Made by a program: the position numbers and the translations under genes. From Paramacrobiotus metropolitanus (lineage: Eukaryota > Tardigrada > Eutardigrada > Parachela > Macrobiotidae), in the NCBI RefSeq assembly GCF_019649055.1, contig NW_026570260.1:124001-188000 (forward strand): a stretch of DNA of 64,000 nucleotides, written 5' to 3'. Positions 1 through 64,000 of this stretch are shown here, in pieces (positions within the stretch are counted from its first letter, which is position 1; the number at the start of each line of letters is the position of its first letter). The notes beneath the pieces are model-generated. The model had not been told where the DNA came from and did not search any database. It was given only the letters and a program-made list of their open reading frames with translations.

Positions 1-1180
1 TCCAGTGGCCATCCTAAGCTGGGATATCTATATAAAGTACCAGCTGCATTAGGTCAGTAAATAATACAGCAATTGAATTAATGCTTGGTGAGCGCAGTTG
101 AGCAGCGATAAATGTGCGAAACTGCTCCGGCACTTACAAAAGTCGCCCATTTTTCTCAGCTGATTTCCATTTTATTACCAATAAAGCGGAAAAAGCAGGC
201 CAGTTGAACTGTTGTGCATCCTTTAACAATTACTGCACGTCTCCCCAAAAGACCAAAGCGATCAGAATGTGTAGCACGGACACTGGAGCTCATCATTCTG
301 TTGATAATCATTTGGCCCCGTGTAATGGGGGTCATTCTCGTTTCAGCACTCGCATAACGTGCAATCACCAATAAGACCCGCTATTTAACCAGCCCTCCTC
401 ACCAGCGCCGCCAGGGGAAAGGAAGCTGGCTAGTTCGCCGGTTGTACACGCCACATGCTACCGTCGCCGGGGCATCCCATTAACCTACTTGCCGGCATTC
501 TCTAGCTCAATAATTTATCCCAGTTGGCGCTCTACAGAACTACTGTTGGGGTGTCGTGTAGCGTGTGCAATTATCCACTGATCGATTTATTGTGGCGAGC
601 GGCGTTGTGGTCCGGGAGGGATGTAAGTTTGGAAAAGGGAATGGGCAGGGAAAAGGTAGCCAGTGGGGCTATGCATCGATCAGAGGCTATAAATGTATTA
701 GTGTTTACTCATTATGGCCCGGGTCATGAATGATGAGTAAGCAATGGGATCAGCTTGCACTATTCATGATTCCGGGGATGGTTTATGCCAAACTGCTTTA
801 ACCGCGTATGGAATTATTAATTGCATTATTACCCTTTGGGAAATGTGTGCTGACTTGCTGAGGCAGCCACAATACTGAAAAGGGGAAACCAGCTTAATTT
901 TCAGGCGTGCAGCTACCTAGTGACTCACGACAACGTATTCGTCATACGGAAATTGTTGCCAAAATTTTCAACAGACAGCAGTAATAGTAACTTTAAAAGT
1001 GTTAGAACTTGCTAAATTATCTTAAGGTACTGTATGTTCATGGGTGACTACGTACGAGCCGGTTTCCAAATTATATATAGTATTTTATTATCCTTTTGGA
1101 TGTAGCGCGACATTTTGGATGTGATAAATTTTTACCTACTGTACGTACGATGCGTAACGAATAATTCGATTGTGTTGTAG
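1..1180. other. Upstream region without a recognised gene
   Basis: This stretch should hold the missing first exon(s) and promoter of the tubulin acetyltransferase, but no open frame here resembles the conserved N-terminus of that family. The short open frames on both strands have no recognisable domain. I see nothing else I can support. Confidence 0.4.
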
Positions 1181-2500
1181 AACCAAGGTCTTTTGTCACC
1201 CATCACCAGCAGCGCCAAACTGCGCGCGTCCAGTCACAGGCTATATATCATGAAGGATGCGAATGCCCATCAGTATGTCCAAACTTCCGATCTGTCTTTA
1301 TTTAAATTTGGATTTCTTACACAATTTTTAAGCCGGCACTTTATTAAACCTCTCTTATTGATGTTGTTTCCAATCCAGTTCCAGTTAATTATACGCTGTT
1401 GTAGATATCGCGGTGGCGTTATTGGTTACGTCAAGGTGGCCCGGAAGCAGCTAGTCATATTCGATAGTAAAGGTCAACGTAAACAGTACGAGCCGGTGTG
1501 TGTGCTGGACTTCTTTGTTGACCCCGGCTATCAGCGTCAAGGTTACGGGACAAAGATCTTCAAATACATGATGCAGGTATTACAAAGCCCCGCCTAAAAC
1601 ACGTACTCGTATATACGCCGAAAGTCTTCTACCGCTTCAGCATACCGAACTTCCGACAGACGGTCGAAAGGGTATTAGCACGAACCACTTTGTGACTCTT
1701 TGCTCAAGGATTAGTCTCCATTGCCGTCTTTAAGAGCCCAACGTGATCGCATTTCCGGTTTCCGGTTAAAGCGCTTTCGTGGCAGATTTTACAGCATTTT
1801 CGGTGCAGCGCTTATATTTGACTCGGCGAAGCTGACAGATGAATTGCCTTTATGCATTGCAGCGCGAACACGTCGCCTCGGCTGCTGACCTGGCCATCGA
1901 CCGTCCCGGCGCTAAATGCCTGTCGTTTTTGGCCAGAAAGTACGGCCTCACTGACACCGTCAAACAACCGTCGCATTTTGTCGTATTTAAGGAGTTCTTC
2001 ACCAACAATGCGGGCACTGATCTCGAGACGGTGTTACAGAACGGACATAGCATGCAAAACGGACACCAAAACGGAACAGCACAGGTACAGCAAAGAGTAA
2101 AGACTACGTAAAAGCATAACAACTGAAATTTTAATAAAGAAGAATAGTGCTTTTTTACCATTTCCTAGGCACTTTTAACGTTATTTTTAAGCATCCTATT
2201 CTTACCTTCGTTTCGCATTTCTAGAATGGTTATAAAAACGGAATGAGCAGCGCCGCGGACGCTGCCGGTCCAAACGGCATGGAACCAACTTCCAACGGCT
2301 GGCAGACCGTTTCCAACACCAACGGCTACCAGAACGGCAATGGTATGCAATACGACAACGGCGAGATGGGGAAGGATCGTGCTGCCGGGATGGCCAGCTA
2401 CCCGTTGGCCAACGGGAAGCGGGATGATATCGGATTAGCCGGAGCGCTGCGCCCCACCAAGGGGCCAAATCTGCACTATGTGCACTCGCAGTTGTGGTGA
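1181..2500 (+). CDS. ATAT1-like: Alpha-tubulin N-acetyltransferase (MEC-17/ATAT1 family), 5' end missing
   Basis: The protein would acetylate the luminal lysine (Lys40) of alpha-tubulin using acetyl-CoA, marking stable microtubules. Exons read from the sequence are 1181-1272, 1405-1576, 1863-2084 and 2225-2500, all phase-consistent. The N-terminal piece SPITSS with YIMKDANAH, the block GGVIGYVKVARKQL, the acetyl-CoA loop VCVLDFFVDPGYQRQGYG (RxxGxG type) and LAIDRPGAKCLSFLARKYGL followed by HFVVFKEFF match the family in order. The first exon shown begins after an AG at 1179-1180 and lacks the usual conserved start, so at least one upstream exon is missing; I could not find it in 1-1180. The last exon is a low-complexity tail rich in Asn-Gly (NGYQNGNG, HQNGT) that is not part of the catalytic fold. 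A polyadenylation signal AATAAA lies at 2935-2940. Family assignment is firm; the start is unresolved. Confidence 0.9.
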
Positions 2501-3230
2501 CCTAATTCCAACAGGATAATCACGGGCTAATTATATCCGGCTTTGTGTGGCAGTGTGTCAGTTTCTCTTATAGTTGCAATAGTCATTGACGAGTCCCCAA
2601 TACTGTATCACTTGCCGTTGGTAATCTGTCTGCAATACGTATTGTGCCATACCTTTCTTAGTTATCTACTTAATACTTACTAACTTTCTATCACTGAAAA
2701 TATTTCTTTCATTGTTGTTTTTGATACATCTTTTTGAATGGATGTACTTATGCCGTTCTATACCTGCACACGATATTTTCTTGACACTATACTCGTATTC
2801 ATGTTCTAATTATTCTTATTCATTGTGCACCGCATTATAATTTTAGTCTGTATAGAATATTACCGTTATTACAATCTACATCATCGTTTTAGTTGTACTG
2901 TTGTACATGAGTATAAGTACCTCCAGCCTGATCAATAAAATTAATGTCGTGCTTTTCGTGTGCGGAACTGTAATAAACATGTACAGACGCTTCGTAGACC
3001 GCAGACAAAGAGTACTCTTTAATTAACGTAGGGTTTTATTTAATTAACCACCCTGCGTTCGTAAAAAGTCAGCATAGATTTTATTACAATGTAGGTACAT
3101 GTCACGTACCTTATTGTATGATACAGTGTGTTGTACATATTATATATCTATAGATACAATAGGCAACGTTATTAAACCGTAGTTATCACTGTAGCATGCC
3201 AGTATACAGGTGTTTACGATTAGTCGGTAT
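2501..3230 (+). other. 3' untranslated and intergenic AT-rich region of the acetyltransferase
   Basis: This is AT-rich sequence after the acetyltransferase stop codon, with a polyadenylation signal at 2935-2940. No coding frame is recognisable. Confidence 0.5.
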
Positions 3231-3239
3231 AAGTTTACG

Positions 3240-4140
3240 CGACCGGTGCCGATAATACTATAAATATAATACTATTATTGCCGTATATCGCGTCTGTGGG
3301 GCGATAAGAATCGCGATACTATTATTGCCGTATATCGCGTATATATCCGTATAATGCCGTATATCCGTATATATCCGTATATGCCGTATATATCCGTATA
3401 ATACTATTATTGCCGTATATCGCGTCTGTGGGGCGATAAGAATCTATTAGATTCTTATCGCCCCACAGACGCGATATACGGTCCGGTATACGATACGGTG
3501 GGACACCGTATCGTGACCATACCGTCGATAAGTTAAGTGATCGCAACGCGCAGACGGTAAACGATACGGTCCAATCCTGCCTCTGACGTGAAACATGCTG
3601 TGGTTCAAATCAGTTTTAAGGCATTGGCAGATGATAACAATCGTGCAGTTCAAAACTCGATGAAAACTAAAATTCTAAGCTACTTTTTGATACCAAAACA
3701 TCCGGATTTAACAGCCCATGAATCTTTCTACGAGCATTTGAATTTTAACACAGCGCCTATGGAGTTTAACTGACAGCTCGCGCAGAGTACTCCAACGGCT
3801 CCGTAAGCTTGGCATGCTAAATTCAGACGGTTGTAGAATCGCTAGTTTTCAGATAAGCTGCACTCGCTTGGTATCAAAAAACTCCTTAGAATTTTATCTT
3901 TCTTCTAATATCCTTTTCTGATGAATCAAGAAGATTTAAAATCTACCAGAACAATTTTGAAGTTTCATGATTTGGCAGCTGCAAACGTTGTGCTTCATGC
4001 CACTGCCACTGAGGGTGGTTGCTGTATCGCGCAAATCAACGGTAGGCATTACGATATCTCAGCCTTCTACCGTCAATCCTACCGTCAATCCTACCGTATA
4101 TCGTACCGTCTATCGTAGGTCCATTTTGTGTTGCGATAAG
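3240..4140. repeat. CCGTATAT/GCGATAAG repeat cluster with a perfect hairpin
   Basis: The region is built from short units related to CCGTATAT, TACCGTC and GCGATAAG. A 31-base motif (CCGTATATCGCG...GATAAGAATC) occurs near 3282-3312, again from 3413, and in inverted form up to 3481. The last two make a perfect palindrome. Related units reappear at about 4070-4135 (tandem TACCGTCAATCC, then GCGATAAG). Two short open frames lie between (3588-3773, 3921-4118) with no recognisable domain. It may be a non-autonomous mobile element or a small satellite; no transposase is visible. Confidence 0.6.
3413..3481. repeat. Perfect 69-base palindrome (hairpin)
   Basis: The left arm reads from 3413 (CCGTATATCGCGTCTGTGGG...) through GATAAGAATCTA and the right arm is its exact reverse complement ending at 3481, with essentially no loop. 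A cruciform or long hairpin is possible. It lies inside the CCGTATAT repeat cluster. Confidence 0.9.
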
Positions 4141-4224
4141 ATACTTAAGTACTCGTACTCTTACATCGAGCTTTCTATCACGCTACTACAACTACAACTG
4201 ACGCGCTAACAACTGTACTGTAAG

Positions 4225-6023
4225 ATGACAAGATCGGTGCGGTGTTTATTTTCTATATTTCCGCGTGCGCAACACACAGCAGCTTCGAGTCCCGCAATGG
4301 CTCAATCCAAGGAACTAGACCATTATAAACTGATCTTCAACGACGTCAAAACCCGTCCATATAACCAAGACCTGGGTTGCCCAAAATCGAGCGTTCTAAA
4401 CGATCATCTCAAAGACCGTTTATCTGGTTCCTTGGTCGGTTTAGCTGTCGGCGATGCCGTGGGCGCCTACTTCGAATTCAAATCCGCGGAATTCGTGCGC
4501 CGGAATGCACCAATTGGTATGCGCTCAGGTGGAACATGGAGTCTAGACGCTGGTCAGTGGACGGATGATACATCGATGGCATTATGTCTGGCTGCTAGTC
4601 TACTGATGACGGGAGAGTGTGATCCCTATGATCAGACGATGCGTTATCTGGCCTGGTACGAACGCAGTTATTTGTCGTCCAAAGAAGGGGACGGACCGGC
4701 GTTTGATATTGGTATCGGCACCAGGGGCACATTGGATAAATTTTCCATGTGGCAGAGTGATCTTGTATGCAAACTAATTAAAAATAATTCAGAAAGAATT
4801 GAGGCGAAGTATAAGTTCGAAGGAAGTGTTTACGATGCGGTGAGAAAGGAATTCCCATCGGCGGGAAATTTTGCGCATGCCACAACAGGTGGGGTACAAA
4901 TACTCAGATACTGTAAAATTTAATAATCGCTGTTGTACTCGAGCAGTGATGATTGGTGATTGTTCAATTGGTTTTTGATGGTATTTTCGATACCGCAGAG
5001 TTGCAAACTTATTTGGTACTACGTGGCTTTTTACTGGCGCTCCCAGGCTGACTAATCTGTAGCGGTAATGCGTGATAAGAAGTTCTAGTCGACAGGAAAA
5101 GTTAAATATGGCAGCTTTTTTCGCGACCATTTGAAGGGGGGTTCGCGTTTCAGATATTACCCGTAGATTTTATACTAAGCAAATCAAAAACTCGATAAGG
5201 ACTTAAGTACCTCCACAAATATTTATATTATATTAGGTATGACATTTCGGTTGAGGTTTGAGGTTTAATGAAATTGGGCGCAAACGAAACAAAATGTTAC
5301 AAAGAATTTGCGAAGGTACAGTAATTTTGACAGGTTATACAAAGATTATGGTTCTAACTAAAACAAATAAACGAAGTCACCCTACTTAACACGGTGCCGC
5401 ACGAACAAGCACTTGTCGAAGTTACTTCTAGCTGGTTTTCATGCTGCAGGTGGAAATGGTTCGTTAATGCGTTTGGCTCCCATTCCCGTGTTCTTTCACT
5501 CAGATACCCAGGCGGCCATCACATCGGCCGAGGTCAGCTCGATCACAACGCATCGCGCCGGTTTTGCTATCGACGCGTGCAAATTCTACGCGGCACTGAT
5601 CTGTGAGGCATTCAGACCCGGTGCGACGAAAGCTGTCCTGCTAGACAGTGGTTTTCGTGATAAATTCCCCGGGCTACGTAATCTGGACCGACAGATTGTC
5701 GAAATTGCTGAAGGGTCGTATAAAACGCCGGTCAACGCTCCGCCACACGATATAGTGGGTAACTCCAATGGCGCAGCTTCCAAAGCGCTGAAGGCAGCAC
5801 TGTGGGCGATCTACAACGATGAGGATAGCTTTAAACGTGGCGTGGAACTGGCGGTGGGATTAGGTGGCGATACGGATACGGTGGCCGCCATTTATGGGCA
5901 ACTAGCGGGGCGTTATACGGACATACAGATACAGGAATCCCCAAAGAATGGCGTGACAAACTGTACAAGCACGATTTTATACGAGATCTTGCGCTGCATC
6001 TTGGTGAACGACATGCTCAGTAA
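4225..6023 (+). CDS. ADP-ribosylglycohydrolase (DraG/ARH family), copy 1, with a late frame break
   Basis: Enzymes of this family remove ADP-ribose from proteins or small molecules using a two-metal centre. Exons are 4225-4888 and 5450-6023, the intron splitting a Gly codon. Diagnostic blocks are GSLVGLAVGDAVGAYFEF (residues about 70-87), WTDDTSMALCLAASLL (metal ligands in TDDT), HRAGFAIDACKFYAALICEA and [16 protein letters not shown] (second metal site). The N-terminus MTRSVRCLFSIFPRAQHTAA is basic and could be an organelle presequence; a second Met lies at 4297. After QLAG the frame breaks at about 5906-5911 (GCGGGGCG). The +1 frame continues as LYGHTD...[15 protein letters not shown] to a stop at 6021-6023, matching copy 2, whereas the uncorrected frame runs into unrelated sequence to 6105. 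One missing G, real or an assembly error, explains this. Corrected length is about 412 residues. Confidence 0.88.
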
Positions 6024-7470
6024 TGATAACGATTATTTTTGTACTGATTTTACTAGCAGATTTTTTTATGATAATGATAACTTACATGATTTTGGTGTTA
6101 CATAATTTTTGGTTCGAAGGTGCTTCTGCGAATGTTTTTTGCCAAGGATTTCATAGATATGCGTTTAGCACGACTGCATGTCCTGTTTCTCAGCGGTTGG
6201 AGACTGTTTGGTCGGCACATTTTACCCAGACTGGTTTGCGAGTGATTTGCAGGATTGCTGCTGCATGCAATGTCAGCGGATATAAACAAAATTAATTGTT
6301 TGACGCACGAAACAGTAACCGTTTCATCCGATTCGAGGTGTACCAATCGAGAAAAGACACCTGTGTCTGTTTGTCATCGCATTTGTTACACATTTAAAAA
6401 ATGAATCATTTTAAAAATCTCAGCACAAATTTCCTCATTTTAAAATTGTACGGGTTGTAGAACCTCGGACTGATGTCACGGAAAAAGTGTTTCTGAATAC
6501 ATGTAGAATTGTAGATGAAGCGCAGCGCTGCAAAGGGGAAGGATGTGTTTTTGCATTTTTTAGCAAAGAATTATATTTTATTGTGTTGGTCAAACTAAAT
6601 TCTTAGTCAGTTAAGGTATGTAGGTAGCGGCGTTCTTGTAAAAAATGTTAACTCGGCCTCAGAGGATGTCGATCCACGTCGGAAAATTTTGTGTCGGTTA
6701 ACAGGAAACCGTCTTCGAACGGTCGGTGTAACCAATTCGAAGATCCGATGAATTCAGGTACCTGTACAACAAGAAACTGTGAGTGTTCCGAGGATTATTT
6801 TTGTAATCTATGTATTAGTAAAGTCTGCAGAAAATAATCTTTTAGAAATTACGACAAATGACAAACTCATAGATCATCTGCCCGCATGGGTCGGTTTAAA
6901 TACGAGTATAATCAAAATATATCGTCATATCCCTGATCCGGAGAACGGCGTAACGGAGCCTCCGGCAAGGCACGGACCGGCTGATGTCACATCCGCCGTT
7001 GAAGTCGCGCGCCCGTTTGACTGGTTTCCTTACCACCCCACAATCAGGCTTGTTTTTTTTGTGTAGTTGCATTTGACTGTCTTGTGCTTTCTGGCAGGTT
7101 GAAGGCAGTAAACGATGAGGTATGAGGATAATAATCAAAATTTCTACTTGTTGTCGGTAGTGTACAGTGCATCGTTTGGAAAAATCGGAAGTACTTGCAT
7201 TTTACGTCGCCATCCGCATTCGGTTTTAAACAAAAGTGTACAGCAATAGCGAAAATGTGCAAAAAGTGCGTGTACTTCCTCGTGTAATACTGTCAAAGCT
7301 CTCGAACTACAACAAACTCCACTGATATTCAGGAGGGTTGCGTCGAGCAAGAGACTGAGAAAAAGGTATTTTGTCCATGTGCTTGAGTACAATGGGCCGG
7401 CAGAGTTCATCGGTGAAATCATCCCTTCGTCAGGCGACTCAGGCGACTGTTCATAGCCTTGACTACTGCT
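6024..7470. other. Intergenic region between the two ADP-ribosylglycohydrolase copies
   Basis: AT-rich sequence of about 1.4 kb holding the 3' end of copy 1 and the presumed promoter of copy 2. The open frames on both strands (for example 6779-7066 and 7144-7560 on the other strand) show no domain and no splice-linked partners. I see no further feature. Confidence 0.45.
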
Positions 7471-8845
7471 ATGAAAAACATACAGATAGTCACGAATCCT
7501 CAAGACTTTGACAGTCTCCGAATTATTTTCAAGAATGTTAACATCCGTCCGTACAGTCACACCCTAGGCACACCGGAATTTCATTCATCAGCCCTCGCTT
7601 ATCCAACGCAGAATAAGTTGTCTGGGTCGCTGGTGGGTCTGGCGGTGGGCGATGCTGTTGGGGCATCGAATCCGCTAAGTATGTCCGTGAGAATTCACCA
7701 ATCGAAATGCGTGCAGGTGGGACATGGAGTTTGGAGGTCGGTCAATGGACGGACGATACATCGATGGCTTTGTGTCTTGCCGCCAGTCTTCTGATGACCG
7801 GCGAGTGTGATCCGTTTGATCAGACAATGCGCTATCTGGCCTGGTACGAACGCAGTTATTTGTCGTCCAAAGAAGGAGACGGACCGGCGTTTGATATCGG
7901 TATCGGCGCAAAACACCTTAGATAAATTTTCTATGTGGCAGGATAGTGTGCTTTTAAGTTTGGCCAGGACAGAAAATATCGATGTTTTGAACGAAAAGTA
8001 CAATTTCGAAGGAAGTGTATATGACGCAGTTAAGAAAGAATTCTCTTCCGTCGAAAGTTTCGCAAATGCCGACACAGGTATGTAAAATCCACTACTCAGT
8101 AGGTAACAGATTTACTTTTGGGTGATGAAAAAATTGCTGAACATTAATAAATTTTCGCTATTACGAAAACCACCAAAGAAATACGAAAAATAGCTTTACG
8201 CAGCCAAAGCCTCCCAGCATCTGCACCGTACGGTACTCACTGTATGCACGCTAACTGATCTTCTGTTTTAGGTGGAAACGGAGGATTAATGCGTCTTGCG
8301 CCAATTCCGATATTTTTCTATAAAGACACCAATAGCGCCATACAATATGCAACCGTTAGCTGTGCGACAACACACCGTGCCGGGTTCGCCATCGATGCCT
8401 GCAAACTGCATGCGGCTTTAATCTGCGAAGCATTGAAGCTGAATTCGAGCAAATCCGCATTGCTAGACAACGATTTTTATAAGAAATTCTTTGGGTTGAA
8501 AGATCTTAACGAGGAAATTTTGGAGATTGCCAAAGGATCATACAAAACTCCGGCCGACGCTCCACCCGAAGGCACCATCGGTAACGCCAACGGCAAAGCG
8601 TCCAAATCTCTGAAAGCGGCACTGTGGGCCTTCCATGATGGTAACAGTTTCCAACGTGGGTGGAGCTTGCGGTTGGATTAGGCGGAGATACCGGTACAAT
8701 TGCGGCTATTTATGGACAGTTGGCGGGAGCGTTGTACGGGCACGAACGAATTCCACGGAAATGGCGTAAAAAGTTGTTTAAACACGATTTTATACGAGAT
8801 CTGGCTCTTCGTCTTGGCGAACGGGGAACTCCGCTATCTTCATGA
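7471..8845 (+). pseudogene. ADP-ribosylglycohydrolase copy 2, three frame breaks
   Basis: This is a tandem paralogue of the gene at 4225-6023 with the same two-exon plan: exon 1 is 7471-8077, exon 2 is 8272-8845, and the intron falls at the same Gly codon. Recognisable blocks are LSGSLVGLAVGDAVGA, GGTWSLEVGQWTDDTSMAL, TTHRAGFAIDACKLHAALIC and [17 protein letters not shown], then [16 protein letters not shown] to the stop. Three breaks interrupt the frame. One is near 7664, where about 10 bases coding for YFE and part of the next codon look deleted relative to copy 1. One is near 7906-7913, before TLDKF. One is at 8658-8662, where GGGTGG appears to lack one G. Both metal-binding motifs survive, so a functional gene with sequencing errors is possible, but the 10-base deletion suggests real decay. 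The start ATG at 7471 follows an upstream in-frame TTG and gives MKNIQIVTNPQDFD. Confidence 0.8.
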
Positions 8846-10089
8846 ACCTTTTACCTGGACTAAACTTTGACTGACTTTGTGCGCAGCTCTTGTACAGACT
8901 GTAATTAATGGTTTTCCTGAACCCAGCTAATACTTGAAATTCTATTTGTGTATTCTTTAATTACGGTCTTTCGGTGTCATTGCCGCATTGATTACATACT
9001 CGTAGATTCCAACATGTGACCTTTGAAACAATCGTGTATAGAGCACGTGAAAAATTACATTCATTCCGAAATTAAGGTGGTTCATCTTGTGTTTACCAAA
9101 CATTTTGAGGAGACATTACGCAACAACGTTTATCATTGTTACTGTATTGATCTGACACGGCGGCATCTGTCATTACTTCTATGCGCACTGATAATTAACA
9201 AGCTGAAGTAGGAATTAAAGAGGTGCGTCAGCGTCTTGTTGTTTCATACTTGTGCCAAGAATTAAACAACGCTGTTGTGTCACAGTCAATTTGTCACGAA
9301 ACATAAGAAACAATAAACAAATAGAAATTATTTGAATATTTGAAACTGGTCGTGGATCGCAAGAAATGCGGAGGCCCAGCTGTTTCTTGGAGCACCCCAT
9401 GGCCTCTACAGACAACCGCAATCTCAGCGTACATACAAGAGTAGTTTCCAGTATCCACACAGCTGATGAAATATCGCAAAACTTTTTTGATCCGTTATAT
9501 CGGATCAAGAAATGTACGCGTTTGCTTTGGTTCACTGTTTAAAAAACACCGGACATGCTTTGGAACACTCGAAATGTTTTGGAACAGTTATCCACAGTCT
9601 GAAGACTTTTTGGAGTTTTCGTCGGAGGTGATCTGTAAGGAGGTAAGTACTGCAACCTCTGTACTGTATTCGCATATATTTTTGGGGCAGATGTCGTCAG
9701 CATATAAGTACTGTATTTGCAGACGCTAGATATATGTAGTTCGACAGAAAGTTTACTGCATTTGACTTCTGGATCGATGGTCACTTAAGTTGCTTTAAGT
9801 ACTTCATAATTCAATATGCAAGGGTGTCACCACATATGCAAGGATTACAGTATGTACGGTTTGTACCTTATGTTCTCAAGGATTCTGACTTCAGATTAAA
9901 ATTCATGACAATACTTAATGGTAGCCTTGCGATATCGAAGAGCGTATTAGGATTTAGAGATCACAGATAAATCAGGTGAAGGCATTAACCACACGTAGGG
10001 GTATAAATGGTGTTGCTAGCATTAAATCTTTGCAACACGCTCTCTGTCAATTAACGTAAAACTAAAGTCAGCCAAATATTGGCTAAAAA
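8846..10089. other. Intergenic region, no recognised gene
   Basis: About 1.2 kb between the second hydrolase copy and the 3' end of the first SLC46 gene. It contains short open frames (9215-9535 on the minus strand, 9466-9729 on the plus strand) without recognisable content. Nothing else can be supported. Confidence 0.45.
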
Positions 10090-11976
10090 TTACTGTTTTT
10101 CATTTCGGTACAGATCTCTCCTCCTCACAACATCCACGTAGCCGAACATGGCCAATACCGGCACCAGGACAAACGCCGCCAGCACATAGCACAGTCCCGA
10201 CCACCACGAACTCGTTCGGGCGAACATGTTCGTAAAGATCAGCGCTCCCACCACCGGTATAATACTCTGCATCGACGAGATTAACGACATACTCTTCCCA
10301 ATCTCATCCGAATCGACCAGACCGCTCATCATGGATCGCACGCTGACATACAACAACAACCGCAATAATCCTAATCCCGCCCCCAAATACAACATCCAAG
10401 TGGTCACGGCGATACCGTACGTAAAGTATCCCAATATGGCGGATAGACAGGCGATAAACGAAACCAGTGTATCCGACACCTGCAGGTATTTCCTCAACAC
10501 CAGCATCAGTACCATCACCGAAACAGAACTGACAAACCCGGAAACACAGGAAAATATTGAGTATTCGTATAGACTCCAGTAAAACGGGGCAAATTCCATG
10601 AAAAGCTGGTTGACCCGACTGTCACCACTGTCGCAGATGCCGTAAATGGCTAATGACAAAAATACTAGCCAAATGTGGAGCCGGGTTCCACCCAGCCGCT
10701 TTCGCCGCATCATCTGGAAGTTGTCTTTCAGGTTTTGAACCGAAAACAGGCTGCAAATGCCTAAAGTTTGGCCGCTGGAGGTGGAGTTGATCTTTACATC
10801 GCGGATCACAGCCCAAACGTAAACAATGGTTGCCAAGTATACACCGGCACAAATATATAAGGGCAGGGTTACGCCGTAGTACTTGAAAAGCACTCCGCCA
10901 ATCAGAATGGCGCTGTTGGTAAATAAACTGTACGAACCGTCCAATAGTGCAATATTCATTGACCGGCTCTACAAAAGTTAAACTTTGATTATGAAAACCA
11001 AGTCATAACATGAGTGGACAATCGACATTAGTTCGACAAGAACGACGTGGTTAATGCAAACGGTAGGGTGAAAAATACATTTTATTGTAATATTATTACT
11101 GAAATATATTGCTGTACTGTTAGAACATTCACGTACATGATCGGTTGTATGGTCGCCGATGTAACTGAACATGGCCATGATGACAATCGTCCAACCACCG
11201 GTTATCGTCGTGACAATAGACCCTATCAGCAAATACCCTGGATGCAAATGGGGAAATGCTGCAACGGCTGCCGTGTAGCCTGCTGACAGTGTTGCACCGA
11301 TCAGCGGCAGGATCATTGGTAACTTCCGCCCGACTTTATCACTCCAGGCACCTGTTACGTTTAAACCGGTCAGTACCAACAGAACATCACTTTTCTTAGT
11401 ACTAATATAGCAGGGACTGGTTACCGACGAAAATGTTAAAGATGATGGCCGGGAGACTGCTGATCAGCGTGTCATACTGCTGGTAATCGGCGGTCATACT
11501 CCGCACGGCGTCGCCTTGAGTTTTAAATTCATCTTCAGTTATGAGAGCGCAGACATTGGCTGGAAACTGCAATGCCACCGAGCACACCTGGAAGGAGATT
11601 GTTTTTGCACTTTTTAATGTGAGTTTTGCACTAAGATGTATGTGTGATACAGGTACACTATATCTGTATATCTATATATTGCTTAATTGTAGTGTCGGGA
11701 ATTGTCATCAAGAATTCTCACTCGGTTTTTAAGCAGCTCGATCCACACCGGTGTCGATATTCCCCATCCCATACACATAATCAACGCCATTGGTACCATC
11801 CGGTACGATGCGTAAAATGTCGATAACTTGGAAGGATCCCATTTCCCCTCACGAACTTCATTCAACAACGGCTGCTCATCGTCATCGATATCTTTGGGAT
11901 GTTTTTCAAAGGGACCCCCAGGAACGGGATTGTAGACGAGCGCGGCGACTAGTCCGTCTTCAGTGGCTGGCTCCAT
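10090..11976 (-). CDS. SLC46-family transporter (proton-coupled folate transporter-like), tandem copy A
   Basis: A major facilitator superfamily carrier of the SLC46 group, whose members move folates, or bile-acid and steroid conjugates, with protons at the plasma or lysosomal membrane; the substrate here is unknown. Exons on the minus strand are 11976-11722, 11587-11425, 11351-11137 and 10968-10090, giving 503 residues with clean phases. The N-terminal tail is acidic and hydrophilic (about 50 residues, DDDEQPLL could be a sorting signal). TM1 follows and ends PVWIELLKNR. Exon 3 begins with the MFS loop signature GAWSDKVGRKLPM. Exon 4 carries the C-terminal half with NIALLDGS, the block DSDEIGKSMSLISSMQS and GALIFTNMFARTS. 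The total fits 12 membrane segments. The four-exon plan is identical to the neighbour at 12986-15616, so the pair arose by tandem duplication. Confidence 0.88.
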
Positions 11977-12985
11977 GTTCGACGCATCCGGTTACGAAAA
12001 TTACTGTACTGACATTGTAGTTAGGATCATGGCACGATCATGATCATCGGTACTAGATATACCGGTAACGCGACATGGACTTCGGTAAAGCAGCCTGAAT
12101 TTAGTCACGAGGTAGCTGACTGATAAGCAGAATATAAGGAACAATAGGCCCGCGTCTGCTGGTTTGAACGGTCGCATGTTGTTGTCGGAAAAAGTACTGT
12201 TACCTTTACGAGCACAAGCAGAAGAAGTACAGCAGCTGTTGGTTTCGTCAATTTTCGTGCCAGTGTCACGGCATGCACTTTGCAGGCTAACACACCCCAT
12301 CCTTGTGACCAATGACCATCAACTTCTTTTGGGACTTGAGAATACTTCATAGTGCATATATTCCAGAGTTATTGTGGTCTTAGTCGTATCTACATTAGCT
12401 AATACCATAGCACAAATGAAGGTCTGTTATGCCTTCATTAGTGCTATGCTAATACCTACAACGCAGCGCAGTTATGCCTGGAGATCAAACATGTAAAGTG
12501 TCCGGGATTCCCTTAATCTTCCGGTTTTTCCCCGAAAGCAGCGATTTAATTAAGCGGAATTTTCGCAAGTAAAGGTAATAAATTATTTTGAGTGTGATGC
12601 TTAGCATTCACCGCAGTGCAAAATGCTTTTGAAAATTAATGCTAACCGTAACTTTTCCTCGTAGAGCACCGCATACCTACATTAAAACTGTGGACATATT
12701 GTACCTGCAAAGCCATACCGCAATTCTTCGTATTTTCAAAGTGAATTATCTTGCAATTTATTCATACTTATCGACTAAAAATGACGTGTAATCTTTTATT
12801 AATTTTATCTTTTGCACTCGAATTGGTTAAATTGTGAGCATAACGTAAAATTCGTATCGAAGCCATGAACGAGAGAACAGCCATCCATGGGAACTGATCA
12901 TAACAAAAAATCACAGCATTCACAGAATGCACAACAAAACAGCAGTATCACAGACAAATTAAGTCAGCCCTGGTGAATTGCCTCC
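11977..12985. other. Spacer between the SLC46 copies, with an imperfect hairpin
   Basis: About 1 kb containing the presumed promoter of copy A (minus strand) and the 3' end of copy B. At about 12403-12453 an imperfect inverted repeat (TAATACCATAGCACAAATGAAGG facing CCTTCATTAGTGCTATG) is visible. No coding frame is recognisable. Confidence 0.5.
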
Positions 12986-15616
12986 TCAGGCCTTGATACT
13001 CTGATACTTGTAATCCTCCCGGTACACCGCCCGCCTCCGCATCACATCCACATAGCCCAACATACTCCACACCGGAACCAGCGCAAACGCCGCCATCACA
13101 TAGCAGAGCCCCGCCCACCAGTGACTGGTCCGGGCGAACATATTGGTAAAGATCAGCGCGCCTAACACCGGCGTGATACTCTGCATCGAAGAGATCAGCG
13201 ACATGCTCTTCCCGATCTCATCCGAATCCACCAATCCGCTCATTAACGATCGGATACTAACGTACAATAATAAACGCAGTAAACCGACGCCAACGGCCAA
13301 ATAGAGCATCCAGCTTGCCCACGCGATCCCGTAGGTAAAGTACGACAACAATCCCGAAAAGCACGCCATAAACGCTACTAATGTATCGGAAACGTGGAGG
13401 TATGTCCGCAGAAGGTACATGGACACGATCACGCAACTGGAACTGGCGAAACCGGCAACGCAGGAGAAAACGGTGTACTGGTACAGTGACCAGTGGAAGG
13501 GCGGGAATTCCACGTACAGCTGCATGACCCGACTGTCACCCGATTCGCAAATGCTGTAGATGGCCAGGGCTAAAAGCACGAGCCACAGGTGGAGACGGGT
13601 GTCGCCCATCCGGGGTTTACGCAACATTCGGTAGTTGTCCTGCAGGTTGCGCAAGGTGAAGAGCGATAGGAGGCCAGGTCTTTCGCCACGTGTATGTATG
13701 GGCTGGTCGCGGATGACCAGGAGGACGTACAGAATGCAAGCCACGTACATGCCGGTGGCGATGTAGAAGGGGGTGACGCGACCCAAGTGGGTGTAAATCA
13801 CGCCGCCCAGAAGACCGCCCGAATTCATAAACAGACTCAGGGAGCCGTCAATAATGGCGATGTTCATGGCGCGAGTCTGGAACAATATTATACCGCTTTA
13901 TATATAGTACATAACCGATAAAAGTTCAATACAATAAATTACTGAGAAATCTGTAAGATAAACCGATCGGTGCAATAACGTTTCAATTTCTTTAACCTTT
14001 CAATTACCATAAATACTTTGCTAAAAAAATTATTTTACAATAATCTACAATTAGTTGGCGTTATCAAAGTACTGAGTGTATTACATAATTAAAAGGCAAT
14101 TCCACTAAAACATTATTATTAATAACGGATTAATATAACAGTTTATAATTAATTTCACTACAGATACATACGCCATTTACAAAACTGATGTGAAATTTAG
14201 TAAGTAAACGGAACGGAGAATGCAAGATATTTTCGAAAACGTATCATGCATAGAAGTATGGCTAAAAAGTAAACGATTTCTCCGAAGAGATAGAGTTGTT
14301 TCGTCATCTGCTATGGCCAAGAATAATTGGATGAAATATTGGACAGGGAAACCTATTATGCAAATATCCCCACGGAAAGTGCGCTTCCAGGCACAATTCG
14401 ATAAGAATGCGCGCGGCACATGGTTATTTGTCCATTACTGACAATCTTATCAGTCAGGAGCTGACATAAGTCAGTGATAAAGTGCGTGTGGACTCACATG
14501 GCTGGTTGTGTGATCGCCGATGTAGCTGAATTTGGCCATAAGGATAATCGTCCAACCGCCTGTCAAAGTACTTAGAATGGAGGCTATCAGCAGATACGCC
14601 GGATGCATGGGAAAATATGCCACCACAGCGGTGAAGGCCACCGCTAAGGTCATCCCGATCATCGGCACCACCATCGGCAGTTTTCGCCCGAAGCGATCGC
14701 TCCATGCCCCTGTTCAAACCATTTATTAAGTTGCTTAAATACTTATTCACCGGCTTATGTAAAACAAATGAGCAAAGAACGAAGTCATAACTGCACTAGC
14801 AAACACGATAGCAAATTTTTTAAAGTTAAAGTTGTAAATATTTTTTGTAGTGCTTCCAGGGATGCTTCTTTAAGTTTACTTAAGATTTCGAATGCCTAAA
14901 CAACCTACGGCAGCGCGTGGACTTACCAACAAAAATGTTGAAAAAAATGGCTGGCAGACTGCCAATAAGGGTATCGTACTGCTGATAATCGGCCGTCATA
15001 CTGCGCACCGCATCACCCTGCTCTTTGTACTGGTCATCCGTAATGTGCGCGCACACATTCGCAGGAATATGCAGACCAATCAGGCATACCTAATAAAAAC
15101 AACAAAACGTTTGCAAATGTTTTAACGGAAATAAGCAAGAATTAGCTTAAGACCAGTCAATGCCAAAAAAAGGTAATGCCATAGAACATGCAAATAGTAG
15201 CACACCGCACCACCACGAAAGAATCATCATACTTATACGGATCGGTATAAAATTCAGCACGAACGTTATTGCAACTATAATTAACATTAAAATAAGACTC
15301 AATCATTCGTCATAACTCATAAATATTATTTGTTCCAACAATAAAATCCTCGTACCCGATTCTTTAGCAACTCGGTCCAAACCGGCGAATAAATCCCTGC
15401 GCCCATGCAGAGGAAGAAAGCGAACGGCACCAAGCGCACGGCGGCATAGAATGTGGGCAGTTTGGTGGGGTCCACTTTATCCGGCTCCAAGAGCGGTTTC
15501 TCGTCCTCCTCTACCGCCGCCTCCGGAAAGCCCTTATCGAAGGGATCCCCAGTTAGGGGGTTATGCAGAAACGCGGTGGTCACACCGATCTCTGCGGGCT
15601 CGTCGATCTGGGCCAT
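12986..15616 (-). CDS. SLC46-family transporter (proton-coupled folate transporter-like), tandem copy B
   Basis: Paralogue of the gene at 10090-11976. Exons on the minus strand are 15616-15356, 15089-14927, 14709-14498 and 13876-12986, giving 508 residues, with every intron at the same position and phase as in copy A. Hallmarks are an acidic N-terminal tail, TM1 with YSPVWTELLKNR, then VCLIGLHIPANVCAHITDDQ, the conserved GDAVRSMTADYQQYDTLIGS, the MFS loop GAWSDRFGRKLPM, and VDSDEIGKSMSLISSMQS. It differs from copy A mainly in the N-terminal tail and the extracellular region after TM1. The substrate cannot be told from sequence. The 5' end shows no further upstream coding exon. Confidence 0.88.
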
Positions 15617-17372
15617 TTCTCACAATCGCAGCAGTGTGTAGAAAATCGTCCAACGATCGTCCCGCGAATTCTCTTCCACTGAACATGTGAGAAATGCTCT
15701 GTCATGGCCAAATGCAAATCACCCACTTTCCGCTTAAGCAACGGTTACGATCATGTACAAGCAACGAAGTTTAATCAGCAAACTGATATCTTCCGTCAGC
15801 TGATCAGTTTTGCTGTTCAATGCTGCTGTACTGCAAAATGCAGCGAAAAGTGTGACAAGTGTGTCAATAATCCAAAACGCACGACGCATGCACTGCGTAA
15901 TGGTCGTTTTGTGTACGGTGGTCATGTGTTTCTTCGTGCTTCTATCGACTTTGGCTTTAACACTCCCGCTGTACGTGCGTTGAACAACGTTGCACCAGCT
16001 GCAGTTAGGAATTGATCGGAAATAGCGCTGCGTTTTGGTAAACAGTAGCCGCACGTGCGAGTTATTTAATATACGAGTTAATATCGACTCGTATTTGTTG
16101 ACGTTATATAGATATAACTAATACCGTACTGGCACTTATCACCACAAAAAACTTTGAGCACACGCTTCTGGCAGGGTAGTTTCTTGTTAGCATAACTGCA
16201 TAAGTACTCGTACCGCACAGACATTCGGGGATTATTAGTCATACAGCAAAGCTGCAAATATTAATAACCATCCATCCCATGATCCCACTGATTGTGCAAC
16301 GTTAGCAAGAGAACCGAATTCTATTATTATCGTATCACATGCCCATGGATAAAACATGGGAACCTGTTTGTGATTAATATGATTTTGGACTATCCGAATG
16401 GTTTATTTGATACGACTACAGTACGCGAATGTGATACAGTAGGCTAATCCCAGTACACTGTTAAGTTGTCCTACGATGGGCTGCTGGACATTGGCCATCC
16501 GATAGTTTATTTATTCATAATTATCATTCTTTACCGAGATAAATTTGCTGTTGAATTTCTGTGTCCGTTTAAAAACATTTTCAATAATCGATCCAAGCAT
16601 ACCGACGGCTTTTTTCGGCTCAGCGAAAATGCAAAAATGATGTGACTATATCTGTTGCTCTAAGTCTAGAATCCCAGTAAATCGGTAACGAAAGCCAGTT
16701 CGAAAAGACGGAAAAGTATACTTTAATAATGGAAGTTGACAAATGTTATGTTGATAACAACTGTCAGGTTATGAGCTATCCTGTTACAAAACGTTTAAAA
16801 CATTAATTAAATGATATTTCAGTGTGTCAAACCCCACTGCCAGCAAAAGATAATACAATATTGCAAATATTATATTTCTGGTTGCACTATAGCAGTTCAA
16901 AATTTCTGATTTCTAAGCTTTAATCGTCTGCCAAGCTACAGAGTAAATACAAACGTTCAAATGAACGCAAACTTTCCGCGATCTTAGTGTAAAGGGATTC
17001 TTTTTCTTTTTTTTCACATAGATCCACTTCCACCATAACACGAAAGAATTTCAGATTCTTTAATTACCGTTCAGTTCACTGTTCACGTTGCTGTCTTTTT
17101 AAGAACACTACGACAGTACTTGGAATAACAAGACAAATATCCCTGCACAATTTCTCAGATATATCACAAACTAACAAGTCCAATGGGATTTATTAAAAAA
17201 ATACAATGCATAATTTAAAAGCGGAAAACAAGGAGACTCGTAACATCAGATCAATGCGAATTCGCAACTGCAAAGGAAAAGAGATTCATCCTCGATAGGC
17301 AGCGTCTTGAGAAGAAGAGTATTTAGCATAATAATTTAAATGTGAACAATAATTCACGTGTATTCAGCAATT
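15617..17372. other. Intergenic region, no recognised gene
   Basis: About 1.75 kb of mostly AT-rich DNA. It should hold the promoter of SLC46 copy B and the 3' untranslated region of the MOSMO-like gene, with a minus-strand AATAAA read from 17189-17194. An open frame at 15704-16015 (cysteine-rich by chance, CCCTAKCSEKCDKC) has no supported splice partners. I do not annotate it. Confidence 0.45.
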
Positions 17373-18308
17373 CTATCGAATGTGAGGTAAGCAGACCTTT
17401 CCGGCGATCAGCTCCGACACCACGGTAATCCAAAGTGCCAGCACGAATAAAATGTACGAGATCCCCACTTGGAAGCTGTTGGGCAACTGGAAGGGATCCC
17501 CACCGATGGCATCCATTGAAAACCCCAGGGGAAATGTTACAGCCACCAAACAAAAAAATATCACTGCAAAATGCAAATTAATTATTCAACTTTTCATTAA
17601 TTTTTTAAGCAGAAATTTGAATAAGCAAACAAAGCCACATGGAAAAATTGTTGACACGGACCGTGGTGGTTCCCTGTACAGCTTCGTTCAAAGTTAAGCC
17701 TTTACATTACCGCGACAACATTTGTGCGCCATAAATAAGCTCAACCGGATATACGTGCTTAACAGGAGACGACACAAACCCATCGAGCAACTCTCCTGGT
17801 GACTTTTAGACCGCATTAAAGATTAAACTACTAAGAGCGCACAGCGCCATTCTGCTGCTGCGTATAATTAAACAACGAAAAAAACAAGTATGCTTACTGC
17901 CAACGAATCCAATCCAGCGAGCCGCATTTGTCACAGACGATCTCCATTGCGATATAACGAACAGAACGGACGTTATAGTGGATGTTAGTATTCCTAACAC
18001 CAGAAGGATCAAGCTGAACGTCCACTCGGTAGGCAAAACTGAGGCTTCGCATGTGGGATCACGACCGTAAATGATGAAGCATGTCTCCAGCAGTCCAATG
18101 CGAGTTCTACCTACAAACAGCACGCCCTAATCAGACCCTTTTAGTTTGGTTTACAACTGTACCCTATAGGCATAATGCAAACTGCAAAATATCTTTGCTT
18201 ACCTCCGCCAATATCACTGACGATCCAGTCGGGAAGAATTAAGCTCACCAAGGCAAATACATCCGCCATGACGAAAAATAGTGTGGAGATGGCATTCAAC
18301 TTGTCCAT
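17373..18308 (-). CDS. MOSMO: Modulator of Smoothened protein (MOSMO) homologue
   Basis: MOSMO is a small four-pass membrane protein that works with the MEGF8-MGRN1 ubiquitin ligase to lower Smoothened at the cell surface and damp Hedgehog signalling. Exons on the minus strand are 18308-18203, 18110-17898 and 17563-17373, giving 169 residues, close to the vertebrate length of 167. The start MDKLNAISTLFFVMADVFAL, the loop YGRDPTCEASVLPTEWTFSL (two Cys in the vertebrate arrangement), the stretch RWIGFVGMIFFCLVAV across the exon 2-3 junction, and the end SYILFVLALWITVVSELIAG then KVCLP all align with the family in order. Four hydrophobic segments are visible. The gene stands alone on the minus strand, upstream of the OATP gene on the opposite strand. 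The assignment is strong, based on recalled family sequence. Confidence 0.92.
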
Positions 18309-20786
18309 TGCGTACAGCAAATACTGTTTTACAGTGTACCTGATTTGTGGTGGAATCGCAGGGGAAACTAAAGTTAATTACATAGTTAAGAAAGCCTGAA
18401 TTTGTACCGTACAACAAAGTTACACAACCGAAAAGACTGAAAAGACTAAGGAGAGTCAAAATAATCAAAAAAACACTCTGAACATGATCACAGCATCAAG
18501 AAAACTTGGAAAACAGTCCAAAAAGTTTCAAGCTTCGTTTACGTAAGCGTCAGCGCCTAGGCGCAAGCAACTAGATTATGGCCTTATTTATGGGCGCCTC
18601 CTCTAGGAGAAGGCAGCGGCAAACAGCGGTGAATTTAACGTAACCGCAGTTATTTAGAATATACTGTATTTAACTGTATTTAACTTCTGTTTTAACATGT
18701 TCTCGTAAATACGAGTATCAATCATGAACCTTCAATAGGCATTAGCCATTACACTTAGCCGACAGCGATATTACTATTTTAATAATTGCAATCTTAAAAT
18801 TAGTCATTCATAATATTATGTTATCGACCTTTGTCACTGGGTTCGGTATGCACGCCCTATACAGTCTTGGTTTGTTATTCCTTTTACTAACAATTCCACA
18901 GTACACTAGTAGTTTTTCTGCAAATTCAGTAAAGGTATGTGCATGTCCATCCGGCATTCACATTCCGATATTCGATTAACATGGTAAATTAATTCGTTAA
19001 TTTTACGTTATAGTCATTGTGTACGGAATGTATAAGCATTCCAGTATAGTGCCCTTTAATTTAGTGGAATGCCGACTGTTACCGACATGAGAAAAGATCA
19101 ATAAAAATATACATAGGTATTATCGATCTCAAATCCTACACGTTTAGCGCTCGTACTCGAAGTAGTGGTGCAAAAAGTAGAAGTATTGATCAATACCCAA
19201 ATGCTAACCAATACACACCTTCACATAGTTTTCCTCCGTGTGGATGCGCCTCTTATATCAAGACAGGAAGCATTTTACTATAATACATTTCGCAATTAAC
19301 TAATGTGGACTTATATTTAGTGGATCCCTGCTACGTTGCTCCTTCTGTTCCACTACGTATGCAAAAATATTTGTTATTACGTATCTGTTATTATAGTAAA
19401 CTGTGCGAGTTTCGAATTGTATTCTTTTTGTGATAACGACTATGATCGACTATCTTGGGCGCCATCCATAAATTACGTCACGCAAAAAATTGGACATTTT
19501 GATACCCCCCTCCCCCTGTGTCACCAATGCTAACAAACTGAGATCCCCCTGAGCGTTACGTAATAAAATGAGAACCCCTCCATCGATATAGCATGTTGAC
19601 GTCATCATCGTAACAAATTTTTAAAGCCCCCCTCCCCCTCGTAACAAACAGTAACGCTTTCAGGACCTCCCCCCTCCCCCAACTTGCGTGACGTAATTTA
19701 TGGAGGGCGCCTTGTATCAAGTTGTACGCACGCAGCCCTCCCTCCGTCTTGTTTGTTGCATCCGGTTTAATTTAATGTACAATTCACAACGATAGCCACA
19801 TTATTAGCCAGTGGCTGGCTGCAGTCTGCATTTTTATGTGCTGTACATCATCGCGCACAGCTGGAGGACGTTTAAATTTACTGGTGACCGGTCATTCCCG
19901 GTCTGCGTGTCTTCGGATCAAAAACATTTTTTCGCTGCGATGCGTACACTCACAATCAGATAACCACCGGAAAACCTGTCGTGTTAGCTTTGCTTGTTCT
20001 CTATGTATGTTTTTCAGCCTTCATTCATCAACGACGATTCCAAAAGATAATTACCCACCACGATTTTACTGTAGCCTAGAAGAAAACCACAGCAAAACCG
20101 CTTCAGCTCGTGTTAGACTTTTTGCAGTTTAACAACGATGTATGTATGTCGGAATGCAAGAAGCATTGCATGATGATGCGCAATACAGTAATTACATTTT
20201 CGTGATACTGTGCTTGTGTTTACAGGGAATGCACAATCAAATTACTCGGTATGGAATCTTTGACGGGCGCACGTGGACGAAGTGTACCTGTACAGCAACA
20301 TACATCGCGTTATCAGTGACGCTAATGACCCTTAATTACTGTAATTGATAAGTCTGCTCCGTTGTTGTTGTGTGCTGCAGCTGGCCTTGTGCAATAACCG
20401 GCGCATGCATGCAAACACCGCAGTTCGGCATCTGTGAATTTTGATTACGCCGATATGTTGACCATCATATCGGCAACCCAGGAAGAATGAAATTACTGCG
20501 CACTCATGGAAATAATTCCGCGTATTACGGGATGCCTTATCACACTTATCAGCTGTAGCATGCTAAATTGTGCAGCGTCACATCAGCGCCAGTTGAGCAA
20601 TTTAAGAACGGTATCTGTTAATGGCATACTTTGGATTCCTTCCTCACAAAGTTCACTGCCGATTTTTCTATGCAAAATTATTATTTTTTTATTTTTGCTT
20701 GAACTCGTTTCTTTATCGTTTATGTTTGCTCAAAGTTTTGTTGATCGATTTGCGGATTTCGCTGTGATATTTTGCTATCAGTTATC
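18309..20786. other. Gene-poor spacer between MOSMO and OATP
   Basis: About 2.5 kb between divergently transcribed genes, holding both presumed promoters and the inverted-repeat element at 19458-19711. Open frames at 19836-20132 and 20506-20793 show no domain. The second runs up to the OATP start but has no splice link to it. Confidence 0.45.
19458..19711. mobile_element. 254-bp MITE-like element with 28-bp terminal inverted repeats
   Basis: The left end reads GGCGCCATCCATAAATTACG then TCACGCAA. The right end is its reverse complement with one mismatch (TTGCGTGACGTAATTTATGG then AGGGCGCC). The trinucleotide TTG lies directly outside both ends (19455-19457 and 19712-19714) and looks like a target-site duplication. 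The interior has C-rich tracts (CCCCCCTCCCCC) in two places and no open frame. This is a non-autonomous DNA transposon, probably mobilised in trans. The superfamily is uncertain; a 3-bp duplication with ends starting GG is compatible with the PIF/Harbinger group. Confidence 0.85.
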
Positions 20787-23700
20787 ATGCTAATTTCAAA
20801 GGATTCAGACAGGGCGACCGAAACCCAGGTCCACTCCGACGAGGAGGACGAAGTGGGTTACGAGCGCCATGATCATGCGGCGCCGACTATTTATAAACCG
20901 CATCAACAAGAAAATGGCTATCCTGACGTGCACCAGCCGCATTTCCCCAATGGACACACGCCAGCCGATTTAGTAGTGGCGGATGTTCATGATCCACAGG
21001 ATACCGGTGAGCGGTGCGGGATCGCCTGCTGCAAGCCGGACTTCCTGCAACCGCTAAAGAACATGAAAGTGTTCTTGGTGTGCTTCGTTATTGCCGGTAT
21101 CGCGCAAGGTAAGTACTGAACAACACCGGTACAGATAAAAAATGGTTATTACACCGATAAAATATTAGGATTAAATTTCTTAGCAAAACAAAACTGTTTT
21201 TGTAGGAATGTTTTACACATACTGGAACATGTCCTTGTCTACCATTGAAAAGCGCTTCCAAATCCCCAGCAAGACCACCGGCATCATCGCTGCTATCAAT
21301 GACGTTAGCCACATCGCGGTGGTGCTCTTCGTAGCACACTTCTGCGGACGCGGCCACCGCCCGCGGTGGATGTTTGTTGGATGTCTGACTGTGGGCATCG
21401 CCGTGCTTATCTTCGCCACGCCGGAGTTGTTCGCTGACCGCTGGGACGCCGACACGTCGACGATAGTGTCGTCCAATTCCACGGGGAATAAAACGTTCGA
21501 CAAGGAGATGTGTCTGTCAACGGCACAGGCCAAGCAGATTGCTGACCAGTGCATCGCCGATGCGCCCAATGAGGTGAATAAAAACGCTTGGACGTTTGTG
21601 CTGTTGGGCCTCGCGCAGGTCATCCTGGGTATCGGAACCACGGCACCCATTGTATTGGCAATGCCGTTCATTGACGATAACGTCAAAACGAAAAATACAC
21701 CTATATATTTCGGTGAGTTATTTTAATTTACGTAGTAAGTTTTTGTTACAGTATTAAATTGAAACTCGTGCGATTGGTGATGGTTTGCAGCTTTGGGAAT
21801 GACTGGACGATTGTTTGGGCCACTTATCGGGGTGTTTCTGGGGTCATTTTGTCTATCAACATACATCGATTTGTCAAGTAAGAATTTTTTATTAGCCATT
21901 ACTTTATCTAGCAACTGTTGCTAATAAAGGTTACATGTTTTGCAGAAAAACCAAATATACCCCAGACGGATCCACGATGGATGGGCGCTTGGTATCTTGG
22001 CTTTCTCATTACGGGAACGATAATCTGCTGCGTCTCGACGCTGTACCTGGTATGAACACTTCGATTTCATCTGGTCCAGTTATTCATGGTTTGTGGACTA
22101 TTCCAGTTTTTCCCGGCTAAAGTGCCTGATTCCAATCCCCCATCTAAGAAAGCTGACAAAGGCAAAGCTGAGAAATTACAACTCACGGAAAAAGTGGCCT
22201 ACAAACCGGTGGTAACCAACACCAAAGCTCCGGCCAAGAAACAAGAAAGCCTGAAAGAAATGTTTGCCGGTATAGTAAATTCTTGTGATTCTGGAGCGCA
22301 TATCGGCCAGAAATTTGACTGTTTGGAATTTTATATTCAAGCATTTTTTAGCCATTCCGCGTGATCTCAAACGCCTCCTTGTCAACAAAATATTCATGTG
22401 TCGCGTTGTGAATGATTGCATTGACATGCTGGTCGTATCAGGTATGGACTTGCAAGTCACAACAACTTGCAGTAAAAGTAGTTGATAGTTCTGATTTAGT
22501 AAGCAATAAGCAATAATAGAAAAACGCTTTTGTTTCCCTTGGATAATGATTTTTTAATATCGGCGATGACGTAAAAGCAACATCATCGGATTATAAATAT
22601 TGAAATACGTTTTGGGCCTTTCTAAAGGTCGCATTTTAAAGAACTACTGGTAGTGTAAAAATGTACGATTTTTTTAGGTTATTTCAGTTTCGCACCGAAA
22701 TACCTGGAGTACCACTTCGGTGTGTCGCCAGCAGATGCCGGTAAGGCCAAAGGTCTGACCAGTATCTTAGCGGTGACCTGCGGCGCTTTTATCGGCGGAT
22801 TCGTTATCCGCCGTCTGAAACTGCAGCCAAAGCACGTCGCGTTGTTGATCTGTTTTTCCTCCTTTATGATCTCCATATGCTACTTTTTCCTGATGCTGGT
22901 CAGCTGTGATAGGCGAAATCTGTACAGCAGTCCCGGTGTTGACTCGTACGTAACCGGTTACCTACAGTACTTACTAGAGCAATATATTACCAGAGCAATA
23001 CCACCATTCGCAAACAAAGCGCGATTGTACGGTGGAGACTTTTTGTACAGGATGCTGATTGTCAATACGCAGTGCTCCAACAACTGCTATTGTGATGGAC
23101 GACCTTTTTCGCCAGTATGCCATGAAGAGACCGGTATCAGCTATTACTCGCCTTGCCACGCCGGCTGTTCGGAGGTCTTCGTACGAGACAAAGTTAGTGG
23201 GTTTGTGTTTTGATAAAGCCATATTTCTTACTGATAAAATATTGCAATAAAATAATTCGTTCCGATTTTATTTAATTATTGACACCACAAGAATTTTAGC
23301 ATTCGACAAATCAAATTTGGCATTACTTTGTCACGTTTACTTTTGACCCACTGTAATTTACGTTCTAAATACTGCTCTTGGTACTAACTTTGTACCGTAC
23401 AATGTAAGTATAAAATGTTCGTGCTTGTCCTTTTACAGCCATGGTTTAAATTTCTTAAATCCTAAAATGGCTGAAGAAAAAACTGCTGATGAGTTAATTT
23501 TGATTTTCGGTCGAGTTGTTGTTACTTGCAAAATTCTTTTCGTTGATCGGCATTTTATGATTGTATATGAGTGTGTTTTCATTGCAGGTTAAATACTATA
23601 CAAAATGTTCGTGCTTGGCCAATTCTGACTGGAAATACCCTGAACCGCTGGACGGCATGACACCCACACAGTTCGCTTTTATTACGGCCATAACCAACCC

Positions 23701-24595
23701 TCCCAAGAGCCTTCTAAGCGAAAGCTACGCGGAAACCGGCGTTATAAGAAATGACACGGTGAAGCGCGGATGGTGCGAAAACAACGCCTGCCGCACCGGC
23801 TTCTGGATCTACCTGATTATCGGCACAAGTTTCAAATTTATTGGATCCTTTCCGTTCTCCGGCAACCAGATGCTGTCTTTCCGGTAGAACAGAGTCCTAC
23901 ACTTTTCTCACTTTTTCATACATACACTGTTGTATTTTGTGCAGAATTGTGGATCCGGATCTGAAATCGCTGTCGAAAGCAGTGAGGACGTTGATGGCGT
24001 CTTTATTCGGTAAAAAGCCGGTTTTATTTACCCTCAGATTTGCGAAGAATTTGTTTAATTTACGGAAACTTACGGAATTTGTTTAATTTACATTGTATTG
24101 ATTAGCCTTCATTCCCGGTCCGATTATTATGGGTGCTGTGATTGATTCGGCATGCCGGTTGTGGAATACACAGACCTGCGGTGCGAAGGGTGCCTGTTTG
24201 ATTTATGATCTGGACAGTCTCCGCGTGAAGATGCATTTGATTGTCGCTATTGTGAAAACAATTGCCTGTGTTATGGACTTTTATGTAAGTCATCCTCACA
24301 AAGTTAACGTTAAATATGATTACTAAAGATTAAAAAATGAAGATATTGGGCACAATAAGTTACTGAAATCGAAACCATCCATAATGACATCGCAGTTTCT
24401 GTGGTTTGCTTTTACTTTGGTGTTACGGCATTGCACTATTATTAAATTTTGATTCTGCTGATTTAGGTGTATTACAAAGTGCGAAATATGAAATTCGAGA
24501 GGGACCCCGTAGCAGCTGCCGAACCGGCTGAAGAACTAGCCGGTCCGAAAGGTGACATCAGCGGGAGTGTCAAAGACTTAACGGCCAATCACTAA
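20787..24595 (+). CDS. Organic anion transporting polypeptide (SLCO/OATP family)
   Basis: A 12-pass uptake carrier for amphipathic organic anions at the plasma membrane. I read twelve exons: 20787-21108, 21206-21712, 21791-21877, 21946-22049, 22107-22269, 22352-22441, 22678-22945, 23051-23192, 23588-23883, 23945-24009, 24106-24284 and 24467-24595. They give 783 residues with all phases closing. Hallmarks in order are an acidic cytoplasmic N-terminus, YTYWNMSLSTIEKRF, DPRWMGAWYLGFLITGTI (the OATP signature), AIPRDLKRLLVN, the Cys-rich Kazal-like loop (CSNNCYCDGRPFSPVCHEE and SPCHAGC, ending KCSCLAN), and IMGAVIDSACRLWNT before the last membrane segments. The Cys at 22911 region (LVSC) precedes an exon whose junction is uncertain, because the 105-base intron 22946-23050 is itself open and in frame. 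The gene runs tail-to-tail into the TMEM151 gene. Confidence 0.93.
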
Positions 24596-24716
24596 GAACT
24601 CACGTGAATTTTATTTCGTTGCACCATTCTGTCGATACGAAATACACTTTCACATCCAAGATTGTTATGTAAATACCCTATTTATTTATGCACATTTTTA
24701 TAAAAATCACAGTGAT

Positions 24717-27700
24717 TCACAATAAAGTCCCATGCTTGGCGGCGACATACTGCAGTATTCCATTAGGCGACAAAGTGCCCTTCCTATCACATGGTGTCGT
24801 CGTCTCGAAGACTGCCGTGAGATTGGGCGCCGTATGCGAACGATACATAGCGGCGCTGTCCTCTACAATTTGTGGTCGATTGCGCCGTAATACTTCCGAG
24901 TATTCGAGGGTCTTCAGCTCTGATTTGGGCGTCACTGGTTCGCAGCCGGGAGTAGCCAGCCCACGGGCCCGGATTCCGTCGGCCAGGGTTTCCACTTTAG
25001 GCGTTGGATCGCCGATGCGGCAGACTGGCCAGGGCGAACGTGCTGCTCTTGATCAGACTAGTGCGGCGGTCCACGGGGGAGAGAGTGGCGCTACTTGGTA
25101 GGGGCAGGGTCACCGGTCGGTTGGCGGCGTGTCTGGGTGGAACCGTCGTATCTGCAATAGTTTCACAATCCGCGAAAAATTCACTTTGGCGCACGATATG
25201 GACTGAAACATCGTCGGCCAGAACTGCATCGCGTGAATACTAACTACTCTGTATGTTCAAAACCAAATATGCTATGCGCAAAGGAAGGTTTCTGGTGCAT
25301 TGGAGTCGGAGTGCATAGGAGCGACCTATGTACAACCGTGTGTCCTTCCTACAGTACTTATGGATTCTGTTGGTTCTGCCACATTCTCTCATCCAATGCC
25401 GTAAATTTTTCACTTAATGTGAAGCGCTAATACTTTTGCTATAGTACCGTTACTCTTGTGTTTACGCAATCTCGAGAATTCGCTTCCTTACTTGTTCCGG
25501 GCTATTTCGATGCGGTTGCTTCCATTGCTTTATGTTTTAGGATACGACTTAGCATCAACCCTTGTTTTTTTGGATTTGTTTTTAGTAAAGGATACACTCA
25601 GCAAATTTAAGATAAATTTTGACGTTGTGTGACGTCAAGCTATCACTAGCCGGGATAATTATGAGTTCCGGCGAAAATGACAGAACCCATGGCTATTAAC
25701 TGGCGCCAACGAGCTGGCCGTGTGTCGCTTAAAAGTTATCTAATTCGCCAGCTAGAAATGCGAAATAGTTCAATCTTCAGTTTAAATGGCAAACACTCAC
25801 ATGTCTGCAGCATAATTTCCGAATAGCTGGGAGGCAGAATATCGCGCTGGATAGGCAACTCCGGCAGCGTAGTACACTGATCCGCCGTGGGCACCAGCGC
25901 CAATGCGGGATCCCAGTTGGATTCCCGTGCATCCATCCCGAACACTTTCAGCACATTATAATGCACGGTAGCTGTCTGAATGGACAGCGCAATGCGCAGT
26001 GGCGCCGCTAGGAGCAATAGGACGCAGACGATAAACATCCATCGCCGGCGCCACCACGGCAGTCTCTGTGGATCCCGGACGACGACCACCTAAAAAAAGT
26101 ATCCCATTTTTGAGCATATTTGTATCAGCAGCTTTCTTGTATAAACACAATGGATGGCGTAAGCGCGTGTTCAGCCGGCAAATTAAGATTTATTTCATGA
26201 TAGCGGGATGATCGAGCGCCCGGCACGCGTCTTCTTAAGCAGTTGGGGAAATCAGGATGACATTTATCGGGGCTGGGATGATCGCGGAATGAGGGAGAAA
26301 GAGCGTTTAAATGGGAATTAAATGCCATCTTCAGACTACTGTGTGTATGTGTGTGTGCATGTTGGTGTGTATTTAAGTAAGTCTCTACAAGACAAACGAC
26401 CTCATCAGGAAAATCAATATCCATCAGATCCATCCCCTCCCGCATCTCCATGTAGTCATCACGGGCTTCGTACTCCTGAAAGAACTGCTTCCGCTGCTCC
26501 TCAAACTCTTTAGCCGCTTCGCGGGTGAAGAAGACAAAGGATTTACTAAAGTGGATCCGGGCCATGGGCTCACTGTGCAATCCCTCCAGTTGGCTGGACA
26601 CATCGCGGAAACCGTGGCTGAGGAAGTTGTAGCGTCCGACGCCGCTGCAGCTGTTGATACGCCGATAGGAAACGTTGGAGTGGATGCGACTGCCGGCGGA
26701 GGCCGGTGAGGAGTTGGAGGAGTGGCCGTGACGGCAGGGGTATACGGCGTAATGGTACTGCAAAAAACAGACAAGAGGTCACGATATGCGCTTCTGCACG
26801 GTGAAGAGGTTTGTACTTGAAGGTCATCGTGGATGGTCTGGCCGTTGATATACTCGTATTAACTTTATCGTGCGTGAAGGATGGGCTCCGTTTAAAAAGC
26901 ATAAACTGTGCTGAAGCAGTAAGCTGTGTTGAAGAGTTTATAAGGAAAAAATGAGGATCTCAAGAGGATTACTTATTTAAGTATATTAGCAGCAGAATGG
27001 TGCATGTCTGCACTGCATGAGAAATCGCTTGACTGAACATAATTAACATCGGCTCACCAAAGATTTTCTTGCCACTTATTTTAAATTGTTGCGCTAAATT
27101 ACTACTAAAACACTTACGATTAGAACATACGTATATTATATAATCTTCTTAAAGGTCATCGAAAGTGGAAACAATAGCACTTCAAAACGAATCAAATCAC
27201 TATCTGCAACATACGTTTTGGTTAGAGTACATGCTAATCTATGACAATATCTATCAAGGTCTCTATTGTTTATTTACTCGTATGTATGCAGCATTCTTGG
27301 CTTTGTTTTATTTCCGTGAGCAGACATCTACAAATAAGCACTAAGTAGCGACTTAGTCAGCATCTGATGCCGGCGGAAAGTATTTAAAGGTTGCATTGAA
27401 TGCCGAACGGAAATTCACTCAGAGTTATTAGGAAGAAACCTTGCGCGTTAATGGGACATGCGAGAGAGGATAAGAGGGAGCACTGATATCCCTCCGGCTT
27501 TGACTGCGCACCACATCTACAAGTACGCACTGTGTCCACATGTATTCCGGGTTGGGTTTGATTGTGTTGACAGTAAATTTGCCTGGGCGATTAAAACACG
27601 CAGTTGGCTAATACGGTTGGCATGATAAATATATATGTCAGCAAACAAGAGGTTTGTTGCCCGTGTCTCTCCGTAGCTGTCTACTCTCTATGCACATTGC

Positions 27701-29105
27701 ACAGTTTGTTAAGGGAGATGGGACTATGGCAGTGTAGTGTTTGTGTTACTACGTTTGCATACTGACAATAGGGAAAGATCGCGCTGAGCATAGCCCGGGA
27801 CTTACACAAGTCACTTTCCACCAAACGATGGGCAGCGATCGTTTCATCTTATCGATCCACAGCTGAATTGATGGGATACTGATGGTAATCACGTCTTCCT
27901 GCTTGGAGTAGTACTGCCAGTTCTCCATTAGGTAGATTATGTAAAACAGTGATGCGAAGATGATCGGCACGGCTAGATATTTCTGTAATGGCAGACATTT
28001 ATCCATCTTATGCCGTTAAATGTCGTCCATTTAACGATCTTGTAAGTTGTACCAATAAAAATTTCCGAAAAATTTAAAACCCAGCTTTTGCCTTTTTGTA
28101 GAGCAATCCCAATCAAAAAACAAATTTCCTTATTTATGCGTTTAGATAATTAATAATTATTTATTTGGTCGGTTTTGTTTAAAAAATCAAAAATTGAAAA
28201 ACCTGTTTGTTTGTCCAGTAAAGCATTCACGAAGTACTAATAGCAAAGCGTGTGTTCATGGTATGCAATTCATAAGACCCATATAAGATCAGGGAGGGAA
28301 ATTGTTGGCACTTAATTTTCAGACGTACGCGGTGAAACACCTACTCTACAATCATTGTCGCTTATTTAGTAAAGCAGCGCATCCTTGTTACGAAAATGTC
28401 GGTATTTATTTTTTGTGCTTTCGGATTATTGAAAAACAAAACAAAATCATCATTACTTTTCCTGATAGACATACGTACTGTGCACTGATATTCGCCGTTC
28501 TCGTAATCGCTGTTCTTAAGGTCATCATCCCGCGCTAGTATTTGACACCATGTTGATACGGCAATGAAGGCTGCAATGTGAGAAGACGCAACACTCACAA
28601 ACATATAATGACAATGGCCCACTTGATTTACAGCCTGTCGTCCTGCACAATAGCGTGTAGTGCGCTTTAGGCCAACTAAGCGTATTGGACATGGTGTTAC
28701 ACGCCATACCGACAACCGTTCCCGATAGTAAGGCGCACTTGGCATTTCCGCTCTCAAATACAGCATGACAGAAGCTCTTGCGTTGCGGTTTTATCTATAC
28801 GGGAAACATAACATGAAAAACCGCATTGCAAATGATGCCTCAAGAGCGTGCTTAGCATAAGCATCTCCCGACGCGATCAATATAACGCATTACAATAGAG
28901 TGTTCGAAATTCACACGTCATTAAAATGCTCTTATATAAAATAACTGCTGTTAAAGCCGAATACTGTTTATAGTTTAAATAAAAAAAATGCGCGCCTTGA
29001 GACAATGGAAATTTAATCAAAACTTACCACTTCCGGTTGTAAATCTCCAAAGTTAGTGGTTGGTATGGAGATAACCGGCGACGTGGATTGGCTTGTCACC
29101 GGCAT
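24717..29105 (-). CDS. TMEM151: TMEM151-family transmembrane protein
   Basis: TMEM151 proteins are conserved animal membrane proteins expressed in the nervous system, of unclear biochemical role. Exons on the minus strand are 29105-29028, 28634-28479, 27982-27806, 26757-26401, 26089-25801 and a last one from 25223. Family features in order are two N-terminal membrane segments, ending in YLAVPIIFASLFYIIYLMEN (exon 3), PIVWWKVTC joined to YHYAVYPC (family: WWKAISYHY), the run HGFRDVSSQLEGL, ARIHFSKSFVFF, ARDDYMEMREGMDL, a third hydrophobic segment MFIVCVLLLLAAPLRIAL and the PPSYSE motif. In the last exon the frame continuing from PPSYSE stops at 24997 (427 residues). A second frame, open from about 25050 to 24717 (PTPKVETLADGI...), also looks coding, so a frame break near 25000-25050 may hide a longer C-terminus of about 515 residues. 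The first two exons are assigned by phase and weaker similarity. Confidence 0.85.
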
Positions 29106-32100
29106 TTTTATCCCGCGTGTATACAAAAGAGTGCAGTATGTGTGTATCGTATATCAGGATAAAGAAGGTTTGTGATCAATTAATCGTTTATGCGTGTAGT
29201 TAAGCGAATCATTCCTGTCCAGAGCGGGCGCATCTGTAGTATTAATCCAGTGAAGATTGCACCGTCTTGGGCATGCTTAGAAACGGGAATAAAAGACGGA
29301 GCTGGGAAATGGCGTTACGGATCGCTTGGTCGGCTATGTGGCTCTGCACAGCCATCCAGTCAGCCCAGCCCGGCACAGTCGGGATCATGCAGCAGCAGCT
29401 GCGGAAATGCAGAGAGCAACGCAGAAAATGTCTTGTTGCTCCCTTGATAATTAGGCCTGTGCGTATCTCCGGCTTAGCTGCGCCATTGATACGACTGCCA
29501 GTCACTTCAAGACGGGCTTACAGCATCCGTGATTCCCGGCGCATTCCCGGCGCATGCACTGTAGCAAGAAAATAGATGGTATTGGATTAATTTAGAATGG
29601 ATTGTGTTGGGATGGTCAGTGTTCAAGGGTCCTTGTACAGACTAGTAGTCATCACCAGTTTAACGAGACTTTCCGTATAATATATTTGGCAATATATATA
29701 CCACTATTTTGACCAAAAGACAAAGAACACCAATATAGTATTGCTGCGTTTTTAACACGATATATATACTGTAGTTTTGTTATTCAAGCTCAACATTACT
29801 GATTTGCTTGTAATTATAATTATCCGGCGCAGATTCATTGTTTCAGATTGAGACGTAATAATCCGAGGTCATACGCACCTTGCATTTGTCGTTACCTGTG
29901 TGTTTCTGACATTTGTGTTACCTGTGTGTTGTTAAATTTTAAGATGCAGCATGTCTTGTATCGCTGGAAATTTCCAGTCACTCCACTATCAGTCTCAAGA
30001 CAAAATAAATGTCATCCTAAGGTGGCATCAGATGTCGCTATACGCTTTCATCGCCCGAAACATCGTCATAATTAGCAGACCTCAAGCATATCCAGCTTTA
30101 TCATTCCCAGTCTGGTATTGCTTTAACAATTTTTTTGGTTCGAAGTCCAAAGAGATAAGCGATAACCAATAACAACACATACCGATAGACTTATGCGAGC
30201 GATGTTTGAATGCTACGCTTACTAGTCACGCATCACCGGTAAAATGCATTTATCGTAAGACGATTTGCATGAGCGGCACCGGAGACCCGAAGAGCAGTGA
30301 AGGGATAAAGAACGAGAAATAACAGGAAATTATATTGTCTTCAAGAATTCTGACTAAAAGATTTCATATTTTTCTTACAAAATAATTGTCGCTTTAAATT
30401 TTCTACAGAGAAGCTACGTATTACGCTGCTAATTGCACGCATAAAAGGGAAACAATTAGCGCGATGGATCAGAATGTTTTGCACCGCTCTTCTAAAAAAT
30501 ATACTGGGATGTTTTTCGCAAAGAAGGTTTCGCCTTTGTCAAAAAATAATTAATTAAGAAAATCAATTAACTAATTAAGCAGATCAGTTGCTAATTGAGT
30601 GTCAGTTCATTTTGTAGCGCTGAATTAGACTGGAAACGTTTACCGTTGTTAGCCTACATGGTAAAGCACATTTCTGAATTAATTAACGCAGTTTAAACTG
30701 TAACTGCAATTAACGTACGTAGATAAATTACCTAATAGCCTGATAATGGATTAATTTTTAATTGCTCATTTAGATGCTTATATATATGTATTAGAGTGTA
30801 TGTGCGTAGTAGACTGTTGTTTTCATGACTTGCATGTCTGATGCCGTGATGCGTATTTGCAAAACGGAGCTGTTCACGCGGGTATTTGTAAAACGTGCCG
30901 TATCTTTCCTTCGACCAGTTAAAAAGCAGATCGGTTCGGAATGTTATGAATCATAATCCTGGTCAAAACAATACCAGACCGGAGATAAGAAAGCCAGAAG
31001 TGATTGAGGACGCGTATTTATGACGAATTTTGAATAAGATGATTTTGACCGGTTACATTGCACTCAGTACCTGCAGCAGGAATACGAAAATTCGACGTCT
31101 TAAGTGCAGTGTGAACGGTATTTCGCCGCGGTCTTATCACGGTGCTGACTGCGGGTTTTTTCTTTCCGCACGAGTCAGTCATGTGACGATGGTTTATTTA
31201 CTGTTTTTATGAAATTAACATTATCTATGTTTTTCGGTTAAAATTGGTTGAGTCTTTTTGGACGGCTATAAAAAACCCTCTGGATGGTAACTGCTGCTGC
31301 AAATACTTGAGGGCAACTGTACCACAAATTTGGATTAGTGGGAGCAGGCCTAGGTCAGTCAACAGGGGTTGACAATTAAAGTAACTGCTTGTTGCATTGC
31401 TAACTGACGCTTCACATGAAACGCACCAAACTGGTGCCGGACTAACCTTCGAATGCAATTGCATTCATTCAGGACCCTGGCTGTGTAAATTAACTCGGTC
31501 ACTAAAGGTCACTGCACGCAAAATAGATTCCAATTGCCAAAGATTCCCCGACAAACTAGTTTAAAAAATTACTTGTTAACAAAGTAACTAACTGGCTAAC
31601 AAATTTCCATCTTTCATTATTTTCTTAGCCTGCACTATTTAGTAAAACAGCGGAGTGTCTGTGCTGTAAGGCTGTAAGCGTATCTGCGTATGTGCTGCTG
31701 CTTGGACAGTTTTGTCGACAACATCTTTTACCACATGCCTCGTCTTTCGAATTCGTTGGCAAAAAATGTGCTAGGGAAGTGCACCGCTTTATGACCGACG
31801 CGAAGCCAGAAACTGAATCATAATGAGAGTGTTTGGAGTTGCTGGTATCAGTGTGTACAATAATGTTATGGAGTTCAAAAATCGACATGTGATTCATGCT
31901 CATAATTTGATGCAGCCACACTAAGAATCTACGGCGTTATGCCTGGTAACGCGCTTCTCGGAAGTGGCAGAGGTCCTCGGCCAGGATTCGCGAAAACCGG
32001 GTATGAAACCGTGTGATTTAATACAGTATGATGTTGAAAGATTTAAATTACAGAGGCAGATAGGAAACCTCCTTTGCAGGAAAACAGTTGTTGGTAGGAG

Positions 32101-33367
32101 TAACGATTATCAAATTTCCAAGATAGTACAGAGTACGACACGAATCAGGCTGCGATGCTGTGCTACACTATGACGCGGTTGCCTTTCTCGACAGTATCCG
32201 TATAACCTCGACCAACTGACACATGAACTGATGTGACGTATCAAGCACGTAAATCGCTATCGGTAGGTGACAAATAAATTAAGTAGTTAAATTTAATGCG
32301 GAATTTACTTTTGATTTGAACTGTACGGAACTCCAATGACACGGATGCATCCCTTTAGGTGCCTAGATGATACAAAAGGAAGATGATTCAGCTGTCTGCA
32401 ATAATTTATTAGCTCACGAACAGTACTTGTACCAATGTTAACGAATTCTAATGGCACCAGCGATCGATAAGACCATGACGTACAGATGTTCTTATCAAGT
32501 TTCATGGCAGTATAGAGATGAAGAGGTTACCGGCAAAGCGTAAAGCGGCGGCATACCTACAATATACGGGAACGTTGGAGCAACTCGGTAAGTGTACTGC
32601 AGCTGTGCCTGTGTTGAATTCCGTACAAGTATTTTTAGAAGGGATCCCATTACGGCTGATCAAGTGGCTTACTTACAAAACTGTAGACCATGACCTTTCC
32701 CACTCTTCTTAGCTTGTATTTGTGTCGCTGACCTTATACAAATGACCGCGGCCAGCACCAGACGGGAATGGAAGATGACAAGCGTAGACATCCGCTAGGA
32801 CGATGATCATAACTGTGGCTTCTGTGGCTACGACACTGCCAGAATCACAGGAACACGAGCGGATGAATGCTTAGCTAGTCCACTGTCTGTACAATCAGCA
32901 GTGCGCCCATTTCAGCTGAAACCTCTCCACCAAATACTGCAACTTGAAACGCAACAAGCTTATTGCAGACCGGAGTTATAACGGTGCTATCTGTGGATTC
33001 AACCCGCATCGAACGCAACAGCTTCTCTATCCGAAAGAACCAGTCATTTAAAGACCGAGAAAAAGCCTTTTTCTGTGTGGCCATTTTAGTGACCGGCAGT
33101 ATAGTATTCTCGAACCTCGGCGGTGCTTTATTTTCTTTTTAGATGAGTTAGACTTGATGTTGTACAAATTACTACTCAGTACGTTTCTAATGAATTAATC
33201 GCCAACTTGAATGGCTAACAGTCACCCGTTGTCTCCCTTAATTCTGCTTAACTGAACAAACAGAGATACCAACTGGCAGTTACAACTAATTACACTACTT
33301 AGAAATGTTTGCACAAAATAATGCGAGAGACATATGCAGTTAATTGCATTAGTTGTATAAAACCAGT
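29106..33367. other. 4.3-kb gene-poor region
   Basis: This is the presumed promoter region of TMEM151 (minus strand) followed by AT-rich intergenic DNA. Open frames such as 29190-29447, 29267-29575, 31625-31921 (minus) and 31964-32173 lack domains, splice-linked partners and any protein-like composition. No RNA gene is recognisable. A small direct repeat (CATTCCCGGCG twice) occurs near 29530-29550. Confidence 0.5.
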
Positions 33368-35173
33368 TTAGCGAGAAGAGGATGGTTTCATTTCCATAAC
33401 AGCGTATCCCGCAGTGTGATGGCCAGTATTTCTTGCACTTGTGTTAAAGTAACCTGTCTGGTTTGTTGACCGCGTGGCTATCCAACGGGAGACAAGGAAA
33501 ATGGCGGGGCTCACCACCACGATGCTGTAGGCTGCAAATGCAATTCTGTACAGATAAGTCAAGAGAACATAAAGAAACAATAACTGCAGTTTGGAATGGC
33601 GATTTGCAAACCCCAAATATTTTGCCAGTCTTGGTACATTTTTTACCTGGCAGGATCAGTTTCTCGGTGAGGTCCGTCGAGTCTTCCGACGTAGCCCAGC
33701 TCCAATCGAACATATGCCTCAAGTGCAGAACGAAATATGGTGCTGCGCCCCAAAAGCGTTAATTAGAACAATGTTTTGTCAGCTGACAGTAACATTAACT
33801 TACTCCAACACAGACAAAATGCCCAGGCAGTGCAAAAGGTCATCCACACTCCCACTCGTCGTGTTGGCGGATGTGGTTGTGTCTCCGCAAAGCTGATGCA
33901 GAGGAGCACCGAGCAGGTGCAGATGGCAGCCAGCGGACCGAAGAAGGCCAGTGCAGCAAAGCTGGCGGTGTAATAATGTTCCTGCTGATCTGTGGAGAAT
34001 GAGCCAAAGGTTATGCACTGGTAGAAATCCCGGCACACCGGCGCTTGCATGACGTGAAAGATAATTGCCTACGAGCCCAGAATGTGATTGTTATAAAGTT
34101 GCAGTCGAGCACGGTTTTACTGAAAGCGTGAATTCAATGTAATGGAGAAAAACGCAAACCTGCGGAATTGCTCCGACTATCGCGATTACCCATGTTAAAC
34201 CGGCAATAATCCCGCCTCTTATTCGCTGCTGCCGACGGTTTTCTGCAGGGAAAAAGGCATTTGCGCATCCATCCACACTCATTCCAGCGACTGTCCAGGC
34301 AACGGCGTATACGCTGTGAAAACACAATCTGTTATTGGTGGCACCATAATCTGCCACGTTTAATGTTTATGATACATAGGTTACTGTACGAGGACATTTG
34401 GGTGCTGTGAACATACCCTGCACGATTAGGCTGCGATGAACAGCCGGCTAGATTTATAGCCGTTTGCATTCAGACTGTGATATCAGTAGCGTTGCGAGCT
34501 ACGGCTAACCAGCTGTTCATCGCAGCCTAATCGTGCAGGGTATGTTCACAGCACCCAAATGTCCTCGTACTTGATGGTCCGCTCAAGTTTGCAAAATGTT
34601 TTTATTTTTTGTTTAAGTTTTCAGCAAAATTTTTTTCAGACTTGTACTGCGCTCGTTTAGCAGCATACAGTGCATCCGGATACCTGTAACGATATTGAAG
34701 AGAAACAAATATGGGACGACCGCTGGCGACTGGACCTAATGACACAGTTTATACCATAGCGATCCTGTCGTACATGACACACAAGTGGTAATACAATAAT
34801 TATACTGTAATATGGTTATCGCTCACCCAATCATTTCCATCATTTTAACAAACTTGCATAAACCATTCCCGCCCATGAAACGTACGGTCAGCCTCCACGC
34901 CCCACCGGCAAATAGGTTAAACAACGCCATTACAACGTTGGCTACAGCCAGCTGTACGAAGAGGACGGAGTTGACAGATTGGCTGGAATCTCCGCGTCGC
35001 ACCGCCATCCAAGCCATGACGGTGTTGAGAAGCAAGGCCAAGGTTCCCATTGTAAAATAGACGCTGATTGCAGCGTAGTCGATCGTAATACTCGACATAA
35101 AACTGGCACAACTGGGATCGTCGTAGAGAGATACGTCATGGTGTCCATAGGAGATGTTGTCCATCGAAGACAT
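33368..35173 (-). CDS. Divergent GnRH/AKH/corazonin-class neuropeptide receptor (rhodopsin-type GPCR)
   Basis: A seven-pass receptor, probably for a GnRH-superfamily peptide. Exons on the minus strand are 35173-34827, 34313-34160, 34068-33804, 33742-33647 and 33531-33368, giving 341 residues with all phases closing. TM1 (YFTMGTLALLLNTVMAWMAV) and TM2 (VLFVQLAVANVVMALFNLF) are followed by WRLTVRFMGGNGLCKFVKMM with the TM3 disulphide Cys. The second loop FYQCITFGSFSTDQQEHYY resembles the QCVTFG motif of GnRH, AKH and corazonin receptors, and the exon 3-4 junction gives CWTPYFVLHL, a classic TM6 end. Departures from the class: the DRY/DRS position at the end of TM3 reads DGC (residues 130-132), and the TM7 NPxxY position reads SPAIF (295-299). 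The cytoplasmic tail is about 35 residues. Intron 1 holds a foldback element. Class membership is confident; the ligand is inferred. Confidence 0.82.
34386..34570. mobile_element. Foldback/MITE-like element with perfect 59-bp inverted arms
   Basis: Positions 34386-34444 (GTACGAGGACATTTGGGTGC...ATGAACAGC) are the exact reverse complement of 34512-34570. A 67-bp non-palindromic centre separates them. The element lies inside the first intron of the GPCR gene on the opposite strand. It has no coding capacity. Perfect arm identity suggests recent insertion or gene conversion. No clear target-site duplication is visible beyond the GTAC at the ends. Confidence 0.9.
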
Positions 35174-36861
35174 TCTTCTGCCGACGGATGCACAGAAACT
35201 TGTAAACAGATCGTAAAAACGGCATTAAAAATGTCTTAAATGACAGTTGGAATACTGGAGTAGGTGAACTGCAACACTGTTATGCTGAAGTGTGTGGCGA
35301 AGTAACACAATCACGCGAAAGTTATCAATATAAGATCTGTACACTCTGAGTGGCTTATTGAACCTATGACCTTTGTGCATGAACTTCAGAATGAGAAGTC
35401 AATGCCGTCGTGGTACGTTTGTGTTAGCGTTGTCATTCTTGGGTCCAGTATTAAGGTGAAATCTATTTCTTTAATGTTTCTTCATTACTATGTGATCCAT
35501 CTCTTTCAGTGTTTTCTTTTTGCCGATCCGCTGGACACTGTCTGTACGTGGCATTTAAGGCGTACCAGTATCATAGCTTTTTCATTTTATTTGCAATTCA
35601 ACATCGGCAACCATAAAGTACAAGCACACTTAGTAAAATATTTTTTTTACGGGCTAATTTATGCAGAACACAAGCAATTTGTGGCGGCCGTTTTCAGAAG
35701 TGCAAGGTTCATTCTGCGCTGTGGTAATGTAGATATGAAAGGACTTGTGAAAGAGCACAAAACAATCAATTTCAGCAAAACCAGGCGGCTTGCGGAAACA
35801 ACATAGTACTGTAGTTATGTTGCTTCAAAATTGATTGTCTTTTCCGGTGTTACTTGAGGACCTTTTTCGAATTTTGGGTTATTTTCACTCGCGGTCGGCC
35901 ACTCGTTATCTGTTCTGTGCGTGCATCACTATCCAGTCCGTCTGGTTAGCCCAGAGAAGTAAAGAAGATAAGCTGGCTTAGTAACATGTTGGCGATGTTG
36001 TTATTTTTGTAAAAGAAATTCAGAACGAATAATTTACCACTTCTTTGTCCAACTACAAAAATTACTACTGCCTAATCGCACCCGGTAGAAGAAACGCCTG
36101 ATGCAATAAACCAGGCCAGGTGAATTAGGCAGATTGCACTGGGACACGTATCCAAGGTACACGTGAAGTGCGGTGCTTTCAGCCACGCAAAAAAGAGTCG
36201 CGGGATACGTGGTATCCAGGTCACAGTACAAACGATTCAGTGCCGATTGCAATTTAAAATATTATTTCTTATTACGGATTTATCGGTTTATTTCATTTAT
36301 TATTTTATAAATATAAAAAAAACGAAAAGCATGATAACTGGGGCGATTGAAAGTCGATGTAATTAGGCAAAAACCCGCAAACCGGCACCGGCCTGATCGT
36401 CATCGTCTTCGACGTGAAGCGAAAGAGCGATTTCAGATCAGCGGCATCGCGCCACTAAATTTCCACTCTAAGTGTTAAATTCCTGCTCATTTCAAGCTTA
36501 AAGCCACGTTGACCAAACCCAGTACCAGAGCCTGCACAGTGTGCACACACATGAAGCAGCAATAATCTTTATTGAAACGTAAAAGAGCGGCATGCATGCA
36601 TGACTACAATCATGCAAATAAAAAGCACATAAACGGCGGTAAACCTACCATAAAAGATACAATCATAAACACAATAGTGCTACAGAATAAAAGCTTTCCG
36701 GCATCTGCCAGTCGCTGCCAGTTCGAAAAACGGGAAAGCATTCGGAAAATATAAACACTATAACCCGACCAACGCCGTCCATTGAACAGAACGGACTGGA
36801 CGCAATCACAAGGAAACGCACCAAAGAGGCTCGTCTGGCCAGCCTAGGCGCCACTGCTGCA
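35174..36861. other. Intergenic region, no recognised gene
   Basis: This holds the GPCR promoter side and the 3' region of the HECT ligase gene. An open frame at 35366-35806 (146 codons) has no domain and contains AT-rich runs. I do not call it a gene. Confidence 0.45.
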
Positions 36862-40845
<3,984 letters not shown>

Positions 40846-41145
40846 TTAAAACCTTCCCACCAGACCCCACTGCCCGCTCTTAGGTAAGCCCTCACACTGA
40901 CATACCACCAAAACACAGTCAACCCACTGCTGCAAGCGGATAACAGCGCATGGATCACAGTTTGCCAGTATCACCAGACCACAAACTTTCCACTGTCCCG
41001 AAGAACAATCGGCATAAATGATTAACAAGCTATCGACGATAGATCAATTACTAGGGAAACTGATGACACTTCGAAATTCGAAACAAAAAATAACGTATAA
41101 AGCACAAGCAGTAAATAAAGTTGTAAACGGGTCAAATAGTATAGT

Positions 41146-41180
41146 CAAATTTTAGGGTTTACAGTAAACCCTAAAATTTG
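41146..41180. repeat. Perfect inverted repeat, 17-base arms
   Basis: The arms are CAAATTTTAGGGTTTAC and its exact reverse complement, around a single A at 41163. Its function is unknown; it could be a hairpin or the remnant of a small element. Confidence 0.85.
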
Positions 41181-42870
41181 CTAAAAATAAGCATATCAAA
41201 CTTCAAAGAAATGTCACTATATGTCTGTATCAGTACCACAGCCCCATTCTGTGGAATATAACGATTTTCCTTTGGGAGTATAAACATTAAAACGGACTAA
41301 CTAAAAGTAAGCAAAAGTGGGACACATCGAGAGATCTTCGAGATCTTGAAAACATATAAAATCTGTGATTTTCCTGTCGATCTCTCGATTTATTACCCTA
41401 CGGGTAGTTGCTTACCTCACCAGCACATCATGCGTCCCAATATGGCCTATGAAGGAATCTCACTCCGATCATGCTTTGGAAGCAGGTTGCATGACCTGCT
41501 CGTCATGAGCACCAAGTTGCCACTCGAGACCGGTTATGCAGGCGACAAAGTTAAAAGAATCTACCGCTGAGCATTCGAAAGAATCCGATCAACTGCGATT
41601 CGTGATTGCGAGACTGCAGACTGGCAGTCATTTGACGTCACTAACAAACAGGATTTGACCAACAGGGAATCATGCATGTTTCTGTTCGTGTGCTAAAATT
41701 TTCGAGGTAATCAATATACAGCATTAACGCTAAATTTAACAATACCGCAAACATTATACACAGTTTGCAGATGATGCTTTGTAATTTTCATGTATCTGTA
41801 ATTAACAACATAGTTTGCGAACGCACGCTTTAATAAGCACAACAGATGACTTAATATGCGCATAACCGGGTACCATCCTGGCGATCGTCAATTGCGTTGC
41901 GATGCACATAAGTACTTTATACAGAATCTGATAGGGGTGGCAGATTAAAAATTACGGAAGGTACTTTATAGACAGACTGCAAAATTAATAAAAATAATCA
42001 AATAATAACTTAATTACAGTGCTGTTTCGCATCCGTGTATTACTAACTGGTATTAGAGTCAGAAGGCTGTTTAAAATTCTCACCGCCATTAGTGCATTGT
42101 ACAGTTCAATCAGCTTTATTTTTCTGAAATCACTTTCGGCAAAAATGCGAAGCGGAACCAACAAACAGGAACAAAATAAGTAGCACATCGGCGCAATAAA
42201 CAAGGGTTCTCATCCATGAGGAGCTCTCCATTCCGAGAGCCCAGGAAGGTTAAATTTAAAAAATGAATTGTTAGACAAACAAATACAGCACACACAAACA
42301 CAACCGTATGTATGGCAGTTTCCCTGGCCATGGTGAAGTCATCCTATCCCGTTTCCGCGGATCACACCGTCACAACACCATCTTCTACAACCCTGCAAGA
42401 TGTCGCACAAAATGTTCAGTTGTAACTTTTGAAAAAACAACAGCAAAATTATTTTCGCCCAGTATTGTGTCCGAATCACATAGCGATGTAAGTACTACGC
42501 CATTTTCCCGTTCCCGACAAATACAGCTCATGCAGCTCAGCTCATGTAGCACCATTGCGTAATTAAAAACAACAAAATGTGCTTTTTCTTCTAGAGAAAT
42601 ACTAAAGAACGCCGATGGGGCAACGGCACAACGATCATCAATCAAGTCTCAAGCACGCCACAGACCGGCCCGCACAGCCGTTGAGAATTCGGCGTCCCTA
42701 CCTGGACGTACGTTTACGGACGTCGCAGTGACTTGCGCACAATGCTACTAACGGGTGCGTGTAGGTTGGCATTTCTGGACTTACTACAAGCAATGACATT
42801 GTTCAAGGGGTTCGTGGTTGTGTAGGCCCGGAGCGACTTCGCATCATCGAATCGGTCCTAATTTCCCTGC

Positions 42871-43033
42871 TGCGACTAGGCATTAACCTTTCCATTCATC
42901 ATTTCTAACTTGCCTGTGAGTCTGTGACATTAATCGCTGCCCAACCGACCTGTGACATTAATCGGTGCGACTAGGCATTAACCTTTCCACTCATCATTTC
43001 TAACTTGCCTGTGACATTAATCGCTGCCCAACC
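42871..43033. repeat. Imperfect tandem duplication, period about 95 bases
   Basis: The block TGCGACTAGGCATTAACCTT at 42871 recurs at 42966 and continues with TTCC, C or T, TCATCATTTCTAACTTGCCTG and GACATTAATCGCTGCCCAACC. The first unit has an extra GAGTCTGT and an additional copy of the CTGTGACATTAATCG segment. It lies just downstream of the mitochondrial-type gene on the minus strand. Confidence 0.75.
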
Positions 43034-43111
43034 CCCGAGGGGACAGCATCTCCCTTTGAAGGTGCGTTTGCCGCTCCTCTTCTTGCGCTATAAGCACAGG
43101 AAGATGTTAGT

Positions 43112-44527
43112 TCAGACCTGCCAATTGCTAAAGGCGTTCCCACCTCTAACTGATTTAAGCAGTGACGCCGAAGTGTGCAGCCGGCGCGCAGGCTGTCCCG
43201 GTGCCGGCTTGCGTTGGCCGCCATCAATGGGACCCAGGTCGGTGTCAAAGCCTTTCTGACCTTTTCCATCGCGTCTATCATCACCAGTGCGCTCGCGCTC
43301 AGTGCCCTTGAGTCCGCTCGCACTGTCCGGGCTGACGCAACCGCCGCCCTGGGCCTTGGAAGGAAGGGGATCGCCGCCCGTTTTGGGCTGCGGTGTGTCA
43401 ATGGGTGGTTTGTGGGTGATCGCCCCGTCGTTGATTAAAGCGTCATGACCTGTTGCCCCATCAATCTGCATTCCCGCACCACACACTACACAGGTAACGA
43501 CCCACTCACCTGCACCCATTGCGGAGCCTTTGCTGCCCTTGCCCGACGGCGTGGTGGTCGAATGCGCCGCCGAGGTGGAGAAGCGGCGCTTGCCTTTATC
43601 GTCGCCGACCAACGGACCGGACTTGCTGGACAACGCCTCGTCCAGGTACTTGTCGTCCTGTTCGCGGCCGGTCCGACTGGGATTATGTCGTTTGCTGTCG
43701 TAGCCATCACCGCTCTTATCCTGAGCAGAGCCACCAGACTGTCGGGGATTCTGATTATTCTGCTTCTGCTGGCCGAGTCCCAGTTGCTGCTCCAGCCGGC
43801 TGCCGGGCTTTTCAGGGTAGAATTCCAGCATCTCCACCGTACCCTTGTCGATGCTCGGCTCTGGATCGACATTCTTCTTTGACTGCTCGGAGACAAAGCC
43901 CTCCTTATCGTCTTTTTTTGCACCGGAAGTGGATGCGGCAGGTTTGCGTGAATCTGCAAACATATTATCTCATGACCATAGTTGTAGCCAACAGCAATAT
44001 TATCACAACCAAGTCTATACAATTAACAGAATTAACTCCTAAACTGATCTAACCGAGGCGGCCGCGTGACAGGGTATTGAATACGCGATCGGCATTAATC
44101 TCTAATGATTAATTTGGCAATAAGCCATAAAGCATGCTGTGTATAAGACGGCCCCTTGGTATTGACACTCACCCTGTGCGTAAACGGACCAGCCCGTGAG
44201 GAACGTTCGTTTCTGCTGGTAGTTGGTGTTGGGCGCCTGTTGTTTGGCCGCCGCCCCCTTCAGCGTTTCCTCCTTGCCCCCTCGGTTGTCCTTGCCCACG
44301 GCCCCTGGCCCCGTGCTGCCCACCGTAGACTGGGCGGTCGCCTCGCTCTTTTTTGGGCTTCCGGGATTCGGTTTGGCGCCTGCGCCTTCCTTGCTTTTTG
44401 GATCCGCTTTCGCTTGTGCGTCGGTCTTCTTGGCCGCATAGAAGGCCCGGCCGTATTGCGACGGAAGAACCCCGTAATACGACTTTGGCGTTCGCGCCAC
44501 CAACTGCGCCAATCTGCAGCTCATCAT
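43112..44527 (-). CDS. Hydrophilic disordered protein with a mitochondrial-type N-terminus and repeated presequence-like motifs; unknown family
   Basis: I do not recognise the family. Exons on the minus strand are 44527-44173, 43953-43510 and 43449-43112 (378 residues). The 60-base intron 43509-43450 is open and in frame, so a 398-residue form is also possible. The N-terminus MMSCRLAQLVARTPKSYYGV is basic and lacks acids, typical of a mitochondrial presequence. The rest is Lys/Asp/Ser/Gly/Gln/Pro-rich and almost free of hydrophobic runs (for example KADPKSKEGAGAKPNPGSPK), so probably intrinsically disordered. Four Arg-containing cleavage-like motifs recur along the chain: GRAFYAAKK, KRTFLTGWS, KRRFSTSAAHS and ARRLHTSASLLKS. 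The last exon reads NWQV to a stop at 43112; an AG-GT site just before the stop (NWQ, then GT) leaves open a further exon that I could not find. It is divergent from the LEA-like gene at 46050, which also starts with a presequence. Confidence 0.7.
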
Positions 44528-46049
44528 TTTTACAGCTGGTTGTACTTCTGTCTATGCAACGCTAACTAACGCTACCACTGCAAATCTACAATTTGTGATA
44601 TTAATTTTTCACACGAACTTTGTTTCACCATTAAACTCGGAAGGCGATTCTAGTACACCCTTATTTCATACAACACTCAGTAAAAAGACAATGATAATAT
44701 CAATGGCAATCTTAAATAAAAAAACCAAAACATCGCACAATCCGTCTTTGCAACCCAGTCGACAAGCTAGCCGTCTCAAAGACAAGGATTTACCGGAGTG
44801 CGCCACATTCGGCACAGCCGCAGCACTGCGTTATACAGATATAAAAGTGTTAAAGATGAAATTAAAAGTATTAAAGTAAAAATATTAAGTATTTAGTATT
44901 AAAAGCATTAAAAATTTAAAACACACACTTATATCCACAAGTCAGTGTCAAATTAAGGTGCTAAACCCTAACTCCCTATTCCCTAAATAAACAATAGTGT
45001 TAAGTTCCCTTATTAGTTACGTTAACTTACGTATAACGGTATAACGGTATAAGCTAATAGTACACATTTTGCTAACAATACGAATTACTTATTTTTTATT
45101 TTTTTCTAGTTTTGCTTGAGCGCAGTGGTCCACACTGACTCCACAGATACATATAAAGGTGACGAATCTTACTTCCCGCATGATAAAAATTTCTTAATTG
45201 TGTTTTTTACTCATATTATCACATAAACTTTATATATAAATGATATAGTCATAATTTATCGAAATATGTTTCACTATTCTGCAATTAATTTTTCAGACAT
45301 CATTAAAATAATTTACTAATATTATCAACATGTACCCTAGTGACTGTTATTCACTTTGATATTGAATTATTTATTATTGTAACTGACGATGAATAATAAA
45401 TTTATTGTATAATGAACGATACTTCATCGGGCACTTCCAAGGTTGTCCGAATCTTTCCTTTGTGCCGCCCGTGTTACAAACAAACTGTACGAGATGTATG
45501 AGTCGGCCAAAATCTTTGGGATAGTTCCCTCTGGCCGATCGCATCAGCTGAAGGTCCGAGCCGATGGAAAATCCGCCGGTGTTCTGGGTTCTGTACCGCA
45601 TCGTGTGATGTTGGCTGCATCGTTCGTATACAACGTATGCACTTCCGGTGTTACGACACTTTTGGTGGACCCTTTTCTGACGGAGCCGGCGAAGAAACAA
45701 AAGTAGAGGCACGAGTATTCTGTGCCGTATGCTATGTTATTCAAGATCGGCTACGGGGAATTCCTGTGTGTGGTCAGCCACTAGTACATAGCCGTAGGCG
45801 GTCTGTTGCGCCTTCTAGGTCGACCATTAGCGCAGCGTCCAAGCTCGGCCCGGCCCTCCACAATTCCGGTTGAATGGAATTTACCGCGCCCGATGCAAAC
45901 GGCAGACACACTGTAGGATGTTATAAGCAATCGCAACCGCAGCAATGAGCTTCTCAATCATTTGATTTGCAAAAATTTTCAATGTGCTTGAAATTTAAGG
46001 GATTTTCGAGTTTTTACGTGAATTCTATTTAAATTCTTACGAATAAAAA
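44528..46049. other. 1.5-kb spacer between the two divergent mitochondrial-type genes
   Basis: This AT-rich stretch must hold both promoters. An open frame at 45443-45706 on the plus strand, mirrored by 45374-45712 on the minus strand, is the only coding-like segment. It shows no domain, no ATG at its start on the plus strand and no splice partners. Nothing else is seen. Confidence 0.45.
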
Positions 46050-48858
46050 ATGATGTCAACCCGTGCGATAACTTCGATTTTACTGCGTGGCAGCCAGATG
46101 ACCGGCGCGCGCGCTTTCGCCGGCCAGTCAGTGTTGTACAAGGACAAGGATTCGTGGAGCAAAACGAAGGATGCGGCGGAAGATCTAGCAGACAAGGCCA
46201 AGTCGACCGGCAAACAGAAGTGGGAGGAATTCAAGGACGAGTCGAAGGGACAGTCGCTAAGCGGCAAAGTGGAGACAGCCAAGCAGAAGTTGGGCGAGGC
46301 CAAGGATGAGCTGTCGCAAAACTTCAACAAGGATTCCTCTTCCTCCTCATGGAACAAGGACGCTAACAAGGACAAGGACCAGTGGAATAAGAACAAGGAC
46401 GCGGACAGTAGCAGCAGCAGTCAGTGGAACAAGAGCAAGGATGCCACCGGTAGTAGCTCTAATCAGTGGGACAGCGACTACCTGAAGAAGAATAACGACC
46501 CCGCAAACAAGCAGCAATGGAACAACTCTTCGTACGGCGGTGGCCGATACGGCCAGGATTTCCCCAGTCAGACGTCGCGTTCATCCGGCCAGCAGCAGCA
46601 GGACGATTTTAAGGATGCGCAGGCGCAGAAGATCGATCAATGGCAGATGGAAGCGGTGGAAGGTGACCGCAAGTGGCAAAATCGGCAGAGCAGCGGTAAG
46701 TTCCGATGTGGTAGTAATGTGCCGTATTCGTATAATTTTTTGTAAATGTTGCAGCTATTTACGGCATATGAAACTTGTGCATTCCATTCTTTTTTAATTT
46801 TAACTTGCCGGTATTTTCTGTACTTTTCCTTACACTTTTCCCGTAAGTTTCAGTCCAAAAGATCGGTCGGGCCTTTTCTCCTGTTGCTCCCGTTATGTGA
46901 TTTTTTAATACCTAACGCTGGGTTGTTTAAATAATTATTAAAACCCATCTTTATAAAATTTGAAGGAATATCGCGAAATGGCTTGCTGAAATCAGGGCAA
47001 AGTGCGGTTATCTTTGGTGCGGGAAAATCCCAAGCGCGTATGATAAGTTGTTTGGGCCAGCTGTTTAGTAGCAGCCTTGCCGGCAGCTACCGTGTGCGGG
47101 CGGAAACGACCGCTGTCGCGATCCGATAGTCATGAATCATTACAAGGGGGTGTGTCCTCTTGTCTACCACTGGTCTACTGCAGCGTGTTTGAAAACATCG
47201 ATCTCATAGGATAGAAAGTTTGAAAACGGAAAATGGGTTTTATAGCACAACATTCTTCGATATTCCTGGAAAGTTTCCAAGAATATGTGTCATTCTTGTT
47301 GACCATGTGTAAATTTTTTGTCAGACTCTTCACGGAACACTTGGGATAGCGCCTCCCCTGATCAGTACCGGCAATCAGGCTTCCCCAGCTCCTATGGATA
47401 CCAGTCCTCTGGTTCTGGATCCGGCTCCTATTCCGGCTTTCAAGACACCCGTCGCGATGCCGACCGCAACTGGCGCCGCTTCGAGGATAACCAGAACGAC
47501 CTGAGCGGACAGTATCGCAACCGCGGTGACTTGGACCGGGATAGCAGCAACCGCTACGGTCAAGCGTACTCCCAGGACCAGCAGTACGGACAACAACAAG
47601 GACGCTACGGCAGTGGTCAGCAGTCGTCATGGGGCCAACAACAGTACCAGCCGCAATCGTACAGCTCGGTAAGTTTCTTTTCTTTGTGCCGTGTCGCTTG
47701 AGACCAAGACAGTCGCTGCTGCAGTCTCAGCAGAGTTGGTTCGATCCATACTATCCCCGCTTCGCGTATTCCCAGGGTCGCGGAGGAAGTTTCCAGCAGT
47801 ACGGCGGACATGGCCATGAACCATACTCGGGCAGCCAACAGAGCCAGTATGGCGGTGGATGGGGTAACCAGGGATATGCACCGTCGCGGGGCGCCGGTTA
47901 CGGTTCATCCAGCGGTCAGCAGTGGGAAGGACGCAATCAGTTCGATCAGTGGCGTGGACAGACGCCTAGCTATGGATCTGGATACGGTCAGCAAGAATCC
48001 AGCCAACAGTCCAGTTATTCGCCTTATGGTTCTGGACATCGCTGGGACTCCTCCTCGGATTATAGCCGCGGGGGCCAGGATTGGCGCGGACAGTCCGCCA
48101 ATCGATCGGGTTACGGGCAGGAATCGAGCCAACAGTCCACCTATTCACCATATGGTCAGGGTCACAAATGGGATTCATCGTCGGATTACGGACGCCAGAA
48201 TCAATATGATTCTGGTTACCAAAGTATGTCTCGTTTGTGGAAGGTGTTGAGCTTCCGTAATAAAGTTATTTTTAAATGCAAGATTGAAATACCGGTTTTC
48301 AGGTGAATTTCGAGATAATTTCGATTGTTTTTCTTACTCAATAGGTGGGCAATACGATAACCAGAGCCGATGGTCTGGCCGCGACAACCAGGGCTCGTAC
48401 GGCTTGCAGGGACAGCAGCGCTACGGCCAGGGTCAGGGATCGTGGGCTCAGTCTTATGGAGCCGGTAAGTATAATTCCTCTCGCTTTAGCCTCTGCTCTG
48501 TATCTGACCCACGGATTCTCCGTTGACAGGTGGATCTGACCGCGCCCAGCAGCAGTACTCGCGCTCGCAGGGCCCCTACGGCGGCTCTTCGTGGCAAGAG
48601 GGACGCGATGCACAGGGCTCCTTCAATCAGTCCAACGCCTCCGACTGGAACCAGAACCGCCGTGGTGTAGACCAACGTCGCGACGGGGACAAGAATCAGC
48701 AGCAGCAAGAGAACCAAGATGCCGGCTTGGTGGATAAGGTGAAAGATGCGGCGCACAATGTAGTGGAAAAAGTGGAGGGGATGGCCTCATCGGCGTGGGA
48801 GAAGATCAGCGGCAGTGGATCGGCTGATAACCAGTTCAAGGATCGCAAGCCGTTGTAA
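46050..48858 (+). CDS. Mitochondrial group 3 LEA-like protein with a Ser/Tyr/Gly/Gln-rich central region
   Basis: Probably a desiccation-protective, heat-soluble protein of the mitochondrial matrix (inferred). Exons are 46050-46695, 47325-47668, 47725-48223, 48345-48464 and 48530-48858, giving 645 residues with closing phases. Residues 1-30 (MMSTRAITSILLRGSQMTGA then RAFAG) form a basic, Ser/Thr-rich presequence with an RAFAG cleavage-like site. Residues about 33-95 resemble group 3 LEA repeats: charged, Ala/Lys/Glu-rich amphipathic segments such as KTKDAAEDLADKAKSTGKQK and KVETAKQKLGEAKDELSQNF. A Lys/Asp/Asn/Trp-rich stretch follows. Then about 380 residues rich in Gly, Gln, Ser, Tyr, Arg and Trp form loose repeats (SQQSSYSPYGSGHRWDSSSD, then SQQSTYSPYGQGHKWDSSSD), similar in composition to prion-like domains. 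The end returns to LEA-like helix (LVDKVKDAAHNVVEKVEGMA). An AATAAA is at 49181-49186. The family call rests on composition and motif, not alignment. Confidence 0.78.
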
Positions 48859-49762
48859 AACACTGCCGAATCAGGATGGGGATTTCTTTTGATTTTTTTA
48901 ACACGTAGTGCTACTTTTATGTTGGCGGATATTTCGCCTGGCCGCGAGGCCGGTTAGCCGAGCGTGTGCTTCTCATTAGTTGCATTGATTGATTTGATTC
49001 CTCTGTTTTTCTGCGGCATCGACAGGTTAACGATGTTGTATTAATTTACTGAACATTGGTTGTACAGGTGTCTTAAGTGAACAGATCATCATTAAAACGC
49101 ATACGTTGATTGTGTGTGATAAATTTTGTCTTCGGGTACGAGTACTCCAGGACGAACTACATAAACACATTTGCACGAGAAATAAATAATGCTTCAGTGC
49201 AGTCGCCCTCCCGTCAGGACTCTAGAAACTTACAAGGATCTTGTCACAATCGGTAACAGCAGAAGAGCAAAAGTCAGGTACTTTTGCCTGCATCCGATTT
49301 TTGAATCATCGTTTTTCGCGCTATGCTTAACATTTTCTAACAGTTCCGGTTGCCGTCTACCGATTACGACGATTAATACATTAGCACTCGTTAATACCGG
49401 CCCATTACCCGGTACGGAGTCTACGGACTGATTGATGGAGTGACAAGTTACAACTCGGTAGTCGGAAGGCAAGGCGGGCGGCTACGATGACTCACAGGCA
49501 CGCATAACACTGTGTGCTGTTGAAAGCGCACCGGAAATAAGTACGTACAAGCGCATTGCAATTGTTGTGTTTGAAATTTGCGGTGATTCCTGCCTCCTTG
49601 TTTCCTACTGTTTGATCCAATTCCAGGCCGATCCCGCAGCATCGAATTATTTGGAAAGTGTATTTCCAGTCAGCTGATTAATTCTGTTGAATAAGTTGCG
49701 AGAATCGAAACTGAGGTGTCGTCAACACTTACCGTTTGACATCAGCCGTCATCCCTTGATCC
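48859..49762. other. 3' region of the LEA-like gene and upstream region of the acyltransferase
   Basis: The stretch holds the LEA-like 3' untranslated region with AATAAA at 49181-49186, then presumed promoter sequence of the acyltransferase. No supported coding region lies here. Confidence 0.5.
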
Positions 49763-51404
49763 ATGATGGAGGTACTCCGCGCAGCGTTGATTATCGTTGT
49801 TCTCTCGTGGACTGCTGTGGGACAGGTCGACCGTTGCCTGCCGTGTGGTTGTTTGTTAGGCTTAATTGCTGGCTGTCGTTGGCTCGTTGTTGCGTGAATG
49901 TCTTGTAGATGCGTCCGCCGTCGTGTCGCGTGTACTGCTTGCATGGCATGTGCAGAGTACAGAGCATTGCCGCTTCGATGCTGGGGCCTGGGAAGCTACC
50001 CCTTAAAGTAACGATAGAAAGTTTTGATATTGCAGGAAGATGCCATTGCCGCCAGGCGAGAAGGCGCCAACAGCAGCCAGCTGTACGTCGTTCAACCGGC
50101 TGATTTGCCCGCCGTGGTTGCTGCGCTCAAGGAGCATTTCCCGCAGGCACTTCCGGTGAGCGGATAAGCGATAGCTGACTACGAGTAGCGAGACTAGCGA
50201 CTGGCCGCTGGCGCAGAGTTGCTGCCTTTAACACTGTCTTGTTCGTGCCCATATAGTATAACCTGTGTATTGATATTTTACGGTTGTGCCTAAATTAGCT
50301 TAATAATTCATTGTTATTCACGTAACGTTGGACGTCTTTTGCAGCTATTCGTTCAGGCACGCAACATGCTGTCGGGTAAGTGTGTCTGGCCGTTGACACA
50401 ACTCATCCTGGACAAATTCCCTGACTTTACGGTGGCAATGACCCGACCGGTACCCCGCGACGACAACGCCACGCAGGTACACAACTCCCACACTATCTTC
50501 GTCAAGATATATATTGCAGTTACACTGATCCTGGTATGGATGTAACGTGGGTTGCTTAAACAGGAGTACGTGGTGCGTGGGAAGACGCGGCAGGCTGTCA
50601 GCTTCTTCGCCAAGGATTCTGCTGCCCTGCGGCGTTTCCTGCGCGACAACTTCATGCAGTTGGTGGACTGGTACCGACCGGTGATCTTCAGCGGTAAGGC
50701 ACGCCCTCTCAGCCAACTGAACACTGCGTCACACGCATTTGCCGGTTGATTTATAGCTGTTCCCGTTGAGTTTGTCCCGCTAATGATCGAAGAGACCACC
50801 CACATCGGCAACATCCGTATCGAAGACGGCCAGCACGATAACCGCTCGGACCACGTTCTGCTTCTCCGCGCAAAGGATCTCCAGCGCAGTACCGCGTAAG
50901 TCGTTTGTCAGTTTTCTTACGATAACTGATAAGTGTCAATCACGTTGTTGCGCCTATTGCAGACCGGCGTTGCCTGCCGGCTACCGCCTGGGCGTCCTCG
51001 AACCACAGCATATCCCATTGTTGCTGAGTCAATGGAAGTTTGTGGGCCGACTGGGTCATGGCGTGGACGCCACACCCTACTTCCGCTACCTACTGACTCA
51101 CGGGTTTCCTAGCGTGGCGCTTTTCGACCAACAGGGTCAACTGGTCGCCGGCAACATATATGAGCCCGATGGAAACTTGGGCCAGGGATTCGTTAAGGCA
51201 GCGGACGGACAGCAGGGCGCGTATCTGGAGATCGTTAACCGGCATTTAGCGGAGAAGGTCTTTTCGCAGTTGGGACAGGAGACGGCTTGGGCTTACATCC
51301 AGGAGGACGATGCGGCCACGTTGCGCTCTTACGAGCAGCTGGGCGCCCATAAGGCTGCCCATTTCACCACACAGACCCTCGATTACATTCCATACATGAT
51401 CTAA
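49763..51404 (+). CDS. Glycine N-acyltransferase-like protein (GNAT fold)
   Basis: GLYAT-type enzymes join acyl groups from acyl-CoA to the amino group of glycine or other amino acids in detoxification and fatty-amide synthesis. Exons are 49763-49825, 50036-50155, 50345-50476, 50564-50693, 50757-50895 and 50963-51404, giving 341 residues with closing phases. The N-terminal GLYAT region includes LPAVVAALKEHFPQALPLFV, the usual MLSGKCVWPLTQLILDKFPD and DFTVAMTRP. The C-terminal GNAT region has GYRLGVLEPQHIPLLLSQWK, then FPSVALFDQQGQLVAGNIYE and AYIQEDDAATLRSYEQLGAH, which matches the FR47-like acetyl-CoA fold. Exon 1 would add MMEVLRAALIIVVLSWTAVG, a hydrophobic leader like a signal peptide. 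It joins in phase but is the weakest part of the model, as relatives are not secreted. An AATAAA lies at 51594-51599. The gene converges on the SKI3 gene. Confidence 0.85.
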
Positions 51405-51648
51405 ACATATGGCCAACTTCTACTGTGTAGTTTTGATTCATTTTATTTTTTGTGACGCTGTTAACGCTTACCTTAATGTGATACTCAGATTTTATGTTTT
51501 AGTTTATTAGTATACGCGCTTAATGTGCTGTCCGCGAGTAGGAAAGCTCGCAAATGATTGTGTGGAAAGATAACAACTGTTAAAACCAACTGTAATAAAA
51601 AAAAAATGGAAAGACCGGTCACCTTATTGCCTCGCAAAGTTACGTCAA

Positions 51649-54600
51649 TCAACCAATTAACCACGGAAACAATCGCACCGCCTGTTGCTGTAGCTGCCCC
51701 GTCCCTTGTCCGTCCTTGAGCAGAAAATGGAGAATGTTGGGCTGCAGTTGGGAATGGTAAGGGATGCGGTTAGCACCGGTTGCCAGATGACGCGGCTGCA
51801 CGGCCGCTCCGTGGTCGCCACACATCCACTCGTTGAGCATGATGGCTGTGAATGCGAAATGTTGTGCCAACTCCATGTCGAAAGACTGCAGCGCTTCGGC
51901 CACATAGAGACGCACATCCGGGCGTTCCGGACGCATGTGAAGCATTCGACTAGCGACACTGATTCCACTAGGAACCGCCAAGAGCAGAGCTAGACCTTCG
52001 ACAGTTGATTGTGCCTTTTCGCCGATGAGCGATCGATAGCAATCACGCTGTCGCATTGCAAACGGAGTGGCTTCATTCATTCTAAGAGAAAACCAGTGCA
52101 GTATCATGCCAAATCAAATTCACTCGAAACTTACTCGGGCATACTGCCAGCATCCACACCGCCGCTTTGCATCAACCAGTACAGCTTCACGACACAGCGC
52201 AACATCTGCACACAGCCACTGAACTGTGCATCGCCGGCGTCCATCTCAGTGAGCACTTCTATCAGTCCGTCGGCGTCCTCGTAGTTACCCAGTCGGAAGT
52301 GCACCAGCAGCAACAACAGTATGCTGCACCGTGATGGCTCACTTTCCACACTGCTTAACATATCCAGAGCTTCGCTGTGCCGGTTGATTTCGCTGTAAAC
52401 ACATCGTTCTCGCGACGTCACCACCTTATCACTGACAACCAAAAAGAAAATCTGCTTTCTGACCTCAAGAACCGTGCCAGATTCAACCTGGATTCATCCA
52501 CAAGTTTCTGCTGATGCTTGCCGAACGCGACGCCAGTTTCGGCGCACAGTTGCAATGCATTCTGGGCCTGATCCAATCCAGTCCGCAACAGACCCGCCCA
52601 TTCTGCGAGAATGCAGGTCAACATACAGGATTTGCTGCTCTCGCCCATAATATCTGTAAAAAGAAGCTGCGCTTTTGTCAACCGGAACGAAGGGTAAACC
52701 ACGCTTTCCTTACGTTTGTACTGGCCAAGGTAGTCTAACGCGGTGGGCACAGCATCCAGCCGACCAATGACTTCCCACAACAAATTCTGGTCCAGCTGAC
52801 TTTTCAACAAAACCCAAACGACCCATTCAGCGTAGCGATGCATGGCTTCGTGCTACAACCACAACAACGTATTAATCGCTTTTCGCTTTGCGTTCAAATA
52901 GAGATAACAATCACCAAAATCAGCTTTCACATTTCTAATTGTAAGCGCAGCCAGCCGAAATTGCCTTTTACATCACTTGTGCGACAAATATTTCTCAGAA
53001 TTGTGTCCCGGCAAAGTGTAAAAAAGTTGTCGGTTATAGAATAAAAAAATATTGGATGAATTTACCGGTCGGCCCAGAGCACAAGCATGGCGGCACAGAT
53101 CCATCGCTTCCAAAGTGTGCCCCGTTCGCTCGGCGCACCACGCCTGACCTAGCCAGGCGGCCGCCTGACCGGGGTCGGCATTTTGCGCCAATTTTAGCAT
53201 TTTATGGGCCGGTATATACCGCTTAGCGTTGAGCAGCAGATAACCCAGACACGTCCAGCTGGCAGCCGTACAAGTCGGATTGATGCGGGCCCGATTGTAC
53301 AGCTGCAGGCTCTTTGTCAGACTTCGCGCTGCATCCGCCATCAGACTACTGTCCCCGCTCTTCCCCACAGACGACGTAAGCACCATGCCCAGCGTGGTCC
53401 ACAACGACGGATCTAATGGGTTTCGCTGCAGCATCTCTTTAGCGGCCAACAGGGACTTGTTCCACCATTGGTGCGCCGCGTCCTTCTCGGCGGATAACGC
53501 CAGCCGCTCAGCGAGGGCAAGATAGGCCATGGTTAAACGCTCCCAAAGTCGGGCAGAAGCGCGCTTTAAGCCGATGGCGGCGGAGTAGAACAACGTCGCT
53601 AGATAGATGGCCTGGCGCGCGTTTAATTCGACGCGCTGACCGGAAGGCGATCCGTCCCAAAGAAACTGGTCGATGAGCAGGACGCAGGGAACAGCGCTCC
53701 CAGGACGACAGTGACGCGCTAAGAGGCACGCATCGCCCAGGATCGTCCACACCATCACAGATACATTTCCGGATAGGACAATTCTGCAACACAATCACAT
53801 TATGTGGCAAAGAAGTTGATAAGAATTCCGTTAATAAACGAGAATGTTTACTCGGTTAAGAGATCCAGTGCAGTTTGAATGGCTTGCAAGGCTTCTCGCG
53901 GACGATACTCCTCAAAGGCCAACTGCGCTTTCCCTATGGATAGTAAGGCCAGATTTTGCAGGCACATATAGCGGAACCACGGCGACTGCTCCCTCAACAG
54001 CACCAGCTCCAACTCGGCCTCTTCGTCCATCTTCATCGTCTGCTTAATGGTAGCGCGCCGGTAAGAGCTGTATGCGGTCAGCTCAGGTGCGCTTCCGAAT
54101 TTCTCTACAACCTTCGCGAAAGTCCCTTCCGCACTGCCGTAATTTCCACGGAAAGCCAGCGCATCTCCCAGTAGCTCTTGAACCAGACTAAATAAATAAA
54201 ACTAAATAAAACACTTCAACTAAATAAAACACTTAAACATAAATGTTACAGGCGAAACTGCCCTGATTTTAAAAGTTGCAGACTGACCGCTCTTGGGGAA
54301 AATCAACAATACTCTGCCGCAGATAACTGATGCATTCCATCCACAGTTTATTCCGGTAGCACAGCAGCGCCAGCCGCAAGCGCATCCATCGAGCCGCTTC
54401 ATACGAAAACACCCGACTGCTCAACGCTTGTTGCAGAATCTGCACCGCCTCGACATCCTTGTAGGCCACCGTCAGGTAGTCAGTGAGGGTTCGCACGATA
54501 ACAGGATCGTTGGGCAAAAGAGCATGGGATTTCACCAAATGGCTGCGCGCCGCCCTATGTATTTCAAAGAGATATTACAGTATTCACAAATCGCAACAAC

Positions 54601-56503
54601 TTGAGCATAAAAATTATCATCATCACGCCGTACTCGATGTCGCGGTCCTGCAGCCAAGTCCATAAACCGAGATACATGTGAGCAACAGCGAAATCAGGGT
54701 AGAGCTGCAAGGCGCGTTTGAGATGCTTCAGACAACGTCGCGGATCCCGCTGCCCGGCATCCCACAGGCAACGGAATAAATAATAATGGAAGAGATAATT
54801 GTCCTCGCGGACTAGTAATGCACTTTCCAATCTGTAAAGGAACAGCAGACAATCAACCAGCCAAATGCAAGATATGCATGCCAAAGGTTGGTGAAGCACA
54901 CGTACAAATCGGCGGCAGCCTGAAAGTCCCCACGGTCAAAACAAAAGATTCCCTTAAGGGAGTCCACCAGCATCTGCTCACTCCTATCTGTTTGCCCAGC
55001 AAACGCCTGAGATCCATCCCGTTGTGTCGCTTCCGCAGCCGCCGTTCGGCCGAGAATAAACTGCGCGAAACCAGAATAAAAGTACACCTCCCAATCCGGC
55101 TGGGGCATTCGCGACGCATAGTCAGCCATCATCGTCACAGCGTCCGCCAGCCGCTCTCCGCCCACACAAATCCAAGCGATTGCAAGATATTTGCGACACA
55201 ACAGATCGATGTGCTGAAGAAGAGGAACGTGGTAAGCGGTCGGCAGACTTGACCAGCCCTTGGCGCTCAAAAGGGCCTTCTCCAATAATTCGCAGCATTT
55301 AGCGAAACCGTGCTGGCGGTAGGCCGTGAGGGCTTTCTTGATGCGGACCAACGGATGCTGGGCGTCCCACGAAGCGACAGTTTCCTGCAGGGCATTCATT
55401 TCCGGTTCCTTGACGGGTTGACCACGCAGATCACGCTCTAACTGCAGCATGTACAGGACGGCCACGGCAAAAGGCACCATTTCCTTGTACTGCTCGCGGT
55501 ATTTGTGGGCAAGAGTTTCTGCATCCACCAGGCGCTGCAAGCGCAGCATAACACTCAAGTGCTCCTGCAACGCACAATATACTGCACAACTTCAGCGGTT
55601 TTGTATCAAAAGGCGCGCAGTCGGACCTGCGCATAGCCATCTTCCAGCGTCGCCACATCGTACTCGCTGAGCAGGGCGTCAAAGGTGGTCAGCAGCAGCT
55701 GGAGACGGTCAGGCGGCAGTGCTGTGAGGAAGTCGGTCTGGTGTTTGTTCGGTAGAGGAACGATGGCGCGAATGATAGCGCGGTAGGCGTGGAGACGCGT
55801 CTCCTTGTTGCCGTAGCCCGTAGCTAACTCCGCCAAACGTCCCCAAGTTGTCAGCGCTTCCTCCATCTTTCCTGTACACAAAGTAACAAATTCTGCTATC
55901 AATGCTCTACGACAAACGCAATCATTTCAAGGTGCCACGCAACAGGTGCCCAGCTGAATATTTTGCATAGAACATTTACCGGTTGAGCACCGTAGTAGCT
56001 TTACCAATGCAGAGTCCGTTTACCAATCAGTGCGGGGAGTAAAGGCATGCGAACAGTCAAATTCAAGGAAAAAGCGACTAACCTGTGGCGGCAAGGAGGG
56101 GCGCATACCCCTGCAGATACTCCATCACTTTGGGCTTCATCATCGCCGCCTGCTGCTCATCCTTCTCCAGGGCCTCCAGACAGCGCCGATAACCCTCCAG
56201 AAGCTGATGGTCCTCCACTTCTCCCGCAACGGTCGGCGCGAAACGCTTGTGCCAGGCCAGGAGTCCCTGCCAGGCCGCCAGCAGTTCGCTTTGAGTTGCC
56301 AGCGCGCGGCGAAACTGCTGCAGCGACTTGTCGCGCTGCTGTAGCTCCAAGGCGCACTTTCCGCTCAGCAACAGCGCCGGTGCGTTCCCGCCGTCCTCCT
56401 CGCAGATACGCTGCAGAATGTCCTGCGCCTTATCCCACTTCTGCTCGTCAATCAGCTCCTTGGCGCGCTTTAGGCGGACACGCGTATTGCCTGCTTCCAC
56501 CAT
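51649..56503 (-). CDS. SKIC3 (TTC37): SKI3/TTC37 homologue, TPR scaffold of the Ski complex
   Basis: SKI3 is the tetratricopeptide scaffold that holds the SKI2 helicase and SKI8 and feeds RNA to the cytoplasmic exosome for 3'-5' decay. Ten exons on the minus strand are 56503-56083, 55871-55627, 55564-54906, 54831-54634, 54554-54288, 54187-53852, 53783-53066, 52852-52464, 52392-52135 and 52081-51649. They give 1307 residues with all phases closing; human TTC37 has 1564. The N-terminus KRAKELIDEQKWDKAQDILQ, then LLLSGKCALELQQRDKSLQQ and LLAAWQGLLAWHKRF, resembles the first TPRs of TTC37. TPR-like pairs recur throughout, for example CLKHLKRALQLYPDFAVAHM with YLGLW, NPLDPSLWTTLGMVL, and WTCLGYLLLNAKRYIPAHKM. 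The C-terminal third contains shorter, more divergent repeats. It is convergent with the acyltransferase gene, only 245 bases apart, so the 3' untranslated regions probably overlap. Confidence 0.88.
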
Positions 56504-57616
56504 TCTGAAACGAAGTCTCGGAAGCCTGGCTCTTTCTAGAAATGCAAATCAGCAAAGATGCCTTCCCGTACACAAAATATTCTTGTTGAAGTAGCAGTGG
56601 CAACGCCACAGGCACGTTACTTCTGGCAGTACTATAAATTAATCATCATAAATAATTCTATATGACAAAAGCAGAACTTTGCCAAGAACGGAAAACGGTA
56701 CTGCAATCAGCAATCAGTGCAAAGCAATATTTATTTTTGTTTCAAATATTGGATTTTTCGATCATCTTCCCGACTTTTTACGTGACATATTTTATTAGTT
56801 ATTACTTACGGTACGATAGTGTATAACAGGAGTGTTATAGTGTACACATTGGTTGTACAGGTGTTATAGTGTAGGCAGGCACGTTCTCACGTAACTGCCC
56901 TATCGCGATTGAGCCATGCCATTCTGGGCCTTTCCGGCATTTTCTAAAGATGCGGGAAACGGTCCATCCGCAAAAATTTCCGACATTCTTTCTGTCGTGG
57001 AATTCAAAAACGTGTTAATTTTTTGTAAATTCTGCCCTTTTTGGGGACTATTGATTGCCATTTGCCACTGGTACCATAATTATTAAGCAACCTAATATCT
57101 ACCATTTGACTGTTAGACTGATTTATTTGCAGTACAGACAAAATGGAAGGAAAAGAGGTAGGTTCGTTGTCGACGTTGTGTCGTAGTACACAGTCCGCAC
57201 ATGCTGCTTGTTTTCCAACGAAAGCATTTCCCGTTTCTACGGTGTTATCATGAAAAAGCCTTTCAACAATGCAGAGATTTGAAGGAAGGTTCTGCATTTT
57301 TAACTCTGTTCTTCATGTTCTGCATAATTGTAATTTCATATTTTCATTTATCTCACTGACAAGTCATAACAAGATGCCAAATCATTGGCTGACATTAGTG
57401 TTGCCCACTGTAAACTACCAACGCTGTTCAGGACTTCGAGTGATGCAAGTATGAAGAGCAAGAACTAACATGGGCAGCATGGCCAACACCAACTACTAAT
57501 CAATATTCTTCCTAACAGTTAAATACTTATTTTTTTTCCGATATAATTTTAGTTTCTTCGTTTCTTGTTAGCGACAGACCCGTACAAGCACACACGCATC
57601 GCTGCTGGAAGAAAGA
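56504..57616. other. Upstream region of SKI3 and first unit of the tandem duplication
   Basis: The left part is the SKI3 promoter side. From about 56941 the sequence is the first unit of a 962-base tandem duplication whose second unit begins at 57903. It contains the upstream region of the truncated gene at 57617. No other gene is visible. Confidence 0.5.
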
Positions 57617-58859
57617 ATGGGCTCCTTCCAGATCTATTTGCGATGCGACAGCGTGGATGTCTGGGAGAACAGCGGTCTCCTGCGATATGGACGCGTGGTG
57701 GACGTAGCGGATAATGGGCTCTTTATCGACTTTCTCTGCCCCGATCGCCGGTGCGAATTGACGCCCTTTGACCGCATCTTCAAGATGTTCTCGCCGGCCT
57801 GTGCGACGGACTTGGATCTGGGTAAAGTAGGTGAGCGCTGCCCGGTGGAGGTGCTGCTGCGTCCCAGCCCCGCGCTCCCTGGACTTGGACCCTGCCGAAT
57901 TGTTTCTAAAGATGCGGGAAACGGTCCATCCGCAAAAATTTCCGACATTCCTTTCTGTGTGGAATTCAAAACGTGTTAATTTTTTGTAAATTCTGCCCTT
58001 TTTTGGGGACTATTGATTGCCATTTGCCACTGGTACCATAATTATTAAGCAACCTAATACTACCATTTGACTGTTAGACTGATTTATTTGCAGTACAGAC
58101 AAAATGGAAGGAAAAGTAGGTTCGTTGTCGACGCTGTGTCGTAGTACACAGTCCGCACATGCTGCTTGTTTTCGAATGAAAGTAGTTCCCGTTTCTACGG
58201 TGTTATCATGAAAAAGCCTTTCAACAGTGCAGAGATTTGAAGAAAGGCTCCGCATTTTCAACTCTGTTCTTCATGTTCTGCATAATTGTAATTTCATATT
58301 TTCTAATTTTCGTTTATCTCACTGATAAGTCATAACAAGCTGCCAAATCTGACTGTTAGTGTTGCCCACTGTAAACTGCAAACGTGTTCAGGGCTTCAGG
58401 TGATGCAAGTATGATGAGCAAGAACTAGCACGCGCAACATGGCCAACACCAGCTACTAATCAATATTCTTCCTAACAGTTAAATACTTATTTTTTTCCGA
58501 TATAATTTTAGTTTCTTCGTTTCTTGTTAGCGACAGACCCGTACAAGCACACGCATCGCTGCTGGAAGAAAGAATGGGCTCCTTCCAGATCTATTTGCGA
58601 TGCGACAGCGTGGATGTATGGGAGAACAGCGGTCTCCTGCGATATGGACGCGTGGTGGACATAGCGGATAATGGGCTCTTTATCGACTTTCTCTGCCCCG
58701 ATCGCCGGTGCGAATTGACGCCCTTTGACCGCATCTTCAAGATGTTCTCGCCGGCCTGTGCGACGGACTTGGATCTGGGTAAAGTAGGTGAGCGCTGCCC
58801 GGTGGAGGTGCTGCTGCGTCCCAACCCCCGTTCTCCCTGGACTTGGACCCCTGCCGAAT
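56941..58859. repeat. Tandem segmental duplication, two units of about 960 bp
   Basis: Unit 1 is 56941-57902 and unit 2 is 57903-58859. Both start TTTCTAAAGATGCGGGAAAC and run through the same intergenic sequence into the 5' half of the same gene (ATG at 57617 and 58574, 957 bases apart). Differences are scattered substitutions and small indels. The breakpoint lies inside the gene. In the complete second copy the reading continues as GTGTCTCAAACTGCGCAAAT, whereas in the first it joins TTTCTAAAGATGCGGGAAAC. The two sequences resemble each other over about 20 bases, suggesting microhomology at the junction. Confidence 0.92.
57617..57979 (+). pseudogene. Truncated copy of the unknown gene at 58574, made by tandem duplication
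   Basis: The first 85 or so codons (MGSFQIYLRCDSVDVWENSG onward to VEVLLRP) are nearly identical to the downstream gene. Two one-base losses relative to that copy follow, near 57866-57895 (CCCCGCGCT for CCCCCGTTCT, and GACCCTGCC for GACCCCTGCC). These change the frame, and then the duplication junction replaces the last two thirds of the gene. The frame ends after 120 codons with IPFCVEFKTC. It is transcribable from a duplicated promoter but likely not functional. If translated it would be the N-terminal module alone. Confidence 0.8.
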
Positions 58860-59296
58860 TGTGTCTCAAACTGCGCAAATCCTATTGGCCTGGCGATGTG
58901 GGCGTGGTGCAGCTGCTGAACGCGGAGGGCGTGGCCGACGGTCCCCTGCACGTGGTCCCGCCCCAACGGCTCCGCCAACCACGCTGCAACCTAGCCAGTG
59001 CGAGCGGGCCCAGGGATAGGGCAGAGTTGCGTAAATATTACGGGAATAAGTTCGCTTCCTGCGTCGTCCGCCCGGGGGATTTTTTTAGGGGAAGCGTGCA
59101 CTTGACGGCTCAGCTGGCAGGCTTGTCGGAGGAAAAACAGCGACGCTTGCTAAATGACTGGCTGGAGGCCACCTTTTCGGACCAATATTGTGGTTACCCC
59201 TTTCGGTTTGCGCGGCTTATGGATGACGGTCGCACCTGGACGTACATTGAACGCACGCTTAATCAAAAGGTGAAAGCTAAGACAAATTATCAATAA
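58574..59296 (+). CDS. Unknown protein, 240 residues, no recognised family
   Basis: A single-exon gene by my reading. The N-terminal module YLRCDSVDVWENSGLLRYGR then VVDIADNGLFIDFLCPDRRC is compact and alternates hydrophobic and polar residues, like a small beta-barrel domain such as Tudor (guess only). The middle has WPGDVGVVQLLNAEGVADGP. The C-terminal part (DRAELRKYYGNKFASCVVRP, then LSEEKQRRLLNDWLEATFSD) looks helical with conserved-type aromatic residues. The stop TAA is at 59294-59296. A GT just before the end (AAAAG, then GTGAAA at 59269) is a possible donor, so splicing into downstream sequence such as the F-box gene at 59454 cannot be excluded. Its N-terminal half was recently duplicated upstream. 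Confidence 0.7.
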   Translation: MGSFQIYLRCDSVDVWENSGLLRYGRVVDIADNGLFIDFLCPDRRCELTPFDRIFKMFSPACATDLDLGKVGERCPVEVLLRPNPRSPWTWTPAELCLKLRKSYWPGDVGVVQLLNAEGVADGPLHVVPPQRLRQPRCNLASASGPRDRAELRKYYGNKFASCVVRPGDFFRGSVHLTAQLAGLSEEKQRRLLNDWLEATFSDQYCGYPFRFARLMDDGRTWTYIERTLNQKVKAKTNYQ

Positions 59297-59453
59297 TTTG
59301 CAGGTGAATTTGAGGTTTGATCGAATGGACAGTGGATATCGTGTTTTTATCATTTATCCTCTGTTAATTTCCGCAGCATGCGCTCACTGATTGACGGTTT
59401 TGTAGACTCGCTTTTTTCGATTTGCTAACCGTTTAACGACGGACCTTCCTTGG

Positions 59454-60622
59454 ATGATTTATAAAGCATTGCGCCTAGACACGGACACTCGATTGGCGGT
59501 GTCGAATGACTCAGATGACGATATCCTTCGGCTGCCGGTGGAAGTGTTGCTTGGCGTCTTTTCTCACCTGGACACAGTTCAACAGACACGAATGCGCTCT
59601 GTATGCAGCACCTGGGCGGCTATCCTGGAGTCGGCTGTGTTGCTCTCCCTCATTGTCATTCCCCGCCAGAGCGACGACGCTGCGGACTATTCCCTCACTG
59701 CCACCCTGGCCAACTGTCTGAACTCGTCCACGCAGCGCATTATTATCATTGGAGGCGATGAGGGCAGAGTGATTAAGACAGGAGATGTTATCGGCCTCTT
59801 ATCGTCCCGCTGCGGAAGGCTTCGTTTGAGGGCCATCTGTTTCGCCCGTCTAGCCTGCAGGTTGACACTGGATCCGTGTCAAGGCAGTAAAAGGAAACCC
59901 ACTGACGACGGTCTGTCGTGCTTTGCTGCCATGTGTAGCCGGCTGCCTTGCGGAGATGTCGTGTTCGTCCAGAGCCACTTCATTTTGACGAACAGAGCCA
60001 TATGCAAGTATGCCTTGGGATGGCCGGGTGACCCCGGAAGTAAATTTAAACGCTTCTGGGACATGACAATTTCCACGTACATGGCATTGGCTCGCTTGGA
60101 CCGTGAGAGCGGTGACGATGCCGCAGTGGCCTTGTGGAGTCTCGTGGAAACTCACATTTCATGCTCGGTAAGCAGCGAAGACCGGCAGACAGCGTTGAAG
60201 TGGTTAGCGAAGATCAGAACGGATTGCCAGCAGTTGGAGAACGAGAATAGCCAGATGATTGACTTGATGGATCTGCTTAGCAAGGTACAGATAAGTGCGG
60301 ATGAGGGCAATACGGACTTCCTGCACGCAGATTTGAATTTCATTTGTTAAAAATTGTAGAATTTAACTGGTCCACCGGTCCACTAACAAGAACAAAATTT
60401 TTGCTTCTTTTGCAGACATTGTGCGCGGTGCAGTCGGCCCGTTGCGGTTGCCTCGCTTATCCCTGCTGCCGCGATTCGGTGTGGGATCCGCAGCTGAACA
60501 ACATTGCACCCGTCGTTATGTGTCTGCTGGTGCAGTTCGTGAACCGTTTCAATAATATTATGAAAAGGTCTGGGTCGAACGGTAATAATTTTTTGGACGG
60601 TTTTGGAATGGAAGAACAGTAA
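59454..60622 (+). CDS. F-box protein
   Basis: F-box proteins bring substrates to SKP1-CUL1 ubiquitin ligases. Exons are 59454-60284 and 60416-60622 (phase 0), giving 345 residues; reading through the intron would stop at 60350. The F-box is at residues about 23-64: ILRLPVEVLLGVFSHLDTVQ then MRSVCSTWAAILES, with the expected Leu-Pro, hydrophobic spacing and Trp. The rest (NSSTQRIIIIGGDEGRV, RFWDMTISTYMALARLDRES) contains no LRR, WD or Kelch repeats that I can recognise, so the substrate-binding part is unknown. The C-terminal exon has the motif LCAVQSARCGCLAYPCCRDS, which is Cys-rich. The stop codon overlaps an AATAAA at 60621-60626. Confidence 0.78.
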
Positions 60623-61314
60623 TAAATTTTTCTGTGTTTTATAAAATGGAGAATTGACAACTTGATGGCTTCGGCTTTTTGAATTTTTCATACTTCTGTT
60701 GTTAGCTGTGCTGCATTTTTACGAGTTTTCTGCGCTACTCGTTGACTCGTATGATTTTTTATGTTTGTTAGTTGTTACTCATGTGTCACGCGGCGCACGT
60801 TTCTCAGTCCGCTCGTGTTTTGTGCAAGGCGGTTTTCAATAATGCCAGTGATGTTTGGTTAATAATTAGTTTGATCCTGAATTAAATAGTACCGAATCTA
60901 CCGATAAGGTTAATTAAATCAAACGATGTCCTCGGGAAAAGCGAAAAATTTTCGAAAATGAAACATCTCGATTGAAAACCGCCATCCCGAAGGCGGTAGC
61001 GTATGTGGATTACGGAATCACTTCTCTGCTCCCAGTTAAAATTTTTTCTAAAAAGTAAAAATTTCTTGCACTCTTATTACGCTTGTTAGTTATTAGAGCT
61101 CTGTTGTTTTATTCACTGCTCATCGGAGAGTGACTTCATGGGATTATGGCATATGATTAATGGAGGAATTCCAGCTGCTGACGCTGCAGGAAGAGGATGA
61201 CGGTGCCAGTGAATCGGAGGGAGAACACTTGTCAAACGGACAAGCGCTGCAGGTCCGTTAGTGCGTTCGCGTAGAGTAGAGACTGTACAGTCTAATCGTT
61301 TAGCATAAAGACTG
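60623..61314. other. Intergenic region between F-box and ENPP genes
   Basis: AT-rich stretch of about 0.7 kb with the F-box 3' end and the presumed ENPP promoter. No coding feature is visible. Confidence 0.5.
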
Positions 61315-64000
61315 ATGATGTGTGTTACCGGACCAACGATGTTGTTTGCACAGAGGAAGGAGAAGATGCGCTGGCGGAACAAGCCCAGCGGTGCATTGGC
61401 TGCCAAGGAGCGCGGAACGGCGAGCAGCGCGCACAGAGACTCAGTGACGGATGAAGGCAGCTCGCTGGAGTCGCTGCACTTCAGCAGCGGCCGGGGCAAA
61501 CTGCCGCCCTTATCCCAGGTAGAATACTTTGCTTCTGCACTGAAATTGGTGCGACTACAGCTTACGTTGTGCAGAAATGGTACCGATCTCCCGCGGCCAA
61601 AGTGGCGACAGGCGCCGTGCTGCTGCTCATCGGCGGATTCCTCCTGGGCTACTTGGCCCATGTTCCTAAAGTTGTGCCAGTGATGGCCAACTCCTCCAAC
61701 GCATCGCCATCGATGCTTTGGAAAGACCGTCTGCATTTTACCCCCGATTTCGCGCGCTGTCCCAAAGAGTGAGTAAATACTTTTTCTTAAATACTTGATG
61801 GTGCGTGAGTGTCGTTTTTGTTAAGCAGATTTGGCTTTGAGCGCCCAGCTGTACTTGTGCACTCCTTCGACGGCCTGGCCAGTCGTTTCCTGGACCGAAT
61901 TCCCTCCTTGAAGGATCTCGGGAGCGCCGGTGTCCGCGCCGCCCACATGCGTCCCGTGTTCCCGACCAGCACCTTCCCCAACCACTACACGATGGCAACG
62001 GGACTGTTCCCGGAATCCCACGGCATCATCGACAACAGCTTTTCCTCGGTGGACGGCACCCGCTTCTTCTATAACGCTAATGACAGCCGTTTCGTCAGCG
62101 CATGGTGGGGCGGTCAGCCCATCTGGCAGGTTGCCCAACGGCAGGGGCGGCGCGTGCTGGCGCACTACTGGCCCGGCACCGACGTCAAAATTAACGGAGT
62201 CCTTCCCACCTACTGGTCTGTCTTCGACTTTAACGAAACCGTATCCAGTCGGGCGCAGCGGGTGGTCGACGCCCTGCGAATGCCGGCGGCACAGCGCCCC
62301 GATCTCGTCCTGGCATACTATCACCAGCCCGATAGCGTTGCCCACGTCCAGTTCCAGGAGAGCGAGGCGTTCAGTGACGCCCTCTTGCAAGTGGATCGAC
62401 TCACCTCCCTCATCATGGAGGGACTGGCCAATGCGTCCTTACTGGATTGCGTGGACGTCATCTTCCTGTCGGATCATGGCATCGACCAGTGCCGGCACTC
62501 TGTCGATCCCCATGTGTCACAGTTCGACCCGCTGTCTGTTTACGATGTTAGTCTGCTCTGTTCCGATTTAATCTCTGTCTTGAGACTTAACTGGCTACAT
62601 TGCAGGGAAATGGCTTTATGAATCGCGTACGCCTAAATGAGACGGTGGACGTGCGGAAAGCGCTATCCGGCTACGATTGCTCCATGTACTCCCCCTTCCA
62701 ACTGTACGCGAAGCAGGATCTGCCCGTCCGTTTGCACTATGTTAACGCCGACGTCATTGCACCATTAATCATCACCGCCAACCTATCATATGTGATGTTT
62801 GCGGCGAACAAAAGCGTGTCCTGCAAAACCAAATTCAACATGCACGGTTGGGACAATGTGCACAACGAGCTGCAGGCGGTTTTCCTCGCCTATGGACCGT
62901 CTTTCCTTACTCACGCCACTGTGGAAGCCTTCGCTAATATTGAGTTGTTCAATCTTTTGGCGGACCTGCTGGAAATAAACGGCGTGGAAAATAACGGAAC
63001 GCGAGGTAGCTTGCGGCATCTTCTGCGTCCCGGGCGCCTGCAAAATCTCGTTGAAGAGAAGACAGACCCGCTGCCCGTCGTTGTAAGGGCGACGCTGCCG
63101 GTGACAGTCCGGCCGGTTTGTGGAAAGAACTGCTCGACACATTGCAGTTGGCCCAGTCTGACAGCATCTATGGAAGATCAGGATGATTTTTTGCAACTGC
63201 ATGGTAGGGAATTTGGATTCCCTGGAGGACGTGACAGTGGCGCCACGATGCTTGTCAATCGCAACTATCTTGTCGGCGTGTTTCCGCAGCGGGACCTTCC
63301 CGTGTGGAGTGCGTTTCGCATGCCGCCATGGTCGCGGCAAATCCTGCTTCATAATTTCCAGGTAAAACTGGCGCTCATGCTTCTCTAAAAATATTAATAG
63401 TATGTGTAGTAACAGATGCCGCATTTTTCAAAATTTTCTCCCATGGAAGCGCTTATTGTGGTTTGACGTTGCCGGCTAATTTTTTTGTTATACTCGTGTT
63501 TTTTTAGCATCAAGACATCTCCGAATGCCGGTTCGCCGATCCCCGGTTAAGCGGATGGGATCGCAGCGGTCTCTGCAGCGAAGTGTCCGGTATTACGCTG
63601 GGCTTATTGGTTCCTCCAGGTCGGTGGTATTATGCTCGTTTTTGCTGCACATATCAGACCCTGTCTTTCTTACAGAGCTGGCGTCAGCCGCGGCCTACCA
63701 GGATGAGTTCCTGCTGACCAGTAACACGGTGCCGGTGTATCACAGTTTTTATTACGGGATTTGGCATCGATTCCTGGAGATGCTGGCCGGTTGGAACAGT
63801 GAAACACAGCGCCTGCTCATCTGGCTTGGACCGGTGTGGGACTATCAGGCCCCGTTCGGCCTGGCTGATCCGCCGTCAATCCTGCAGCGGGACCAGTTGC
63901 CGTCGCATTTCTTCGCCGTTGTACTGCGGCAACGATCTGTTAGGCCAGTTATTTGCCCAACTCTTTCCTGTCAGTACGACGTGATATCATTCATCGTACC
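61315..64000 (+). CDS. Ectonucleotide pyrophosphatase/phosphodiesterase (ENPP1/3-like), cut by the window end
   Basis: A type II membrane ectoenzyme that hydrolyses nucleotide phosphodiester or pyrophosphate bonds outside the cell. Exons are 61315-61518, 61575-61768, 61829-62546, 62606-63361, 63508-63619 and 63676 to beyond 64000. A cytoplasmic tail is followed by one membrane segment (GAVLLLIGGFLLGYLAHV, about residues 80-97). The phosphodiesterase domain shows all metal and catalytic positions: SFDG (Asp147), the nucleophile in PTSTFPNHYTMATGL (Thr181), WWGGQPIWQVA, the DxxxH motif in QPDSVAH, SDHGID and FNMHGWDN. After it comes GPSFLTHATVEAFANIELFN and the nuclease-like domain (TSNTVPVYHSFYYGIWHRFL, GPVWDYQ). 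No somatomedin-B Cys-rich domains lie between the membrane segment and the catalytic domain. The C-terminus lies outside the window. Confidence 0.93.

Follow-up and report, generated by a model that had tools for sequence, protein, structure and literature searches.

Our analysis of a plus-strand gene at positions 46050-48858 of a 64-kb stretch of the Paramacrobiotus metropolitanus genome (64,000 nucleotides, contig C40:124001-188000, referred to as the window) suggests that its 645-residue product may be a matrix-targeted protectant with triblock architecture, in which helix-forming ends would bind membranes or proteins and the middle part would condense reversibly as water leaves; we assign this reading a probability of about one half. 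The gene model, the composition, the 11-residue motifs and the spacing of the aromatic residues, all taken directly from the sequence, make such a triblock plausible, and from them we infer import, helix folding, condensation, binding and protection. The gene would presumably also be induced by drying. P. metropolitanus (formerly Paramacrobiotus sp. TYO) is described in the available part of PMC8277472 as a desiccation-tolerant tardigrade. Seven matches to trehalose synthase (PF00982) lie on three contigs of the genome searched here, consistent with the three TPS-TPP genes given for that species (PMC8277472). An insect origin, which the compact introns had suggested, was rejected: the trehalose-synthase matches fit P. 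metropolitanus, and no insect odorant-binding protein was matched, the latter being a weak test because its controls also gave no match.

The earlier note on this DNA had arrived at a condensate- or gel-forming matrix protectant. The single gene, the presequence-like start, the LEA-like 11-mers at both ends, the evenly spaced aromatic residues and a genome that fits an anhydrobiotic tardigrade support that reading, whereas membership in the LEA_4 family is not supported. Its further view that the arrangement is not a described family stands in part: because descriptions exist both of mitochondrial LEA proteins (RvLEAM, HeLEA1) and of desiccation proteins that condense (CAHS and other T-DRYPs), only the combination is new.

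Gene structure and putative targeting signal

Five exons join in a single frame of 645 codons whose stop codon ends at 48858, and the four intervening introns are all of the GT-AG type (Table 1), in agreement with the single gene that had been placed here before. Three of the four donors read GTAAGT, and the GC content is 0.55-0.63 in the exons vs 0.33-0.50 in the introns. Alternative in-frame starts of exon 3, at 47731 or 47734, would yield 643 or 642 residues. Since residues 201-620 are devoid of Met, exons 2-4 cannot constitute a separate ATG-started gene. It is extremely improbable that exon 1 (with a 231-residue product if intron 1 is read through) is transcribed separately from exons 2-5: intron 1 is indeed long (629 nt), and exon 1 remains open for 16 codons beyond residue 215 up to a stop at 46743-46745, but such an error of the gene model would have to accommodate (i) the lack of an in-frame Met in exons 2-4, (ii) a GTAAGT donor together with a TTTTTTGTCAG acceptor, (iii) four introns that all keep the frame and have a lower GC content, and (iv) motifs containing Trp that flank intron 1 on both sides.

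Table 1. Features of the 645-residue gene in window coordinates
Feature	Position	Strand	Residues and remarks
Exon 1	46050..46695	+	1-215; presequence-like 1-30, LEA-like segment 31-95, WNK-rich linker
Putative mitochondrial presequence	46050..46139	+	1-30; R-3-type motif RAF↓AG, residues 21-25
N-terminal LEA-like amphipathic segment	46140..46334	+	31-95; 11-mers at 40 and 78
Linker	46335..46695	+	96-215; recurring (Q/S)WNK-type motifs
Intron 1	46696..47324	+	629 nt, GT-AG
Exon 2	47325..47668	+	216-330; SYGQ/W-rich domain begins
Intron 2	47669..47724	+	56 nt, GT-AG
Exon 3	47725..48223	+	331-496; densest SYGQ part, both repeat copies
Intron 3	48224..48344	+	121 nt, GT-AG
Exon 4	48345..48464	+	497-536; SYGQ domain goes on
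Intron 4	48465..48529	+	65 nt, GT-AG
Exon 5	48530..48858	+	537-645 and stop; SYGQ end, Q/D/N-rich stretch, C-terminal LEA-like segment
AATAAA, possible polyadenylation signal	49181..49186	+	323 nt 3' of the stop codon

The predicted protein (72 kDa) is strongly hydrophilic (GRAVY -1.63), contains no Cys, and is rich in Ser (16.9%), Gln (14.6%) and Gly (12.7%), with 6.2% Tyr and 3.7% Trp. Neither Asp nor Glu occurs among its first 30 residues, three of which are Arg. The N-terminus also has an R-x-F-A motif and no more than a short stretch of hydrophobic residues (AITSILL), and RAFAG at residues 21-25 follows a pattern which we take to be like that of an R-3 processing site. All three presequence criteria are combined by just four of 248 M-started stretches (minimum length 80 residues; drawn from the window and eight loci, with overlapping starts), this gene being among the four. 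The presequence of the earlier note is thus supported by sequence features (no Asp/Glu within 30 residues, three Arg, R-x-F-A) and not by the helical moment, which for residues 1-25 is no higher than in shuffled sequences (maximum, p 0.42; mean, p 0.35). Proteins rich in Gly, Tyr, Ser and Gln are common in extracellular structures, and the product might instead be a secreted structural protein (of cuticle, egg shell or adhesive) or a cytosolic or nuclear prion-like protein. We consider this quite improbable: the targeting is what we infer, and the N-terminal helical moment is non-significant, but the absence of Asp/Glu, the three Arg, the R-x-F-A motif and the short hydrophobic run are in our judgement more in keeping with a presequence than with a signal peptide.

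LEA-like ends and the SYGQ-rich middle

Between the putative presequence and the C-terminus, the protein matches the 11-residue pattern of LEA proteins four times, at residues 40 (KDAAEDLADKA), 78 (KQKLGEAKDEL), 604 (VDKVKDAAHNV) and 608 (KDAAHNVVEKV), when at least seven of nine constrained positions are required to match; the mean for shuffled sequences is 0.05, and none of 1000 shuffles reaches four. The last two overlap and form the only overlapping pair, and there is no contiguous run. When the same test was applied to a LEA_4-like ORF at C29:231000-233500 (L003), three 11-mers were found vs a shuffle mean of 0.20, and one exon of a LEA_4-like gene at C29:548000-553500 (L004) yielded 12 vs 1.48. 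The mean helical moment exceeds that of shuffled sequences in both end segments (N-terminal, p 0.021; C-terminal, p 0.023), but the single best helical window is non-significant for the N-terminal segment (p 0.116) and reaches no better than p 0.049 for the C-terminal one. A Pfam search with the whole protein returned no family at E<=1, LEA_4 (PF02987) included, and a LEA_4 profile search of the genome (169,799,020 bases in 533 contigs) listed two other places and not this gene; for these two reasons the protein cannot be counted as a member of the LEA_4 family. Hence, the check by LEA_4 HMM which the earlier note had proposed turned out negative, and of its group-3-LEA-like ends the 11-mers remain. 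By this measure the protein is LEA-like, though short of group-3 LEA membership. The gene at C29:548000-553500 (L004, L011) has several exons and consists of long LEA_4-like repeats, and the one at C29:231000-233500 (L003) is short and LEA_4-like; both are without evident presequence and lie below the Pfam LEA_4 cut-off.

The two ends enclose a distinct linker (residues 96-235) rich in Ser, Gln, Asp, Asn, Lys and Trp, in which a (Q/S)WNK-type motif recurs over residues 96-160, followed by a region (residues 236-560) of which 66% is Ser, Tyr, Gly or Gln and which contains 35 Tyr (11%), 12 Trp, 25 Arg and a single Lys. When all six frames of the 64-kb window were scanned in stop-free segments of 100 residues at steps of 5, an S+Y+G+Q content of at least 55% was observed in 27 of 1285 segments, every one of which overlaps exon 2 or 3 of this gene. 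The SYGQ stretch of the earlier note is thus real and unusual in the window, but its dense part comprises about 325 residues (236-560) rather than about 380. Over the same 325 residues the composition is of low complexity and polar with interspersed aromatics, as is required of a prion-like domain.

The repeats claimed for the middle part are likewise present, in that SQQSSYSPYGSG is followed, 42 residues further on, by a single near copy reading SQQSTYSPYGQG. The two copies, both encoded by exon 3, share the consensus ESSQQS(S/T)YSPYG(S/Q)GH(R/K)WDSSSDY; over 25 codons each they exhibit four amino-acid differences, and silent differences in nine of the 21 codons for the same residue. The corresponding NG86 estimates over the 25 codons are dN 0.14, which is biased low because the stretch was picked for its similarity, and dS 2.38, which is near saturation. 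This suggests an old duplication that may have been retained at the protein level.

Even spacing of aromatic residues characterises those prion-like domains which condense rather than aggregate. In this protein, the 68 Trp, Tyr and Phe residues over residues 96-560 are evenly spaced (coefficient of variation, CV, of the gaps 0.51 vs 0.90 for random placement, with none of 5000 random placements being as even), in a range which, like the others used here, was chosen by eye and within a single protein. The evenness survives removal of one repeat copy (CV 0.52; 0 of 5000) and is absent over 96-560 for the five control residue classes, that is, Lys/Arg, Asp/Glu, Ser, Gln and Gly. Considered singly, Trp is evenly spaced over residues 31-645 (CV 0.51; 0 of 2000); Tyr is evenly spaced over 236-560 (p 0.0055) and not over wider ranges (CV 0.95; p above 0.6). 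Taken together, Trp, Tyr and Phe are not even over 31-645 (CV 0.84; p 0.24), because both ends are poor in aromatic residues. In our reading, the spacing over 96-560 is the sticker-and-spacer grammar of condensing prion-like domains. The feature is absent from the earlier note and new here.

These data bear on two further alternatives. Hydrophilins are defined by more than 6% Gly and strong hydrophilicity, and the protein, with 12.7% Gly and a GRAVY of -1.63, qualifies as one. Together with its LEA-like ends, these values would also suit a plain mitochondrial LEA-like hydrophilin, whose SYGQ region would serve as a disordered spacer or as a hydration buffer, with the whole protein acting as a molecular shield that forms no condensate. 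The available text of PMC10808001 likewise gives HeLEA1 a membrane role and not one in condensation, and that of PMC12143556 discusses RvLEAM in the same way. We nonetheless regard a plain hydrophilin as unlikely, since mere filler needs no even aromatics over 96-560 next to unpatterned Lys/Arg, Asp/Glu, Ser, Gln and Gly, and a Trp content of 3.7% would be unusual for a shield. Domains rich in SYGQ and Arg resemble those of RNA-binding proteins, and the protein might therefore be a scaffold with a housekeeping role in a mitochondrial condensate (a nucleoid or an RNA granule) unrelated to drying. Such condensates, RNA granules and nucleoids among them, do exist according to the part of PMC12428049 at hand; a scaffold of this kind is, however, very unlikely, as the whole protein is without a Pfam domain at E<=1, nucleic-acid-binding ones included, and LEA-like ends would not be expected there.

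Relatives, known protectants and genomic surroundings

When the protein's own genome was searched for paralogues with N-terminal, middle and C-terminal queries, solely the 645-residue gene itself was found. Candidate relatives from other sources were rejected: (i) single exons matched Pfam families weakly (exon 1, apolipoprotein at 0.025 and DUF2849 at 0.084; exon 5, two families at 0.13); (ii) four pieces yielded three NCBIfam matches at 0.11-0.33, none near the cut-off; (iii) four PDB chains were returned, which belong to apolipoprotein A-I in three cases (E 0.21 to 2) and to BefA in one (2.6); and (iv) one of 42 pattern matches in bacterial contigs passed, a 22-residue stretch at 55% which we take to be due to chance. 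The apolipoprotein-type and other weak matches we read as a probable sign of shared amphipathic texture and not of homology. A lipocalin match (L007), considered as a possible SAHS protein, lies in an ORF that looks like a fatty-acid-binding protein.

Comparison with known systems places the parts of the protein in different company. The SYGQ prion-like domains of the FUS/EWS type have a nearly S/Y/G/Q composition with evenly spaced aromatics, and the middle part shares both properties with them. Unlike FUS and EWS, the 645-residue protein has no RNA-binding domain that Pfam would find, combines Trp with Tyr, and has LEA-like ends and a probable mitochondrial presequence. AfrLEA6 of Artemia, from another LEA group and not known to be mitochondrial, is reportedly a LEA protein that phase separates. 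RvLEAM of Ramazzottius varieornatus, a mitochondrial LEA protein whose location was shown by GFP fusion, has six predicted helices and nine 11-mers, of which three contiguous regions account for seven, according to the accessible text of PMC4326354. Like the 645-residue protein, it comes from a tardigrade, is hydrophilic, and has LEA-like 11-mers and a presequence (putative in the 645-residue protein); unlike it, RvLEAM has no SYGQ/W domain that this portion of its description would mention (PMC4326354).

HeLEA1 of Hypsibius exemplaris, which reaches the matrix in yeast and binds lipid resembling that of the inner membrane (PMC10808001, in part), resembles the 645-residue protein in its mitochondrial targeting signal (putative in the latter), its disorder (predicted in the latter) and its weak amphipathic elements. 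It differs in its size of about 238 residues (38 plus 200) and in LEA motifs along its length, and the same portion of the text mentions no aromatic low-complexity core. MAHS, also a hydrophilic tardigrade protein with a predicted amphipathic helix, is mitochondrial, as is proposed for the 645-residue protein, but is without a LEA-like motif (both in the available text of PMC4326354). The termini of RvLEAM (MFLARN...QAGGRR) and MAHS (MSRYLLR...GVAVKNEGV), as translated from the cloning primers in the accessible part of PMC12143556, match neither those of the 645-residue protein (MMSTRA...DRKPL) nor those of its minus-strand neighbour. This comparison speaks against simple orthology with RvLEAM or MAHS, as weak evidence only, because termini can diverge. 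Three eutardigrades are each reported to have a single RvLEAM and a single MAHS (PMC6652013, in part).

CAHS proteins and other T-DRYPs resemble our proposal for the 645-residue protein in that they are disordered tardigrade proteins that condense or gel reversibly under dehydration-like stress; the 336 proteins of R. varieornatus that condense reversibly are enriched in CAHS and LEA proteins. CAHS proteins are, in contrast, cytoplasmic, and the SYGQ/W grammar is absent from what was available of their description (all PMC9592077). Among the matches listed in searches of open-access PMC (e.g., the best 20 of 312), no title or start of an abstract describes a protein of the present kind, and neither do the available portions of PMC10799326, PMC11654893, PMC13389832, PMC11191345 and PMC13006486.

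Upstream of the gene, between 44527 and 46050 (1.5 kb), there are no near-matches to heat-shock elements, and the entire window contains 12 vs 18.7 expected from shuffles. At the far side of this interval, 1.5 kb off, a head-to-head neighbour on the minus strand (44527 to about 43017) has a start that likewise resembles a mitochondrial precursor (MMSCRLAQLVARTPKSYYGVLPSQYGRAFYAAKK). It encodes a hydrophilic basic protein, of 411 residues when modelled without a second intron (the frame is lost upon splicing at 43509), and no Pfam family matches its main ORF. Paralogy of the two genes was rejected, the alignment of their N-termini being no better than for shuffles (p 0.56) and the upstream DNA yielding only short, weak matches (best E-value 0.31). 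The neighbour contains three internal R-x-F sites like those at which presequences are cleaved (RAFY, RTFL, RRFS) vs 0.16 in shuffles (p 0.0002), five vs 1.16 for a wider motif (p 0.0034), the choice of motif having followed inspection of the sites, and also RRLHTSAS; on an uncertain gene model, it could be a mitochondrial polyprotein that is cut into hydrophilic peptides. Elsewhere in the window, two adjacent plus-strand ORFs at 4210-6105 resemble an ADP-ribosylglycohydrolase, and minus-strand ORFs with WW repeats and a HECT-like domain (38192-39812) resemble what we take to be a ubiquitin ligase of the Nedd4/Su(dx) type.

Proposed mechanism and significance

In the triblock model, a cleavable presequence, with RAF↓AGQS as the likely processing site, would direct the intrinsically disordered protein to the matrix, where it would be soluble and its LEA-like ends disordered as long as the matrix is hydrated. 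Upon loss of water, the ends would fold into weak amphipathic helices on anionic lipid of the inner membrane or on client proteins. The middle part, with its Ser, Tyr, Gly and Gln, evenly spaced Trp, Tyr and Phe, and scattered Arg, would then act as a sticker-and-spacer chain that associates reversibly as the matrix becomes concentrated. The resulting condensate or soft gel would link the membrane- or protein-bound ends and be anchored to the inner membrane, and rehydration would dissolve it.

A bolder form of this proposal, which we put forward with considerable doubt, is that the protein might be the founding member of a class of mitochondrial gel-formers, triblock proteins in which a prion-like core with evenly spaced Tyr/Trp stickers cross-links LEA-like, membrane-binding ends. 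The matrix of drying tardigrade mitochondria would then gel reversibly and keep cristae and enzymes in position, as a counterpart of the cytoplasmic CAHS gels with a different sequence grammar.

One of the current ideas on how tardigrades survive drying is that CAHS proteins gel the cytoplasm (PMC9592077, in part). On the mitochondrial side, the available texts treat the known proteins as membrane stabilisers, with HeLEA1 having been studied (PMC10808001) and RvLEAM and MAHS discussed (PMC12143556) in that role. If the triblock reading is true, the question whether the mitochondrial matrix itself gels would become directly testable, and one natural protein would combine two principles of design, that of the LEA helix and that of the aromatic sticker. 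Such a protein might then serve to stabilise organelles.
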